The notes beneath the pieces were generated by a model. The model had not been told where the DNA came from. It was given only the letters and a program-made list of their open reading frames with translations, and made no database searches. This document shows positions 1-64,000 of a DNA stretch of 64,000 nt, piece after piece. Origin of the DNA: an uncultured Bacteroidia bacterium (GTDB taxonomy: Bacteria; Bacteroidota; Bacteroidia; Bacteroidales; UBA932); NCBI GenBank assembly GCA_902785785.1, contig CADAAA010000001.1, forward strand, positions 454,291-518,290, written 5' to 3'. The translations under genes and the position numbers were made by a program. Each line of letters opens with the position of its first letter. Position 1 is the stretch's first letter.

Positions 1-314
1 ACCTGGTCCCAGGTGATGGAGGCAACCTTCTTCCTGTTAGGCTCGCCGGAGGCGGTCTGGATCTTCGCGGCCTCCTTGATGGAGATCGCTACAGGCGGCT
101 GCTTGACTTCAAACGAGAAGGACTTGTCGGAGTAGACCGTGATGACCACAGGGAGGACCTTTCCTGCCTGGGCCTGCGTAGCAGCATTGAACTGCTTGCA
201 GAAGTCCATAATGTTCAAGCCTTTGGAACCGAGGGCCGGTCCTACCGGAGGTGCTGGATTAGCTGCTCCTCCCTTGATTTGGAGCTTGATGAATCCGGTA
301 ACTTCTTTTGCCAT
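1..314 (-). CDS. rplK: 50S ribosomal protein L11 (partial, N-terminal part)
   Basis: The gene runs off the left edge of the window; about 104 N-terminal residues are visible. The reading begins [20 protein letters not shown] and continues with the [11 protein letters not shown] segment, which is typical of the L11 N-terminal domain that contacts the L7/L12 stalk base and 23S rRNA. The ATG at 314 lies six bases after the nusG stop codon, so it is the distal member of the secE-nusG-rplK transcription unit found in most bacteria. The C-terminal RNA-binding domain is outside the window. Confidence 0.95.
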
Positions 315-320
315 GATTTG

Positions 321-887
321 TTATTCTTTAGTGACTTGTGTAAAACTGAGTTCCAAGAGGGTCTTCCTGCCAAAAATGACAACGATGACCTTGAGCTTGC
401 TCCTGTCTTCAATGATGCCGTCCACTGTACCGCTGAAACCGCTGAACGGACCGTCGGTGATCTTGACCTTGTCGCCGAGGGCATAGTTGACCTCGGTCTC
501 GGCCGCGCTGTCGGCGTTCTCGTCCTGCTGGCCGAGAATCCTCTGGGCCTCCTCCTCGCGGATGGGGACCGGGACTCTCTCTATCTGGGATCCACTAACG
601 GTTTTCTTCTCTGTCAGGAAACCTGACATGCCGGGAATGAGATTGCGGATAATATTCTCGAGCTTGGCGCTCAGTTCGGCCTGGATAAGCACATAACCAG
701 GGAAAAGCAGCTTGTCGACCGCCTTCCTCTTGTTGTTTTTTGTGACTATTTCCTTCTTGACTGGTACGAGAACCTGGCCTACCTGATCCTGAAGCCCGCT
801 CCTTTCTATTTCCTTCTCAAGATAATCTTTGGCTTTCTTTTCTTTTCCACCGGCTGTCCGAAGAACATACCATTTCATTTCGCCCAT
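321..887 (-). CDS. nusG: Transcription termination/antitermination protein NusG
   Basis: The 188-residue protein starts MGEMKWYVLRT, and the WYVLRTAGGKE stretch marks the NGN domain that binds RNA polymerase. The C-terminal third (LGDKVKITDGPFSGFSGTV) is the KOW motif that contacts Rho or ribosomal protein S10. Met4 (878) is an alternative start. The length is normal for the family. It lies directly between secE and rplK, the conserved order, and is probably cotranscribed with both. Confidence 0.97.
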   Translation of the reverse strand: MGEMKWYVLRTAGGKEKKAKDYLEKEIERSGLQDQVGQVLVPVKKEIVTKNNKRKAVDKLLFPGYVLIQAELSAKLENIIRNLIPGMSGFLTEKKTVSGSQIERVPVPIREEEAQRILGQQDENADSAAETEVNYALGDKVKITDGPFSGFSGTVDGIIEDRSKLKVIVVIFGRKTLLELSFTQVTKE

Positions 888-902
888 GATATCAAACGGA
901 TA

Positions 903-1091
903 TTACAATGTGTAAATTGCAGTCATGACAGACTGGAAAGCCAGGTCTATCACCCAGAGTGCAAGCGCGAGGATGGCCGTCGTGACCATGACCAGGATAG
1001 CTGAACTCTGCAGCTTGTCCCAGGTGGGCCAGGTGGTCTTCTTCGTGAGCTCTACGAAAGACTCCTTCAGATAGTTGATAAACTTTCTCAT
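903..1091 (-). CDS. secE: Preprotein translocase subunit SecE
   Basis: This is a 62-residue protein with a charged N-terminus (MRKFINYLKESFVELTKKTT), the WPTW segment and one hydrophobic membrane helix (about residues 32-55). This is the usual single-span SecE architecture. SecE clamps SecY in the inner-membrane export channel. The position between tRNA-Trp and nusG is the conserved one. An overlapping reading frame on the same strand (892-1203) is not coding. Confidence 0.96.
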   Translation of the reverse strand: MRKFINYLKESFVELTKKTTWPTWDKLQSSAILVMVTTAILALALWVIDLAFQSVMTAIYTL

Positions 1092-1175
1092 CTTTACTCT
1101 TAATGGACACAGTCAATTTGGAAGCGGCGACAGTGTCTGTTAAACAATTACCAAATCGTAACCTTTGATATATAT

Positions 1176-1249
1176 TGGCAGGGGAAGCAGGATTCGAACC
1201 CACATCTACGGTTTTGGAGACCGCTGAACTACCCTTGTTCTATTCCCCT
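1176..1249 (-). tRNA. tRNA-Trp (CCA anticodon)
   Basis: The minus strand folds as a tRNA: acceptor arm AGGGGAA pairs with TTCCCCT, the anticodon loop reads CTCCAAA, and the T arm has GTTCGAATC. A CCA-like 3' end (GCCA) is encoded. It lies between tuf and secE, as in many Bacteroidales. Confidence 0.95.
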
Positions 1250-1254
1250 GTAAA

Positions 1255-1282
1255 GGGAAGCCTCCCTGCAGGAAGGCTTCCC
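1255..1282 (-). terminator. Hairpin between tuf and tRNA-Trp
   Basis: A 9-bp perfect inverted repeat (GGGAAGCCT / AGGCTTCCC) lies just past the tuf stop codon. On the minus strand only a short T run follows, so it may act as a weak terminator or a processing hairpin rather than a full stop. Confidence 0.5.
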
Positions 1283-1302
1283 CGGAAACATCTGACCGAG
1301 AA

Positions 1303-2490
1303 TTACTCGATGATCTTGATAACCTGTCCGGCACCGACGGTGCGGCCACCCTCGCGGATTGCGAAGCTGAGACCCTCGTTCATAGCGACGGCGGTGATGA
1401 GCTTCACAGTGATCTCCACGTTGTCACCAGGCATAACCATCTCGACACCCTCGGGGAGCATGATCTCACCGGTAACGTCAAGGGTACGGATGAAGAACTG
1501 GGGACGATAGTGGTTGTGGAACGGGGTGTGACGGCCACCTTCCTCTTTCTTGAGGACATAGATCTGGGCCTTGAACTCGGTGTGAGGAGTGATGGAGCCG
1601 GGCTTGGCAACGACCTCGCCGCGCTTCACTTCCTTCTTGTCGATACCACGGAGGAGGAGACCTACGTTGTCACCAGCCTCACCCTGGTCGAGGAGCTTGC
1701 GGAACATCTCGACGCCGGTGCAGACGCTGGTACGAGGCTTCTCGCTGAAACCGACGAGCTCGACGGGATCACCGACATGGATGGTACCCTGCTCGATACG
1801 GCCGGTAACGACGGTACCGCGACCGGTGATGGAGAAGATGTCCTCGATAGGCATAAGGAAAGGCTTGTCGGTAAGACGGACCGGGAGCGGAATGTAGCTG
1901 TCAACAGCATCCATAAGCTCGAGGACCTTGGCCTCCCACTGAGGCTCGCCGTTGAGGGCGCCCAGAGCGGAACCGCGGATGACAGGAGCGTTGTCACCGT
2001 CGAAATCGTACTTGTTGAGAAGGTCGCGGACCTCCATCTCGACGAGGTCAAGCATCTCCTCATCGTCCACGAGGTCGACCTTGTTGAGGAAGACGACCAT
2101 CTTAGGGACGTTAACCTGCTTGGCGAGGAGGACGTGCTCGTTGGTCTGGGGCATAGGACCGTCGGTAGCAGCGACAACGAGGATAGCGCCGTCCATCTGG
2201 GCAGCACCGGTAACCATGTTCTTCACATAGTCAGCGTGGCCAGGGCAGTCGACGTGTGCGTAGTGACGGTTGGCAGTCTGATACTCGACGTGAGCGGTGT
2301 TGATGGTGATACCACGCTCCTTCTCCTCAGGGGCGTTGTCGATCTGGTCGAAGGACTTGACCTCGCTGAGGCCCTGCTTTGCAAGCACCTTCGTGATGGC
2401 GGCGGTCAAAGTGGTCTTGCCATGGTCAACGTGGCCGATCGTGCCGATGTTGACATGGGGTTTGGTTCTCTGGAATGTTTCTTTTGCCAT
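1303..2490 (-). CDS. tuf: Elongation factor Tu
   Basis: The 395-residue GTPase delivers aminoacyl-tRNA to the ribosome. The G1 motif GHVDHGKT is at residues 19-26, DCPGHADY (G3) near 81, and NKVD (G4) near 136. The C-terminal domains 2 and 3 are intact and it ends GQVIKIIE. The length is normal. It sits downstream of four tRNA genes and upstream of tRNA-Trp, so it is probably transcribed from the strong promoter at 2921-2950. Confidence 0.98.
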
Positions 2491-2550
2491 AATATTATGT
2501 TTTTTAAGTGTTTACAAACATTTGTAAGGTCCATTCAGACCTAAAAAAAG

Positions 2551-2622
<72 letters not shown>

Positions 2623-2627
2623 TTTTG

Positions 2628-2703
2628 TGGAGCGGAAAACGAGGTTCGAACTCGCGACCCTCAGCTTGGAAGGCTGATGCTCTACCAACTGAGCTACTTC
2701 CGC
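2628..2703 (-). tRNA. tRNA-Gly (TCC anticodon)
   Basis: The minus strand reads GCGGAAG at the 5' acceptor, pairing with TTTCCGC, and the anticodon loop reads TTCCAAG. The 3' end TCCA is encoded, unlike the neighbouring tRNAs. It is only five bases from tRNA-Thr(GGT). Confidence 0.93.
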
Positions 2704-2713
2704 AAAATTTTCG

Positions 2714-2794
2714 TGGGAGGTGGTGGACTCGAACCACCGAACCCTGAGGGAGCGGATTTACAGTCCGCCGCAATTGCCACTATGCGAACCTCCC
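2714..2794 (-). tRNA. tRNA-Tyr (GTA anticodon)
   Basis: The acceptor arm is GGGAGGT/ACCTCCC and the anticodon loop is CTGTAAA. A long variable arm makes the gene 81 bases, as expected for a class II tRNA. CCA is not encoded (the genome reads CGA). Confidence 0.93.
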
Positions 2795-2812
2795 ATGGTG
2801 TTTTTTCTTTCG

Positions 2813-2886
2813 AGCCGATAGAGGGATTCGAACCCACGACCCCGAGATTACAAATCACGTGCTCTGGCCAACTGAGCTATATCGGC
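2813..2886 (-). tRNA. tRNA-Thr (TGT anticodon)
   Basis: The acceptor arm is GCCGATA/TATCGGC and the anticodon loop is TTTGTAA. CCA is not encoded. It is the first gene after the promoter at 2921-2950. Confidence 0.93.
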
Positions 2887-2920
2887 GGGTTCAGCGTCCT
2901 TCATTCGCTGAAAGGGATTG

Positions 2921-2950
2921 CAAAGGTAGACATTATTTTGGAGTTTGCAA
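2921..2950 (-). promoter_or_regulatory. Bacteroidota-type promoter for the tRNA-tuf island
   Basis: On the minus strand a TTG (-33) and TACCTTTG (-7, consensus TAnnTTTG) are separated by exactly 19 bases. Transcription would start just ahead of tRNA-Thr(TGT) and could run through the tRNAs and tuf. Confidence 0.8.
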
Positions 2951-2957
2951 ACTTTTT

Positions 2958-4835
2958 TCAATCTTTTTCTACAAGATTGTGAAGTAGATGCAGTATGCCG
3001 TCGCGGTCGAGATTGCACTCGGCCCTTTCGGCCGCCTGAGTGCCTTGAGCGATGAATCTGTCGGGGATTCCGGCGCCGGCGAGACGGACGCCGGAACCGT
3101 TGGCGGAGAGGTGTTCGGCGACGGCGCCGTAGAGCCCTCCGATGAGTGCTCCGTCCTCTACTGTGAGCACGGACTCGAAGCCTTCCGTGACTTCCTTCAT
3201 CATCCCGGCGTCAAGGGGTTTCAGATAGCGGACGTCATATACTGCGGGGGAGAATCCATATTCTTCCTTGAATGCCGCGGCCGCTTCAACGGCCCTGTGC
3301 GATGCCGGGCCGAGGGCGAGGACGGCGATGCGTTCGCCGTCAACGAGCCGGGTGGCCCGGCCCGGAGGCAGGGTCTCCCATCCCGCCTCGCGCCAGTCAC
3401 GGCCTTCGCCGGTGCCGCGCGGGTAGCGTATGATCATGGGGGAGTCCTGGTGCAAGGCAGTATACATGAGGTTCTTGAGTTCGGTCTCATCCGACGGGGC
3501 GGCGATGATGAGCCCGGGGATGCTCCTGTAAGCCGCGAGGTCGAAGGCCCCGTGATGCGTCGGGCCATCCTCTCCCACTACTCCGGCACGGTCGAAGCAG
3601 AACGTCACGGGCAGATGCTGCAGTGCCACGTCGTGTATGATCTGGTCATACGAGCGCTGCGCGAAGGAAGAATAGATGTTGCAGAAAGGCCTGAGTCCGC
3701 CCGCTGCCAGTCCTGCGGAGAACGTGACTGCATGCTCCTCCTCTATACCCACGTCGAAGAAACGCGAGGGCATCCTCTCGGCAAGGAGGTTCATTCCACA
3801 TCCGGTAGCCATTGCGGGAGTGATACCGACAACGCGGCGGTCCGCCTCCGCGAGCTCACAGAGGACTTCTCCGAAAACGTCCTGGTAGCGGTCCGCCTTA
3901 TGCTCTGAACGTATGCGTTCGCCAGTCTCTGGATTGAACCGTCCCGGGGCGTGCCATACAGTGGGGTCGGCCTCGGCGGGAGCGTATCCCTTGCCCTTGG
4001 TCGTGATGCAGTGCAGGATGCGCGGTCCCTTGAGTCCCTTTAGCTTCCTCAAGGTCTCCAGGACCTGGTCCATGTCGTTTCCGTCGATGGGGCCGAAATA
4101 ACGGAATCCCAGGGCTTCGAAGAGGTCTCCTCCGGATCCCTTGACGATCCACGATTTCAAGCTCCTGATCCAGCGCTGTATGAACGCCCTGAAGCGACGG
4201 TCTCCCATCTTCTCCCAGACCTTGCCCTTGAAACGGTTGTATGCGGGGTTGGTGGTGATCCTCAGCAGATGGTCGTGCAATGCGCCTATATTGCGGTCGA
4301 TCGACTGGTTGTTGTCATTGAGGATGATGAGCAGGTCGGCGGCGCTGCTGCCGGCGTTGTTGAGGCCTTCGAAGGCAAGGCCTCCGGTGAGCGCTCCGTC
4401 GCCTATGAACGCGACGGTCTTCTCATCGCTCCCGCGCATCTTGGCCGCTTCGGCCAGGCCGAGGGCAGCCGAGACGGATGTCGAGGAGTGCCCGACTCCG
4501 AAAGCGTCGTAGGGGCTCTCTTCCATCTTGGGAAACCCGCTTATGCCGTCGCGGGTGCGGTTCTGCTTGAAAAGCTCCTTGCGGCCGGTCAGGATCTTGT
4601 GGGCGTAGGCCTGGTGGCCGACGTCAAAGACGACCTTGTCCGCGGGCGTATTATATATATAGTGGAGACCTACTATCAGCTCAACGGCGCCCAGGCTGGA
4701 AGCCAGGTGCCCGGGATTGCGGGAACAGCAGTCCACCATGTACGACCGGATCTCAGCGCAAAGCTCCTTGAGCTCGTCCGCATTCAATACCCTTATGTCT
4801 TCAGGAGTGTTGACCCTGTCCAGAATCCTGTACAT
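2958..4835 (-). CDS. dxs: 1-deoxy-D-xylulose-5-phosphate synthase
   Basis: The 625-residue thiamine-diphosphate enzyme condenses pyruvate and glyceraldehyde-3-phosphate to DXP, the entry step of the MEP isoprenoid pathway. Visible marks are FDVGHQAYAHKILTGR, the ThDP-binding GDGALTGG...NDN segment (about residues 145-175) and the transketolase-like DRAGVVGEDGPTHHG stretch in the middle domain. I prefer the ATG at 4835 over the GTG one codon upstream. A TACCTTTG box lies 19 bases before it. The gene stands alone between the tRNA island and a divergent transporter operon. Confidence 0.97.
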   Translation of the reverse strand: MYRILDRVNTPEDIRVLNADELKELCAEIRSYMVDCCSRNPGHLASSLGAVELIVGLHYIYNTPADKVVFDVGHQAYAHKILTGRKELFKQNRTRDGISGFPKMEESPYDAFGVGHSSTSVSAALGLAEAAKMRGSDEKTVAFIGDGALTGGLAFEGLNNAGSSAADLLIILNDNNQSIDRNIGALHDHLLRITTNPAYNRFKGKVWEKMGDRRFRAFIQRWIRSLKSWIVKGSGGDLFEALGFRYFGPIDGNDMDQVLETLRKLKGLKGPRILHCITTKGKGYAPAEADPTVWHAPGRFNPETGERIRSEHKADRYQDVFGEVLCELAEADRRVVGITPAMATGCGMNLLAERMPSRFFDVGIEEEHAVTFSAGLAAGGLRPFCNIYSSFAQRSYDQIIHDVALQHLPVTFCFDRAGVVGEDGPTHHGAFDLAAYRSIPGLIIAAPSDETELKNLMYTALHQDSPMIIRYPRGTGEGRDWREAGWETLPPGRATRLVDGERIAVLALGPASHRAVEAAAAFKEEYGFSPAVYDVRYLKPLDAGMMKEVTEGFESVLTVEDGALIGGLYGAVAEHLSANGSGVRLAGAGIPDRFIAQGTQAAERAECNLDRDGILHLLHNLVEKD

Positions 4836-4854
4836 CACATCAAGTTTGGAAGGG

Positions 4855-4862
4855 CAAAGGTA
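4855..4862 (-). promoter_or_regulatory. -7 box (TACCTTTG) for dxs
   Basis: A perfect TAnnTTTG box on the minus strand lies 19 bases before the dxs ATG, implying a leader of about a dozen bases. No clear TTG -33 element is seen at the standard distance. Confidence 0.6.
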
Positions 4863-4895
4863 CGATTTTATTTCAATAATTGTTAAATTCGCAAT

Positions 4896-6236
4896 ATGGA
4901 CACGATGAAAAGACGCCGTTTCCCGAACACTTACGTGATCCTTTCGATCCTTATAGTGTTGTGCGCCCTGGCCACGCTTGTCGTGCCGCCGGGACAGTAT
5001 GTCACCGCGGCGGACGGAAGCGTGTCCTTCGAGTCCGTACCCCGCGCCCCGCAGACATGGCAGGTATTCTCCTCCCTTTATGACGGATTCGTCAAGCAGG
5101 CGGGGATCATCGTATTCATCCTCATAGTCGGAGGAGCCTTCTGGGTGCTCAACGCCACGGGTGCCGTGTCGTTCGGCATCAACCGCTTCATCTCCAGGGC
5201 GGGGAAGTACGACCGTTTCGTACTTGCGGGGCTGGCTGTGCTGTTCTCCCTCGGCGGAGCCGTCTTCGGGATGAGCGAGGAGACCATTCCTTTCGTGGGC
5301 ATAGTCGTACCGCTCGTCATCGCCATGGGTTATGACGCCATCACCGGCCTGCTGGTGGTGTATGTCGCGTCGAACATCGGTTTTTCTTCCGCTTTCCTCA
5401 ATCCTTTCACGGTGGGCATCGCGCAGGAGATGTCCGGCCTTCCACTCTTTTCCGGCATGGGCTACAGGATCTTCTGCTGGGTGCTTCTCACGGCCGTGCT
5501 TGTGGTGTTCATCCTCCTTTATTCTTCCCGTATACGCAAAACACCGCAGGCAGACCCCTGCACTTCATCCGCGGATACCAGCCAGGATGTACGCCGTCCG
5601 GCACTCATCCTGCTGACACTTCTGGTTACAGTCATCCTGCTGATCGTCGGTGTCACATGCTTCAAGTGGTACATGGCCGAGATTTCGGCATTGTTCCTGG
5701 CCATGGGCATAGTCGTAGGCATCCTGGGCGGCTTCAGGGCCAACCGCATAGCCGACGAGTTCGTTGCCGGAGCAAAGGACATATTCCCGGCTGCGCTAGT
5801 CGTCGGCCTGGCGTCCGGCATCATAGTCATCCTCCAGGACGGACATGTAGTCGACAGCATCCTCCACGGACTGGAGTCCGGCCTCGGAGGAGCGGGGAAG
5901 ACCGGATCGCTCGCGCTTATGTACGGCATCCAGACCGTGATCAACCTGCTCATTCCCAGCGCGACTGCCAAGGCTGCGGTGACCATCCCCATCATGGCGC
6001 CTTTTTGCGACATGATCCATCTCTCCCGGCAGGCCATGGTCATGGCCTTCCAGTTCGGAGACGGCTTCACCAACATGGTCACCCCGACTTCGGGGGTGCT
6101 CATGGCTGCTCTGGCCATGGCGAAGGTCCCATACGATAAATGGGTCAAATGGGCATGGAAATACGTTTTGGCATTGATTCTTGCAGGATTTGTGCTACTT
6201 TTGCCTACTGTGCTCCTGCCCTTGGCGGGATTCTGA
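4896..6236 (+). CDS. YfcC/DcuC-superfamily membrane carrier
   Basis: This 446-residue integral membrane protein has a cytoplasmic RRRFPNTY N-terminus followed by about 12 hydrophobic segments. The layout, with a periplasmic stretch after the first helix (VVPPGQY) and the motif FGMSEETIPF, is typical of YfcC-like proteins of the C4-dicarboxylate/basic amino acid carrier superfamily. The substrate cannot be told from sequence. The ATG at 4905 is an alternative start. It is followed after 30 bases by two MFS transporters and likely forms an operon with them, perhaps for uptake of peptides or amino acids (inference). Confidence 0.8.
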   Translation: MDTMKRRRFPNTYVILSILIVLCALATLVVPPGQYVTAADGSVSFESVPRAPQTWQVFSSLYDGFVKQAGIIVFILIVGGAFWVLNATGAVSFGINRFISRAGKYDRFVLAGLAVLFSLGGAVFGMSEETIPFVGIVVPLVIAMGYDAITGLLVVYVASNIGFSSAFLNPFTVGIAQEMSGLPLFSGMGYRIFCWVLLTAVLVVFILLYSSRIRKTPQADPCTSSADTSQDVRRPALILLTLLVTVILLIVGVTCFKWYMAEISALFLAMGIVVGILGGFRANRIADEFVAGAKDIFPAALVVGLASGIIVILQDGHVVDSILHGLESGLGGAGKTGSLALMYGIQTVINLLIPSATAKAAVTIPIMAPFCDMIHLSRQAMVMAFQFGDGFTNMVTPTSGVLMAALAMAKVPYDKWVKWAWKYVLALILAGFVLLLPTVLLPLAGF

Positions 6237-6266
6237 CGATAAAAATGATAACAAATTTTGACTGTC

Positions 6267-7898
6267 ATGACTGAAACCATCAACAAAACCACCCTCCGCG
6301 ACTCCGCGGCGATGCGCTGGACGGCCCTGCTGCTGCTCGCACTCGGTATGTTCTGCGCCTATATCTTCATGGACATCCTGTCCCCGATCAAGGACCTGAT
6401 GGAGTCCACCAGGGGTTGGGATTCCAAGGCATTCGGCACGATGGAGGGCGCCGAGACGTTCCTCAATGTGTTCGTTTTCTTCCTGATTTTCGCAGGTATC
6501 ATCCTGGACAAGATGGGCGTCCGCTTCACTGCGGTCCTTTCCGGAGCAGTGATGCTTCTGGGCGGTTTCATCAAGTATTTCGCCATCAGCAAGGCTTTCA
6601 TAGGCTCCGGGCTTGAGACCTGGTTCACGGACCATCTCAACTGGTACACCGGGATAGGCTTCATCGACGATGTGCTTCCGTTCTACCACGGCATGCCCGC
6701 ATCGGCCAAACTTGCGGCGATCGGGTTCATGATCTTCGGCTGCGGCTGTGAGATGGCTGGCATTACCGTCAGCCGCGGTATCGTCAAGTGGTTCAAGGGC
6801 CGGGAGACGGCACTCGCCATGGGCTCCGAAATGGCTCTCGCCCGTCTGGGCGTGGCTACCTGCATGATTTTCTCGCCCTATTTCGCCAAGCTCGGCGGCC
6901 ATGTGGAAGTGAGCCGATCCGTCGCTTTCGGCGTGGTGCTCCTGTGCATCGCCCTCATCATGTTCATCACCTATTTCTTCATGGACAAGAAACTCGATGC
7001 ACAGACAGGCGAGGCCGAGGACAAGGACGATCCGTTCAAGGTTAAGGATATCGGCAAGATCCTTTCAAGTCTCGGTTTCTGGCTTGTGGCCCTTCTCTGC
7101 GTGCTTTATTATTCCGCTATATTCCCGTTCCAGAAGTATGCGGTCAACATGCTGCAGTGCAACCTTACCCTGACCGAACCCGCAGCAGGTTCGTTCTGGG
7201 CAGGGGAGACGGTTACCATCATCCAGTACATCATCATGCTCGTGGTGGCAGTCTGCTCATTCGCCAGCAATTTCATCAAGAACAACAAAGGACTCAAATA
7301 CGGCCTGATGGCCGTCGCTGTCGTCGCTCTGGTGGTCTATTGTCTTATGGGCTTCAAGCGCGGCACGGCTGAGACCATCTTCGCCGTGTTCCCGCTGCTG
7401 GCCGTGGCCATCACTCCTATCCTCGGCAACTATGTGGACCACAAAGGCAAGGCGGCTTCGATGCTGCTCATAGGATCCATCCTGCTCGTGCTCTGCCACC
7501 TGACCTTCGCTTTCATCCTGCCCCTGTTCAAGGGCAGCGCCGTCGGAGGCACCATCGTGGCCTATGTCACCATCCTTGTCCTTGGAGCAAGCTTCTCACT
7601 GGTTCCGGCCGCGTTGTGGCCTTCCGTGCCGAAGCTGGTTGACGCCAAGGTCATCGGTTCGGCCTATGCGCTTATTTTCTGGATCCAGAATATCGGACTC
7701 TGGCTCTTCCCGATCCTGATCGGCAACGTGCTCACCAGCACCAACGCCCCCGGAACTCCTCCGGACCAGCTCAATTATACCTGGGCCCTGGTGATGCTTG
7801 CCTGCCTCGGAGTAGCTGCGATGCTGATCGGTCTCTACCTCAAGGTTGTCGACGGAAAGAAGCATCTCGGACTCGAGGAACCCAATATCACCGAGTAG
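6267..7898 (+). CDS. MFS transporter, first of a tandem pair
   Basis: The 543-residue protein has two blocks of six membrane helices joined by a charged cytoplasmic loop near residue 240 (GEAEDKDDPFKVKD). The MFS-type loop motif DKMGVRF occurs after helix 2 and repeats as DHKGKA in the second half. Its C-terminal half (SLVPAALWPSVPKLV) closely matches the next gene, so the two are paralogues. The ATG at 6267 is chosen over an upstream TTG. The overall look recalls MFSD1-like peptide transporters, but that is tentative. Confidence 0.8.
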   Translation: MTETINKTTLRDSAAMRWTALLLLALGMFCAYIFMDILSPIKDLMESTRGWDSKAFGTMEGAETFLNVFVFFLIFAGIILDKMGVRFTAVLSGAVMLLGGFIKYFAISKAFIGSGLETWFTDHLNWYTGIGFIDDVLPFYHGMPASAKLAAIGFMIFGCGCEMAGITVSRGIVKWFKGRETALAMGSEMALARLGVATCMIFSPYFAKLGGHVEVSRSVAFGVVLLCIALIMFITYFFMDKKLDAQTGEAEDKDDPFKVKDIGKILSSLGFWLVALLCVLYYSAIFPFQKYAVNMLQCNLTLTEPAAGSFWAGETVTIIQYIIMLVVAVCSFASNFIKNNKGLKYGLMAVAVVALVVYCLMGFKRGTAETIFAVFPLLAVAITPILGNYVDHKGKAASMLLIGSILLVLCHLTFAFILPLFKGSAVGGTIVAYVTILVLGASFSLVPAALWPSVPKLVDAKVIGSAYALIFWIQNIGLWLFPILIGNVLTSTNAPGTPPDQLNYTWALVMLACLGVAAMLIGLYLKVVDGKKHLGLEEPNITE

Positions 7899-7899
7899 G

Positions 7900-9492
7900 A
7901 TGGCTGAAGAAGTGAAACGCCGCTATTCGCGGCTGGCATGGGTAGCACTGGCTTGTCTGGTGGTACCCATGTTCGCGTCATATTTCTTCGATGACATGTT
8001 CTCGACGATCTCGTATCTTTTCGAGGATCCGTCGAGGACGGCGCTGGGCTGGGATGCTGCCGGTTATGGCCTGTATACCAGCGGTTACAGTGTGCTGTGC
8101 GTATTCGGAGGACTGGTGATCTGCGGTATCCTGCTGGACAAGTGGGGAGTGCGTATCACCGGATCGATATTCGTGGGCATGATGGCGGCCGGCGCCCTGC
8201 TGGTGCTGCATGCCATCACGGCAGGCTATGCGCCGGCCAAGTCCCTGCGTTTGGCTTATGTCGGATGCATGTTTTTCGGACTAGGCAGCGAGATAGCGGG
8301 CACGGCCGTGACGCGGTCCATTGCCAAATGGTTCCGCGACGGGCCGATGGCGCTGGCCATGGGCCTGCAGCTGGCTATCGCCCGTCTGGGCACGGCCGTG
8401 GCCCTGGTCCTGGCGCCGCGCCTTGTCGTGGAGAATGCCGGCCATGTATACAGCCTGGCCGAGACGGCCCGTCCGGCCGTCTTCGGCATCGGGCTGATGG
8501 CCGCCGGCCTTATCCTCTGGGCCTTCTTCGTGGCGCTTGATGCCCGGAGATTCTCGGCAAAGCCGGGACCGAAGGCCCGGCGGAACGCCGTGGACTCATC
8601 CGACGGGATTGTTGCAACAGATTCGGACTCGAAAGCAGTGACTGATACCGACCATTCCTCCGATGATGAGGCATTTCGCCTGAAAGACGTCTTGAAAGTG
8701 CTGACCAACAAGAATTTCTGGTTGCTCGGCCTGCTTTGTGTCCTGTTCTACAGCAGTATCGTCGCATTTAAGAAATTCGCCGGGGCCATCCTGATTCCCC
8801 GTTTCGGAATCCCGGCCGCTACGGCGGGGTGGATGGTGTCCATGCTGCCTTTTTCTACGGTCATCTTCGCCCCGCTTTTCGGTCTGTTGGTCGACAAACG
8901 CGGCAAAGGTACCCGCTGGATGATACTCGGTTCGATACTTGCCCTGATCGCCCATCTGCTTCTGGCATTCGCCCCTGCCGGCGTACCTTTCTACGGCTAT
9001 CTCAGCATGGTTTTCCTAGGTTTCGGATACTCACTTGTACCCGCTGCCTTGTGGCCTTCAGTGCCTAAGATCGTGCCTGACAAGGTGTTGGGTACGACGT
9101 ATTCATTGATCTACTGGGTGCAGAACCTCGGTCTGCTGTCCTTCAAATGGCTGGCGGGCGTGATACTCGGTGCCGCCGCGGGCTCCGCAGCTGCGGCCGC
9201 GGCTGGCTCCGCCGCTGCGGCATCTTCCGCCGGCTCAGCTGCTGCCGCGTCTTCCGCCGGCTCAGCTGCTGCCGCGTCTTCTGCCAGCTCCGCTGCTGCC
9301 GCGTCTTCTGCCAGCTCCGCTGCTGCATCTTCCGCCGGCTCCGTTTTTTCCGCCGGCGCCCTGAGCGGCCCCGTGCGCGTCGAACTGATGTTCGTCGCGC
9401 TCTGCGTCGCCGCGGTGGTCATCGCGCTGCTCTTCGCCCGCGTCTCCCGCCGCCGTCCCGAACTCTGTCTCGACACCCCCTCCGGCAAATAG
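7900..9492 (+). CDS. MFS transporter, second of a tandem pair, with Ala/Ser repeat insertion
   Basis: The 530-residue protein is a paralogue of the preceding MFS gene; compare SLVPAALWPSVPKIV with its counterpart there. The ATG at 7900 lies one base after the upstream stop, so translation is probably coupled. Two regions are longer than in the paralogue: a Ser/Asp-rich central cytoplasmic loop (about residues 215-255) and a low-complexity Ala/Ser/Gly tract (about residues 425-485) between the last two membrane helices. The tract is encoded by a 27-bp tandem repeat. All helices remain in frame, so the gene looks functional. The substrate is unknown. Confidence 0.8.
   Translation: MAEEVKRRYSRLAWVALACLVVPMFASYFFDDMFSTISYLFEDPSRTALGWDAAGYGLYTSGYSVLCVFGGLVICGILLDKWGVRITGSIFVGMMAAGALLVLHAITAGYAPAKSLRLAYVGCMFFGLGSEIAGTAVTRSIAKWFRDGPMALAMGLQLAIARLGTAVALVLAPRLVVENAGHVYSLAETARPAVFGIGLMAAGLILWAFFVALDARRFSAKPGPKARRNAVDSSDGIVATDSDSKAVTDTDHSSDDEAFRLKDVLKVLTNKNFWLLGLLCVLFYSSIVAFKKFAGAILIPRFGIPAATAGWMVSMLPFSTVIFAPLFGLLVDKRGKGTRWMILGSILALIAHLLLAFAPAGVPFYGYLSMVFLGFGYSLVPAALWPSVPKIVPDKVLGTTYSLIYWVQNLGLLSFKWLAGVILGAAAGSAAAAAAGSAAAASSAGSAAAASSAGSAAAASSASSAAAASSASSAAASSAGSVFSAGALSGPVRVELMFVALCVAAVVIALLFARVSRRRPELCLDTPSGK
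9181..9348 (+). repeat. 27-bp coding minisatellite inside the MFS gene
   Basis: Units begin at 9223, 9250, 9277 and 9304 (the last shortened to 24 bp), with degenerate copies on both sides. The first two units are identical and the third differs at a few positions. Each unit encodes nine residues of the SSAGSAAAA type. Confidence 0.9.
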
Positions 9493-9532
9493 CATTCTCC
9501 CCCGGTAGTTTATTTCTATAGATGTTTGACAG

Positions 9533-9620
9533 TGCTGTAGACGGTCCAGAAAATGGACCGTCTACAGCATTTTGGGGCGTTTTTGACGTAGACGGTCCAA
9601 TCTGTGGACCGTCTACGTCA
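9533..9620. repeat. Twin hairpins with a shared GACGGTCCA stem
   Basis: Two palindromes lie side by side after the MFS gene: 9533-9569 (16-bp stem, loop GAAAA) and 9584-9620 (16-bp stem, loop ATCTG). They share GTAGACGGTCCA in the stem but differ at the outer end (TGCT versus TGAC), with the pairing kept. The spacer is TTTTGGGGCGTTTT. They may terminate transcription of the MFS operon, but two near-copies suggest a mobile or recombining repeat. Confidence 0.9.
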
Positions 9621-9648
9621 CTTTCTCCCGTATAGCAGGGCATACAAA

Positions 9649-9805
9649 ACATCCTTCGGAAATCTGCCGAAGGATGTATGTCCTCTCCCGGGTGTCCTTC
9701 GGAAACTTGCCGAAGGATGTGCGACTACTCCGAGTATCCTTCGGAAACTTGCTGAAGGATATATGCCCTAACCCGGGTATCCTTCGGAAACTTGCCGAAG
9801 GATAC
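9649..9805. repeat. Array of four ~43-bp hairpin units
   Basis: Hairpins lie at 9649-9677, 9695-9717, 9735-9761 and 9777-9805. Each has arms TCCTTCGG and CCGAAGGA around a seven-base loop (AAACTTG in three units, AAATCTG in the first). The third has a G-T wobble in place of a C-G pair. Spacers are about 14-17 bases and two contain CCCGGGT. No open reading frame of note covers the array. Confidence 0.9.
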
Positions 9806-9969
9806 GGTGGTCAGTTTGCCGATTGTTCGGTTTGCTGCCTTCAAGGGCTGTTGCCCGGCTCTGTCCTGCGACCTGGGTTGGTCCATCAGGCTCAGAACAG
9901 CTCGTAGAAGTGGTGTAGAAAGCCTTTGAGGGTAGCCGGCCGGTCCGTATAGAGGATAGAGGGATGATG
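9806..9969. other. Intergenic, no feature recognised
   Basis: The rest of the interval between the hairpin array and the DUF2807 stop codon shows no promoter box, RNA gene or credible reading frame that I can support. Confidence 0.5.
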
Positions 9970-10875
9970 TCAGAGTTTCCTGAGGGAGGCGCCGCGGGAG
10001 ACCTGGATGATATCGACCTTGGTACCGGCTTCTGCTTCATAGGAGCAGGTGGATGCGCCGGTGGCCTCGATGGAGATTGTCCGGATGGCGGATACCTTGC
10101 AGTTGGCTGCGCCGGACAGCTCGACCGACACTTCCTGCGCTTTGGCGCTGCGGGTGTCGATCGATGCTGCTCCGCTGCCCTCGATGTCGAGTTCAGCCAG
10201 GAAATCGTCAGACTCCATATCCACGCGTGCAGCGCCTGATGCCTCTATGGACACTTCCTTGAAACTGCCGTTGAGGTCAGCTCTCGCGCTCCCTGAGAGT
10301 TCTGCATCAAGATCGGAAACCTCGACGCCCATTTTGACCTTTCCCGCACCGGAGATCTCGAGCGACACTTTCGTGAACCGACCGGTGAGACCGGCCTCGG
10401 TAGCACCGCTGAGGGAGAGACTAGCAGAAGGAGCAGAGAGCGACAGGCCCTTTGCGTGGGAGGCACCGCTCAAGTCAAGCTGGAATGCCCTGTCCCTCAG
10501 GGTGGGGAAAGTACCCTCGGCATTGAGCGCTGCGGCTCCGCTGAGAGAAACGCTCTCCAGGAGCGGCATCTTCACTATTGCCCGTACGGCCCCGGCCCTC
10601 TCGTCGGAGAGTTTGCGACTGATGGATTTGGGCAATTCTTTCATTCTCAGCACCAGTTGGTTGCGGCTGACCTCCACGATGATGTACGGCTCCAAATAGT
10701 CCGGAGCTTCTATTCCGACGGAAAAGTTGGCGGAAGGGCTCAACTCAACACTGAAAACATTGGAAGCCCTTATACCGGTGAACCCTGAGAGCCTGTAGTC
10801 GTTGCTGAATGTGCCGGCCAGTGCCGGGACAATGGCCAGTATGACGGCCAATGTGGTCAAAAGGATCTTTTTCAT
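9970..10875 (-). CDS. DUF2807 (GIN-domain) secreted protein
   Basis: The 301-residue protein has a signal peptide (MKKILLTTLAVILAIVPALA, cut near residue 20) and then FSNDYRLSGFTGIRASNVFSV, the usual start of a DUF2807 putative auto-transporter adhesin head domain. The body is a regular series of short strands with repeated LSGAA/ISGAG/ASGAA turns, as expected for a right-handed beta-helix. It is probably periplasmic or surface exposed; the role is unknown. It lies 10 bases downstream of the anti-sigma-like gene and so is likely part of the ECF sigma operon. Confidence 0.85.
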   Translation of the reverse strand: MKKILLTTLAVILAIVPALAGTFSNDYRLSGFTGIRASNVFSVELSPSANFSVGIEAPDYLEPYIIVEVSRNQLVLRMKELPKSISRKLSDERAGAVRAIVKMPLLESVSLSGAAALNAEGTFPTLRDRAFQLDLSGASHAKGLSLSAPSASLSLSGATEAGLTGRFTKVSLEISGAGKVKMGVEVSDLDAELSGSARADLNGSFKEVSIEASGAARVDMESDDFLAELDIEGSGAASIDTRSAKAQEVSVELSGAANCKVSAIRTISIEATGASTCSYEAEAGTKVDIIQVSRGASLRKL

Positions 10876-10885
10876 ATCAATGGAT

Positions 10886-11341
10886 TTATTTCGCGTTTGT
10901 CAAAAGGTTGTGTACTCCATCCAGCAGGGTGTTGTAATGCTCACGGAGTATTGCGGATTTCTCTGCATCGCCGAGCTCGTCCGGGAGAAGGTCGATAAGG
11001 GGGATGGCCTCCTCGGTCACGCTGCTCAACTGGGCAGACAGGATCTCGTCCGGGCCGGCTTTCTCCCAAGCGGCGGATACTTGCTCCATGTAAGCCAGAT
11101 ATATCCCCTCCGGGGAGTCCCCGGCGCCGCGGAGCCAGTCCGTGCTGCGGCCTGCCTGAGGCAGGAGCAGCACGGCGGCGAGCGCCGCGGCCGCGGCGGC
11201 AGGCAGGACTGTCCGGAATATCCGGACCCTGAGCCTGCCCGCCTCCCACTTCCGCAGGAAGCGGTCTTCCGCCCCTTCGGGAGGTAACTCCGTGTCAAAT
11301 GCCTCTGCATTGTCACGTATGAAGTCATCAAGCTTACTCAT
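10886..11341 (-). CDS. Small single-span protein, probable anti-sigma factor-like
   Basis: The 151-residue protein begins MSKLDDFIRDNAEAFDTELPPEGAEDRF, has one membrane helix (about residues 44-63, rich in Ala and Leu) and a periplasmic C-terminal half. The ATG at 11341 overlaps the stop codon of the ECF sigma factor as ATGA, so the two are translationally coupled. A cytoplasmic N-terminus plus one span next to an ECF sigma gene is typical of an anti-sigma factor; no zinc-binding HxxxCxxC motif is seen, so this role is inferred from context. Confidence 0.65.
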   Translation of the reverse strand: MSKLDDFIRDNAEAFDTELPPEGAEDRFLRKWEAGRLRVRIFRTVLPAAAAAALAAVLLLPQAGRSTDWLRGAGDSPEGIYLAYMEQVSAAWEKAGPDEILSAQLSSVTEEAIPLIDLLPDELGDAEKSAILREHYNTLLDGVHNLLTNAK

Positions 11342-11829
11342 ATCGTTTCCGTTTTCAATTCCTTGATAAGTTTTGCCCTTCCCCGGGAATACCATGACCG
11401 TAGCGTTGCTTCCTTCTGTCCTGTCAGTCGTGCTATCCCGGCGTAATCCATCCCTTCTATCAGTATCAGGTCGAGAATAAGGGAATAAGGATGCGGGAGC
11501 CGCTCCATCGCAGTACGTATCCGCATGACATCGATGCTTTCGGGAAGCTCCTCTTCATCTTCCGCTTCGTCCGGAATCCTTTCTACAAATAGTTCCAGAC
11601 CTTTTTTCCTGCGCCGCAGGAAGTCTATGCCCATGCGGATGCAGGTAGTCCTGAGCCACGCGGCTTTCCTGGCCTCCGACAGTCCCGGTACTCCTTTCGT
11701 GAAATACTTCATGAAGGTGTCCTGCATGATCTCCTCCGCCTCTTCCGGATCCCGGACTATACGCAGCGCCGTATTGTAGACGGCCTTGCTGTGGCTTCGG
11801 TAGAACTCTGTCGCTTCCTGTCTGGTCAT
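11338..11829 (-). CDS. RNA polymerase sigma factor, ECF family
   Basis: The 163-residue protein has region 2 (YNTALRIVRDPEEAEEIMQDTFMK, about residues 17-41) and region 4 (MERLPHPYSLILDLILIEGMDYAGIA then the recognition helix TLRSWYSRGRAKL). Domain 3 is absent, as expected for an ECF factor. It directs RNA polymerase to a small regulon, which probably includes its own operon with the anti-sigma-like protein and the DUF2807 protein. A terminator separates it from ssb upstream. Confidence 0.9.
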   Translation of the reverse strand: MTRQEATEFYRSHSKAVYNTALRIVRDPEEAEEIMQDTFMKYFTKGVPGLSEARKAAWLRTTCIRMGIDFLRRRKKGLELFVERIPDEAEDEEELPESIDVMRIRTAMERLPHPYSLILDLILIEGMDYAGIARLTGQKEATLRSWYSRGRAKLIKELKTETI

Positions 11830-11852
11830 TTCCGTGTGTCTCTGCTATAATA

Positions 11853-11885
11853 ACGCAAAAAAGACGGTGACGTTGCACCGTCTTT
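11853..11885 (-). terminator. Rho-independent terminator of ssb
   Basis: A 9-bp stem (AAGACGGTG/CACCGTCTT) with a six-base loop is followed on the minus strand by TTTTTTG. It lies 18 bases past the ssb stop codon. Confidence 0.8.
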
Positions 11886-11902
11886 CCATCTTTTCGTTAA
11901 AA

Positions 11903-12481
11903 TCAGAACGGCAGGTCGTCAGCCCCGTCTCCACCCATGATGTCGATCGGTCCCGGCTGAACGGGTGCCGCAGGTGTGGCGGGACGCGGCTGGAAGCCGG
12001 CAGGCTGATTGTAGCCCTGCGGCGCAGCAGGCTGAGGATACCCCTGCGGGGCCGGGGCGCCGTAGGCGCCGCCCTGCGGCTGCGCCGGCCTCTGCTGGCC
12101 GTAGCCATCCTGGCCTTCGCCGCCGGGGTTGTCCCCGCGTTTGCCCAGCAACTGGATATTGTCCACAACGACTTCGGTGGTGAATTTCTTAACTCCCTGC
12201 TGGTCGGTCCAGGACCGGGTCCTGAGCTTGCCTTCGATATACACCTGGGTGCCCTTGCGGATGAACTTCTCCGCAAGGTCTGCTGAATTGCGCCAAGCGA
12301 CGATGTTGTGCCATTCGGTATTCTCGCGGAGTTCTCCGCTGCGGTCGCGGTACCGCTCAGTGGTGGCCAGTGTGAATGATGCTACTTTCGTGGCGTTCTG
12401 TGCGCCGGAATTTCCTTCGAGGTAACGTACTTCGGGGTCTCTGCCAACGTTACCGATCAACATGACTTTGTTAAGTGACAT
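11903..12481 (-). CDS. ssb: Single-stranded DNA-binding protein
   Basis: The 192-residue SSB has an N-terminal OB fold (MSLNKVMLIGNVGRDPEVRY, then residues to about 115), a flexible Gly/Gln/Pro-rich linker, and the acidic tip DDLPF that recruits replication and repair partners. It is somewhat long for the family because of the linker. It is preceded by a TATATTTG promoter and followed by a terminator, so it is probably monocistronic. Confidence 0.97.
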   Translation of the reverse strand: MSLNKVMLIGNVGRDPEVRYLEGNSGAQNATKVASFTLATTERYRDRSGELRENTEWHNIVAWRNSADLAEKFIRKGTQVYIEGKLRTRSWTDQQGVKKFTTEVVVDNIQLLGKRGDNPGGEGQDGYGQQRPAQPQGGAYGAPAPQGYPQPAAPQGYNQPAGFQPRPATPAAPVQPGPIDIMGGDGADDLPF

Positions 12482-12524
12482 AGTGGTTCGATATTGTTTA
12501 CTTTAACTAAAAAAGGTTTCTCTA

Positions 12525-12555
12525 CAAATATAGCAAACGCCGTCCAAATAACCAA
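12525..12555 (-). promoter_or_regulatory. Promoter of ssb
   Basis: On the minus strand TTG and TATATTTG are separated by 20 bases, matching the Bacteroidota -33/-7 pattern. The -7 box is 43 bases before the ATG. Confidence 0.7.
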
Positions 12556-12598
12556 CAGCCTTTTCCGCCCGCTTCTCCCGACCAGCCCCGTTAACCTT

Positions 12599-13594
12599 CT
12601 ACCGCCGGTCGAAGGCTAAAAACAGGTCGGCGAGCTGATCGGAGGATGTGTTGTCGAAATAATTGCTGACGCAGAGTCCGCGGAGGGCCTCAAGGATGGA
12701 GGCGCGGTCGAAGCGGCAGCCGTCAAGGGCCGCCGCCAGCCCTTCGGCGGGCAGACTTCCAATGAAGTCCCCGCCGAAGGAGAGCCCGCGGATTTTCCCC
12801 CGCACGATGCTGCAACTTACCTCCACTGTCCCGCAGGGGAGTTTAGCGGCATGCGTGAACCCGGCTTTCGGCGAAAGCCCGAAATTCCATTCCCAGGTGG
12901 AGAACTTGGTCCTGCAGATTTCCTGTATCTCAGTCTCATCTTCACTGCTTAGAAACACTTGGCTATCAGCGTAATCCCTTGAAAGGGTCCTTTCAAGGGC
13001 CGCTTGCATCTCCTCGACACGGGAAAACTGCGGCAGGTAGTCCCTGAGGTTGGCTACCCTGCTACGGACGGAGGCTATTCCGGCTGCGTCGAGCTTGCTC
13101 CCCGGCACGGAAAGCGCCTCGGTCAGGCTGGCGATGTCCACGTCATACATAAGTGTACCGTGGACCATCAGCCTGTCCTTGTAGACCCGCTTGGCGTAGC
13201 CGGAGACTTTCCGGCCCTCCACGACTATGTCGTTCCGGCCGGTCAGCTCCGCCGGGACGCCAAGCGCCCGCAGCGCATCCAGCATCAAGTGCAGATACTC
13301 TGGACAATCCCGTTCCAGATCTCTGGAACGCCCGACAATAGTATAGTTGAGGTTTTGCAGGTCATGGTACACGGCCCCTCCGCCGGTGACCCTGCGGGCC
13401 AGGCGGATGCCGTGTGCTTCCAGATACGGAAGATTGACCTCTGCGTAGGCGTTCTGGTTCCTGCCGATGATGACCGAAGGACTGTTCCGCCAGAGATAGA
13501 ACACGGTATCATCCGACGGGAACCGCTCCAGGCAGAATTCGTCGAAAGACATGTTGTAATGCGGGTCGGTGGAACTATTCCTGAGGTACTTCAT
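12599..13594 (-). CDS. lplA: Lipoate-protein ligase A
   Basis: The 331-residue enzyme adenylates lipoate and transfers it to lipoyl domains of 2-oxoacid dehydrogenases or GcvH. The lipoate-binding RRVTGGGAVYHD motif is near residue 70 and GRKVSGYAKR, with the catalytic lysine, near 130. The C-terminal accessory domain is present. A TAAATTTG box lies 18 bases before the ATG. A perfect 24-base palindrome occurs within the coding sequence at 12976-12999. Confidence 0.93.
   Translation of the reverse strand: MKYLRNSSTDPHYNMSFDEFCLERFPSDDTVFYLWRNSPSVIIGRNQNAYAEVNLPYLEAHGIRLARRVTGGGAVYHDLQNLNYTIVGRSRDLERDCPEYLHLMLDALRALGVPAELTGRNDIVVEGRKVSGYAKRVYKDRLMVHGTLMYDVDIASLTEALSVPGSKLDAAGIASVRSRVANLRDYLPQFSRVEEMQAALERTLSRDYADSQVFLSSEDETEIQEICRTKFSTWEWNFGLSPKAGFTHAAKLPCGTVEVSCSIVRGKIRGLSFGGDFIGSLPAEGLAAALDGCRFDRASILEALRGLCVSNYFDNTSSDQLADLFLAFDRR
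12976..12999. repeat. Perfect palindrome inside lplA
   Basis: CCCTTGAAAGG and CCTTTCAAGGG face each other with two bases between them. It falls in the coding sequence and does not break the frame; the encoded residues are LERTLSR. Confidence 0.8.
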
Positions 13595-13612
13595 CCTGCA
13601 TCAGTTATGCTG

Positions 13613-13645
13613 CAAATTTAGCAAAAAGCTTCCCCGGATGTCCAA
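13613..13645 (-). promoter_or_regulatory. Promoter of lplA
   Basis: TAAATTTG on the minus strand has a TTG 22 bases upstream. The spacing is slightly longer than the usual 19-20. Confidence 0.55.
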
Positions 13646-13736
13646 TTGTTCCACCTATTTTTCCGAAGGTTGAAGATTTTTGGAAAAATAATCCTAACTT
13701 GTGACTTCAAACAGGAATCATTAACACTAATACTAA

Positions 13737-14870
<1,134 letters not shown>

Positions 14871-14871
14871 G

Positions 14872-15741
14872 CTAGAGAGATATAAGTGAATCGATGTCAG
14901 GGGCTGCCCCTGTCATTACGGAATACCCGGAGACTGCCTGGTTCACGAGCCAGAGGTTTCCGGGTAAATATTTCGCCCCGGCGTCAAGCATCCGGGCACG
15001 AAGCAGCCCCGAGAAAGCGGGGTCGCGGTAATTGGCCTCCAGCACGAGAGGCTTCGCGGAGAAATCCTCCGCTCCCAGCTCCGCGAATACATCCAGAGCC
15101 ATAGGCAACGCATAAACGATGAAATCCGCCAAGCGGAGCTCCTTGCGGAAATCCTGGATATCCGCAACGCGGAATCCGTACTCCGGAAGGCCTTTGATGA
15201 ACGCCTCCGCCTTGGCGGCGGTGCGGTTCATCACGGTCGTGGCGAAGCCGCATTCCGCCGCGGCGAGTGCCGCGGCCTTGCCGGCTCCGCCGAGGCCCGC
15301 GACCAGCGCCGCCGGCCTCCGGCCGTAGCGTTCCACTAGCTGCGCCTTCACGAACTGATGAATCTTCACATGCGCCTTGCTTCCGAATGTGCCGTAGAAT
15401 TCATGGATGATGCCGGGGAAAAGCGCCTCGGCCACGGTGAGGATCACTCCCGTGAAGTCGGAATTATGCGCGCTGACCCCTTCAGGAGTCTTGACCAGAA
15501 TGTTGGCCGCGCCAGTCAATGCCACGGGACCGGATACGATTTCAGCCTTCTCGTAAGCCTTCTCCTTGAACGGGGCAGTGACGTTGACGGCCTTGTATCC
15601 CTTGAGGAACTTGGCGTAAGATTCTTCGAAATACTGGCCTTCGATCAGGTCGTAGCCGTATTTTCCATGGTAGGCGGTCTCGAAGAGCCTCGGGCTCTGC
15701 GAGTGTTCGATGGGATGTCCTATGAGACCGAAATCAGGCAT
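14872..15741 (-). CDS. aroE: Shikimate dehydrogenase
   Basis: The 289-residue enzyme reduces 3-dehydroshikimate with NADPH. The substrate-binding SQSPRLF and NVTAPFKEKAYE (catalytic Lys) stretches are at about residues 14 and 53, and the nucleotide-binding Gly-rich loop GLGGAGKAA near 148. A segment of about 25 extra residues before the Rossmann fold (FYGTFGSKAHVKIHQF) is longer than in E. coli AroE. Its start overlaps the end of trmH by eight bases; lysS-trmH-aroE form one operon. Confidence 0.93.
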   Translation of the reverse strand: MPDFGLIGHPIEHSQSPRLFETAYHGKYGYDLIEGQYFEESYAKFLKGYKAVNVTAPFKEKAYEKAEIVSGPVALTGAANILVKTPEGVSAHNSDFTGVILTVAEALFPGIIHEFYGTFGSKAHVKIHQFVKAQLVERYGRRPAALVAGLGGAGKAAALAAAECGFATTVMNRTAAKAEAFIKGLPEYGFRVADIQDFRKELRLADFIVYALPMALDVFAELGAEDFSAKPLVLEANYRDPAFSGLLRARMLDAGAKYLPGNLWLVNQAVSGYSVMTGAAPDIDSLISL

Positions 15742-16642
15742 TTCTCTGGCGTACGGCTTCGAACAGCAGGATAGCTGCGGACACCGATGCGTTGAGGGAG
15801 TCGAGCTCCCCGAGCATCGGGATGCGGATATGTCCGTCGGCGGCCTTTCGCCATCCGTCGGTGAGGCCTGTAGCCTCAGTCCCGACGACTATGGCCGTAC
15901 CGCCCGTCATGTCCGTATCGTAGTACCACGACGAATCCTGCAGCTGTGCCGTGTAAATATTTATCTTGTTGTCTTTCAGCCATTTGATGGCTTCTTCCGA
16001 ACTGCAGCAGACGACCTGGACGGTGAATACCGCCCCGATGCTTGCGCGGATGAGGTTGGGATTGTACAGGTCGGTCAGCGGATCGCATATCAGCACGGCG
16101 TCGGCTCCTGCCGCATCGGCGCTCCTGAGCACCGCTCCGATATTGCCCGGCTTCTCCACGCCTTCCAGCACCACCACAAGTGGCTTCTCCCTCATCTCCA
16201 GCCCGTCGAGCGTCCTTTCCTTCACTTTCACCTCGGCAATCATCCCCTCTGTCCCTCCTCTGTACGCAATCTTCTCGTACAGTTCCCTCGGCACCTCCAC
16301 AATCTGCCCCGCATTCTCAAGGATGGTCTGCAGCATGTCAAGGTTCGGGGATTCACTTCCCGGAAACCGTGCCACCCTCGGCATCGTAAGAGGGGGGGAC
16401 CCAAGCTTGCTTGGGGGGGGTCCGAAGGACGTTTCAGGGAGGTGAATCCCCGAACAACCTGTAATCTCCGGACAATAGAAAAGCGTGTCGATCTCGAAGC
16501 CGGCGCGGACGCAGTGCCCGAGCTCCCGGCGGCCCTCCACGACAAAAAGCCCCATCTCCTTGCGGAGGCGGGCTTTCTCCTGAAGCGCCAGAAGCGTCTT
16601 GACCTTGCGGTTCTGCGCCGATGTCACCGACTCGACCCTCAC
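15734..16642 (-). CDS. TrmH-family RNA 2'-O-methyltransferase with in-frame repeat insertion
   Basis: The 302-residue SPOUT enzyme methylates ribose in rRNA or tRNA; the exact target is not clear. Residues 1-60 form the small substrate-binding domain. SPOUT motif 1 is [16 protein letters not shown], motif 2 [10 protein letters not shown], and motif 3 SLNASVSAA. Residues of about 63-100 are extra and correspond to a structured repeat (16344-16454) that keeps the frame. Its ATG overlaps the lysS stop as ATGA and its end overlaps aroE. Confidence 0.9.
16344..16454. repeat. Cloverleaf-like palindromic element inserted in the trmH-family gene (111 bp)
   Basis: The outer stem pairs TTCGGGGATTCAC (16344-16356) with GTGAATCCCCGAA (16442-16454) and continues imperfectly to GAAAC/GTTTC (16463 side excluded; 16363-16367 with 16431-16435). 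Inside are three hairpins: CCCTC/GAGGG (16375-16379, 16390-16394), CCCAAGC/GCTTGGG (16400-16415) and GTCC/GGAC (16420-16430). The length is 37 codons. The core matches the element in aroK at 23365-23485. Confidence 0.88.
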
Positions 16643-18183
16643 TGCTCCTTCTCCTCTTCTTTCTTCACGGCCTTCTCAGGCTTCATCTGAGGGAAGAACA
16701 GCACGTCCTGGATGGTGCTCTGGCCGGTCATGAACATGGTAAGGCGGTCGATACCCATGCCAAGGCCCGAAGTCGGCGGCATGCCGTACTCGAGCGCGCG
16801 GACGAAATCGTAATCGATGAACATGGCCTCGTCATCGCCCTTGCTCTTGAGCCTGGCCTGCTCCTCGAAACGCTCCAGCTGGTCGATAGGGTCGTTCAAC
16901 TCGGAATAAGCATTGGCCAGCTCCTTGCCGCATACGAACAACTCGAAACGCTCGGTGAGAGCGGGGTTGGAACGGTGGCGCTTGGTAAGAGGCGACATCT
17001 CCACCGGATAGTCGATGATGTATGTAGGCTCTATGAGATTCTTCTCGGCGTATTCTCCGAAGATCGCGTCGATCAGCTTGCCCTTGCCCATGGAAGGCTC
17101 CACTTCCACGTTCAGCTTCTTGCAGGTGGCGCGGAGCTCATCCTCGTCCATGCCGGAAACATCGACTCCGGCGTACTCCTTGATGGCATCGAGGATGGGG
17201 AGACGGCGGTACGGAGGCTTGAAATCCACCTTGTGCTCACCGATCTGCACCTCGGTCGTACCGTTGACCCTGAGCGATATCTTCTCCAGCATCTTCTCCA
17301 CGAACTCCATCATCCAGATATAGTCCTTGTAGGCGACGTAGATCTCCATGCAGGTGAACTCGGGGTTGTGCGTCTTGTCCATGCCCTCGTTGCGGAAATC
17401 CTTTGCAAACTCATACACGCCGCTGTAGCCTCCCACGATCAGACGCTTGAGATACAGCTCGTTGGCTATACGGAGGTAAAGGGGGATATCCAGCGCATTG
17501 TGATGGGTGATGAACGGACGGGCGGTCGCGCCGCCGGGGATGCTCTGAAGGATGGGGGTTTCGACCTCGAGGCATCCGGCCTCGTTGAAATACTCGCGCA
17601 TCGTGGCCACGATTTGGGCACGCTTGATGAAGGTCTCCTTCACCTGAGGGTTCACGATAAGGTCGACGTAGCGCTGGCGGTAGCGGAGCTCCGGATCGGA
17701 GAAACCGTCATGGACGGTACCGTCGGCGTCGGTCTTAACGATGGGGAGGACCTTGAGCGACTTGCTCAGCAGGGTGAGCTCCTTGGCATGGACGGACAGC
17801 TGGCCGGTCTGCGTGATGAACGCAAATCCCTTGATACCCACTATGTCACCGATGTCGAGGAGTTTCTTGAATACAGTGTTGTACATGGTCTTGTCCTCGC
17901 CGGGGCAGATCTCGTCGCGCTTGACATACACCTGCATGCGTCCGGTCTCGTCCTGGAGCTCCATAAACGAGGCGGCGCCCATGATGCGGCGCGACATGAT
18001 GCGTCCTGCGATGCAGACATCCTGAAGGTTTTCCTTCTCCGGGTCGTACTGGTCCTTGATGCTCTGCGCGGTCTCGTTGACCGGGAACAACGCTGCCGGA
18101 TACGGCTCGATGCCCAACTCTCTCAATTTGACGAGGGACTCCCTCCTCAGCACTTCCTGCTCACTGTATTCGATATTGCCCAT
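16639..18183 (-). CDS. lysS: Lysyl-tRNA synthetase (class II)
   Basis: The 514-residue enzyme charges tRNA-Lys. An OB-fold anticodon-binding domain ([17 protein letters not shown]) comes first, then the class II core with motif 2 ([16 protein letters not shown]) and motif 3 ([11 protein letters not shown]). A Lys/Glu tail ([11 protein letters not shown]) ends the protein. The ATG at 18183 (MGNIEYSEQ) is the normal start; an in-frame extension upstream is not supported. It is the first gene of the lysS-trmH-aroE operon. Confidence 0.96.
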
Positions 18184-18210
18184 AATTAGATGATGATTAT
18201 TCAAAGTCCA

Positions 18211-18218
18211 CAAAAATA
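18211..18218 (-). promoter_or_regulatory. -7 box (TATTTTTG) for lysS
   Basis: A TAnnTTTG box on the minus strand lies 27 bases before the lysS ATG. No clear -33 TTG is seen. Confidence 0.5.
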
Positions 18219-18268
18219 GCATATTTAATCCGGTTTTTCTTCATTGGAGGCATTTTTCTTGATTAAAT

Positions 18269-18301
18269 AATTCCATTCTTGAATAAAAAACCGTAACTTT
18301 G
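18269..18301 (+). promoter_or_regulatory. Promoter of recJ
   Basis: TTG (18269-18271) and TAACTTTG (18294-18301) are 22 bases apart. The -7 box ends only seven bases before the recJ ATG, so the transcript probably has almost no leader. Confidence 0.55.
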
Positions 18302-18308
18302 AACGAAT

Positions 18309-20042
18309 ATGGCCAGAGAGTGTAAATGGATAGTCATGGAGCAGGCCGATGCCGAAAAGGTATCGAGGCTCGCTACCGAAGTCGGCATCGACAGGGTGCT
18401 GGCCGAGCTTCTCGTGAAGCGCGGTGTCGAGACCTTCGAGCAGACCCGCTCTTTCTTCCGCCCCCAACTCTCCGACCTCCACGATCCCTTCCTGATGAAG
18501 GACATGGACGTTGCGGTCGAACGGCTCCGCAAGGCCATCGTCACCAAGGAGAAGATCCTCGTATACGGAGATTACGACGTCGACGGCACCACTGCGGTAT
18601 CGCTCGTTTATTCGTTCATCAAGCGTTTTACCGACCAGGTCGACTTCTATATCCCGGACCGTAATGACGAAGGATACGGAGTCTCCATCAAGGGCCTTGA
18701 CTGGGCTGCGGACAACGGTTTCACCCTGGTCATCACCCTTGACTGCGGCATCAAGGCTATCGAAAAGACGCGTTATGCGGCTTCGAGGGGCATAGATTTC
18801 ATCATCTGTGACCATCACCTTCCCGATTCGGAGCTTCCGCCCGCAGTTGCCGTGCTTGATCCCAAGCGCGAGGACTGCCATTATCCCTTCGACGACCTTT
18901 CAGGCTGCGGAGTGGGTTTCAAGCTCGTGCAGGCTTATTCGCAGCGCTACGGAGTGGCCTTCGAGACGCTGGTCCCGCTGCTGGACTACCTTGTAGTCAG
19001 CATCGCATCCGACCTCGTGTCCGTGGTGGGGGAGAACCGCGTACTGGCGCATTATGGCCTCAGGCAGCTCAATGAAGCGCCGCGCGCCGGGCTTTTGGCC
19101 ATGATCACTCTCTCCAAGCTCGAGCTAGGACACATCACCATCGATGATATAGTGTTCAAGATCGGTCCCCGCATCAATGCCGCAGGGCGCATGGAGACCG
19201 GCCGCCTCGCGGTCGAGCTCCTCACCGCCACCGGCATCGACGAGGCCATGACTATCGGAGAGAAGATAAACGAAAACAACAACGACCGCAAGAGCATCGA
19301 CCGCGAGATTACCCAGGAAGCCCTCGAGATGGTCCAGAAAGGCGAATGCCTCGCCTGGAAGAATGCCACGGTCGTATACAATCCCAAGTGGAACAAGGGC
19401 GTTGTCGGTATCGTTGCATCGAGGCTCGTTGAGGCTTTCTACAAGCCTACCATCGTGCTGACCAAGTCCAACGGTTTCGTCACCGGCTCGGCCCGCAGCA
19501 TCCAGGGCTTCGACCTGTACGAGGCCATAGAGAGCTGCGCCGACCTCCTCGAGAATTTCGGCGGCCATGTATATGCCGCCGGACTCACCCTCAAGGAGGA
19601 GAACCTCGCCGAGTTCAGCAGCCGCATCGATGCGTTCGTGGACAGCAAGATCACGGAGGATATGCTTACGCCCGTGGTTACGATCGACGCCAAGCTCGAT
19701 TTCGCGCGCATCACCCCTAAATTCTTCCGCATACTCAAGCAGTTCCAACCCTTCGGGCCGGGCAACAACAACCCCCTTTTCCTCACGGAGAACGTCTACG
19801 ACGACGGCAACGCCCGCAAGGTCGGCGCCGGGGGCGTACACGTCAAGCTTGAGCTGCTCCAGGAGTCACAGCCATATCACCAGATTCCGGCCATCGCCTT
19901 CAATATGTCAGATTTTTACGACTATATCAAGGCTGGCAATCCTTTCGATGTCTGCTATTCGATAGTAGAGAATTATTACAGGGGAAGTACCAATATCCAG
20001 CTCCGCATCAAGGACATGCACGAGCGCGAGGATATTATCTGA
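18309..20042 (+). CDS. recJ: Single-stranded-DNA-specific exonuclease RecJ
   Basis: The 577-residue 5'-3' exonuclease acts in recombination and mismatch repair. DHH-phosphoesterase motifs are in order: GDYDVDGTTA (motif I, near residue 85), DCGIKA, and CDHHLPD (motif III, near 165). The DHHA1 region (GSARSIQGFD, GGHVYAAGLT) and the C-terminal OB fold follow. The length is normal. The 3' end overlaps the convergent OMP gene by eight bases. Confidence 0.95.
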   Translation: MARECKWIVMEQADAEKVSRLATEVGIDRVLAELLVKRGVETFEQTRSFFRPQLSDLHDPFLMKDMDVAVERLRKAIVTKEKILVYGDYDVDGTTAVSLVYSFIKRFTDQVDFYIPDRNDEGYGVSIKGLDWAADNGFTLVITLDCGIKAIEKTRYAASRGIDFIICDHHLPDSELPPAVAVLDPKREDCHYPFDDLSGCGVGFKLVQAYSQRYGVAFETLVPLLDYLVVSIASDLVSVVGENRVLAHYGLRQLNEAPRAGLLAMITLSKLELGHITIDDIVFKIGPRINAAGRMETGRLAVELLTATGIDEAMTIGEKINENNNDRKSIDREITQEALEMVQKGECLAWKNATVVYNPKWNKGVVGIVASRLVEAFYKPTIVLTKSNGFVTGSARSIQGFDLYEAIESCADLLENFGGHVYAAGLTLKEENLAEFSSRIDAFVDSKITEDMLTPVVTIDAKLDFARITPKFFRILKQFQPFGPGNNNPLFLTENVYDDGNARKVGAGGVHVKLELLQESQPYHQIPAIAFNMSDFYDYIKAGNPFDVCYSIVENYYRGSTNIQLRIKDMHEREDII

Positions 20043-23010
20043 ACCTTCCGGGACCGCCTCCTCTGGGACCTCCGAAGCCTCCCGGGCCTCCGGGACCGCG
20101 TCCGCCGCCACCTCCTCCGTTGCCACCCATGCTGTTGAACCTGTAAGCCAGGGTCACCATCACGTAGCGTCCGAAGTTGTGCGTCCATCTGTTGTTCACA
20201 TAGTCGTCAGTCATGGAAGTGCTGAATCCCATGGTCTTGTTGAACAGGTCATGGACAGTGAACGAGATTTCGACGTTGTTCCTGGGACCGAACCTGAAAC
20301 CTCCGTTCAGGTCGAGGATATTGTCATTGACGGCGGCATATTCCACACCTTGCATGAAGGTCTTGGTGTAGTTACCTCCCAGATACATGATCTTGAAGAT
20401 ATTGTTGAGCTCGAATCCTGCCCTGATGGCTTCGGTAAAGTATTCGGTGCTGGATCCGGCGCTGTTCCACGAGTGGACGTAGGATCCGTTGCCGTTGATG
20501 TTGAAGCGGATGTCCCGTGAGAAATTGCTGCGGATACCCAGAGAGAGTCCGGGACGGAGGTTCTGGGTGTAGATCAGGCCGTCGTTGACGTATGACGGGG
20601 ATTTGTCCCAGCTTCCGGAAAGGCCGGTGTTGAAGATGCAGCCTATGAACTTGATAGGGAATCCGAAATTGACCGAGAGATTGGCGTTGTAGTTGTTCGC
20701 CGCGTTCTCATAGCTCGTGAATGACGCCTGCGCTGGTATCGTATAGTTGTACTTAGGCAGGTATGTGTCTTCGGTATAATACGTACGCCTGCTTACTATG
20801 GGATTCTTTCCGGCAGTGAACGAACCGTTGATGCTGAAGGTCGTAAGGTTGGAGTTGATGCCCCAGCCTCCCTGCCTGTTGTTCCCGCCCAGGGCCTGCC
20901 CGAGCAGGGCATTGCGGGCTTCCTTGCCGAGCACGGTGCTGTAGTTGAACCTGAAGGCATTGGACTTGCTCGCCTTGAGGTCGGGATTTCCGGCGGAGAC
21001 CGAATAGAGGTTGGTGTTGTCGATCCTCGGGCGCAGCTGGTCGATGGACGGTGTGTTGCTGGAAGTGGTCCAGTTGAACTGCCAGTGGTTCATCTGCGAG
21101 TTGTTACCTATCTGCAAGGAGGGAACGAAGGCATTGAAACTCCTGGAATAGATCGGTTCCTCCTCGGGGAATGCGTCGCCGCGGTTCAGCCCCGTCATCC
21201 TGTAGTCGAGATTGGCCGAGAGGATGACCTGGTCATTGTTGAAAGTGGTCCTGAACGTGGCGGAAACGGAATTGGTGTAATTGTCGTTGATCCTGTTGTA
21301 AGTGTTTACGCTGTCGATCACGCTGGCTGCAGGGTTTGTGACGTCATACGCCCATTGGACCGAATTCGACTTGTTGTTGGAATAGCCGTAGGCTATGCCG
21401 ATCGTGCTCCTTTCGCTCAACTCGTAAGCAGCGGATGCCTGTGCGTTCATGCTCTTGGACTCCGTGCCCGTGTCGATGTCGAGCACCGTGACCGTAATGG
21501 TCGAGGTGGTGGTGTCGACCTTTGTGCTGATCCCTTCGTTCTTCGAGCTGTTCAGCGAGATTGAGCCGGCCAGCCTGAACTTGTTGTTGAATCCCTTGTT
21601 GATATTGGCGCCGACATTGTACGAAATGCCGTCGGTGTTGCGGTTGGTCGACGATGATGTTCCGCGTCTTGGAAGGTCGTTCTGATAGTTGTAGTCGCTG
21701 CTGCGTGATACTGACTCATTGTCAGTGAGGGAGAGGGATGCATTGATCCTCATGTTTCCGTCAGGCAGGGCCTTCCTGCCATTCACAGAGAAGCGGTGGG
21801 TACCGTTGTCCGTCGTCGACAGCGAAGACGAAGTGTTCTTGCGGTAGAAATACTGTTCGTTGGGGAAATATATCCTTTCGCTCCTGGACTCGCTGACATT
21901 GTACCGGCTGTTATACTCATAAGAGGCGCCGATGCTTCCGAGGACGAAATTCCTGGTCTCGGGACTCATCCATCTCCTGTTGAAGCTGATTTCTGCCATC
22001 TTGGCCTTCAGGTCGGCCGAACCGCCTCCGCCCGCCGCGCGGAAAGTGTTGCCCCTGCGGCGGTTATTCTGGTTGTTGATGTTGTTCAGGTTGAACGAAC
22101 CTTCGATCTGCAGTTTCTCCGACGAGAAGTTCAGGTCTGCTCCGACCGTATAACGGAACTTATGGAAAGTGGTGTCGGTATCGTAACCTCCTCCTATCAG
22201 GAAATTGCCGTTGCTGACCATCGTAGGCTTTGTTTTGGTCTCGATATCCAGCACCCTGCGCTTGCTTTCGTTCTTGCTTATCCTGTGCCTCGGGTCCTTG
22301 TTCTCATACTCCTGGTATGACTTTATGGTCACGACCTCTTCTGCACGGAGATTGTTCAATGCAGCCATGGGCGCATCCCCGAAGAGGAGCGCTCCGTCTA
22401 TATATACGGTGCTGACGTCCTCGTTGAGCACAGTCACGCCGTTCTCTCCCACTTCCACTCCCGGCATCTGTTCAAGTATGTCGATTGCCATTTCGCCTGC
22501 ATTCAGCTTGACAGCGGCGGCGTGGAATGCGATGGTGTCCTCCTTGATGGATACGGGATTGGCTATATCCCTGACCACGGCGCCCTCGAGCATGATGTTC
22601 TCGGCATTGAGGTTCGCTATCACGCGGTTCTGTCCTGATACGAGGGTGATGGGATTGGTTTGCTCCTGATATCCGAGCATGCTGAAAGTGACCCTGGCAT
22701 TTCCCGGTTTGAGGTTCCTGATGGTGAAGGTGCCGTTGGCACCGCTCACAGCAAAGGTCGTGTCGGCTTTTTCGTTCTCCCCCCTGTCGGATATGACGAT
22801 GACGGTTACGCCTGCACCAGGCTGCTGCCCGGTGTCTTCATCGGTAAGGTAAACGTTTCCTGTGAGAATGGCCTGCTGGTTCCAGTTGCGTTGCTGGAGA
22901 GCATTCATCGCTTGGTTGCCTCCCCCGCGGTTCCCGCCCCAGTTCTGGGCGGAGGAAATGATAGAGATCGTTATCAGGGCAAAGGCAAGGAACAAGTTTT
23001 TCATGTTCAT
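20035..23010 (-). CDS. Outer-membrane beta-barrel protein with carboxypeptidase-like N-domain
   Basis: The 991-residue protein has a signal peptide (MNMKNLFLAFALITISIISSA), a carboxypeptidase-regulatory-like domain (VYLTDEDTGQQPGAGVTV, about residues 50-130), a TonB-receptor-like plug (ILEQMPGVEVGENGVTV, VYIDG) and a long barrel of alternating strands. This is the OMP_b-brl_3 type of Bacteroidota receptor. The extreme C-terminus is a Gly/Arg/Pro-rich tail (RGPGGPGGFGG) after the last strand, which is unusual because barrels normally end in an aromatic residue. The ligand is unknown. A second ATG two codons in is also possible. Confidence 0.88.
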   Translation of the reverse strand: MNMKNLFLAFALITISIISSAQNWGGNRGGGNQAMNALQQRNWNQQAILTGNVYLTDEDTGQQPGAGVTVIVISDRGENEKADTTFAVSGANGTFTIRNLKPGNARVTFSMLGYQEQTNPITLVSGQNRVIANLNAENIMLEGAVVRDIANPVSIKEDTIAFHAAAVKLNAGEMAIDILEQMPGVEVGENGVTVLNEDVSTVYIDGALLFGDAPMAALNNLRAEEVVTIKSYQEYENKDPRHRISKNESKRRVLDIETKTKPTMVSNGNFLIGGGYDTDTTFHKFRYTVGADLNFSSEKLQIEGSFNLNNINNQNNRRRGNTFRAAGGGGSADLKAKMAEISFNRRWMSPETRNFVLGSIGASYEYNSRYNVSESRSERIYFPNEQYFYRKNTSSSLSTTDNGTHRFSVNGRKALPDGNMRINASLSLTDNESVSRSSDYNYQNDLPRRGTSSSTNRNTDGISYNVGANINKGFNNKFRLAGSISLNSSKNEGISTKVDTTTSTITVTVLDIDTGTESKSMNAQASAAYELSERSTIGIAYGYSNNKSNSVQWAYDVTNPAASVIDSVNTYNRINDNYTNSVSATFRTTFNNDQVILSANLDYRMTGLNRGDAFPEEEPIYSRSFNAFVPSLQIGNNSQMNHWQFNWTTSSNTPSIDQLRPRIDNTNLYSVSAGNPDLKASKSNAFRFNYSTVLGKEARNALLGQALGGNNRQGGWGINSNLTTFSINGSFTAGKNPIVSRRTYYTEDTYLPKYNYTIPAQASFTSYENAANNYNANLSVNFGFPIKFIGCIFNTGLSGSWDKSPSYVNDGLIYTQNLRPGLSLGIRSNFSRDIRFNINGNGSYVHSWNSAGSSTEYFTEAIRAGFELNNIFKIMYLGGNYTKTFMQGVEYAAVNDNILDLNGGFRFGPRNNVEISFTVHDLFNKTMGFSTSMTDDYVNNRWTHNFGRYVMVTLAYRFNSMGGNGGGGGGRGPGGPGGFGGPRGGGPGRFR

Positions 23011-23038
23011 CTGTATGGTGGAATTACGGATTGAGGTG

Positions 23039-23046
23039 CAAATATA
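23039..23046 (-). promoter_or_regulatory. -7 box (TATATTTG) for the OMP gene
   Basis: A TAnnTTTG box on the minus strand lies 28 bases before the ATG of the barrel protein. Confidence 0.5.
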
Positions 23047-23062
23047 GTAAATAATAGGGATG

Positions 23063-23689
23063 TCACGAAATCAAGTTGGCTATGATGCCCGCCGTCTGCA
23101 TCGGCGAGATGTTGTCTATGTCAATGATATAGTCGGCCGCGGCGGTGTAGGCCGGCGTCCGCTCGGCCAGCATGGCCTCGAATCCGCCGTCCTTCAGCAG
23201 CGGCCGGTGGCTCTGGTCGCCGCCGAGGTGCAGCCGCAGCGTGTCTACGTTCGCCCTGAGGAAGAAGCACTTGCAGCGCTTCTTGATCAGCGCCGCATTC
23301 TCTGGTCTCAGTATCGTCCCTCCGCCCAGCGACAAAATAAAGCTGTTATTTGAAGGAGAATCTTGGTCCGGGTAGTTCCCTCTCGGAAACTGTGCCACCC
23401 TCGGCAACATAAGAGGGAGGGGCCCATCGTCAGATGGGAGGGGTCCTGCGGAGCAGGACGTTTCAGAGTGGGAACTACCCGGACCCAAAAGGAGTTCAGC
23501 CAGCGCTTCGGATTCGAGGTCGCGGAAAGCCTTTTCACCCTGCTCGGCGAAAATGTCGGCGATGGATCTCCCTGTTTTGTCCACGATGTACTTGTCCAGG
23601 TCGACAAGCGGCATGTCGAGCAGCACTGAAAGCTCCTTTCCGACGCTGCTCTTCCCGCAGCCCATGAAACCGGTCAGCGCAACTATCAT
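23063..23689 (-). CDS. aroK: Shikimate kinase with in-frame repeat insertion
   Basis: The 208-residue kinase phosphorylates shikimate. The P-loop GFMGCGKS is at residues 7-14, the shikimate-binding DLDKYI near 30 and FRDLESEAL near 56, then the SLGGGT motif. In ordinary shikimate kinases the FRxxE and GGG motifs are about 20 residues apart; here the gap is about 60, because residues of about 69-111 come from a structured repeat (23365-23485). The ATG at 23689, one base after the parC stop, gives the normal N-terminus. Confidence 0.92.
   Translation of the reverse strand: MIVALTGFMGCGKSSVGKELSVLLDMPLVDLDKYIVDKTGRSIADIFAEQGEKAFRDLESEALAELLLGPGSSHSETSCSAGPLPSDDGPLPLMLPRVAQFPRGNYPDQDSPSNNSFILSLGGGTILRPENAALIKKRCKCFFLRANVDTLRLHLGGDQSHRPLLKDGGFEAMLAERTPAYTAAADYIIDIDNISPMQTAGIIANLIS
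23365..23485. repeat. Cloverleaf-like palindromic element inserted in aroK (121 bp)
   Basis: The outer stem is 16 bp and perfect: GGTCCGGGTAGTTCCC (23365-23380) with its complement at 23470-23485. A second pairing GAAAC/GTTTC closes the core. Three inner hairpins follow: CCCTC/GAGGG (23398-23417), CCCATC/GATGGG (23423-23438) and GTCCTGC/GCAGGAC (23443-23459). The core sequence GTGCCACCCTCGGCA and AGGACGTTTCAG are shared with the copy at 16344-16454, while the outer stem is unrelated. Confidence 0.9.
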
Positions 23690-23690
23690 C

Positions 23691-26441
23691 CTAGAACAGG
23701 GTAAGGTCCTCGTCGTCATTGACTTCGGGAACGTTTATCTTGCTCATGTCGATGTCCGGGATATCAACCTCGTCCGGAGTGTCGATGATGTCGGACATGT
23801 CTATCTCGCCGGCGAGATTCTCCGGCTCCGCATCGGTATTCTCCTCTTCGAGGTCCTCGGGCTTGACCAGAGGCTCGGCGAATTCGACTTTCTTAAGATC
23901 CCACGAATGACACTTCTTGCCTTTCGCCGCGATACCCTTCTTGGCGATGTACTCCTCCGCATCGATGAGTTCCGGCTCCCTGTGGGCATACTTGCCTCCG
24001 AAGGTCACTTTCACCTGGGGATGCTTGTCCTCGCTGATGTCCACCAGGTAAGAGTTGCGGCCTTCCGCGATGAAGGAGACAGGGGTGTTGTCGCTCAATA
24101 CGAATGAGAAACGCTTGACATAGAATGCTTTGACCGAAGCGTCCCAGTACAGTGCCGTGTATGTCTTGTTAGGATCGAACTTCTCTATCTTCAGCACGTC
24201 GCCCTGATACTTGTTCACCAGGTCGAAGGACGTCGTGTAGAAAGTACCGTTCTTGAAGATGGCAAGGACCTTGTCGTCGGTCTCAAACTGGCCAAGGTAC
24301 TGGCCCCTTCCGTCCTCGTTGAGTTTCTGGATGTCGGCGTCGTACCAGATGTCCTTGCCGGAAATGGTGGACACGCCCTTGCTCTTGAGCTGGATGCGCT
24401 GGATTGGATTCTTGGACACGAGATTGCCGCGCGAGGTCTTGCCCTTGATCGCGAGAGTGGAGAAGTCATACTCCATCGACGACTTTTTCAGTTTGGCGCG
24501 CGGGCGAAGGTATATCCGCACCGACTCGGCCTCGCCGTTGTGGTTGGCCGTGAACCAGAGGATGGTCGAACCCGGAGCGCCGGTAGTGATGTCATACTCC
24601 TTGTCGCGCGTTACCGAAGTGATGGCGAAGCGTTTGGCATACGACACGGAGGTCTTGCCCTCCCGGTAGATCACGTTGTAGATCGTCCTCGAATCGTTCC
24701 TGTGGAATACCCCGACGTAAAGGAGGTTCTTGCCGAAAAAGGCTTTGTCCGTCACCTTGGTGATGATGTACTTGCCGTCCTTGCCGATGACGATGATCTC
24801 CGAAAGGTCGGAGCAGTCACAGATGTACTCGCCGTTGTCGTCGCGCTTGAGGCCTATGCCCACGAAGCCCTCGGCCTTGTTGGCGTAGAGCTTTGCATTG
24901 TTGTTCACAACCTTGGTGGCGGCGATGGTCTCGAAACTGGTGATCTCTGTGAGACGGGGGAAATCCTTGCCGTATTTCTTCTTCAGCCCCTTGAACCAGT
25001 CGATGGTATAGCGCGTTATGTGCGCGATCTTGTCCTTGACGTCGGCTATATCGCCTTCGATGCCGCGGATCTTCTCGTCGATGGCCTTGGTGTCGAACTT
25101 AGATATCTTGCGGACAGGCTTTTCCACGAGCTTTAGGATGTCGTCCATCACTATCTCGCGGGTCAGAAGGTCCTGATACTCCTTCATGCGGTCGAACACG
25201 TCGCCGATCTGCTCCTCCCAGCTCTTCTGGTCCTGTTCCAGGACCTTGTAGATGCGGTTTTCGAAGAAAATGCGCTCCAGGGAACTGTAATGCCATTCAT
25301 TCTCAAGCTCATCCAGCCTGATGCGGAGCTGTTGCTCCAGGATGTCGCGGGTATGGAACGTGTCGTATTCGAGGATCTCGTTCACATCCATGAACTGCGG
25401 CTTGTTGTCCTTGATCACGCAGGCGTTTGGCGAGATATTGATCTCGCAGTCGGTGAAGGCGTAGAGGGCGTCTATGGTCTTGTCGGGGGACACGTCGTTG
25501 GGCAGGTGGATGATGATTTCCACATGGTCCGTCGTCATGTCGTCGATCTTCTTGATCTTTATCTTGCCCTTGTCCTTGGCCTTGAGGATGGAATCGATGA
25601 CGATGCCGGAGGTCTTGCTGTAAGGTATCTCTGTGATGGCGATGGTGTTCTTGTCGATCTTGTCAATCTTGGCGCGTACCTTCACCACGCCGCCGCGGCG
25701 GCCTTTCTGGTACTTGGAGCAGTCGGCGTATCCGCCGGTAGGGAAGTCCGGGTAGATCTCGTAGGGCTTACCTTCGAGAATGGCTATGGAAGCATCCAGA
25801 AGCTCGTTGAAATTGTGGGGAAGGATCTTGGAGGCCATTCCGACCGCGATGCCCTCCGTGCCCTGGGCTAGGAGGAGGGGGAAGCGGACCGGCAGCTCGG
25901 TGGGCTCCTGGTTGCGTCCGTCGTAGGAAGTCATCCAGTTGGTGACCTTGGGGTCGAAGATGACCTCCTTGGCGAACTTGCTGAGGCGTGCCTCGATGTA
26001 TCGGGGAGCAGCGTTGGAGTCGCCGGTGAGGATGTTACCCCAGTTTCCCTGGCAGTCCACGGCGTAGCCTTTCTGGCCGATCTGTACGAGGGCGCCAAGG
26101 ATGGAGGCGTCTCCGTGAGGATGGTACTGCATCGCCTGTCCCACGATGTTGGCGACCTTGGTATAGGCGCCGTCATCCATCTTGTACATGGCGTGCAGCA
26201 CCCTGCGCTGCACCGGCTTGAGGCCGTCCACGATGTGGGGGACGGCCCTCTGCAGGATAACGTAGGACGAATAGTCAAGGAACCAGTCCTTGAACATCCC
26301 CGAGAGCTTGAACTTGCGGCTGTCGTTGCCGAGCAGTTTGTCGAACCTTCCCGACGGAACGGCGGACTCGTCCACCATCTCCTCTCCTTCTTCGAAGGAC
26401 TCCTGGGAGTCCATGATCTCTTCGTTGAATTCTTCGCTCAT
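23691..26441 (-). CDS. parC: DNA topoisomerase IV subunit A (ParC/GyrA family)
   Basis: The 916-residue type IIA topoisomerase subunit breaks and rejoins DNA. The active-site tyrosine is in AAPRYIEARLS (about Tyr148), preceded by the YHPHGDAS segment. A coiled-coil gate region (residues of about 380-480) is followed by the six-bladed C-terminal DNA-wrapping domain. It lacks a clear GyrA box and has an acidic C-terminal tail (EVNDDEDLTLF), as in Bacteroidales ParC. No parE is nearby in the window. The ATG at 26441 (MSEEFNEE) is preferred over an in-frame upstream codon. Confidence 0.88.
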   Translation of the reverse strand: MSEEFNEEIMDSQESFEEGEEMVDESAVPSGRFDKLLGNDSRKFKLSGMFKDWFLDYSSYVILQRAVPHIVDGLKPVQRRVLHAMYKMDDGAYTKVANIVGQAMQYHPHGDASILGALVQIGQKGYAVDCQGNWGNILTGDSNAAPRYIEARLSKFAKEVIFDPKVTNWMTSYDGRNQEPTELPVRFPLLLAQGTEGIAVGMASKILPHNFNELLDASIAILEGKPYEIYPDFPTGGYADCSKYQKGRRGGVVKVRAKIDKIDKNTIAITEIPYSKTSGIVIDSILKAKDKGKIKIKKIDDMTTDHVEIIIHLPNDVSPDKTIDALYAFTDCEINISPNACVIKDNKPQFMDVNEILEYDTFHTRDILEQQLRIRLDELENEWHYSSLERIFFENRIYKVLEQDQKSWEEQIGDVFDRMKEYQDLLTREIVMDDILKLVEKPVRKISKFDTKAIDEKIRGIEGDIADVKDKIAHITRYTIDWFKGLKKKYGKDFPRLTEITSFETIAATKVVNNNAKLYANKAEGFVGIGLKRDDNGEYICDCSDLSEIIVIGKDGKYIITKVTDKAFFGKNLLYVGVFHRNDSRTIYNVIYREGKTSVSYAKRFAITSVTRDKEYDITTGAPGSTILWFTANHNGEAESVRIYLRPRAKLKKSSMEYDFSTLAIKGKTSRGNLVSKNPIQRIQLKSKGVSTISGKDIWYDADIQKLNEDGRGQYLGQFETDDKVLAIFKNGTFYTTSFDLVNKYQGDVLKIEKFDPNKTYTALYWDASVKAFYVKRFSFVLSDNTPVSFIAEGRNSYLVDISEDKHPQVKVTFGGKYAHREPELIDAEEYIAKKGIAAKGKKCHSWDLKKVEFAEPLVKPEDLEEENTDAEPENLAGEIDMSDIIDTPDEVDIPDIDMSKINVPEVNDDEDLTLF

Positions 26442-26475
26442 AAATACCTCCGGGCGCGCTTCCACGCACCTTTTA

Positions 26476-27360
26476 TCATTCTTCGTAGCCGAAGCGGCGG
26501 AGCTCCTTTCGGCTCTCGCGCCAGTCCGGATCCACTTTCACGTACAGGGACAGGAAGACCTTCTTCTGGAAAAAGTCCTCCATGTCGATGCGGGCTTCCG
26601 TGCCCACTTTCTTGAGGGCTGCGCCCTTCTTGCCTATGATTATGCCCTTCTGCGAATCGCGCATCACATAGATGACGGCGCCGATCTCGTACCTCTCCTC
26701 GCCTTCCTTGAAAGACTCGACCTCGACTTCGCAGCAGTACGGGATCTCCTGGCTGTAGTTCAGCAGGATCTTCTCGCGGATGATCTCCTGTGCGAAGAAA
26801 CGCAGGTTGCGGTCGGTGAAAGTGTCCTTGTCATACCACGGAGGGCTGAGCGGGAGTTTCTCCACGACCTTGTCGAATATGCTTTCGAGATTGAATCTCT
26901 CCTTGGCGGAAGCCGGGATGACTTCGGCCTTGGGCAGCTGCGCATGCCAATAGTCCATCAGCTCCAGGACTTTCGGCTGGTCGCTGAGGTCGATCTTGTT
27001 GATGACCACGATGACGGGGCATTCGAGCCTCTGGAGCTTGGCTACATAATCGGCATTCTTGTCCGCAGTCTCCACGGTGTCAGTGACATACAGGATGATG
27101 TCCGCGTCGCCGATTGCGGCGTCCACGAAGTTCATCATGTTCTTCTGGAGACGGTAGTTGGGCTTCAGGATGCCGGGCGTGTCGGAATACACTATCTGGT
27201 AATCCTCCCCGTTCACGATGCCCATGATGCGGTGACGGGTGGTCTGGGCCTTGGCCGTGACGATGGAGAGCTTCTCGCCCACCATCGCATTCATCAGCGT
27301 GGACTTGCCGACGTTGGGATTACCTATGATGTTGACGAACCCGGACCTGTGGCTAGACAT
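26476..27360 (-). CDS. era: GTPase Era
   Basis: The 294-residue GTPase helps 16S rRNA maturation and small-subunit assembly. The G1 motif GNPNVGKS is at residues 13-20, G3 is SDTPGI and G4 is NKID. The C-terminal KH domain carries GIIIGKKGAALKKVG, which binds the 3' end of 16S rRNA. Its start overlaps the end of the pseudouridine synthase gene by eight bases. Confidence 0.97.
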   Translation of the reverse strand: MSSHRSGFVNIIGNPNVGKSTLMNAMVGEKLSIVTAKAQTTRHRIMGIVNGEDYQIVYSDTPGILKPNYRLQKNMMNFVDAAIGDADIILYVTDTVETADKNADYVAKLQRLECPVIVVINKIDLSDQPKVLELMDYWHAQLPKAEVIPASAKERFNLESIFDKVVEKLPLSPPWYDKDTFTDRNLRFFAQEIIREKILLNYSQEIPYCCEVEVESFKEGEERYEIGAVIYVMRDSQKGIIIGKKGAALKKVGTEARIDMEDFFQKKVFLSLYVKVDPDWRESRKELRRFGYEE

Positions 27361-28813
27361 AGGCGCCCATCTTAAGGATGTTCACCTCGCCCTCGGTGAG
27401 GTAACGCCACTCGCCCTTGTTGAGGCCCTTCTTGGTTAGTCCTGCGAAATACACCCTGTCAAGAGCCTTGACCGTGTAGCCGAGGGACTCGAAAATCCTG
27501 CGGACGATGCGGTTCTTGCCGGAGTGGATCTCGATGCCGAGCCTCCTGTGGTCGGTGGCGTCGATGTACTCGAGCTCGTCAGCGGAGACCTCTCCGTCAC
27601 TGAGCTCGATGCCGGTAAGCACCTTGTCATAATCCTCCTGGGAAAGCTCCCTGTCGAGGATCACCTGGTAGATCTTCTTCTTGTCGTATGAGGGGTGTGT
27701 GAGCCTTTCGGCGATCTCTCCGTCGTTGGTGAACATCAGCACGCCCGTCGTGGCCTTGTCGAGGCGGCCGACGGGGAATACGCGGGTATCACAGCCCTTC
27801 AGCAGGTCCATGACGGTCTTGCCGGCATGGGGATCGCTGGAGGTGGTTACGTATCCCTTGGGCTTGTTCATGACGATATAGACTTTCTCTTCGCCCCTGA
27901 GACGCTCGCCGTTGAAACGGACGTCGTCATTGAGGACGTTGACCTTGGTGCCGAGCTCGGTGACGACCTCTCCGTTCACGGTGACGACACCGGCCTGGAT
28001 GAGGGTGTCGGCCTCGCGCCTGGAGCACACGCCGGAATTGGCGATGAACTTGTTGAGGCGGATCTCGTTCTGGATGGGGGTCTTTACGTAGTCGTTGTCG
28101 GAATACTGGGAAGCGTCGATGTTGGGACGGCGCTCGATCATGCGGTAGATGCCGGACTCAGGGCTCTCGTCGAACTGGGGCTCGAACTTCTTGCGGCCGC
28201 CTTTGCCGCGGGCCGGCTTGGGGCCCTGCGGGGCGCCGTAAGGCTTGCGGCCCGCGCCGTTGTAAGGTCGCCTTCCGCCATCCTCGCCGAAGCTTCTGCG
28301 CTCGCCATATGGCTTGTTGTAGGCCCTGTGCTCGCCGCCTTCGCCATAGCTTTTGCGCTCGCCGTAAGGTTTGCTGTATGTCCTGCGTTCTCCGCCCTCG
28401 CCGTAGCTTCTGCGCTCGCCATAGGGCTTGCTGTATGTCCTGCGCTCGCCGCCTTCGCCGTAACTTCTGTGCTCGCCGAAAGGCCTGTGGTCGCTGTTGT
28501 AGGGACGTCTCTCGGAGCTGCCGTAAGGCCGGCGCTCGCCGTTGTTCCTGTCATTGTATCCGCCCTGGCGCTGTCCGTATGGACGGTGTTCACCGCCTTC
28601 TCCGTAGCTTCTTCGGTCTCCGTAGGGCTTGTTGTAACTGCGGCGTTCGCCTCCTTCATAATTCCGGCGTTCACCGTTGTCGTTCCTGTGACCGTAGTCA
28701 CTCCTTCTTTCGCTGTTCTCGAAAGAAACCTTCTTTCTGGGCCTGAGCTTCCTGCCTTCGGCAGAATAGCCGCCATTCTTGTTGTCTTCCATTTTTTCTT
28801 TGCCTTGCGGCAT
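27353..28813 (-). CDS. RluB-type 23S rRNA pseudouridine synthase with long repetitive N-terminus
   Basis: The C-terminal half (about residues 245-486) is an RsuA/RluB-family enzyme: an S4 domain (IRLNKFIANSGVCSRREAD), the VMNKPKGYVTT stretch and the catalytic GRLDKATTGVLMFTND, where the aspartate attacks uridine. The first ~220 residues are low complexity, rich in Arg, Gly, Tyr and Ser, with tandem copies of a ~19-residue unit (GEGGERRTYSKPYGERRSY). Such extensions are known on Bacteroidota RNA enzymes and probably bind RNA or form condensates (inference). MEDNKNGG (residue 8) could be the true start. Confidence 0.88.
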   Translation of the reverse strand: MPQGKEKMEDNKNGGYSAEGRKLRPRKKVSFENSERRSDYGHRNDNGERRNYEGGERRSYNKPYGDRRSYGEGGEHRPYGQRQGGYNDRNNGERRPYGSSERRPYNSDHRPFGEHRSYGEGGERRTYSKPYGERRSYGEGGERRTYSKPYGERKSYGEGGEHRAYNKPYGERRSFGEDGGRRPYNGAGRKPYGAPQGPKPARGKGGRKKFEPQFDESPESGIYRMIERRPNIDASQYSDNDYVKTPIQNEIRLNKFIANSGVCSRREADTLIQAGVVTVNGEVVTELGTKVNVLNDDVRFNGERLRGEEKVYIVMNKPKGYVTTSSDPHAGKTVMDLLKGCDTRVFPVGRLDKATTGVLMFTNDGEIAERLTHPSYDKKKIYQVILDRELSQEDYDKVLTGIELSDGEVSADELEYIDATDHRRLGIEIHSGKNRIVRRIFESLGYTVKALDRVYFAGLTKKGLNKGEWRYLTEGEVNILKMGAYV

Positions 28814-28843
28814 TTTAATGATTAATCTTCGTGGTTCACACCA

Positions 28844-29623
28844 CTACTTCAATGTAAATATGTAGGTTATAGTACCTTGCTGTAAAGCCGGAGCGTCAGC
28901 CTTCTGGTTGAAGTGGGCTTTCATGGCGGCGTTCCTCGCCGCAGTCCACAGCTCCGTGCTGGTCACGGTCGTACCCTCGGCTCCCGCCTGGGCTTTCGTG
29001 ACGTTTCCGTAATTGTCCACCCAGATCGTCACTACTACGGTGCCGCTCTCCTGGACCCTGTAAGCGGGCCTCGGCAATGTCCCCACGACATTGCGGCCCT
29101 TAAGGTGCGCGTTGGGCGCGCCCGTGGTCTGCCCCTTGTCGGTATTCCCGTCGGGCTGTCCGGCCTTGAACGTGCCGGACGCCTCCTCGGCCGAATGGGG
29201 GGCGGTCAGACTTGTATCCTTCTTCGCCATGCCGGGGAAAGCTGCGCGGGGGTCGAGTTTTGGCTCCTCCGGAGGGACGGGGACTTCGACGTCACCGTGC
29301 GGATCGGGTGCAGCGGCGGGTGTGAGGTTCTGCGAAGTATGCGCCTCATACGGCGATTCGCTCCTCTGCACCAGCTCGATGGGCCTCGAAAGGTCGATCT
29401 CCTCGGCCTGGGGCTGGTTGCCGTCCCTGTGCTGCGTCACGGTCTCGATCTCTTCCGTGAAATCTATCACGAAAGTGTTCTCCTGCGGCGGAGGATACAG
29501 GTATCTGAACCCGGTGAAGGAGCAGAAAAGGACCGCGCACAGGGTGATGCCCAGCGACAGCGCTGCGCCTATCATCCTGGAGGTCTTCTCCTGTTTCTCC
29601 CTTTCGCGGATATACTCTTTCAT
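28844..29623 (-). CDS. TonB-like energy-transducing protein
   Basis: The 259-residue protein has a short cytoplasmic N-terminus, one membrane helix (about residues 17-37), a Pro/Glu-rich periplasmic linker, and a C-terminal domain (VVVTIWVDNYGNVTKAQAG...ITYIFTLK) of the TonB/TolA type. It lies five bases after the exbD-like gene. With ExbB and ExbD it would carry proton-motive energy to outer-membrane receptors. Confidence 0.82.
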   Translation of the reverse strand: MKEYIREREKQEKTSRMIGAALSLGITLCAVLFCSFTGFRYLYPPPQENTFVIDFTEEIETVTQHRDGNQPQAEEIDLSRPIELVQRSESPYEAHTSQNLTPAAAPDPHGDVEVPVPPEEPKLDPRAAFPGMAKKDTSLTAPHSAEEASGTFKAGQPDGNTDKGQTTGAPNAHLKGRNVVGTLPRPAYRVQESGTVVVTIWVDNYGNVTKAQAGAEGTTVTSTELWTAARNAAMKAHFNQKADAPALQQGTITYIFTLK

Positions 29624-29627
29624 GACA

Positions 29628-30038
29628 TCATTCCGGCTGCGTGGCCAGGATCACTTTGTAATGGTTCCTTTTGGCAATGTTCATCATGGCGACGATCTCC
29701 TTGACGGGGACGGTCTCGTCCGAATAAATGGAGAAGGTGGGATCCTCCTCGCTCTGGAGAAGTCCTACGATCTCGTCCTCGGCCTGCTCGTAGCTGACTG
29801 GCTGCTCGTTGCCGTTGATGTGATATGTGTATGTGTCATCCCCCCAGTCCTTGATGGAGACGCTTACCGTGGCCTTGGCCGAGACCTGGCCCGTACTCTT
29901 CGGAAGGAGGAGCTTCAGGGCGTTCGGATTCACGAGCGTCGAGGTCACGAGGAAGAAGATGAGCAGCAGGAACACGATGTCCGTCATGGACGACATCGAC
30001 ATTTCCGACAGTACCTTCGTAGTTCTCTTGATAGCCAT
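29628..30038 (-). CDS. ExbD/TolR-family biopolymer transport protein
   Basis: The 136-residue protein has a short cytoplasmic start, one membrane helix with the functional aspartate (MTDIVFLLLIFFLVTS), and a periplasmic domain. It is the ion-channel partner of the ExbB-like protein. Many Bacteroidales carry two exbD genes in this unit; only one is present here. Confidence 0.9.
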   Translation of the reverse strand: MAIKRTTKVLSEMSMSSMTDIVFLLLIFFLVTSTLVNPNALKLLLPKSTGQVSAKATVSVSIKDWGDDTYTYHINGNEQPVSYEQAEDEIVGLLQSEEDPTFSIYSDETVPVKEIVAMMNIAKRNHYKVILATQPE

Positions 30039-30050
30039 AACCTATGACGC

Positions 30051-30800
30051 TTATTCGTCCTCTCCGGCAGGCTCGTGGAGGAGGTCCATGAAGTCGATCG
30101 TGGCGCTCTCCATCTTGAAGACGAGGCTGTTGATGCTGGAGGACAGGTAGTTGTATCCGAAGTAGGCGAGAATACCGACGATGAGACCGCCGACGGTGGT
30201 GACCATGGCGGTGTAGATACCGCTCGAGAGCAGGGTGATGTCGATATTGTTGCCGGCCTGCGACATGTTGAAGAATGCCTGGATCATACCGATGACCGTT
30301 CCGAGGAATCCGATCATGGGCGCGCCTCCGGCGACGGTCGCAAGGAAGGAGAGACCTTTCTCGAGGCGGGCCACTTCGACGTTGGCGGTGTTCTCGACCG
30401 CAGCCTGGATATCAGTCATGGGACGTCCGATGCGCTCGATGCCCTTCTCGACCAGACGGGCGACGGGGGAGTCGTATTTCTCGCAGAGGGTGATGGCGGA
30501 CTTGATCTTGCCCTCGTGGATGTAGTCGCGGATGTCGTTCATGAAGTTCTTTCCGATCTTGTTGGCCTGGCGGATCATCCACCACTTCTTTCCGAAGATG
30601 TAGATGGCGATGACGGAAAGGGCGAGGAGAACGAGCATGAGCCAGCCTCCCTTTGAAGCCATTTCAATGAGTGAGTAGGACATGACCTGCTGCTGGGGGA
30701 GTACTTCCGCCGCGGTCACGGCATCGCCGGCATTGGCGACCTGCTCCATCGCCGCAGCGGCCATGGAATCGATTTCGGTTTGGAGGATGTTGAAAAACAT
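30051..30800 (-). CDS. ExbB/TolQ/MotA-family proton channel protein
   Basis: The 249-residue inner-membrane protein has three helices (about residues 52-70, 155-180 and 198-220). The conserved segment FLATVAGGAPMIGFLGTVIGMIQAF and the following TTVGGLIVGI identify the family. It begins the exbB-exbD-tonB-like operon, with a TATTTTTG box about 80 bases upstream. Confidence 0.93.
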   Translation of the reverse strand: MFFNILQTEIDSMAAAAMEQVANAGDAVTAAEVLPQQQVMSYSLIEMASKGGWLMLVLLALSVIAIYIFGKKWWMIRQANKIGKNFMNDIRDYIHEGKIKSAITLCEKYDSPVARLVEKGIERIGRPMTDIQAAVENTANVEVARLEKGLSFLATVAGGAPMIGFLGTVIGMIQAFFNMSQAGNNIDITLLSSGIYTAMVTTVGGLIVGILAYFGYNYLSSSINSLVFKMESATIDFMDLLHEPAGEDE

Positions 30801-30879
30801 ATCGTGTAATTATTGATTTCGTATAACGGTTCAGGCCCTGCAACAATTGAGCCTGAAAGCCCCATATTATTTCAGTTTA

Positions 30880-30887
30880 CAAAAATA
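30880..30887 (-). promoter_or_regulatory. -7 box (TATTTTTG) for the exbB operon
   Basis: A TAnnTTTG box on the minus strand, with a TTG about 21 bases upstream, would give a leader of about 70 bases. Confidence 0.5.
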
Positions 30888-30900
30888 GGAGAAAAAACTG

Positions 30901-31150
30901 AAACGGCCCAATTCCCGGCCTTTTTTCTTTTAGAAAAAAACTGCCGCTCGCTTTCTCCTGGTTCTCCTGCCCTTCCCACCAAATCCCATCCCTCGCCATC
31001 ACCTCTCCCTTGTTCCTTATCTGCCAGTCCTGCCCCTATCTATCCCACTTCCCTTTTTTTTCCCATTTTGGCCGCATCCTTATGCGCCTCCTTCTTTATT
31101 TGTCCCTTTTTTCGCTTTGCCGTATAGAAGTATTGGAGCGTAAAGGCTTT
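30901..31150. other. Intergenic pyrimidine-rich tract
   Basis: The plus strand is strongly biased to C and T over about 200 bases (30930-31120), with many CCC, CTCC and TTTT runs. Reading frames across it are not credible genes. It may be a decayed gene or a structural spacer. Confidence 0.6.
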
Positions 31151-31230
31151 TCTGAACAAAAGACCCCGTTTTGTTCAGATTTGGGAGAAATACAAGCGAT
31201 TCTGAACAAATGGCCTCGATTTGTTCAGAA
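31151..31230. repeat. Twin hairpins with a TCTGAACAAA stem
   Basis: Hairpin 1 at 31151-31179 has an 11-bp stem and loop GACCCCG; hairpin 2 at 31200-31230 has a 12-bp stem and loop GGCCTCG. The spacer starts TTTGGGAG. The layout matches the twin hairpins at 9533-9620, although the stem sequence is different. Confidence 0.88.
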
Positions 31231-31352
31231 AAAACATTGGCGGACAGGGTGTTTTGCCCTGGGAATGGAGTCTGTTGGCTTTATCCCCTTGGGATGTTAG
31301 CGGTTGGAGGAAAACATTGCGAATGGTGTTACGCTCCAGCTGCCGAGGGGGT

Positions 31353-32306
31353 CTAATGGCTCTCGGCTGCCGAGGAGGCTTGGTAGTCGACGCGGGAGAG
31401 GAAGAGGGCGTGGCCGGGGACGGATTCGCCGGCCATGGAGCGGAACGGCGTGCCGTCATCCGCGACCAGACGGCGGTCCTGGAACGGCAGGCTGCTTGCA
31501 ACTTGCTCGTTTCCAGGGGATGGCAATTCAACGGTGGCGCCGTCGGGCTGGGGAAAGCCGGTCTGCGAGAAGTCTGGCGGGAGGATGAGGGCGGCGAAAT
31601 CGGCGATGCTGCGGCGGCCGCGGCCGACCTCGAGCAGCGAGCCGACGACGGCCCGCACCATGTTCCGCAGGAACCTGTCGGCCGCTATGCGGAAGTACAG
31701 GTAGCGGGGACCGCCATCCTCCGGGGAGTCCGGGCGCAGGCAGGCGGGATCGAATCCCATAATCCTCACATGGTCAGGAGTATAGGGCATCCAGAACGCT
31801 TCCGAGACAGTGCAGATGGAAGTGCGGTTGTCGCTGCCTGCCTTCTCGAAGCAGCGGAAGTCGTGCGTTCCGAGCAACAGTGCGGCAGCCTCATTCATCG
31901 CATCGACATCCAGCTCCCAGCTGCAGAAATACGAATGGTTTTCGATGAACGGGTCTTTCGTCCTGTGCAGAAAATATGTATATTCGCGACGCGCTGCGCT
32001 GAACCGTGCATGCAGGTCGTCATCCACCAACCCGACCGAGTGTATGACGATGCCACGCGGCAAAATGGCATTTAATTTGTAGCCGAAAGCGGTCGTGTCT
32101 ATGACTTTGTCATAGTCGAAATGCGCCACGTAGCCTATGGCATTGACTTTCGAGTCGGTACGTCCGGCTCCGACTACTTGCACCCGTTCCTTGAGGAGCG
32201 TGGTGAGTGTCGTTTCCAGGCATTCCTGGACTGTCAGGGCGTTGGGCTGGAGCTGCCAACCGCAGAACTCCGACCCTTCGTACGAAAGCTTGATGAAGTA
32301 GCGCAT
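31353..32306 (-). CDS. truA: tRNA pseudouridine synthase A
   Basis: The 317-residue enzyme modifies U38-40 in tRNA anticodon arms. The catalytic aspartate is in GAGRTDSKVNA (Asp51). The C-terminal FLRNMVRAVVGSLLEVG is also typical. Between that and the closing SMAGESVPGHALFL there are about 35 more residues than usual; this extra segment includes a ~40-bp palindrome at 31478-31517. A TACTTTTG box ends seven bases before the ATG. Confidence 0.93.
   Translation of the reverse strand: MRYFIKLSYEGSEFCGWQLQPNALTVQECLETTLTTLLKERVQVVGAGRTDSKVNAIGYVAHFDYDKVIDTTAFGYKLNAILPRGIVIHSVGLVDDDLHARFSAARREYTYFLHRTKDPFIENHSYFCSWELDVDAMNEAAALLLGTHDFRCFEKAGSDNRTSICTVSEAFWMPYTPDHVRIMGFDPACLRPDSPEDGGPRYLYFRIAADRFLRNMVRAVVGSLLEVGRGRRSIADFAALILPPDFSQTGFPQPDGATVELPSPGNEQVASSLPFQDRRLVADDGTPFRSMAGESVPGHALFLSRVDYQASSAAESH
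31478..31517. repeat. Palindrome in the extra segment of truA
   Basis: CCTGGAA (31478-31484) pairs with TTCCAGG (31511-31517), with further near-pairing inside. On the coding strand it reads P-G-N-E-Q...S-L-P-F-Q, which resembles P-E-K-L...A-F-Q from the palindromes in folC. Confidence 0.6.
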
Positions 32307-32313
32307 ACAGATG

Positions 32314-32321
32314 CAAAAGTA
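32314..32321 (-). promoter_or_regulatory. -7 box (TACTTTTG) for truA
   Basis: A TAnnTTTG box on the minus strand lies seven bases before the truA ATG, pointing to a leaderless or nearly leaderless transcript. Confidence 0.55.
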
Positions 32322-32337
32322 TTAAAAAAACGATAGA

Positions 32338-33330
32338 ATGGAAAGTGTAAACATCAAAGAGCTCAATGAACGCATCCAGAAAGAGAGCGCATTCGTGGAC
32401 CTTCTCTCCCTGGAGATGGGCAAGGTCATAGTCGGCCAGAAGCACCTCGTGGAGAATCTCTTCATAGGTCTGCTCGCCGGGGGACACATCCTCCTGGAAG
32501 GTGTTCCCGGTCTTGCCAAGACATTGGCCATCAACACTTTGTCCCAGGCCGTCAACGCCAAGTTCAGCCGCATCCAGTTCACTCCTGACCTTCTGCCTGC
32601 CGATGTGACAGGTACGCTCATCTACTCGCAGAAGAACGAGCGTTTCGAGGTCCGCAAGGGCCCCGTATTCGCCAATTTCATCCTGGCGGATGAGATCAAC
32701 CGTTCCCCCGCGAAGGTGCAGTCCGCCCTGCTCGAGGCCATGCAGGAGAAGCAGGTGACTCTCGGCGACGAGACTTTCAAGCTCCCCGAGCCCTTCCTCG
32801 TGATGGCTACGCAGAACCCTATCGAGCAGGAGGGCACCTATCCTCTCCCTGAGGCCCAGGTCGACCGTTTCATGCTCAAGGTCGTGGTGGATTATCCCAA
32901 GAAGGAAGAGGAGCGTATGATAGTCAGGATGAACAATTCCGGCGAGTTCCCCAAGGCAAGCCCCGTCGTCAGTCCCGAGGATATCATCCGTGCCCGCCAG
33001 GTCGTACGCGACGTTTACATGGACGAGAAGATCGAGCGCTACATCGTGGATATCGTTTATGCCACCCGTACTCCCGGTGACTACAACCTCGCCAATATCA
33101 AGGATCTCATCTCGTACGGTGCATCGCCGCGCGCCAGCATTTCGCTTGCGCTTGCCGCCAAGGCCTACGCCTTCATCAAGCGCCGCGGCTATGTCATCCC
33201 CGAGGATGTCCGTGCTGTCTGTCCCGAGGTGCTCCGCCACCGTATCGGACTTACATACGAAGCTGAGGCCGAGAACGTTACGACCGAGGAGATCGTCTCC
33301 CAGGTCATCAATGCCGTCATAGTTCCGTAA
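32338..33330 (+). CDS. MoxR-family AAA ATPase
   Basis: The 330-residue AAA+ ATPase has Walker A in EGVPGLAKT (near residue 60), Walker B in FILADEINR (near 115) and the sensor TQNPIEQEGTYPLPEAQ. MoxR proteins act as chaperones for neighbouring VWA-domain proteins. It is the first gene of the Bat operon, and its stop codon shares one base with the next start (TAATG). Confidence 0.95.
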   Translation: MESVNIKELNERIQKESAFVDLLSLEMGKVIVGQKHLVENLFIGLLAGGHILLEGVPGLAKTLAINTLSQAVNAKFSRIQFTPDLLPADVTGTLIYSQKNERFEVRKGPVFANFILADEINRSPAKVQSALLEAMQEKQVTLGDETFKLPEPFLVMATQNPIEQEGTYPLPEAQVDRFMLKVVVDYPKKEEERMIVRMNNSGEFPKASPVVSPEDIIRARQVVRDVYMDEKIERYIVDIVYATRTPGDYNLANIKDLISYGASPRASISLALAAKAYAFIKRRGYVIPEDVRAVCPEVLRHRIGLTYEAEAENVTTEEIVSQVINAVIVP

Positions 33331-34220
33331 TGGAAAACACCCAGACGACAGACCTCCTGAAGAAGGTCAGGAAGATCGAGATCCGGACCAGGGCGCTGAG
33401 CCACCAGGTCTTTGCGGGCGAATACCACTCCGCCTACAAGGGCCGCGGCATGGCTTTCAGCGAGGTGCGTGAGTATCAGTACGGCGATGACGTCCGCAAC
33501 ATGGACTGGAACGTCACCGCCCGTCTCCGCACGCCCTATGTCAAGGTCTTCGAGGAGGAGCGCGAGCTCACCGTGATGCTCCTGATCGACGTCAGCCGCT
33601 CCGGTCTGTTCGGTACGGACACCATGACCAAGCGCGACCTGACCGCGGAAGTGGCAGCCGTGCTGGCATTCTCAGCCATACTCAACAACGACAAGGTCGG
33701 TGCCCTCTTCTTCAGCGACCGAGTGGAGGAGTTCATACCTCCCAAGAAGGGCCGCAGCCACCTCCTCCATATCATCCGCGAGATCATCAGCCTCCGTCCG
33801 ACATCCAACGGGACGGACCTGTCCGGCGCGCTCCGCTTCCTCACCAATGCCATGAAGAAGAAATGTACCGCGTTCGTTCTCAGCGATATGCTGGACGTGG
33901 ATTCCGAAGGTAAGCCGCGCTATGAGGATGCGCTCAAGGTCGCTGTCAACCGCCACGATATCTCAGTGCTGAAGGTCTATGACCCGCGCGAACGTGATAT
34001 CCCCGACGTCGGTCTCGTCCACGTCAAGGACTCTGAAAGCGGGGAGGAAGCCTGGGTGGATACCGGCAGCCGCAAGGTACGGGATTCCTATGCCCGGTGG
34101 TTCCGCACGGTGGCGGAGAACGAGAACCGGCTTTTCAACAAATTCAGGACCGACAACATCGACATCGCCACCGGCGAGGATTATGTCAGCCGCCTGATGC
34201 TATTCTTCAGCCGAAAATGA
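33330..34220 (+). CDS. DUF58 protein of the Bat operon
   Basis: The 296-residue soluble protein carries the DUF58 signature GRGMAFSEVREYQYGDDVRNMDWNV (split here as GRGMAFSEVREYQ and DDVRNMDWNV) at about residues 37-62, then a VWA-like fold (LLIDVSRSGLFG). DUF58 proteins always follow MoxR in this kind of operon. Its stop codon overlaps the next start as ATGA. Confidence 0.93.
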   Translation: MENTQTTDLLKKVRKIEIRTRALSHQVFAGEYHSAYKGRGMAFSEVREYQYGDDVRNMDWNVTARLRTPYVKVFEEERELTVMLLIDVSRSGLFGTDTMTKRDLTAEVAAVLAFSAILNNDKVGALFFSDRVEEFIPPKKGRSHLLHIIREIISLRPTSNGTDLSGALRFLTNAMKKKCTAFVLSDMLDVDSEGKPRYEDALKVAVNRHDISVLKVYDPRERDIPDVGLVHVKDSESGEEAWVDTGSRKVRDSYARWFRTVAENENRLFNKFRTDNIDIATGEDYVSRLMLFFSRK

Positions 34221-35230
34221 GAAAATTGTCCATAGCTGCGCTTGTCGCGGTGCTCCTCGCATCGCTCTCCTCCCGGGCACAGGGCCTGAAGGAGGTTGAG
34301 GGCTCGTTCCTCGAGCCCCTGCAGCAACGGGATTCGATACTGGTCGCAGACCAGCTGCGCTATGGCTTCACCCTGGAGGATGTCGCCGAAGGGACGCAGC
34401 TGCGCATGCAGGACTATTCCAAGGCCTTCGGCGACACCTTGATCGTCGTCCGCAACTGGAAGGTCGATACTCTGAAAACCATACGCGAAGGCCGCAAGGG
34501 CCCTGCGCGGTACAACCTCCGGGGCGACGTCGTCCTGGCGCCTTTCGAAGCCGGAACCTACCATCTGCCGCAGATCGCAATCCAGAGGATATCTGCAGCC
34601 GGTGTTGTCGACACGCTCGTTTTCGACCCACAGGTGATGGAGGTGAAGACCATGCCCGTCGATACCACTACTTTCGTCCCGCATGACATCAAGGGGCAGA
34701 TGCGTTATCCGTTGACTTTCAGGGAAGTGCTGCCGTGGATACTTGGATTCGACCTGGTCGCGGTGCTGGCGATACTCGCCGTCGCCTTGGTCATGATGCG
34801 CCGCAGGCGCGGCCAGGACGCCGAGGCGCACCGCGATCCCGCCTACATCGTCGCCCTGAGGCGGCTTGACGCCTTCCGGGGCGACAAATACTGGGCTCCG
34901 GACAAGCAGAAGACCTTCTATTCCGGCATCACTGACACGCTGCGCGCCTATATCGCCGAGACTTTCGGCATAGACGCCAAGGAGATGACGACTGCCGAGA
35001 TATTCGATGCCCTTAAGGGCAATGAGAGACTGACGGACGAGCTTTACGGCAGCACCAAGGAGCTCTTCGAGCTGGCTGACTTCGTCAAGTTCGCCAAGCA
35101 TGTCGCGGACGATTCCGAGAATGCCGCCGCGCTGCCACTGTCAGTCCGTTTCGTGACTTCAACGTACCAGTCCGTCCTTGAGGATGAGACTCTTCAGGCC
35201 GGTACTGAAAATGTAGAGGAGGTAGGCTGA
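34217..35230 (+). CDS. Bat-operon membrane protein of unknown function
   Basis: The 337-residue protein has a signal peptide (MRKLSIAALVAVLLASLSSRA), a periplasmic domain to about residue 175, one membrane helix (about residues 178-195, with the basic RRRRG after it) and a cytoplasmic C-terminal domain. This shape matches the unnamed gene usually found between DUF58 and BatA in Bacteroidota. The ATG at 34217 overlaps the DUF58 stop codon. Confidence 0.82.
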   Translation: MRKLSIAALVAVLLASLSSRAQGLKEVEGSFLEPLQQRDSILVADQLRYGFTLEDVAEGTQLRMQDYSKAFGDTLIVVRNWKVDTLKTIREGRKGPARYNLRGDVVLAPFEAGTYHLPQIAIQRISAAGVVDTLVFDPQVMEVKTMPVDTTTFVPHDIKGQMRYPLTFREVLPWILGFDLVAVLAILAVALVMMRRRRGQDAEAHRDPAYIVALRRLDAFRGDKYWAPDKQKTFYSGITDTLRAYIAETFGIDAKEMTTAEIFDALKGNERLTDELYGSTKELFELADFVKFAKHVADDSENAAALPLSVRFVTSTYQSVLEDETLQAGTENVEEVG

Positions 35231-36213
35231 TGTTCTTCGAGTATCCCAACCTTCTATGGCTCCTCGCCATTCCGGTCCTCCTGACATCACTCTACATCTA
35301 TCAGGAACTTACGGGCCGCAAACCGCACATGCGCGTTTCCACAGCGAAGCCGTGGAAGCTCGAGGGCCGCAGCGCCCTGTCCGTGCTGCGGCACCTCCCT
35401 TTCGCTTTCCGCATCGCGGCCCTCTCGCTGATCATAGTCGCCATAGCCCGGCCGCGTTCGTCCTCCCAGATGGAAAAGATTGATACCGAAGGTATTGACA
35501 TAGTCCTGGCGATGGACGTTTCGACCAGTATGCTTGCCAGGGATTTCAATCCCGACCGCATCAGCGCGGCCAAGGACATTGCGATCGAGTTCATCGCGCA
35601 GCGTCCTACCGACCGCATAGGCATCGTGGTTTTTGCTGGCGAGAGCTACACCCAGTGCCCCCTCACCACCGACCGAGCCACGCTCATCAACCTGATGAAG
35701 GAAGTCCAGACCGACTTGATCGAGGACGGTACCGCTATCGGCAACGGCCTGGCCACTGCAGTGGCCCGCATGGCCGAGTCCGATGCCAAGAGCCGTGTCA
35801 TCATCCTCCTGACCGACGGTGTCAACAACAGCGGCGAGATAGCTCCGCTGACCGCCGCTGAGATTGCCAATACCTATGGAGTGCGTGTTTATACAATAGG
35901 AGTCGGAGCCAACGGCACCGCTCCCTATCCGGTCATGACACCTTGGGGTGTGGACATCCAGCGCGTCAATGTAGAGATCGACGAGGATTTGCTTAAAACC
36001 ATCGCCGAAACTACCGGAGGCCGTTATTTCCGTGCCACCGACAATACCAAGCTCGCCGAGATCTACTCCGAGATCAACCGGATGGAGAAGGCGCGCACCA
36101 CCATAGACAGCTTCCCCGTTTACAAGGAGCTCTTCACGCGATACGCGCTGCTCGCACTCGCGTTCCTTCTCCTTGAACTCCTTGTCCGACTGCTTATCAG
36201 ACGTCTGCCATGA
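35230..36213 (+). CDS. batA: BatA, VWA-domain membrane protein
   Basis: The 327-residue protein has N-terminal membrane helices (about residues 8-25 and 58-75), a VWA domain with MIDAS motif DVSTSM (near residue 98) and a C-terminal helix. It shares a base with the preceding stop and overlaps batB by four bases. BatA-E were named for aerotolerance in Bacteroides fragilis; their molecular job is still unclear. Confidence 0.92.
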   Translation: MFFEYPNLLWLLAIPVLLTSLYIYQELTGRKPHMRVSTAKPWKLEGRSALSVLRHLPFAFRIAALSLIIVAIARPRSSSQMEKIDTEGIDIVLAMDVSTSMLARDFNPDRISAAKDIAIEFIAQRPTDRIGIVVFAGESYTQCPLTTDRATLINLMKEVQTDLIEDGTAIGNGLATAVARMAESDAKSRVIILLTDGVNNSGEIAPLTAAEIANTYGVRVYTIGVGANGTAPYPVMTPWGVDIQRVNVEIDEDLLKTIAETTGGRYFRATDNTKLAEIYSEINRMEKARTTIDSFPVYKELFTRYALLALAFLLLELLVRLLIRRLP

Positions 36214-37208
36214 TCCTTTTCGCCCAATACAAGTATCTTCTGCTCCTCCTGCTCGTGCCGGTGATACTCATCGCGCACGGGGTGAAGATGCGCATGCGCC
36301 GCAAGCGCATCGAGCGCTTCGGCGATGCTGCGCTCGTCGAGGAGCTGATGCCTTCATGGTCCGTAGCGAAAGGTTGGTTGCGCACCGTGCTGTACAGCCT
36401 GGCGTTCTTCCTGTTCGTCATAGGCCTTGCTCGGCCGCAGATAGGAGCCAAACTCAGCGAGCACGAGGCCAAGGGCGCCGAGATCATGATATGCCTGGAC
36501 GTCTCCAATTCCATGCTGGCCGAGGATTACTCCCCGAACCGCCTGGAACGCGCCAAACTGGCAATATCGCGCATCGTGGACCGCCTTCAGGAAGACCGTA
36601 TAGGCCTGATAGTCTTCGCCGGGTCGTCTTTTGTCCAGTTGCCCATCACCACCGACTATGTGTCAGCCAAGATGTTCCTGAACTCCATAGACACCGGCTC
36701 GGTGCCGGTCCAGGGCACGGCCATCGGTGATGCGGTCCTGACCGCGGCCCGAAGTTTCAGCGAGCAGAGCGAGAAGAGCCGTGCCATAATCGTCATCACC
36801 GATGGCGAGAACCATGAGGATGACCCCGTCGATGCCGTCCGCCAGGTGGCGGAAATGGGTATTAAAGTCTATACGATAGGTGTAGGTTCGCTTCGTGGAC
36901 AACCCATCCCGAAAGACGGCCAGCTCATGAAGGACCGTGAGGGGAACATCGTCGTCAGTCGTTTGGACGAGGGAACTCTTCAGCAGATGGCCGAGGCAGG
37001 TAACGGGGCTTATGTCCATGCCGGCAACGAGGAGTTCGGCCTCAATCCTATCATAGACGATATCCGCAAGATGGAGGCGGAGAAGTTCAACTCCGTCGTC
37101 TTCGAGGAATATGACGAGCAATACATGTATTTCTTTGCCGCAGCGCTGGCATTATTCGTGATAGAGATGCTGATAGGGGAGAGGCGTTTGCGCAAGAAAC
37201 TGTTTTAG
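36210..37208 (+). CDS. batB: BatB, VWA-domain membrane protein
   Basis: The 332-residue paralogue of BatA has two N-terminal helices, a VWA domain with DVSNSM as MIDAS motif (near residue 98) and a final helix (FFAAALALFVIEMLIG). It starts ATGATC within the end of batA (ATGA overlap). Confidence 0.92.
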   Translation: MILFAQYKYLLLLLLVPVILIAHGVKMRMRRKRIERFGDAALVEELMPSWSVAKGWLRTVLYSLAFFLFVIGLARPQIGAKLSEHEAKGAEIMICLDVSNSMLAEDYSPNRLERAKLAISRIVDRLQEDRIGLIVFAGSSFVQLPITTDYVSAKMFLNSIDTGSVPVQGTAIGDAVLTAARSFSEQSEKSRAIIVITDGENHEDDPVDAVRQVAEMGIKVYTIGVGSLRGQPIPKDGQLMKDREGNIVVSRLDEGTLQQMAEAGNGAYVHAGNEEFGLNPIIDDIRKMEAEKFNSVVFEEYDEQYMYFFAAALALFVIEMLIGERRLRKKLF

Positions 37209-37214
37209 AATGAG

Positions 37215-38006
37215 ATGAGTTTGAAGTCAATCATAAGCTGCGCGGCGTTGTTGCTGCTGTCCGCCTCTGCCTTCGACCAGGCGGACCGCCGCGACGTGCG
37301 CGCCGGCAACCGCAAGTTCCGCAAGGGAGACTATAAGGCTGCGGAGATAGACTACCGCAAGGCCGTGGTCAAGGATTCGACGTCCATGGCCGGATCGTAT
37401 AACCTTTCCAACGACCTTTACAGGCAGGAAGGGTTCGAAGATGCCGGCAAGGCCATGGAGGCGGCGGCGCGCGGCGCCGCCAATGTCTCCGCCTGGCCTG
37501 ACGCGGCTCCGAAGCAACTGCGCAAGTCGGTCGACTCAGCTTCCGACGTTTTCTACAACTCCGGAGACATCGCCCTCCAGCAGAAGGACTATGCCGCAGC
37601 CGTCGAAGCCTTCAAGCAGGCGCTCCTTCGCCGTCCCGATGACCTGGACGCAAAGGAGAATTACATTTACGCCAAGCTGATGCTTCAGAACCAGCAGAAC
37701 GGCGGCGGTGGTGGCGGCCAGAACAACCAGGACCAGAATCAGGACCAAAACCAGGACGACCAGAATCAAGACCAGAACCAGGACAACCAGAATCAAGACC
37801 AGAACCAGGATCAGGATCAGGATAATCAGGACCAGGGTGACCAGGGACAGTCCGGTTCCGAGCAGCCCAGGGAGATAAAGATATCTCCCCAGCAGGCCCA
37901 GCAGATGCTGCAGGCCATTCAGGCAAAGGAGAAAGAGACCCAGGACAAGGTGAACAAGGAGAAGGCGGCGGCGCTCAAGTCCCGCCAGAAAGAGAAGAAT
38001 TGGTAA
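37215..38006 (+). CDS. batC: BatC, TPR protein with Asn/Gln/Asp repeat
   Basis: The 263-residue protein has a signal peptide (SLKSIISCAALLLLSASA), TPR repeats around residues 30-155 (FRKGDYKAAEIDYRKA, YNSGDIALQQKDYAAAVEAF), then a low-complexity stretch of N, Q and D (about residues 165-215) and a charged coiled-coil tail. The NQDQ tract is encoded by short repeated codons (aaccag-gaccag) and is likely length-variable between strains. TPRs probably scaffold the Bat complex. Confidence 0.85.
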   Translation: MSLKSIISCAALLLLSASAFDQADRRDVRAGNRKFRKGDYKAAEIDYRKAVVKDSTSMAGSYNLSNDLYRQEGFEDAGKAMEAAARGAANVSAWPDAAPKQLRKSVDSASDVFYNSGDIALQQKDYAAAVEAFKQALLRRPDDLDAKENYIYAKLMLQNQQNGGGGGGQNNQDQNQDQNQDDQNQDQNQDNQNQDQNQDQDQDNQDQGDQGQSGSEQPREIKISPQQAQQMLQAIQAKEKETQDKVNKEKAAALKSRQKEKNW

Positions 38007-38009
38007 GAC

Positions 38010-40655
38010 ATGAAGAGACTAGCCATCATATTCGCGTTGCTGGCGGCATCCATGGCCGCCTTTGCGCAGAATTCCATCAAGGTCCAGGTACCGAACGTGG
38101 TGGCCGCGGACGAGCAGTTCAATATTTCCTTCATCATAGAAGGTGAGAACGCCCCTTCGGACTTCAGCTGGTCCGAAGGGGATGATTTCCAGCTTGTCTG
38201 GGGGCCCCAGAAGGGCACGTCCACCAGTATCACCGTGGTCAATGGCAAGAGGACGCGCTCGGTTCAGCATACTTATACCTATGTTTTGATTCCCCGCAAG
38301 ACAGGCAACCTCGTGATACCGGCCGCCTCTGCTACGGTCAAGGGTGACAAGATAGCCTCCTCACGCACTACGGTTGAGGTCGTGTCTGACGGAGCATCCT
38401 CGGGTTCCTCCGGCGGTTCGTCCCAGTCCCAGGGATCTTCCGGATCCGCCTCCGGCCAGTCTTCGTCCAGGGCGTCCTCGGGTGACATAGCCCGTGATGA
38501 CCTCTTCCTCAAGCTTTCGCTCAGCCGCACCAATGTCGTGGTGGGCGAGCCCGTCACCGCTACGCTCAAGCTCTACCAGCGCGTCAACATCGCGGGTTTC
38601 GAGGATGCGAAGTTCCCGACTTTCAACGGTTTCTGGAGCCAGGAAGTCCTTGCGCCGACCACCATCGACTTCAAGCGTGAGAGCTACAACAATATGATCT
38701 ACAACACCGCCGTCCTGCGCAGCTACGTGCTGATCCCGCAGCAGGCCGGCGACATCACCATCGATCCCGCCGAACTGGTGTGCCTGGTCAATGTCAGGGC
38801 TCCGTCCAGCGGGTCGAACAGCATTTTCGACAGTTTCTTCCAGGAAGACTACCGCACCATCCGCAAGCGTGTTACTTCGGAATCGTATAAGGTCCATGTA
38901 TCCAAGCTTCCTTCCGGGGCTCCGGCTTCGTTCGGAGGCGGTGTCGGCACGTTCACCATCAAGACCGCCCTCAGCAAGGATTCGCTGCGCACCCATGATG
39001 CCGCGTCCCTGCTTGTTACGATCTCAGGAAAGGGCAATGTGTCGCTCCTGGAGGCTCCTAAGATTGATTTCCCTCCGGATTTCGAGGTTTATGACGTGAA
39101 GGTCACGGACAATACCGACAAGTCCACCGGCCGCACGAGCGGATCGAAGACTTTCGAGTATCCTTTCATTCCGCGTAGTCATGGGACCTTTACGCTTGGA
39201 CCTATCGAATACAGCTATTATGACATTGACGCAGGACGTTATTCCACTCTCCGCACCGATCCCGTCGCCGTTAGAGTTGCCCGTGGTAATGATGCAGACG
39301 CGCCTCAGGCGGGTCAGATGGTCCAGGGCACTGTCCGCCGTGATGTCAAGAGTCTCGGTTCCGATATCCGTTTCATCGCGACGAAGAAGCCGTCCCTGTC
39401 GCGGCAGGGGAGTTTCTTCGTGTTCTCCGGCGGATTCTGGGCGCTGCTTGCACTGCTGCTGGCGGCCGCCACTGCAGCATACATGCTGCTGAAGCGGCAG
39501 GCGGCGCGCCGGGCCGACGTAGTCGGCACGCGCGGCCGCGCCGCCACCAAGATGGCGCAGAAGCGCCTCTCCGTGGCCGAAGGCTATCTCAAGAATAACC
39601 TCTACACCGCTTTCTATGAGGAGTTGCACCGCGCCCTGCTCGGATTCGTGTCCGACAAGCTCAATATAGATACGGCCGACATGACCAAGGAGAATATCGC
39701 GTCCGCACTCTCTTCAGGAGGCGTCCCCGAGTCTCTGGTATCGGAGTTCACTGGCCTTCTGGACGCCTGCGAGTATGCCCGCTACGCTCCTGATGCCGGT
39801 CATGAGGCCATGAATGCCCATTATGAGACTGCCGTCGGCGTCATTTCCATGATTGATTCGAACATGAAGAAAAAGAATGCTTCCGCTTCGCGGACTGTTG
39901 TGACCGGCTTGTTGCTGGCGCTTTTGCTGCCGGCGTGGAACGCGTCCGCGCAGGCTTCTGCCGATTCGTTGTGGAATGCCGGTACGGCTGCTTATTCCGA
40001 AGGGCGGTGGGATGCTGCTGCCGAAGCCTGGACCGCTATCGAAGCACAGGGACTCGAGTCGCCTGAACTATATTATAATATAGGAAATGCTTTCTTCAAG
40101 TCTTCGGACTATGCCCATGCCATCCTGTATTACGAACGTGCCCTTAAGCTTGATCCTTCATATTCCGACGCTCGTTTCAACCTCGAGTTTGCGCAGGGAT
40201 CCGTCCAGGACCGCATTGAGAGCGTTCCGGAGTTCTTCCTTAAGACATGGGTAAGGAAACTCGGATATGTGTTCTCGTCCGATGCATGGACAGCCCTGTT
40301 CTTTGTTCTGCTTGCAATTACGCTTGCATGCGTGCTGCTGTTCCTGCTCGGATCCGGCAGCGCCGGGCGCAGGACCGGATTCTTCGCAGGCATCGCCGCG
40401 CTCCTGCTCGCCTTCTGCTGCCTCGGCTTCGCCGCCTCGCAGAAGGCTGCCTATAACCGTGCGGACGGAGCCGTCGTCACTGTTCCGGTGTCTTCCGTCA
40501 AGAGTTCCCCCGGTGCGGAGTCGGCCAAGGACCTGTTCATCCTGCACGAAGGCACGCGTGTCCTCGTCCTTGACGAGGTCGGCGGCTGGTGGAATGTCGA
40601 ACTTGCCGACGGGCGCCAAGGCTGGATACCGGCCTCGGACCTGGAACTGATATAG
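38010..40655 (+). CDS. BatD-BatE fusion protein
   Basis: The 881-residue protein combines two normally separate genes. Residues 1-600 are BatD: signal peptide (MKRLAIIFALLAASMAAFA), BatD ectodomains, and a membrane helix near residues 470-490. At residue 619 (nucleotide 39864) a second Met begins MKKKNASASRTVVTGLLLALL, a complete signal-peptide-like sequence, followed by TPRs (LYYNIGNAFFKSSDYAHAI), two membrane helices and a C-terminal SH3-like domain (VLDEVGGWWNVELADGRQGW), which together make a BatE. No stop separates them. Translation of BatE alone from 39864 is also possible. Confidence 0.85.
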   Translation: MKRLAIIFALLAASMAAFAQNSIKVQVPNVVAADEQFNISFIIEGENAPSDFSWSEGDDFQLVWGPQKGTSTSITVVNGKRTRSVQHTYTYVLIPRKTGNLVIPAASATVKGDKIASSRTTVEVVSDGASSGSSGGSSQSQGSSGSASGQSSSRASSGDIARDDLFLKLSLSRTNVVVGEPVTATLKLYQRVNIAGFEDAKFPTFNGFWSQEVLAPTTIDFKRESYNNMIYNTAVLRSYVLIPQQAGDITIDPAELVCLVNVRAPSSGSNSIFDSFFQEDYRTIRKRVTSESYKVHVSKLPSGAPASFGGGVGTFTIKTALSKDSLRTHDAASLLVTISGKGNVSLLEAPKIDFPPDFEVYDVKVTDNTDKSTGRTSGSKTFEYPFIPRSHGTFTLGPIEYSYYDIDAGRYSTLRTDPVAVRVARGNDADAPQAGQMVQGTVRRDVKSLGSDIRFIATKKPSLSRQGSFFVFSGGFWALLALLLAAATAAYMLLKRQAARRADVVGTRGRAATKMAQKRLSVAEGYLKNNLYTAFYEELHRALLGFVSDKLNIDTADMTKENIASALSSGGVPESLVSEFTGLLDACEYARYAPDAGHEAMNAHYETAVGVISMIDSNMKKKNASASRTVVTGLLLALLLPAWNASAQASADSLWNAGTAAYSEGRWDAAAEAWTAIEAQGLESPELYYNIGNAFFKSSDYAHAILYYERALKLDPSYSDARFNLEFAQGSVQDRIESVPEFFLKTWVRKLGYVFSSDAWTALFFVLLAITLACVLLFLLGSGSAGRRTGFFAGIAALLLAFCCLGFAASQKAAYNRADGAVVTVPVSSVKSSPGAESAKDLFILHEGTRVLVLDEVGGWWNVELADGRQGWIPASDLELI

Positions 40656-40658
40656 AAA

Positions 40659-40692
40659 AACAGCCCCGGAAACCATTCCGGGGCTGTTTTTT
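40659..40692 (+). terminator. Terminator of the Bat operon
   Basis: CAGCCCCGGAA/TTCCGGGGCTG with a four-base loop is followed by TTTTTTA. It lies just past the BatD/E stop codon. Confidence 0.88.
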
Positions 40693-40695
40693 ATG

Positions 40696-40770
40696 TGGGA
40701 GATAGCGGATTCGAACCGTTGACCCCCTGCTTGTAAGGCAGGTGCTCTAAACCAACTGAGCTAATCTCCC
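40696..40770 (-). tRNA. tRNA-Val (TAC anticodon)
   Basis: The acceptor arm is GGGAGAT/ATCTCCC and the anticodon loop is CTTACAA, with T loop GTTCGAATC. CCA is not encoded. It has its own promoter on the minus strand. Confidence 0.93.
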
Positions 40771-40785
40771 GTGTTTTGCGGACTG

Positions 40786-40815
40786 CAAAGATACGCCATT
40801 TTTTCTTTCTACCAA
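40786..40815 (-). promoter_or_regulatory. Promoter of tRNA-Val
   Basis: On the minus strand TTG and TATCTTTG are separated by exactly 19 bases, a strong match to the Bacteroidota promoter pattern. Confidence 0.8.
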
Positions 40816-41028
40816 AAAATGCACGGGCAAATGTCGTCCCGTTTCCATCGCGGGTGATGGCCTTTGCCGCTATATTTATATAAAGGTAAAAGACGCTTGA
40901 ATGAAAAATATGTAAAAAAATCCGAAAAAAGTTTGATACCGATGCAACGAATGTGTAGAAAAACGCATCTTATACCTGTGTGAACCTCATTGGAGGCCGC
41001 TGGAGATAAGAAAAATTAACAAAAGTTG

Positions 41029-41059
41029 TTGCATAAGAAAAAAAATCTCCATACCTTTG
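41029..41059 (+). promoter_or_regulatory. Strong promoter of the large lipoprotein gene
   Basis: TTG (41029-41031) and TACCTTTG (41052-41059) are 20 bases apart. The leader to the ATG at 41187 would be about 120 bases. It ends in an AT-rich run before ATGAAAAAAATT and contains a small hairpin GCAC-AAAT-GTGC followed by TTTTT at 41106-41122, which could act as an attenuator. Confidence 0.8.
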
Positions 41060-41186
41060 TGCATTGAGTACTATGCCATAACTGTGTGGTATTGTATCTT
41101 GACGGGCACAAATGTGCTTTTTGGGTTGAAACAAAGTGAAAGAAATACTATTATAGTTTAACTTTTTATTTTTAATCTATTCGTTT

Positions 41187-44100
41187 ATGAAAAAAATTTT
41201 TAGAATGGCTTTGGTGTTCGCCCTCGCGGGTGCGACACTGATGTACACAGGGTGTTCTAAAGATTACACGGAGGACATCAACAATGTGAAGTCCTCTGTC
41301 AGCGATCTTCAGAACAAGCTGGGCGAACTCAACAACGAGCTCTCAGCTCTGAAGTCGAGTGTGTCCTCCCTCGAAGCTGCTTACAAGGCCGCTGACGACC
41401 TCATCAAGGGTGACGTCACTGATCTCAAGACCAGGGTCGCCAAGGTTGAGGAGGCTATCAAGGACCTCTCCAAGTATGCTACCAAGGATGAGCTTAACGA
41501 GGCTGTAAAGGGTGTTGAGAAGAAGATCTCTGACGCCAAGGCTGAGATTAAGAAGACCACTGATGATCTCCAGAAGCAGATCAACGATCTGAAGGAGCAA
41601 CTCGCCAAGGACGAAGAGGCTATCAAGAAACTCGAGGCCGCTCAGAAGGAGGTTGACAATGTTTATGGCTTCCTCTCCGACGAGCTCCGTGCCATCGTCT
41701 TCTTCCCTGACTTCTATTTCGCCGGTGTCGAGGCTACTTCCTATGACTTCGCTACCTTCTGGGGTTACAAGCCGGTTGCCCTTGGCAAGGCTGATACCAG
41801 CCACCAGGATCACGAAGGCGCAGCGCTTGAGTTCCCTAAGGGTGCCAAGACCACTGCCGAGGTCAATGTCAAGAAGAACATGTTCGGTCAGCCCATCCAG
41901 TACGCCGTTGACCGTCAGAGCGCTTCTTATATCTATGATGAGAAGGGCAACATGGTTGAGTACAAGGATGCTTACAAGTATGCCAAGGCTGGTTCATACA
42001 TGCCGTTCTATTATTTCCCTGCCAACTTCTCCCAGGGCCAGATCGGTCGTGCCTATTATGATCTCAATCCTTCTTCCTTCCCGCTTGACTCCGCTGCATG
42101 GAGCCTGAACGGTATGGATCGCAATTACGTCGTCAAGGCTGACGAGTCCGTCTTCTGGGATCCTATTTTCGAGGGCATCTCCAAGGTTGACGGTCATGCC
42201 GAGGTCCTTTATTCGATTGACGATCCTGCAGCTGTATTCACTTCTGTCATCGATGCCTTCATGTATCAGTATGCGAAGAGGGGAGCAGTTCCTGAGAACT
42301 CGTGGAATACCCAGGCTGAATACAGGCGTTACCTCATTAAGATGTACACCGATTATCTCATGGAAAGCACCAGCCATCTCCCGGTCATGCAGCTTCAGGC
42401 TGACCTCGACGATGAGAGGTCTGTCGTTTCGGACTGGCACGCTATCGCTTCCGGTGAGGAGCTTGTCGATCACCTCGCCTTCGCTAAGGACAACAAGTGG
42501 CTCACTGATTCCACCGACTGCGGCGCCATCCAGAATGCCATGGGTGTAACTGTGAAAAAGGATCTTTATGAGGATGCTTATGCCGCAGCTGCCAAGAAGC
42601 CTAGTGTTCAGGTTCTGTACAACGGCGGTCCTGTCGACCTCGCCAAGCTTATCGCCATCCATACTATTGATTCCTATGGTGATACCTACAACGACTATAC
42701 CCTTGACGAGTTCAACACCAAGTATCCTTCCTTCAGCTACAAGTTCGAGCTTATCCCTTACAAGGTAGGTGGTGAGGTCACCAGCGAGGAGATGTACGGC
42801 CAGATTGACGGTACCGAGTTCACTCCTTGCTATGTCGTCAGCAAGGACAAGAACGCTGAGAGCAAGCCTATCGAGAAGGGTTCCGAGGACAAGCAGGGTG
42901 TCTCTGCTGTCGGCCGTATGCCTATCGTCCTCGCTTACCTCGTGAACAACGAGACTGGCGAGAGCTACGCTGTCGGTTACTTCAAGATCGAGATTGTCAA
43001 GGAGATCCGCGAGGCCGATGAGAGGTTCTTCGAGATTCCTGACCTCGGAAAGGTTCCTTTCATCTGCAATCCTTTCACTCTCAGGACCAACTGGCATGAG
43101 TTCTCCTACTTCGTACTTGAGGCTCTCAAGGTCGATTATAAGGAATTCATCGAGGACTTCGAGCTCCAGGGTATCTATGGTTACGAATTTGTTGAGAAGT
43201 ATGGCAGCATCGTCAGCGAGCTCACCAAGATTGCTGATGCTTCTGCAGACCAGGAGGTTCACCTCACTTACAGTGAGCCTTACGTGAAGGATCCTGTGAA
43301 CAATGTCATCGACTACAAGGATGTTGACTATGGCTTTGCTTCCTACAATAAGGATGAGTCCGGTTCCACCATCAACGACGCCTTCACCTGGAAGGTCAAT
43401 CCTCAGGACATCGGTGCCGGTAAGGCCAAGTCCATCTACTTCAAGTTCATCAACAAGACTGACAAGTATGATATTGTCTACATCGAGATGAAGGCTGATG
43501 TTGCTGGTCCTGCCAAGTTCGACTTCGGCGCCAACAAGATCTCCAACGAGTGGTTCGATGATATTGATGGTGAGGTTAAGAATACCGCCCGTATCAATGT
43601 CCTTGTTCCTAACGTGACTTCCGACGATGTAACCAAGTTCTATCGTGACCTCAACCGCTTCTTCATCGGTTACAAGCCTGGTCTCACCCTCACCGAGGAT
43701 TCCGATCCGGTTTACAAGAACTACTTCGATGAGAAAGCCAACGCTGCAAAGAAGGAGCAGTACAATCCTGCTGAGCTTGCCGGTGAGTACAAGTTCCACT
43801 TCTCTGCCACTCAGCCTGTCATTGCCAACATTGACAAGTATACCAATTACTGGGTAGATGCTGACGGCAAGAAGATGACCACCAACCTGCCTCTCTATTC
43901 CAACTGGTGGGCTGACAGCAGCAAACTCTATGTTCCTGCTTACCAGTGGAACAACTTTACCAAGGCCTATGAGGAGGTGAAGAAGGAAGTCACCCTCGCT
44001 GATGGTTCCAAGGTCAAGGTTCCTGAGCTCATTGACTCCAACCTTGTTGCTACCCTCGAGCCTACCGGCATGGTTACCTACAGCTATGCTGAGGGCCAGA

Positions 44101-44792
44101 CCGCTGCCAAGGTTCTCCTCAACCTCTGGAGCTACACTCTGACCGATCAGGCCAAGATGCTCTATGCCAATGTCCTTGTCACCACTACCTATGGCGAGTG
44201 CAAGATCGATGCTGGCGATGCCAACTTCCATCTCCGCTTTGTCCGTCCTCTCGATGTCAACTTCAAGGCCGCTGAGGTCGCTCAGGAGTCTGCCGTCAAT
44301 GGATTCAATGTCCTGATCGCCGAGTTCATCTCCGGCATCACCGACTGGAACAAGCAGGGCGTCATCAAGCCTGAGGTTGTCAACAAGAAGGAGACTGGTT
44401 ACTTCGTAGCCAACATCATCTCCGGTGTCAACATGTACGAGTACTACAAGTTCACGAAGCTCATCCTCGATCTTGAGAACGCAGAGCGTGATCACTTCAA
44501 GGTTGGCGACGACAATGCCCGTGACCTCCTCAAGAACGTCACTCCTGAGGCTCAGCTCCAACTCGGTACTGTTGATCCTAAGACCGATGTCTTCACTCCT
44601 GGTGGCTCCAACGAGCTTGATATCTCCAACCTTGAGAACCTTAAGGGTGCTGCTATCAACTACAGGAACGACCGTGCAGTTGTCGAGACCTTCAACCTCT
44701 TCATCCCTGTTTCTGTCGAGTACGCTTGGGGTACTATCACCGAGACTCTCCAGATCAAGGTTAAGAAGACTGCTGATACCGATCCCAAATAG
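41187..44792 (+). CDS. Very large lipoprotein with N-terminal coiled coil, function unknown
   Basis: The 1201-residue protein has a lipoprotein signal (ALAGATLMYTGC, lipid on about Cys23) and Ser-Lys after it. Residues of about 26-155 form a long coiled coil of heptad type (DLQNKLGELNNELSALKSSV), like the DUF4988-type N-terminus of Bacteroidota surface lipoproteins. The rest is rich in Tyr, Asp and Lys and has no domain I recognise. Codon use is very narrow (AAG, GAG, GCT, CTC) and the promoter is near-perfect, so it is probably abundant. A terminator follows. A surface-layer or major cell-surface role is inference only. Confidence 0.85.
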   Translation: MKKIFRMALVFALAGATLMYTGCSKDYTEDINNVKSSVSDLQNKLGELNNELSALKSSVSSLEAAYKAADDLIKGDVTDLKTRVAKVEEAIKDLSKYATKDELNEAVKGVEKKISDAKAEIKKTTDDLQKQINDLKEQLAKDEEAIKKLEAAQKEVDNVYGFLSDELRAIVFFPDFYFAGVEATSYDFATFWGYKPVALGKADTSHQDHEGAALEFPKGAKTTAEVNVKKNMFGQPIQYAVDRQSASYIYDEKGNMVEYKDAYKYAKAGSYMPFYYFPANFSQGQIGRAYYDLNPSSFPLDSAAWSLNGMDRNYVVKADESVFWDPIFEGISKVDGHAEVLYSIDDPAAVFTSVIDAFMYQYAKRGAVPENSWNTQAEYRRYLIKMYTDYLMESTSHLPVMQLQADLDDERSVVSDWHAIASGEELVDHLAFAKDNKWLTDSTDCGAIQNAMGVTVKKDLYEDAYAAAAKKPSVQVLYNGGPVDLAKLIAIHTIDSYGDTYNDYTLDEFNTKYPSFSYKFELIPYKVGGEVTSEEMYGQIDGTEFTPCYVVSKDKNAESKPIEKGSEDKQGVSAVGRMPIVLAYLVNNETGESYAVGYFKIEIVKEIREADERFFEIPDLGKVPFICNPFTLRTNWHEFSYFVLEALKVDYKEFIEDFELQGIYGYEFVEKYGSIVSELTKIADASADQEVHLTYSEPYVKDPVNNVIDYKDVDYGFASYNKDESGSTINDAFTWKVNPQDIGAGKAKSIYFKFINKTDKYDIVYIEMKADVAGPAKFDFGANKISNEWFDDIDGEVKNTARINVLVPNVTSDDVTKFYRDLNRFFIGYKPGLTLTEDSDPVYKNYFDEKANAAKKEQYNPAELAGEYKFHFSATQPVIANIDKYTNYWVDADGKKMTTNLPLYSNWWADSSKLYVPAYQWNNFTKAYEEVKKEVTLADGSKVKVPELIDSNLVATLEPTGMVTYSYAEGQTAAKVLLNLWSYTLTDQAKMLYANVLVTTTYGECKIDAGDANFHLRFVRPLDVNFKAAEVAQESAVNGFNVLIAEFISGITDWNKQGVIKPEVVNKKETGYFVANIISGVNMYEYYKFTKLILDLENAERDHFKVGDDNARDLLKNVTPEAQLQLGTVDPKTDVFTPGGSNELDISNLENLKGAAINYRNDRAVVETFNLFIPVSVEYAWGTITETLQIKVKKTADTDPK

Positions 44793-44816
44793 TTTGAAAC
44801 TATATCTATGATTTGA

Positions 44817-44847
44817 GAAAGGGCGCGTCTGGATGGCGCGCCTTTTC
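44817..44847 (+). terminator. Terminator after the large lipoprotein gene
   Basis: AAAGGGCGCG and GGCGCGCCTTTT pair around TCTGGAT and end in a T run. Confidence 0.7.
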
Positions 44848-44868
44848 CAAATCAAATAATCTACTCGC

Positions 44869-45432
44869 ATGAAACGATTCTATTTTCTTATTGCTGCTTT
44901 TGCTTTGTTGGTTTCCTGTGGCCCTAAATACTCCGGTTCCCGGGGCGAAAAGACCCAGAAGGATGCCGAGGCTGAGTTTCTCGCCTCTCTGTCCCAAACT
45001 GACCAGGATGCTGTCTTGGCTTTGGCCGATGATTGCATGAATAAGTTGCAGGCTGGCAAAGTAGATGAGGCTGTGGGTATGATTTATGTCCTGTACAATG
45101 ACGTTGTATATAAGAAGTCCGCTTCTTATACGGCTGATCTGGTACAGCGGTTCAAGTCTTTCCCCGTGGTTTCATATGAGCGCTTGTATCATAGTTTCTC
45201 AACCGAGGGTAACAATGATATTTCTTACTCATATGTTTTTGCACCCGCTTCCGGCGGTAGGTCTGCGCAGACCATGAAACTGATGTTCAATCCGGTATAT
45301 ATCGATGGCAGCTGGTACCTCACTTTCAAGGATGGTTCCCAGTCCAGCAGAGACCTTCCTTTGGACAAACAGATCCATGAACTTGCTCCGGCCCCTAATG
45401 CTCCACGTCTGAACAAGTCTTCCGCTCAATAG
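44869..45432 (+). CDS. Small lipoprotein, function unknown
   Basis: The 187-residue protein has a lipoprotein signal (MKRFYFLIAAFALLVSCG, lipid on Cys17). The rest is helical at first (LASLSQTDQDAVLALADD) and then strand-rich (SYSYVFAPASGG, SWYLTFKDG). This recalls small NTF2-like or DUF4878-type lipoproteins, but I do not recognise it securely. It lies between the giant lipoprotein and the OmpA protein. Confidence 0.75.
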   Translation: MKRFYFLIAAFALLVSCGPKYSGSRGEKTQKDAEAEFLASLSQTDQDAVLALADDCMNKLQAGKVDEAVGMIYVLYNDVVYKKSASYTADLVQRFKSFPVVSYERLYHSFSTEGNNDISYSYVFAPASGGRSAQTMKLMFNPVYIDGSWYLTFKDGSQSSRDLPLDKQIHELAPAPNAPRLNKSSAQ

Positions 45433-45473
45433 GACATGTGATATATTGATAAACATTCAATCGAACAGAATTT

Positions 45474-46574
45474 ATGAAAAAAGCTATACTTATTCTTGCT
45501 GCTGCAATGATGATGGGTATCAGCGCTTCCGCTCAGGAGTTCAACCCTCACTGGTATCTCCAGCTGCGTGGTGGTGTTGCCGAGACTATCGGTGAGACCA
45601 ACTTCGTTGACCTCCTTTCCCCGGCCGCTGATCTCTCTCTCGGCTATCAGTTCACCCCTGTCTTCGGCCTCCGCGGCAACGCTATGGGCTGGCAGGCAAA
45701 GGGTGCCATGAGTGGTGTGGAGTCCAAGACTGAGGTCTACAAGTTCAATACCGCCCAGGCTGCCCTCGATGCTACTTTTGACATCGCCAATATTTTCAAT
45801 GTCAATCTTGACCGTGTCCTGAGCCCTTATGCTTACCTCGGTGTCGGCGCCAACATGCGCTTCAACAACGATGAGGCCAAGGCTATCCAGGCCAAGGGTG
45901 GCAGCTTCGAGTATATGTGGGATGGCAAGGCTTTCAGCCCCGCCGGACGTGCCGGTCTCGGTTTCGACATCCGTCTCTCCGACGCCATCAAGCTCAACCT
46001 TGAGGCTGGTGTGAACGCTCTTACCGATCACTTCAACTCCAAGAAGAACGAGCGCGCTGGCAAGATGCCCGACTTCGACTATCAGTACACCGGTCTCGTT
46101 GGTCTCAAGATCGCTCTTGGACCCACCAAGAAGGCCGCTCCCGCTCCTGTAGTCGTTCCTCCTCCGGCACCCGCCCCGGCTCCCGCTCCGGCCCCGGCTC
46201 CGAAACCGGAACCGAAGCCCGTCGTTGTTGAGCAGCCCGCTCCCGCCCCGGCTCCCGAGCTCCAGGAGAACATCTACTTCATCATCAACAAGTGGAATAT
46301 CCAGGCTTCCGAGGTTGCCAAGCTCGATGAGATCGCTGCCTTCATGGCTCAGAATCCTGACACCAAGGTCCAGCTCACCGGTCACGCCGACAAGGCTACC
46401 GGTACCGCTCAGAGGAACCTTTTCCTCTCCGAGAAGCGTGCTGAGGCCGTCACCAATGAGCTCGTAAAGCGTGGTGTTGACAAGTCCCGCATCTCCTCCA
46501 CCTTCAAGGGTGACACCGCGAACCCGTTCGCTACCCCTGAGGAGAACCGTGTTACCGTTTGCTTCGTGAAGTAA
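45474..46574 (+). CDS. OmpA-family outer-membrane protein
   Basis: The 366-residue protein has a signal peptide (MKKAILILAAAMMMGISASA), an eight-strand-type beta barrel (about residues 25-220), a Pro/Ala linker (PAPAPAPAPAP, about residues 225-262) and an OmpA C-terminal domain (VQLTGHADKATGTAQRN, LSEKRAEAVTNELVKRGV) that binds peptidoglycan. It shares the narrow codon use of the large lipoprotein and is probably abundant. A strong terminator follows. Confidence 0.94.
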   Translation: MKKAILILAAAMMMGISASAQEFNPHWYLQLRGGVAETIGETNFVDLLSPAADLSLGYQFTPVFGLRGNAMGWQAKGAMSGVESKTEVYKFNTAQAALDATFDIANIFNVNLDRVLSPYAYLGVGANMRFNNDEAKAIQAKGGSFEYMWDGKAFSPAGRAGLGFDIRLSDAIKLNLEAGVNALTDHFNSKKNERAGKMPDFDYQYTGLVGLKIALGPTKKAAPAPVVVPPPAPAPAPAPAPAPKPEPKPVVVEQPAPAPAPELQENIYFIINKWNIQASEVAKLDEIAAFMAQNPDTKVQLTGHADKATGTAQRNLFLSEKRAEAVTNELVKRGVDKSRISSTFKGDTANPFATPEENRVTVCFVK

Positions 46575-46606
46575 TTTCATTAAACAATAGAGTAATAATA
46601 TGAAGT

Positions 46607-46646
46607 GAGCCGGGATGGAATCCTTTCCATCCCGGCTCTTTTTTTT
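46607..46646. terminator. Terminator between the OmpA gene and the convergent A2M gene
   Basis: A perfect 14-bp stem (GAGCCGGGATGGAA with its complement) with loop TCCT is followed by eight T on the plus strand. It lies 33 bases past the ompA-like stop. Confidence 0.92.
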
Positions 46647-46693
46647 CTTATTCCTCAGTTTTTCGCTGAGGGATAACAAGACTAATAGAGCTG

Positions 46694-49600
46694 TTATTCG
46701 GTAAGCAGTGGACCGCGGCCGGAGTCGTTGGCACGGTAGTGCGGAGCATAGAGGGACTCTATGCTGACCGCGGGCATCTGGAAGGAGCCGGCCTGGGTGA
46801 CCAGGAACTCTTCCGTGACGATTGTATTCTCCTCTGGGTAGGAGTCGAACCAGTATTCGGTGCGGTCAGCGAGGACGCTGCGGTAGCCGTGCGGGCTGAA
46901 GGCCCGCCAGCCGGCTACGCTGAGCGGCCGCAGCCACCAGCCGTAATAGCCGGACAGCTGGTTCGCAGGCCGCAGGGATGCGGGCCTGGGGGCTGTCAGC
47001 TTTACGAAACTGCGGTTTTCCTCGTTCCATATACGGTATTCGGCAAAGACTTTGTCTCCTATATAGAGATTCTCTCCGTCGGAGAGTTCGTTGCGCTGCA
47101 CTTTACCGTCCACCGTACGCTCAACGAAGAAGCGGCGCTCTACTGTAAAGCCGTTTCCAGCTGCCTTGACTTCTTTGAAGGGTTTGGTGAATGATTTGCT
47201 CAGGCTAATGATACGGGTGTCGAGCGTCTCCTGTGAAGCGTCCAGGATGGTGGCGATAGCATTGACGAAAGCTGCATCCTCATCCCAGTGTTGTGTCTCT
47301 TTCTGGACCATCAGCCAGAGGCTTATGCCGTCAGCGATGGATAAGGCCTCTGTTGCATCGGTACGCCTGTCGAGGTAGCGCTCGCGGTCGCGCAGAAGGT
47401 CTGCTATGAAAGTGTGCGCGTACGCCTCGCTTTCGAGCAGGCCGCGGTAAGGCATGACCGCATTGGGATAGTACCAGCCGCCGGAAGGATGGGCGATGGC
47501 ATATTCCTGAAGTGAAATCAGGTCTTTAATGGCAGAACTGCGCAGTTTTGCGCCGGTGCCGAGGCGTATGCCCCAGGCGGCGGCGAGCCGGCGACCCTCC
47601 TCGGAGCCTGCAAGGCTCACGAGGGTGTGCAGCCGCCGCGCCTTACCCAGCACATATCCGTTCATACCTCTCTCCTTGCGCGGAGTGAGATATTCCTTCA
47701 TCCTCTTCCTGAAATCGCGCAACTTCTTGGAATCTATATCTTTAGCAGAGAGCTCTACTTCCGGATACAGCACTCTGACGGAAACATACTGCTCTTCAGA
47801 GAGACCTCCGCACCAGATCGGGCGCTTGTCATCTCCGAAGAACACTTTGTCAAGATAGTTCACTGCAGATTCCACTGTTTCGTACGAAACAGCGCTTACA
47901 TCGATATTCCGCTTGCGCAGACTGGCATAGCGTTCCAGAAGAACTGCGGTAATGATAGGGGAACTCCCCATTCCCTTGAACCAGGCAAATCCTCCATCTT
48001 CGTCGCGGCATGCCATCAGCGCTGCCAGAAGCTCGGAGTCTGACTTCTCTTTCTCGATATGCGATCCCAGTTTTGCAGCCATCAGCCTGACGTACAGCGC
48101 CTCCGACAGGTCAAGTGCATTCTCCGATGCAGCCTCCGCCTTTGTAGGCAGGGCATCCTTGACCATCTGGAGCAGAGAAACGTTCTTCATGTCAGCGTCT
48201 TCTCCTGACACGTTCACAAACTCGCCTTTGAGTTTGGCAAGCAGTTCCTCGAGGGATTCACCGCTGTGGAGGATGGAGGAATGGGCTTCCGTTAGCGTTT
48301 GTACAGCTTTGTATACGGGTACGGAAACAAATACGGCATCCGAGCCATTGCCTTCACCGTCAGCGATGAAAGTCAGCTTTATACCGAGTTCCTTGATATC
48401 CGGGACTTCTATCTCAAGATCTTCTGAAAGCGCTCCGCCAGGCTCAAGCGTCACATCTTTCATGATGCTTTGCATCGGCTTTGAATTGCGGTAGTCCTTT
48501 CCGTCGTAAAGGTCAATGCGGAGGCGCCCGGTCAGGGTCTCATCCACACTGCTCGAAAGCGAGGCCTTGACGAAATATCGGTCGCCCGTATAGAGATACT
48601 GGGGCTCGACAAGCGATACCTTGGCCGGCACTGTCACGACCATTTCCTGGCGCAGGACAGCGTTGTCCATATCCTTGTCATGTGCGAAAAGCTGGACGAA
48701 ATATGTCGATAGCTTGTCAGCCGTAGTGAAGTCTAGCTTGACCGTGCCATTGGAATCAGAGCGGAGGAAGGGCTCGAAGGCCACCGTCTTGGCGAAATCC
48801 TCGCGTACGGTGATGTCCGCGCCCATATCGGCGTCCATCGCGAGTGCGTCATCCATCTTGGATGCGGCGTATCCCATTGCAACAGACTCGTTCTGTACAA
48901 CCTCTTCTTCCAATGCAAAAGCCTCAGGCGCAGGAGCTGCAGCCATCTCAACCATGTCTGCAGATGCGTTGGAGGCCGTTTTGTACATAACTCCTCCGGC
49001 CCGCGTGCCGCGTACCATGATCCTCGGTTCCGTCCGGTCCATTCCGGAAGTGGAGCGGATGCTGACAGTCGGGCCTTCGGCACCGCGCATCAGTATACGG
49101 CTCCAACGATTGGCCATGATGCGTTCGCTGGACTTGTCGAAGATGGTTGCAACACATTCGACTTCCGGCTTGGTAGTGATCTCGAATGAGTATGCCGTTC
49201 CGGGAGCGGTCTTGTCCAGGAACCTGGTGAATGCCAGTGGAAGCTCCAGCCTTTTCGCGCTGCGGTCGAACTGGCGTGAGAAGGAGTACTGTTTGTAATC
49301 CTTGAAATACACCACATTTACCCTGACCACATCAGGAGCGCCGTCGGGCCATTCGAAGCGGACAGTCTTGAGCGATCCCGCCTCGCCGCGGCGGCCTTCG
49401 AGATGGACCGTCTTCGATCCTAGGACGACATTGCCGGTACCGTAGAGTTCCACGACTGCCCATACGGGTCCGTTCGTGGCACCGATCTGCACCGAGACCG
49501 CGCCGTCCCTGTCTGAAGCCTTGAACAGGCTTTGGACATCGGCGTCAAGCGTGGTGTCCCCGTCTTTGACCTTCAGTATCTCGTACAGTACCGTGGACTT

Positions 49601-52021
49601 GATTTCATTGCCGAAAACGTCTTTGTCCGTTGCGATGGCCTCGAACACGTAGAGCCCGGAAGGGGAGCCGGAGGTATCGAGATCCAGGACATCTCCGGGA
49701 GCTGCTTTGCCGGACGCGAGAACCTTGTCTCCCGACTTCAACGTGTAGTTGATTCTCAGGGATTTGCGGTTCTGGTTTACGCCCTGGCGGTAGGTTTCAG
49801 TGTGCAGGCTCAGCTTTATCCGGTCCTCGGACACTACGCCCCAGTCATAATTCTCGCCCTCGCGCCATACGTGCCTCTCCTTCATTGAGACTTCCGCATC
49901 TGCGCGGTTCTCAAGATTGGCGGAGAACGGTATCATGCGATGCACCTGACGTCCGGTATTCCACTCAAGCGTTTCTCCTGTTGCGTCGGAGACTCCTACG
50001 CGCACGTTATAATAGAGGTACTCCTCTTGTCCGGAAAGGAAGGGAATGGTGAAACGGCCGTCACGGTCGGGGTGCAGCACACCCTCGCTGACGACCTTCC
50101 CGCCGCCCTCGGTCACTGCGTAGCGGATGTCCGCGGCGGTCAGCGAATGTCCGGAATAGCTCTTCAGCGTTCCTTTGACCTCGATGCTGTCCCCGGGGAA
50201 ATAAAGGTTGGGATCCGGATCGAAGCTCAGGTCGAATGTAGGGAGAATGAAGTCGTCGACGCGGATGCTGGCGGTGGCCAGCTGCCTTGTGCCGTCAAGG
50301 ACGGCCAGGCGGAAAACGCCACCGCGCTCCTGTCGCTCGAGGAGGAACTCCCCGGCAGCGGAGCCGAATTCATTGGTCTCCAGTTCACGGGTGCCGATTG
50401 TCTTGCCCTGGGTGTCGAACAACTTGACAGTTAGCTTCCTGCCTGCCTGTGCGTGGAGACTCTCCCTCCTGTCTCCATAATATCTGATGACTTTGAAGTG
50501 AACTGTTTCACCGGGATTGAAGGCGCTGCGGTCGACGAAAATGGATGCGTAAGTCTGCTCGTCAGGGATATTCTTGATGACATTCAGGCTGGCAAGACTG
50601 CATTCAGGAGTCTTGCGGAGGGTTCCGTCAGAGTCTTTGAGAGAGACTACGATGCGGTTCTGCCAGCGGTTTTCCAGGAATCTGGATGTGAAATCCTTGG
50701 GCAAATAGGTGAATCCCTCCTGCAGGGCGAAATCCTTAAGCTCTGCCAGAACCTTGTCCTTATTGTCCAGCAGGGTTATGTCGGCCTTGCGGACCGGCTC
50801 GCCGCTCTTTGCCCGGGCGACGTAAATGGCATAACCGCGGGCATCTTCCTTCTGGGCGGCCGAGAGGCCGTAACGCATGTATTCCTGCTCGGAGGAAACC
50901 TTACCTTCCTTGCACTCAATGTTGTATGTACCGTCATCGAAGGCAGGGAGCTGTATTTTTACAGTATCCTGGCGGTAATAACTCTTGGCTGGATTGTCAA
51001 TCCTCGTGGAGAATACTGTCTTTTCCTTGTCCTTGACAGTCAAGCTTATACCAGGAAGATTGCGAAGCGAAGCGGTAAGGAGTCCTTCCTCGACCGAGAA
51101 CCACACTCCCTTGCTGTCAAGCTGTTCGATCAGTGCCCCGATCTCGGTGCAGCACTCCGCGATATCCTTCTCTTTGCCGGAGAAAGCTTTGCGGTCCTTC
51201 TCAAAGGCGGCAGCCTTGTCCTTCAGCGTGCGGTACTGCTCCGAAGTGCCCTTTTCGCCGCGCTCCAGCTGCTCGAATTCCATGGCAAGCAGGGCTTGCC
51301 TGGCCATTAGCGAGACGGCCTTTCCGTCATACTTCCGGACATACTCTTCCAGCTTCTCTTTGGAGCGGAAATCGTCCCTGAGCCACTTGATGCGGGTGAA
51401 TTCGAGGAAAGCGGCATCCGGGTACCTTCCTCCGAGGGTCTTCTCCAGTATGTCAGCGTATTCTTCGACTGCGCCTGGATTCCAGCTGTTTCCGAGGACA
51501 AGTGACCAGAGAGCATATTCCCAGTCATTGGGGATCTGTCCTGTCAGGACATCCTTATATATCTCGGATGATAGACGGTCATCAGCCTCGTAGAAATCGG
51601 TGTGCCGGCCTTTCTCCAGCCTGTCACGGTTTTTTTTCAGGAATTCGGTTTTTCCGGCCAGGTCGTGGCGGGAATTGAAGAATGTCAGCACAGGCTCGTC
51701 AAATGCTTCAATATCCTTCTGGAACCGGGTATACAGGCTGTCCCGCAATTTCCAGTTCCGGTAGGAGGAAACATCGACGAACTCCTGCCCGGCACGGTAG
51801 AAGTCCCAGGGGAGCCGTTCCTTCGCAGCGATCTTTTTGATCTCCTGGAGGATGTCCAGCTGCTTCTGCGGCCGGTCCGCCTTGCGGGCGGCTTCGTAGT
51901 CCTTCCAGAGTTTGCTGACCTGGGAATTGTTCCGTGCGTCTTTCGCGCTATTGTTTTCCATTACTTTCGATCCTGTAAATAAAATGACGGCCAGGGGTAT
52001 CAGCCATAATATCCTTTTCAT
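46694..52021 (-). CDS. Alpha-2-macroglobulin-family protein
   Basis: The 1775-residue protein has an N-terminal hydrophobic segment (ILWLIPLAVILFTGS) that is a signal or anchor, then helical repeats and a series of macroglobulin domains. MG2-type sequence (YASIFVDRSAFNPGETVHFKVIRY) is near residue 500 and the A2M family segment (LDFTTADKLSTYFVQLFAHD then VSLVEPQYLYTGDRY) near 1110. A helical barrel (EDGGFAWFKGMGSSPIITAVLL) follows. No CxEQ thioester motif is visible. Bacterial members trap foreign proteases in the periplasm; whether this one does is not shown. Confidence 0.88.
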   Translation of the reverse strand: MKRILWLIPLAVILFTGSKVMENNSAKDARNNSQVSKLWKDYEAARKADRPQKQLDILQEIKKIAAKERLPWDFYRAGQEFVDVSSYRNWKLRDSLYTRFQKDIEAFDEPVLTFFNSRHDLAGKTEFLKKNRDRLEKGRHTDFYEADDRLSSEIYKDVLTGQIPNDWEYALWSLVLGNSWNPGAVEEYADILEKTLGGRYPDAAFLEFTRIKWLRDDFRSKEKLEEYVRKYDGKAVSLMARQALLAMEFEQLERGEKGTSEQYRTLKDKAAAFEKDRKAFSGKEKDIAECCTEIGALIEQLDSKGVWFSVEEGLLTASLRNLPGISLTVKDKEKTVFSTRIDNPAKSYYRQDTVKIQLPAFDDGTYNIECKEGKVSSEQEYMRYGLSAAQKEDARGYAIYVARAKSGEPVRKADITLLDNKDKVLAELKDFALQEGFTYLPKDFTSRFLENRWQNRIVVSLKDSDGTLRKTPECSLASLNVIKNIPDEQTYASIFVDRSAFNPGETVHFKVIRYYGDRRESLHAQAGRKLTVKLFDTQGKTIGTRELETNEFGSAAGEFLLERQERGGVFRLAVLDGTRQLATASIRVDDFILPTFDLSFDPDPNLYFPGDSIEVKGTLKSYSGHSLTAADIRYAVTEGGGKVVSEGVLHPDRDGRFTIPFLSGQEEYLYYNVRVGVSDATGETLEWNTGRQVHRMIPFSANLENRADAEVSMKERHVWREGENYDWGVVSEDRIKLSLHTETYRQGVNQNRKSLRINYTLKSGDKVLASGKAAPGDVLDLDTSGSPSGLYVFEAIATDKDVFGNEIKSTVLYEILKVKDGDTTLDADVQSLFKASDRDGAVSVQIGATNGPVWAVVELYGTGNVVLGSKTVHLEGRRGEAGSLKTVRFEWPDGAPDVVRVNVVYFKDYKQYSFSRQFDRSAKRLELPLAFTRFLDKTAPGTAYSFEITTKPEVECVATIFDKSSERIMANRWSRILMRGAEGPTVSIRSTSGMDRTEPRIMVRGTRAGGVMYKTASNASADMVEMAAAPAPEAFALEEEVVQNESVAMGYAASKMDDALAMDADMGADITVREDFAKTVAFEPFLRSDSNGTVKLDFTTADKLSTYFVQLFAHDKDMDNAVLRQEMVVTVPAKVSLVEPQYLYTGDRYFVKASLSSSVDETLTGRLRIDLYDGKDYRNSKPMQSIMKDVTLEPGGALSEDLEIEVPDIKELGIKLTFIADGEGNGSDAVFVSVPVYKAVQTLTEAHSSILHSGESLEELLAKLKGEFVNVSGEDADMKNVSLLQMVKDALPTKAEAASENALDLSEALYVRLMAAKLGSHIEKEKSDSELLAALMACRDEDGGFAWFKGMGSSPIITAVLLERYASLRKRNIDVSAVSYETVESAVNYLDKVFFGDDKRPIWCGGLSEEQYVSVRVLYPEVELSAKDIDSKKLRDFRKRMKEYLTPRKERGMNGYVLGKARRLHTLVSLAGSEEGRRLAAAWGIRLGTGAKLRSSAIKDLISLQEYAIAHPSGGWYYPNAVMPYRGLLESEAYAHTFIADLLRDRERYLDRRTDATEALSIADGISLWLMVQKETQHWDEDAAFVNAIATILDASQETLDTRIISLSKSFTKPFKEVKAAGNGFTVERRFFVERTVDGKVQRNELSDGENLYIGDKVFAEYRIWNEENRSFVKLTAPRPASLRPANQLSGYYGWWLRPLSVAGWRAFSPHGYRSVLADRTEYWFDSYPEENTIVTEEFLVTQAGSFQMPAVSIESLYAPHYRANDSGRGPLLTE

Positions 52022-52158
52022 AAAACGCTTATTTTATGCCCCTCACTTCCGATACGTGATTTGTAAGGTCTTGAAATACAGCTTGTTCAGCGATTCCTCC
52101 TTGTCGAAAAACGAAAGGGAGAATGTGCTCAATTGGCTGTCAACCAGTCTCTTATGAA
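52022..52158. other. Intergenic, no feature recognised
   Basis: The 137 bases between the A2M gene start and the folC stop codon hold no TAnnTTTG box or clear terminator that I can support. Confidence 0.4.
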
Positions 52159-53742
52159 TCACGGACGATGGTGTGATAAAGCTATAACGGCTTCAGATAC
52201 TACAAAAGTACTGCCACCGATGTAAATGAGGGGTTTGCTGCCCTCCGGGATTGGCAGTCGGACCTCCGGCTGCGATCTGCTAGAGCGCGCTGAAGCGCCA
52301 CGCCGACCCGTTCCGGGTAAATGCAGCCCGATGTCCGCTGCCAATCCCAAAGCGAGTTCAATACCCGATGCAACACTGCCGCCGAAAACGGCTCTGCCGG
52401 GGAAAGCGGCTGAGAGTTTCTCGAAGAGGATATCCGCTTTCAAGGAACGCGGGGTATCCGGAGCAACGGTGATGTAGTCAGCCTCGCGCGGCATCAGTGG
52501 AATGATGCCGTCCAGGTCCTTGTCGGCCATTACTCCATATACGATGATGAGGCGGTCATAACGTCCTGTGCGGAGATATTCCTCCAACTGCGCGAAATTC
52601 CTTGCCAGAGCCGGAGGATTGTGCCCGATGTCACACAGGACGTCAGGGTCGCGCTGGAGCATCTCCCAGCGTCCGTGGAAATCCATCCGACCGGCAGTGT
52701 GCGCTATGGCCAGGAGGACTTCCTCTGACGGCTCGGTGCCCAATACAGTAAGTACGGCCAACACCGTTCTGAGATTCTCTGCCTGCCATTCGCCCTGCAA
52801 GTCCATTTTCTCCAGGAGTTTCTCTATCCTTCCCGTCCGGTACAGGGCCTGAAAAGCTTGTGTTCCAGCTCGCGCTAGAAGCTTTTCCGACCCTGTCCCG
52901 GACTCGGAATCGGCATTCTCTGGACCAAGCGATTTGTTGGAATTGTCTGTGTTCTTCTGCAGGTGCTGGGCCTGAAAAGCTTTTAGCGAATGCGGAAATC
53001 CCAGCTTTTCAGGTCCTGCATCTGCAGAGGGGAAACGCTCGTCAGCGAAGATCAGGGGACAGTCGGCTGCGGAGGCAGCGGCCTCGAAGACGGGCGCGGT
53101 CTCTACGTCCCGTGTCCCGACCACGGCCGGAACGCCGGGCTTGAAGATCCCGGCCTTCTCGCCGGCGATAGCCGCGCGGGTGCTTCCCAGCTGGGCGCAA
53201 TGGTCCAGCCCGATACTGGTGACCACTGCCGCTTCGGGCGTTATTATGTTCGTACTGTCCAGGCGGCCTCCGAGACCGACCTCGATGACAGCCACATCGA
53301 CCTTTTCCTTTGCGAACCACCAGAATGCCATCCCCGTAGTGATCTCGAAGAACGACAGTTTCAGTTCGTCGAAACTCTCTTCCCAGCGGGAGAGGAAATC
53401 CCACACATCATCTTTGCTTATCAGGTATACGGGCTCTCCGGTCGAACCGTCGAGTATGCGCATCCTCTCCCGGAAGTCGAGGATGTGCGGTGACGTGTAG
53501 AGTCCGACTTTCAGTCCCGTGGCGGCCAATGCTGAAGCCAGCATGTTGGCTACGGATCCCTTGCCGTTGGTACCTGCGACATGGATGGACCTGAATCCCT
53601 TGGAAGGGTTGCCCATCCGGGTGTCGAACTCCTCCATGTGGGCGAGTCCAGGCTTGTATGCCTCGCCGAATCCGGTATTCTGTACCGAAGGGAAACGGAC
53701 GAAGATCCTTTCGAGTTTGTGCTGATATTCAGAGTCGTTCAT
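52159..53742 (-). CDS. folC: Folylpolyglutamate synthase/dihydrofolate synthase with two insertions
   Basis: The 527-residue ligase adds glutamate to folates. The P-loop GTNGKGS is at residues 57-63, followed by YTSPHILDFRERM and EVGLGGRLDSTN, and the C-terminal domain has the DIGHNPP motif. Typical bacterial FolC is about 420-440 residues. Two extra segments explain the excess: residues 243-300 (palindrome pair at 52848-53013) and residues 465-499 (long palindrome at 52247-52348). Both keep the frame. The ATG at 53742 is chosen over an upstream TTG. Confidence 0.92.
   Translation of the reverse strand: MNDSEYQHKLERIFVRFPSVQNTGFGEAYKPGLAHMEEFDTRMGNPSKGFRSIHVAGTNGKGSVANMLASALAATGLKVGLYTSPHILDFRERMRILDGSTGEPVYLISKDDVWDFLSRWEESFDELKLSFFEITTGMAFWWFAKEKVDVAVIEVGLGGRLDSTNIITPEAAVVTSIGLDHCAQLGSTRAAIAGEKAGIFKPGVPAVVGTRDVETAPVFEAAASAADCPLIFADERFPSADAGPEKLGFPHSLKAFQAQHLQKNTDNSNKSLGPENADSESGTGSEKLLARAGTQAFQALYRTGRIEKLLEKMDLQGEWQAENLRTVLAVLTVLGTEPSEEVLLAIAHTAGRMDFHGRWEMLQRDPDVLCDIGHNPPALARNFAQLEEYLRTGRYDRLIIVYGVMADKDLDGIIPLMPREADYITVAPDTPRSLKADILFEKLSAAFPGRAVFGGSVASGIELALGLAADIGLHLPGTGRRGASARSSRSQPEVRLPIPEGSKPLIYIGGSTFVVSEAVIALSHHRP
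52247..52348. repeat. Long imperfect palindrome inserted in folC (102 bp)
   Basis: GGGATTGGCAG (52247-52257) pairs with CTGCCAATCCC (52338-52348), and pairing continues imperfectly inward to GGCTGC/GCAGCC. The middle holds two small hairpins (GCGC...GCGC and ACCCG/CGGGT). The length is 34 codons, so the frame is kept. Confidence 0.8.
52848..53013. repeat. Pair of ~42-bp palindromes inserted in folC
   Basis: Unit A (52848-52888) has GAAAAGCTT/AAGCTTTTC arms; unit B (52971-53013) has CCTGAAAAGCT/AGCTTTTCAGG arms. GGGCCTGAAAAGCTT occurs in both. On the coding strand both read EKL...AFQA in the same frame. The spacing between them is 82 bases. Confidence 0.82.
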
Positions 53743-53786
53743 ATCGTTTTTTTGCAACTGAATCCAAATTTAGTTATTTTTACAGA

Positions 53787-54965
53787 ATGATAACCCGCAA
53801 CATGAACGAAAAGGTGTCAGCGTTGTATTCCGAATACATCATCGACGGAGTACCGCAGGAACTTACTCCTGCACGTATCCTCGATGCCTGCATGGTTGAG
53901 GACGGCTTGCGGCCGCCCTGCAAGGAGGACGTCTGCGAACCCATCGTAGACGAGACCGTAGATCCTGCTCCGAAGCCCTGCGATACCGATCCCGCACGCA
54001 TTGACGAGTATCTCAAGCGTATCCGTGCCATCAAGTCCGGTGTTTTCCCTGTCGCATTCCCTGAAACGTATACAAAGTCCCGTATCGCCTGCGCGCTTAT
54101 CGACGCCATCTGGCGCAAGGGACATTTCCGTCTGGGGGACCTGGCGCTCCGTCTCGACTGGACATGGAATCCCCGGCGCATCGGAGATATGGCGGCGTTT
54201 TACGCCTCCGTGTCGTCCGCTGCGGACTATGTCGATTCGCTTGGGCTGCGCCTGTCCGGGTATTCGTATATGGAGACGGAAGGGGAGAGCGACGTGACCG
54301 CCGTGCCTTCGCTCGCGGTGCAGAGCCAGGAGCCGGATCCATCAGGACAGGACGATCCCGACTTTTTCTCCGAGCTCCCTTTCCGCACGGAGCATCCGAG
54401 GCTGCGGGTGCAGAACTTCCATCCGTCCAAGTTGCTGCCGGATGCTGCCAGCTGGCTGATATATGTACCTTTCGAGAATTGCGAGTACCGTCTCGGCGCC
54501 TCGCTGCTGGCGCAGGCGCTCGGCTCCTCCGGTGCTGTCGCGCCTCAGCTCGTGGACCCGGACTATTTCATCGACTGTTACGAGGTCGTGAGGGAGCTCG
54601 TCGAGGACGGAATCGTCCTGTCCGGAGTGACCGTCGGCAGGGGAGGACTTATCACTGCGCTCAAGCGTATGGCCGGCCCTAAGGTCGGAGCCAGCGTCGA
54701 GCTTGCCGACCTGATGCGCGCTACCGGCGACAGGGACATCGTGCGCCTTCTTTTCGCAGAGGTGCCCGGCGTGATCTTCCAGATCGCCGACATCGATTAC
54801 GACTATGTCGATGCCGAGCTCCTGCTCCAGGACATCGCATTCTATCCGCTCGGACATCCCGTGCCCGGGGAGTCCGGCGTCAATGTTACATCTTCGGACA
54901 AGACAGGCATCCAGACCATCCTCGAGTCCCTCATCCGCAGCCAGAGTTCAGAAGGAGAAGACTAA
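53787..54965 (+). CDS. AIR synthase-related (PurM/PurL-like) protein, function unknown
   Basis: The 392-residue protein resembles the PurM/HypE/SelD/PurL C-terminal fold: RIGDMAAFYASVSSAADYV recalls the substrate-binding half, and SGVTVGRGGLITALKRM followed by LFAEVPGVIFQI recalls the C-terminal domain (GGL...AL...E motif). N-terminal residues 1-60 are Cys- and acid-rich and unlike PurM. It is too short for PurL and no purine genes are near. The gene is divergent from folC and 13 bases upstream of the PIN-PhoH gene. The ATG at 53802 is an alternative start. The assignment is tentative. Confidence 0.6.
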   Translation: MITRNMNEKVSALYSEYIIDGVPQELTPARILDACMVEDGLRPPCKEDVCEPIVDETVDPAPKPCDTDPARIDEYLKRIRAIKSGVFPVAFPETYTKSRIACALIDAIWRKGHFRLGDLALRLDWTWNPRRIGDMAAFYASVSSAADYVDSLGLRLSGYSYMETEGESDVTAVPSLAVQSQEPDPSGQDDPDFFSELPFRTEHPRLRVQNFHPSKLLPDAASWLIYVPFENCEYRLGASLLAQALGSSGAVAPQLVDPDYFIDCYEVVRELVEDGIVLSGVTVGRGGLITALKRMAGPKVGASVELADLMRATGDRDIVRLLFAEVPGVIFQIADIDYDYVDAELLLQDIAFYPLGHPVPGESGVNVTSSDKTGIQTILESLIRSQSSEGED

Positions 54966-54978
54966 CCACATAACATAT

Positions 54979-56358
54979 ATGCCAAGATACGCCAATGTCC
55001 CTTCGGGGAGAAAAACCCATGGAAAGCCCAAGATATTCGTGCTGGACACCAACATCATCCTGCATGACTACAAGGCTATCAGGAAGTTCCAGGACAACAA
55101 CATCGTCATCCCGATAGCCGTTATCGAGGAGCTTGACAAGTTCAAGAAAGGCAGCGACGCGCTCGCGTTCAACGCCCGGGGCTTCGTCCGCGAGATCGAC
55201 CGCCTGACAGAGGGAAAGATGTTCGGCAAGGACGGAGTCCCTATCGGGAAAGGCCTGGGCAAGATCAAGATCGAGCCCAACCATCCTTTCGCCGAGGAGT
55301 TCAAGGACTTCTTCATGGACGACATACCCGACCACCGCATCCTCTCGACGGCCATGTGGGTCCGTGACAACAATCCCGGCACCTTCGTGGCACTCATCAC
55401 CAAGGATGTCAACCTCCGCATGAAGGCCAAGGCGGCCGGGATGGAGGTCCAGGACTACCTCACCGACAAGGTCGAGGAGGCCAAGGTAGAAGGAGCCACC
55501 AAAGAGGTCCAGTCCATCGATGTCGACCCTTCCGTGCTGCAGGCTTTGGCCTACGGCAAGGATACCAGCGTCAGTTGGGAAGATGTCCTGGATACAGAGC
55601 CCAGGCCGAACCAGCTGTTCAAGTTCAGTTGGAACGGTTCGGACAAGGATGTCGTCTGTGCGCGTTACGATTCGTCGCGCAAGCGCATAGTCCTTGTCAG
55701 GACCCGCGAGGCCTACGGCATCCGACCGCGCAATGACGAGCAGAAGTTCGCGCTCGACGCCTGCCTGGATCCTAAGATCCAGCTCGTTTCTCTCACCGGC
55801 GGTGCCGGTACGGGCAAAACCCTGCTCGCCCTGGCCTCCGCCCTCGAGCAGGAGCGCGACTTCGACCAGATCATCCTGTCGCGTCCGACCGTAATCCTGG
55901 GCAACCAGGACATCGGATTCCTTCCAGGTGACCAGAAGACCAAGATGAGTCCTTACCTGCAGCCCCTGATGGACAACCTCAACGTCATCAAGGCGCAGTT
56001 CCGCCCATCTTCCAAGGAAGCCCTTAAGATCGAGGGCTTGCTGAAGGACGAGAAACTCGTGATCTCGCCGCTGGCCTATATCCGCGGCCGCAGCCTCGGC
56101 AAGGCCTTCTTCATCATCGACGAGGCGCAGAACCTTACCCCGCATGAGATCAAGACTATCATCACCCGTGCGGGCGAGGGGACCAAGATGGTGTTTACCG
56201 GCGACATCTTCCAGATAGACCAGCCTTACCTCGACCAGTGGTCCAACGGACTGACCCACCTGGGTGAGAAGATGACCGGCCAGAAACTCTTCCAGCACGT
56301 GTTCCTGCGCAAGGGTGAGAGAAGCGAGCTTTCCGAGATAGCGGCCAAGCTCTTATAA
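54979..56358 (+). CDS. PIN domain-PhoH ATPase fusion
   Basis: The 459-residue protein has an N-terminal PIN nuclease domain (KIFVLDTNIILHD with the first catalytic Asp; EELDKFKK; later acidic residues around ITKDVNLRMKA) and a C-terminal PhoH ATPase (SLTGGAGTGKTLLA Walker A near residue 275; FFIIDEAQNLTP Walker B; TGDIFQID). Such PIN-PhoH proteins couple RNA unwinding with RNA cleavage in other bacteria. The ATG at 54979 gives the normal start (MPRYANVPSG). Confidence 0.93.
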   Translation: MPRYANVPSGRKTHGKPKIFVLDTNIILHDYKAIRKFQDNNIVIPIAVIEELDKFKKGSDALAFNARGFVREIDRLTEGKMFGKDGVPIGKGLGKIKIEPNHPFAEEFKDFFMDDIPDHRILSTAMWVRDNNPGTFVALITKDVNLRMKAKAAGMEVQDYLTDKVEEAKVEGATKEVQSIDVDPSVLQALAYGKDTSVSWEDVLDTEPRPNQLFKFSWNGSDKDVVCARYDSSRKRIVLVRTREAYGIRPRNDEQKFALDACLDPKIQLVSLTGGAGTGKTLLALASALEQERDFDQIILSRPTVILGNQDIGFLPGDQKTKMSPYLQPLMDNLNVIKAQFRPSSKEALKIEGLLKDEKLVISPLAYIRGRSLGKAFFIIDEAQNLTPHEIKTIITRAGEGTKMVFTGDIFQIDQPYLDQWSNGLTHLGEKMTGQKLFQHVFLRKGERSELSEIAAKLL

Positions 56359-56443
56359 TTGACAAATAATTTTTTAATTAGGCTGGAAAGTTGTAAATTC
56401 GCGGCCGATTCAATGGAAAAATAATAACAAAAAAGACGACGTT

Positions 56444-59170
56444 ATGTTTGAAAGCAAGAAGAGAGTCTATCGTTTCGGCGGCAAGCAGGCCGAAGGCGAT
56501 GGTACCATGCGCGAGCTCCTTGGTGGAAAGGGAGCCAACCTGGCTGAGATGAGCAGGCTCGGAATGCCTGTCCCTGCCGGATTCACTATCACGACCGAAT
56601 GTTGCGCCGAGTACTATGCACTTGGCGGCGGATATACCGAAGAACTCAAGATGGATGTAGGTGCTGCCCTCATAGCCACCGAGAAGATCATGGGCAAGAA
56701 GTTCGGCGATCCCGAGAACCCGCTCCTCGTGAGCTGCCGTTCCGGCGCCCGCAGTTCCATGCCCGGCATGATGGACACCATCCTCAACATCGGCCTTTGC
56801 TCCGACACCATTCCCGGAATGATCAAGAAGACCGGCAACCCGCGCTTTGTTTACGACTCATACCGCCGTCTCATCATGATGTACTCCGACGTCGTCATGG
56901 AGAAGGCCGAGGGCATCGAGCCTGAGGACGGACAGAGCATCCGCCAGCAGCTTGACCGCATGATGGCGGAGCTCAAGGAGGCGAAGGGCTACAAGTCCGA
57001 CACCGAGATCACTGCCGAAGAGCTCAAGGACCTTTGCGAGCAGTTCAAGCTCAAGGTCAAGGAAGTCCTCGGCGTCGATTTCCCCGACACTGCCAAGGAT
57101 CAGCTCTGGGGTTCCATCGGAGGTGTGTTCAAGTCCTGGAACGGCAAGCGTGCCATCGCTTACCGCCGCATCGAGCGTATCCCTGATGATTGGGGTACCG
57201 CCGTCAATGTCCAGTCCATGGTGTTCGGTAATATGGGTGACAACTCCGCCACCGGCGTTGCGTTCTCCCGCAACCCCGCTACCGGCGACAACAAGTTCTA
57301 CGGCGAGTGGCTTATCAACGCCCAGGGCGAGGATGTCGTTGCAGGTATCCGCACCCCGAACCCTCTGAACGAGGCCACCAAGAACGACCATAACAGGAAT
57401 CTCAAGTCCCTTGAGACTGCAATGCCCGACGTGTACAAGGAGCTCGACGACATCCGTCTCAAGCTCGAGAACCACTTCCACGACATGCAGGACATCGAGT
57501 TCACCATCCAAGAGGGCAAGCTCTGGATGCTCCAGTGCCGTATAGGCAAGCGCACCGGACTGGCCGCCCTTCAGATGGCCATGGATATGCTCGGCGAGGG
57601 CATGATCGACGAGAAGACCGCCATCATGCGCGTCGCTCCCGCCCAGCTTGACGAGATCCTCCATCCTATCCTTAATCCCGCTTCCGAGAAGATCGCGACC
57701 AAGCTCGCTCAGGGCCTTCCCGCTTCTCCGGGTGGAGCAGTCGGTACCATCGTCTTCACTTCCGAGGCTGCTATGGCCGTTGCGAAGGACGGTGGCAAGT
57801 GCATACTCATCCGTGAGGAGACTTCTCCCGAGGACATCGAGGGCATGCGTGCCGCTGCAGGTATCCTTACCACCCGCGGTGGCATGACTTCCCACGCGGC
57901 GCTCGTCGCCCGCGGCTGGGGCAAGTGCTGTATCGTCGGCTGCGAGGCCATGAAGATCAACCTTGAGAAGAAGACCGTTACCTTCGGTGAGGGCGGCAAG
58001 GCTTTCAAGGAGGGTGAGTGGATTTCCCTCAACGGTACCAAGGGACTTGTCTACGGCGAGAAGATCGAGACCATGGATGCTTCCGAGAATCCTCTGTTCA
58101 TCAACTTCATGGCAATCGTGGACAAATACCGCAAGCTCGGTATCCGCACCAACGCCGATACTCCCGAGGACGCCGCCAAGGCTCTCGCATTCGGCGCCGA
58201 GGGTATCGGCCTCTTCCGTATCGAGCATATGTTCTACGGCAAGAATTCCGAGACTCCTCTTGCCAAGCTCCGCAAGATGATCATGTGCGACACCGACAAG
58301 GAGCGCAAGGCTGCCCTTTCCGAGCTCGAGCCTTTCATCAAGGCCGCTGTCAAGAGCACCCTCCGCATCATGGACGGCAAGCCCGTCGTGTTCCGTCTGC
58401 TCGACCCGCCGCTCCACGAGTTCGTTCCCAAGTCCGATGACAAGAAGGCCGAGCTCGCCAAGGAGCTTGACGTCACCGTCGAGGAGATCGAGAAGCGCGG
58501 CGAGAGCCTGCACGAGATCAACCCGATGATGGGCCTGCGCGGCGTGCGCCTGCATGTCACCTATCCTTTCATCGCCGAGACCCAGTACAGGGCTATCTTC
58601 GGCGCCACCGCCGAACTGATCAAGGAGGGCCTCAACCCGATGCCCGAGATCATGATCCCCGTCACCATCTCCGCCCGTGAGCTCAGCTTCCAGAAGGCTA
58701 TCTGCGACCGCGTCAAGGCCGAGATCGAGGGCCAGACCATGACCGCCATCTACTACAAGTTCGGAACAATGATCGAAATCCCTCGCGCAGCCCTCACCGC
58801 CGACAGGATGGCCCGTGCCGCCGAGTTCTTCTCCTTCGGTACCAACGACCTCACCCAGATGACCTTCGGCTTCTCGCGTGACGACGTCGGCACCTTCATG
58901 GGTGACTATCTCGGCAACAAGATCCTCGACGACGATCCGTTCCAGACCATCGACACCAAGGCCGTCGGCCGTCTTGTCGAGTACGGTATCCAGGGCGGAC
59001 GTTCCCGCAGACCCGACCTCAAGTGCGGTATCTGCGGCGAGCACGGCGGCGATCCCGCTTCGATCGAGTTCTTCAACAAGATCGGCGTCGACTACGTCAG
59101 CTGCTCTCCTTTCCGCGTGCCTATCGCCCGCCTCGCCGCGGCACAGGCCGTGATCAAGCAGCAGGCTTAA
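56444..59170 (+). CDS. ppdK: Pyruvate, phosphate dikinase
   Basis: The 908-residue enzyme interconverts pyruvate, ATP and phosphate with PEP, AMP and pyrophosphate, an important step in anaerobic glycolysis. The nucleotide-binding N-terminus (LLGGKGANLAEMSRLGMPVP), the phosphohistidine motif GGMTSHAALVARGWGKC (His near residue 486) and the C-terminal PEP site (DLKCGICGEHGGDP, with the catalytic Cys) are all intact. The length matches the family. A terminator follows. Confidence 0.97.
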   Translation: MFESKKRVYRFGGKQAEGDGTMRELLGGKGANLAEMSRLGMPVPAGFTITTECCAEYYALGGGYTEELKMDVGAALIATEKIMGKKFGDPENPLLVSCRSGARSSMPGMMDTILNIGLCSDTIPGMIKKTGNPRFVYDSYRRLIMMYSDVVMEKAEGIEPEDGQSIRQQLDRMMAELKEAKGYKSDTEITAEELKDLCEQFKLKVKEVLGVDFPDTAKDQLWGSIGGVFKSWNGKRAIAYRRIERIPDDWGTAVNVQSMVFGNMGDNSATGVAFSRNPATGDNKFYGEWLINAQGEDVVAGIRTPNPLNEATKNDHNRNLKSLETAMPDVYKELDDIRLKLENHFHDMQDIEFTIQEGKLWMLQCRIGKRTGLAALQMAMDMLGEGMIDEKTAIMRVAPAQLDEILHPILNPASEKIATKLAQGLPASPGGAVGTIVFTSEAAMAVAKDGGKCILIREETSPEDIEGMRAAAGILTTRGGMTSHAALVARGWGKCCIVGCEAMKINLEKKTVTFGEGGKAFKEGEWISLNGTKGLVYGEKIETMDASENPLFINFMAIVDKYRKLGIRTNADTPEDAAKALAFGAEGIGLFRIEHMFYGKNSETPLAKLRKMIMCDTDKERKAALSELEPFIKAAVKSTLRIMDGKPVVFRLLDPPLHEFVPKSDDKKAELAKELDVTVEEIEKRGESLHEINPMMGLRGVRLHVTYPFIAETQYRAIFGATAELIKEGLNPMPEIMIPVTISARELSFQKAICDRVKAEIEGQTMTAIYYKFGTMIEIPRAALTADRMARAAEFFSFGTNDLTQMTFGFSRDDVGTFMGDYLGNKILDDDPFQTIDTKAVGRLVEYGIQGGRSRRPDLKCGICGEHGGDPASIEFFNKIGVDYVSCSPFRVPIARLAAAQAVIKQQA

Positions 59171-59175
59171 TCCAT

Positions 59176-59209
59176 AAAAAAAGCAGGGTTTCGTTACCCT
59201 GCTTTTTTC
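59176..59209 (+). terminator. Terminator of ppdK
   Basis: AAGCAGGGT/ACCCTGCTT with a six-base loop is followed by TTTT. Confidence 0.88.
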
Positions 59210-59243
59210 TTTTATGCGCGGCTATCGTGAGATTGTCCGCGCT

Positions 59244-59753
59244 TTATTCGTCTTCATCACTGAAAAGGAAAGTGCCGTTGTAGCTGATGGAGTCACGGTT
59301 CCTGGACTGGACGTGGAGCGATGCGCTGCCTCCCAGCGAGAATTGGAAGGTATAGACGTGGGTGTCCTCGTCAGTCCGGATCAGCAGGCGGACGGTGTAG
59401 GATCCATCGGAATCGTTCCGGTAAACAGTCTTTTCCTGGATATCAGACTCATAGTTGAGGGCATGACCGCCCCCGTAGGGAACATCCCATGCCCTGCCGG
59501 AGTAGGGTAGGTGGGAGACGATGTGGTTGCCTTTGACAGTGACGGAGTAGTTGGTGACATGCCTGGGCGCCATCTGCAGGGGTATCATCTGGCGGATGTC
59601 CATCTTGAAATCCCCTTTCTCGAGGGATTCGCGGATGAGCTGTGCTTCTTGCTCTTCGCGCGCCAGCCTGTCTTCACGGCTTTCCATCAGGACGCCGCAG
59701 CCTTGGAGCAGGAATGCTCCGAGCATGAGTGTTATTAATGCAATCCTTTTCAT
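59244..59753 (-). CDS. DUF4251 lipoprotein
   Basis: The 169-residue protein has a lipoprotein signal (LITLMLGAFLLQGC, lipid on Cys19). The mature part carries the DUF4251 pattern: VTVKGNHIVSHLPYSGRAW, then VPYGGGHALNYES. The function of the family is unknown; it is common in Bacteroidales. It lies 24 bases after the SpoU-family gene and is probably cotranscribed. Confidence 0.85.
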   Translation of the reverse strand: MKRIALITLMLGAFLLQGCGVLMESREDRLAREEQEAQLIRESLEKGDFKMDIRQMIPLQMAPRHVTNYSVTVKGNHIVSHLPYSGRAWDVPYGGGHALNYESDIQEKTVYRNDSDGSYTVRLLIRTDEDTHVYTFQFSLGGSASLHVQSRNRDSISYNGTFLFSDEDE

Positions 59754-59777
59754 ATCATTGGTATTTGGATCATACTT

Positions 59778-60317
59778 CTACAACTGCCGCTTTTGGCAAA
59801 AGAAGTGCCAAAGGACGACACCGACTGCGACGCTGACGTTGAGGGAATGCTTGGTCCCTGCCTGGGGAATCTCCAGGGAAAGGTCCGAAGCGTCGACGAC
59901 GTCCTGGCAGACCCCCTCGACTTCGTTGCCGAAGACGAGGGCGTAGCGGCCGCCCGGCTCCGGCCGGAAGGCGTCGAGCCCGACCGAATGGACGGTCTGC
60001 TCGACGGCGACGACCGTGTAGCCGGCCGCCTTCAGCTTGGCGACGGCCTCCAGCGTGTCGGAGACATGCTCCCAGGGCACGCTGTCCTCGGCGCCGAGGG
60101 CCGATTTGTGGATCTCGGCGGAAGGCGGAACCGCGCAGATGCCGCACAGCCAGACCTTGTCCGCCTTGAAGGCGTCGGCCGTACGGAATGCCGATCCGAC
60201 ATTGTGCGCGCTGCGGATATTGTCAAGCACGACGACCAGTCCGGACTCCGGGAGACTCCTGTATTCCTCGGGACTGATGCGGCCAAGCTCTATGTTCAAT
60301 AATTTTCGGTCCTTCAT
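59778..60317 (-). CDS. SpoU/TrmH-family RNA 2'-O-methyltransferase
   Basis: The 179-residue minimal SPOUT enzyme has motif 1 ([18 protein letters not shown]), motif 2 ([11 protein letters not shown]) and motif 3 ([14 protein letters not shown]). It lacks the N-terminal extension of the other TrmH-family enzyme in this window (15734-16642). The RNA target is not known. A TACCTTTG box lies five bases before the ATG. Confidence 0.9.
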
Positions 60318-60322
60318 GATTA

Positions 60323-60330
60323 CAAAGGTA
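60323..60330 (-). promoter_or_regulatory. -7 box (TACCTTTG) for the SpoU-family gene
   Basis: The box ends five bases before the ATG at 60317, so transcription would begin at or near the start codon. Confidence 0.6.
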
Positions 60331-60351
60331 GTAAAAAAGGATATTTATCAT

Positions 60352-60359
60352 TATCTTTG
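60352..60359 (+). promoter_or_regulatory. -7 box (TATCTTTG) for glyA
   Basis: This TAnnTTTG box overlaps two possible upstream start codons for glyA (60357, 60360), which supports the ATG at 60384 as the real start. Confidence 0.6.
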
Positions 60360-60383
60360 ATGCCCGAAACAGGTATTGGTTTT

Positions 60384-61736
60384 ATGAAACAGGATCTTCA
60401 AGTTTTCGACCTGATCCGCAAGGAAAGGGACAGGCAGGCCTCCGGCCTCGAGCTCATCGCCTCTGAGAATTACGTGAGCAACTATGTTTTGGAAGCCATG
60501 GGCTCCATCTGCACCAACAAATATGCTGAAGGCTACCCCGGCAAGAGATATTACGGCGGGTGCCAGGTCGTCGACCAGATAGAGCAGCTTGCCATCGACC
60601 GCATCTGCAAGATATACGGTGCCGAGTATGCCAATGTCCAGCCCCATTCCGGCGCTCAGGCCAACATGGCAGTCATCATGGCATGCCTCAAGCCCGGCGA
60701 CACCTTCATGGGTCTCGACCTATCCCAGGGCGGTCACCTCACTCACGGATCTCCCGTCAATGCTTCCGGCATCCTGTACAAGGCCGTCGCTTACGGCCTC
60801 AATCCCGATACCGGTCTCATCGACTATGACGACATGGAGGCCAAGGCACTTGAGCATAAGCCAAAGCTCATCATCGGCGGCGCGTCCGCCTATTCCCGTG
60901 AATGGGACTATGAGCGCATGCGCGCCATAGCCGACAAGGTCGGCGCCCTTCTCTGGATCGACATGGCGCACACTGCCGGCCTCATCGCTGCAGGTTTGCT
61001 GAAGAATCCCGTTCAGTATGCCCACATCGTGACTTCCACGACGCACAAGACCCTTCGCGGTCCCCGCGGCGGCATCATCCTCATCGGCAAGGATTTCGAC
61101 AATCCCTGGGGTCTCACCACTCCCAAGGGTGCGCTGAAGAAGATGAGCCAGATCATCGACTCCAGCGTGTTCCCCGGCGTACAGGGCGGCCCGCTCGAGC
61201 ATGTCATCGCTGCCAAGGCCGTCGCTTTCTACGAGGCCATGCAGCCCGAGTACCTCGACTATCAGAAGCAGGTCATCGCCAATGCCCAGGCTATGTGCAA
61301 GGCATTCCTTGACAGGGGATACCACGTCGTTTCCGGCGGTACGGACAACCATCTCATGCTCATCGACCTCAGGAACAAGTTCCCCGAGGTATCCGGCCGC
61401 GTAGCGGAGAAGGAGCTCGAGAAGGCTGACATCACGCTCAACAAGAACATGGTCCCTTATGACAGCCGCAGTCCTTTCCAGACTTCCGGTTTCCGTATCG
61501 GCACTCCCGCCGTCACTTCCCGCGGCTTCGTGGAGAAAGACATGGAGGACATTGTCGAGCTGATCGATACGGTCCTTGCGTCCTGCGCTTCCCATATTGC
61601 CGCCCTCACTCTCAAGAAAGGCGAGGAGCCCACACCCGAGCAGGAAGCTTCACTTTACGAGCACAGGGCTGTCATCGAGAAGGTCGCTGCCAAGGTTCAC
61701 CAGATGACTGCAGGATATCCGCTGAACAAGTATTAG
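60384..61736 (+). CDS. glyA: Serine hydroxymethyltransferase
   Basis: The 450-residue PLP enzyme converts serine and tetrahydrofolate to glycine and methylene-tetrahydrofolate. The PLP lysine is in [15 protein letters not shown] (near residue 230), and the N-terminal [10 protein letters not shown] and [13 protein letters not shown] motifs are intact. The ATG at 60384 ([11 protein letters not shown]) is selected because a -7 box overlaps the upstream alternatives. It is the first gene after the intergenic promoters. Confidence 0.96.
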
Positions 61737-61783
61737 TGACATTTTGTCAGTCCCCGGCGGCTGGCACATACTTTGATTTTTAC

Positions 61784-61817
61784 AAAGCGTTCCCGCAAAT
61801 GTCGGGGACGCTTTTTT
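61784..61817 (+). terminator. Hairpin with T run between glyA and groES
   Basis: AAAGCGTTCCCG pairs with CGGGGACGCTTT (one T-G wobble) around CAAATGT and is followed by TTTTTT. It is a good terminator for glyA, but it could also lie in the groESL leader if a promoter lies just upstream. Confidence 0.8.
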
Positions 61818-61842
61818 GAAATCAATTCAAAACTATAACATC

Positions 61843-62109
61843 ATGATCAAACCTTTGGCAGACAGAGTGGTCATTGAGCCTCAGGAGGCCCAGACCAAGA
61901 CTGCGTCAGGACTTTTCATCCCTGACACGGCAAAAGAGAAACCCCAGCAGGGAACCATCGTGGCCGCAGGCCCCGGAAAGAAGGACGAACCCATGGAAGT
62001 GAAAGTGGGTGACATGGTCCTCTACGGCAAGTATGCAGGCACCGAAGTGACCGTGGACGACAAGAAATACCTCATCGTCAAGCAGTCGGATATCCTGGCT
62101 ATCATTTAA
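61843..62109 (+). CDS. groES: Co-chaperonin GroES
   Basis: The 88-residue protein starts [14 protein letters not shown] and contains the mobile-loop region ([14 protein letters not shown]) that binds GroEL. The length is normal. It is followed after 18 bases by groEL. Confidence 0.97.
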
Positions 62110-62115
62110 ATATAG

Positions 62116-63750
<1,635 letters not shown>

Positions 63751-63780
63751 GGAGTTTTCCCCTTCTCTTGAATGATAAAA

Positions 63781-63815
63781 AAGTCCCGTCCGGAGTTCCC
63801 GGGCGGGACTTTTCA
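63781..63815 (+). terminator. Terminator of groESL
   Basis: AAGTCCCGTCCGG pairs with CCGGGCGGGACTT (small internal mismatch) and ends in TTTT. Confidence 0.8.
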
Positions 63816-63844
63816 ACAATTAATAAAAATTTTATAAAAATAAT

Positions 63845-63874
63845 TTGCAAGTTTGGTTTTTATTCCTACCTTTG
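63845..63874 (+). promoter_or_regulatory. Strong promoter, probably of an rRNA operon
   Basis: TTG (63845-63847) and TACCTTTG (63867-63874) are 19 bases apart, a full match to the Bacteroidota pattern. The sequence after it has the look of an rRNA leader. Confidence 0.8.
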
Positions 63875-63880
63875 CAGCCG

Positions 63881-64000
63881 CTTTTACGAAAGCAACCCGA
63901 AAAGTTCATTGAAAAGACTGAAGGAAGTACAAGCAAGTACCGAGAATAGAAAGAATCGAGAGCGTTGATTTCTTTGAAAAGCGTCAGGACGAACTAGAGT
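63881..64000 (+). ncRNA. Probable 16S rRNA leader and first bases of 16S rRNA (truncated)
   Basis: The leader has repeated CATTGAAAAG/CTTTGAAAAG and AAGTAC motifs and no reading frame. The last five bases of the window (AGAGT) fit the conserved start of bacterial 16S rRNA, which would continue TTGATCC outside the window. This is an inference from position and promoter. Confidence 0.6.

Follow-up and report, generated by a model that had tools for sequence, protein, structure and literature searches.

Comparison of sequences within and between genomes places two inserts in conserved genes of an uncultured Bacteroidales bacterium in a family of palindromic elements, which have a covarying structure, are dispersed through the genome, and reside in frame in housekeeping genes, in both orientations and in several frames. 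Each copy has complementary arms of its own; in some copies shared between species the arms have changed in pairs, and in one case the core has been inverted. The two inserts lie in the window, that is, the whole stretch of DNA analysed (64,000 nucleotides). We propose a non-autonomous mobile element family acting as a folded single strand, and consider the chance that this mechanism holds as a whole to be about even.

The element has a conserved core of about 65 nt, consisting of three helices and a covarying pseudoknot, inside an outer stem with copy-specific arms. The core begins with the hairpin P2, whose loop CCCTC pairs with GAGGG downstream, followed by P3 and P4; the whole element is roughly 110-140 nt long, in some copies up to about 165 nt. 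The features of the window are as follows (coordinates, strand, description).

15734..16642, minus strand: SpoU/TrmH-family RNA 2'-O-methyltransferase gene with the second copy (302 aa; Pfam SpoU_methylase, 2.9e-37)
16343..16455, plus strand: element copy 2, 113 nt, antisense to the TrmH-family gene (arms 16343-16367 and 16431-16455)
23063..23719, minus strand: aroK-like shikimate kinase gene with insert (218 aa; Pfam SKI, 1.6e-33, split over two stretches)
23365..23485, plus strand: element copy 1, 121 nt, antisense to aroK, with inverted arms (about 41 extra in-frame residues)
23365..23390, plus strand: left arm of the outer stem P1 of copy 1, private to this copy (26 nt, 92% complementary to 23460-23485)
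23391..23409, plus strand: hairpin P2 of copy 1, its loop CCCTC (23398-23402) being one side of the pseudoknot (covariation; positions counted)
23413..23417, plus strand: GAGGG of copy 1, the other side of the pseudoknot (exact complement of the loop downstream, in 100 of 102 copies)
23423..23438, plus strand: hairpin P3 of copy 1, CCCATC-GTCA-GATGGG (covariation, folding)
23443..23459, plus strand: hairpin P4 of copy 1, GTCCTGC-GGA-GCAGGAC (covariation, folding)
23460..23485, plus strand: right arm of the outer stem P1 of copy 1, pairing with the left arm

An earlier note on this DNA had described the aroK insert as a structured repeat related to one in the TrmH-family gene, and on these points it was right: the core strings are common to both inserts, each of which reads ETS...PRVA.FP. 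The insert at 23365-23485 is real, with 26-nt inverted arms and a dispersed family behind it. The outer arms of the two copies (25 nt and 92% complementary in copy 2) are unrelated in sequence, the common part being the core and the innermost GGAAAC/GTTTC. Both copies fold far beyond shuffled sequences, as DNA or RNA and on either strand; for copy 1 folded as DNA, z is -8.6 on the plus strand and -9.3 on the minus strand, with none of 200 shuffles as stable.

In the TrmH-family gene, the SpoU_methylase match and a match to MRM3-like_sub_bind (Pfam, 5.6e-14) flank the insert on opposite sides, and NCBIfam shikimate kinase models match the aroK-like ORF below their cut-offs. The separation of two catalytic motifs by about 40 residues, also claimed earlier, is borne out by an alignment of 11 AroK proteins: there the FRxxE helix and the GGG strand are further apart in the window's protein than in most of the others, by about 40 residues. 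The same interval holds an insert of its own in the protein of genome G007 (locus L016) and a shorter extra stretch in that of locus L027. The AlphaFold2 model of the window's AroK, built from 11 sequences, has pLDDT below 50 at residues 85-112, where the insert lies, and shows neither helices nor strands over residues 79-126, the remaining fold being largely confident.

Further copies, on whose existence the note had made its reading depend, were found both in this genome and in its relatives. A BLAST search of the window's genome gave 17 matches, of which one was the query and two were of its own arms; the other 14 lay elsewhere in the genome. A covariance model, built from 13 copies (L006 was omitted from the model alignment, its arms being out of register), matched 82 of 101 genomes of the same genus, with 908 matches in total, a median of 10 per positive genome and a range of 0 to 33; these counts include some copies matched on both strands (three double matches are visible). 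The same-genus and order-wide scans were run with stricter filters on samples of larger groups, and the window's own genome had 17 matches in the former and 15 in the latter. In the order as a whole 4 of 198 genomes match, one of them the window's own; the others (3 of 197) comprise one from another genus of the same family and two from other families. Within the genome collection at least 119 stretches contain the exact core pattern, and all 80 matches listed are titled Bacteroidales or Bacteroidia, ruminants being the source of many. Viral carriage was dropped as an explanation because the viral collection yielded no match to the exact core pattern. Rfam gave only mir-642 in the window between 16200 and 23700, at 29.6 against a gathering score of 90 bits, and nothing at the gathering threshold in seven diverse loci; nor did the literature searched, mostly papers available without subscription, contain a description of the family. 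Two loci of different genomes (L090 in G077 and L051 in G048) have 3.1 kb around a copy at 99.9% identity, suggesting recent transfer or mis-binning. Locus L082 has copies at 2028-2138 and 4931-5039, 2.9 kb apart, in opposite orientation and with identical arms, probably a local duplication.

The core was analysed in 34 diverse sequences, which we picked from 86 distinct ones. In these 92.3% of the cells are paired, both sides have changed in 94 cells against a shuffled mean of 26, and covariation is 0.303, whereas slid partners give no more than 0.108. For four of the five measures no shuffle out of 500 did as well; further pair types, the remaining measure, did not exceed shuffles (reached by 302 of 500). 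The pseudoknot was counted in the 102 of 104 copies with a locatable loop: 100 have the exact complement of the loop within 22 nt and two are mismatched. Twelve of the 100 matching copies have altered loops together with a matching partner (CCCGT/ACGGG, CCCGC/GCGGG, CCCAT/ATGGG, CCCCC/GGGGG). GNA triloops occur in 48 of the 95 hairpins that were detected, P3 having been picked up in place of P4 in some cases, and are not taken as evidence for DNA. Some copies of genome G106 (L072 166-325 and L078 2042-2205) have an extra hairpin within the P3 loop. In dnaX of the window's genome (L014 1442-1557) there is a variant core, CGTGCCGCCCTCGG, with adjoining fragments of further copies; this locus and a BLAST fragment (G000:C1:70375-70398) have the appearance of nested or decayed copies.

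The outer stem was studied in 83 copies, three opposite-strand matches having been dropped; the set is not random, because it was drawn from the window's genome and from high-scoring copies of seven others (G106, G109, G077, G076, G070, G081 and G015). All 83 have the stem, which the search model itself contains, with 21-34 pairs (median 29). After reverse-complementing, arm identity is 88% within a copy against 36% between copies; arm lengths differ among copies, and there is a weak lineage-specific pattern in the arms. Among the stem mismatches on the element strand G.T is more frequent than A.C (28 vs 10, p=0.005) in the fairest count, made with no folding program; the ratio is 76 to 51 without register control and 74 to 15 on folded stems, the latter count being biased towards G.T. 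The excess of G.T on the element strand points to folding of that single strand. Self-folding of single arms has a mean rank of 0.36 against 0.5, with 15 of the 83 arms ranking 0.05 or lower, which is suggestive only.

Small size, terminal inverted repeats and many copies are shared with MITEs, also non-autonomous, so that transposition of a classical MITE by a DDE transposase has to be considered. This reading requires ends that the element does not have, since its arms are not common to copies (the 36% identity given above) and no target duplication was detected: in the 83 copies the mean is 3.72 nt against 3.60 nt for shuffled partners, no clear excess, and flanking repeats of at least 6 nt number 8 against a shuffled mean of 3.3 and a shuffled maximum of 8. 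DDE_Tnp_1, the sole DDE family searched, has no positive association with the element (it occurs in 26 of 82 positive genomes but in 10 of 19 negative ones, an opposite tendency with p=0.11) and no match in the window's genome. We set the DDE-moved MITE aside as quite improbable.

Thirteen of the 15 copies examined in the window's genome lie in genes identified by profiles, and all 13 frames are open. The host genes are those for TilS, TruB, RecR, MtaB, RsmE, ATP synthase gamma (AtpG), shikimate kinase, HemW, the SpoU/TrmH methylase, RibF, a UvrD-like helicase, UvrA and DnaX, the copy in the last lying beyond the matched domains; the two other copies (L001 and L006) are outside any identified gene. 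Eleven of the 15 satisfy a coding-score rule. Six of the 13 are sense and seven antisense, with frames s0 (four copies), s1 (two), a1 (four) and a2 (three). Among the 83 copies, from eight genomes, 37 are strictly in-gene (24 antisense and 13 sense) and use five of the six frames (15, 8, 7, 5 and 2 copies); the sixth frame is open in only six of the 83 elements, and two copies (L074 and L084) have no open best frame through the element. Only one of 17 copies of G106 (loci L065-L081) passes the strict rule, compared with 11 of 15 in the window's genome, so that gene residence differs by lineage.

These counts contradict the earlier claim that the inserts are read in the same frame: four frames and both orientations are used by the 13 copies and five frames by the 37, which rules out same-frame coding as the organising principle. 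At the TrmH-family site, moreover, the insert is read in at least three frames among species, judged by eye. The use of several frames, at a shared site and across copies, suggests that it is the nucleic-acid structure, rather than a single peptide, that looks conserved.

An intervening sequence acting at the RNA level, with normal protein being made because the folded insert is bypassed or removed by splicing, would suit inserts in conserved housekeeping genes, and both strands do fold well as RNA. However, seven of the 13 in-gene copies are antisense, so the mRNA would carry the complement; the open frame seen in all 13 would be unneeded if the insert were removed; no Rfam family matches at the gathering threshold in the loci scanned; and the AroK model takes the insert as a loop. 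We therefore give this explanation very little likelihood.

Comparison of orthologues revealed sites that are filled in some species and empty in others. For the TrmH-family gene 23 loci were tried, two of them without a hit, and 10 of the 21 aligned have this kind of insert at the same loop together with a model match in the locus. Of the 11 species aligned for RNase R, four (G015, G070, G096 and G009) have a filled loop and seven an empty one. The site of L088 is empty in G092 and G008, the two of four relatives from which it was extracted, and that of L089 has no clear empty form among the four of six relatives from which it was extracted. In AroK, the same loop of the G007 protein carries a divergent family member (L016 1724-1839) with 30-nt perfect arms unlike those of the window. 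The simplest reading is repeated use of tolerated loops, and site preference may account for the shared loops.

The empty sites also bear on the origin of the arms. If insertion involved the core only, and the arms were made in the process by copying target DNA in inverted form, arm sequence and length should vary by site, as they do; but neither arm is recognisable at the empty RNase R and L088 sites, although the loops there have diverged, and the weak lineage-specific arm pattern also speaks against such an origin. Arms as inverted target copies were rejected on the former ground, and we consider insertion of the core alone improbable.

Copies shared between species show how the element changes after insertion. 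In four pairs chosen for recognisably homologous arms, the core is identical at 269 of 282 positions (four gaps set aside) against 77-91% in the best-aligned flanks; in other pairs the core ran from 48/66 to 75/75. Changes in both arms and in one arm number, respectively, 0 and 6 in pair g103a, 5 and 3 in g103b, and 2 and 3 in g101; in comparisons wholly or partly out of register they number 4 and 7 for RNase R, 2 and 11 for TrmH70/15, 0 and 6 for TrmH15/08, and 5 and 4 for L116/L047. In most pairs compared, one-arm changes are thus not outnumbered by paired ones. The arms of L116 and L047 correspond, orientation included, while the core between them is inverted in one relative to the other. 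L095 and L117, which differ in orientation and have dissimilar arms, were left out of the flips and could have arisen by separate insertion events.

According to the account in PMC8604942, template switching between inverted repeats makes the arms uniform and turns the spacer round, and it would yield both paired arm change and the core flip without selection on pairing. It leaves the retention of the unpaired core and the G.T bias unaccounted for, and these need selection, recency or conversion from other copies. The core, compared with its flanks, is retained above the level expected of dead selfish copies. This retention would be natural for a host-maintained chromosomal element with a cellular role (protein binding, or chromosome or RNA biology), whose core is kept by selection at each locus; the presence of matches in 82 of the 101 genomes of the genus fits such a role, as does the fact that the reading frame is not the conserved thing. 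At the same time positions vary between species, the number of matches per genome runs from 0 to 33, with none in 19 of the 101, and copies lie in both orientations inside unrelated genes, which makes host maintenance rather unlikely in our estimation.

Under the mobile-element reading, the element would act as a single strand, in which the pseudoknotted core (P2 with the pseudoknot, P3 and P4) is closed by the long outer stem. A mobilising enzyme would recognise the core, and insertions would persist where the frame stays open and the loop tolerates a disordered peptide. Arm complementarity and core flipping would come from replication template switching between inverted repeats. The mobiliser itself would be an HUH Y1 transposase of the TnpA-REP/RAYT-like kind that works in trans, with single-stranded DNA as its substrate, which is the least secure step.

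The candidate family, PF01797 (Y1, HUH; E <= 0.001), is found in 75 of 82 element-positive vs 3 of 19 negative genomes (p=1.2e-10, phylogeny uncorrected); the 23 genomes counted as Y1-negative include G095, G098 and G111, which were assigned by elimination. The exceptions are seven positive genomes without a Y1 match, one of them with 14 element matches, and three Y1-bearing genomes without the element. The Y1 genes of the genus (L319-L338) form two subfamilies, one reaching 8 and the other 11 matches per genome, and both follow the same trend (p=1.1e-5 and 1.5e-8); two Y1 proteins, searched singly, gave no Pfam match at 1e-5. A search of 26 sources for typical copies next to Y1 genes found none around the 24 distinct genes scanned, which leaves Y1 a candidate mobiliser only. 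The scan did yield a divergent copy (L331, 35.6 bits) and a further match at chance level (E=0.057). The former, at L331 2598-2726 in G109, has a compensated pseudoknot loop and is separated by about 90 nt from a Y1 gene upstream of it. Other inverted repeats were found at the gene in 15 of 20 Y1 loci.

In 10 multi-copy loci, two of which are orthologous, neighbouring copies agree in orientation in six and differ in four. Hence the element is unlike a strict lagging-strand inserter, and no lagging-strand orientation bias was seen by neighbour orientation, a weak proxy. A single-strand mechanism fits the structure but not the inconsistent orientation of neighbours, and for this reason we place the mechanism as a whole at even chances and regard the Y1 step as doubtful.

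Likeness to the REP/REPIN-RAYT systems lies in the small hairpin elements and in the Y1 genes carried by most of the same genomes (75/82 vs 3/19, uncorrected for phylogeny), and the difference in the lack of a typical element copy beside the Y1 genes scanned. In REPINs it is the REP arms that are conserved, in the element the middle, its arms being variable. A constant 5' tetranucleotide foot (GTAG or CGTC) is a feature of REP/REPIN elements; the flanks just outside the arms of the element are little conserved in a general comparison. While REPs are described as 20-40 bp long (PMC3733652), the element is about 120 nt and, in the window's genome, mostly intragenic. A further likeness is that subclass 2.6 genes of Bacteroidetes are described as having atypical secondary structures on their flanks, of which copies occur at other places (PMC6006769).

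The earlier note had compared the inserts with the palindromic elements (RPEs) of Rickettsia. As described in PMC10969869, these are palindromic repeats of about 150 bp with many copies, a good part of them in frame in unrelated genes, and each encodes a conserved peptide; according to PMC6649704, the identity of the repeats is lost with time. The likeness stands for dispersed palindromes that keep the frame of unrelated housekeeping genes (13 of 15 copies in the window's genome) and falls for a single shared frame, so that the comparison is right as an analogy. By their descriptions, RPEs are set apart from the element by its private, co-varying arms, its pseudoknotted core, and its use of both orientations and of four (own genome) or five (37 strict copies) frames in place of one conserved peptide. 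In nematomorph mitochondria, perfect inverted repeats in coding genes show concerted evolution of their arms, for which template switching has been proposed (PMC6649704). The element resembles these palindromes in its inverted repeats within coding genes and in arms evolving together; in that account, however, the mitochondrial palindromes are described with no shared core or mobile family.

The element is a palindromic mobile element in coding genes whose architecture has no match among the described families that we found, as compared by their descriptions. It provides a data-rich case, beside Rickettsia, of mobile palindromes within protein genes, with hundreds of matches in gut Bacteroidales. 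A constant knotted core with private matched arms is unlike every family compared and makes testable how the element moves, and the copies shared by many species make arm co-evolution, core inversion and the tolerance of protein loops measurable. More tentatively, it could represent a new class of mobile elements, with a pseudoknotted core of single-stranded DNA (or RNA) that inserts with, or builds, a private complementary outer stem and is kept after insertion as a nucleic-acid structure and not as a peptide, the same tolerated loops of housekeeping proteins being re-used across the genus to give short disordered loops on core enzymes; we think this possible, although the balance is against it. 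A different in-frame insert, IPDQVGDDGGSVV, follows the RPLL motif in AroK of genome G003 (L022 1501-2055) and perhaps belongs to another repeat family.
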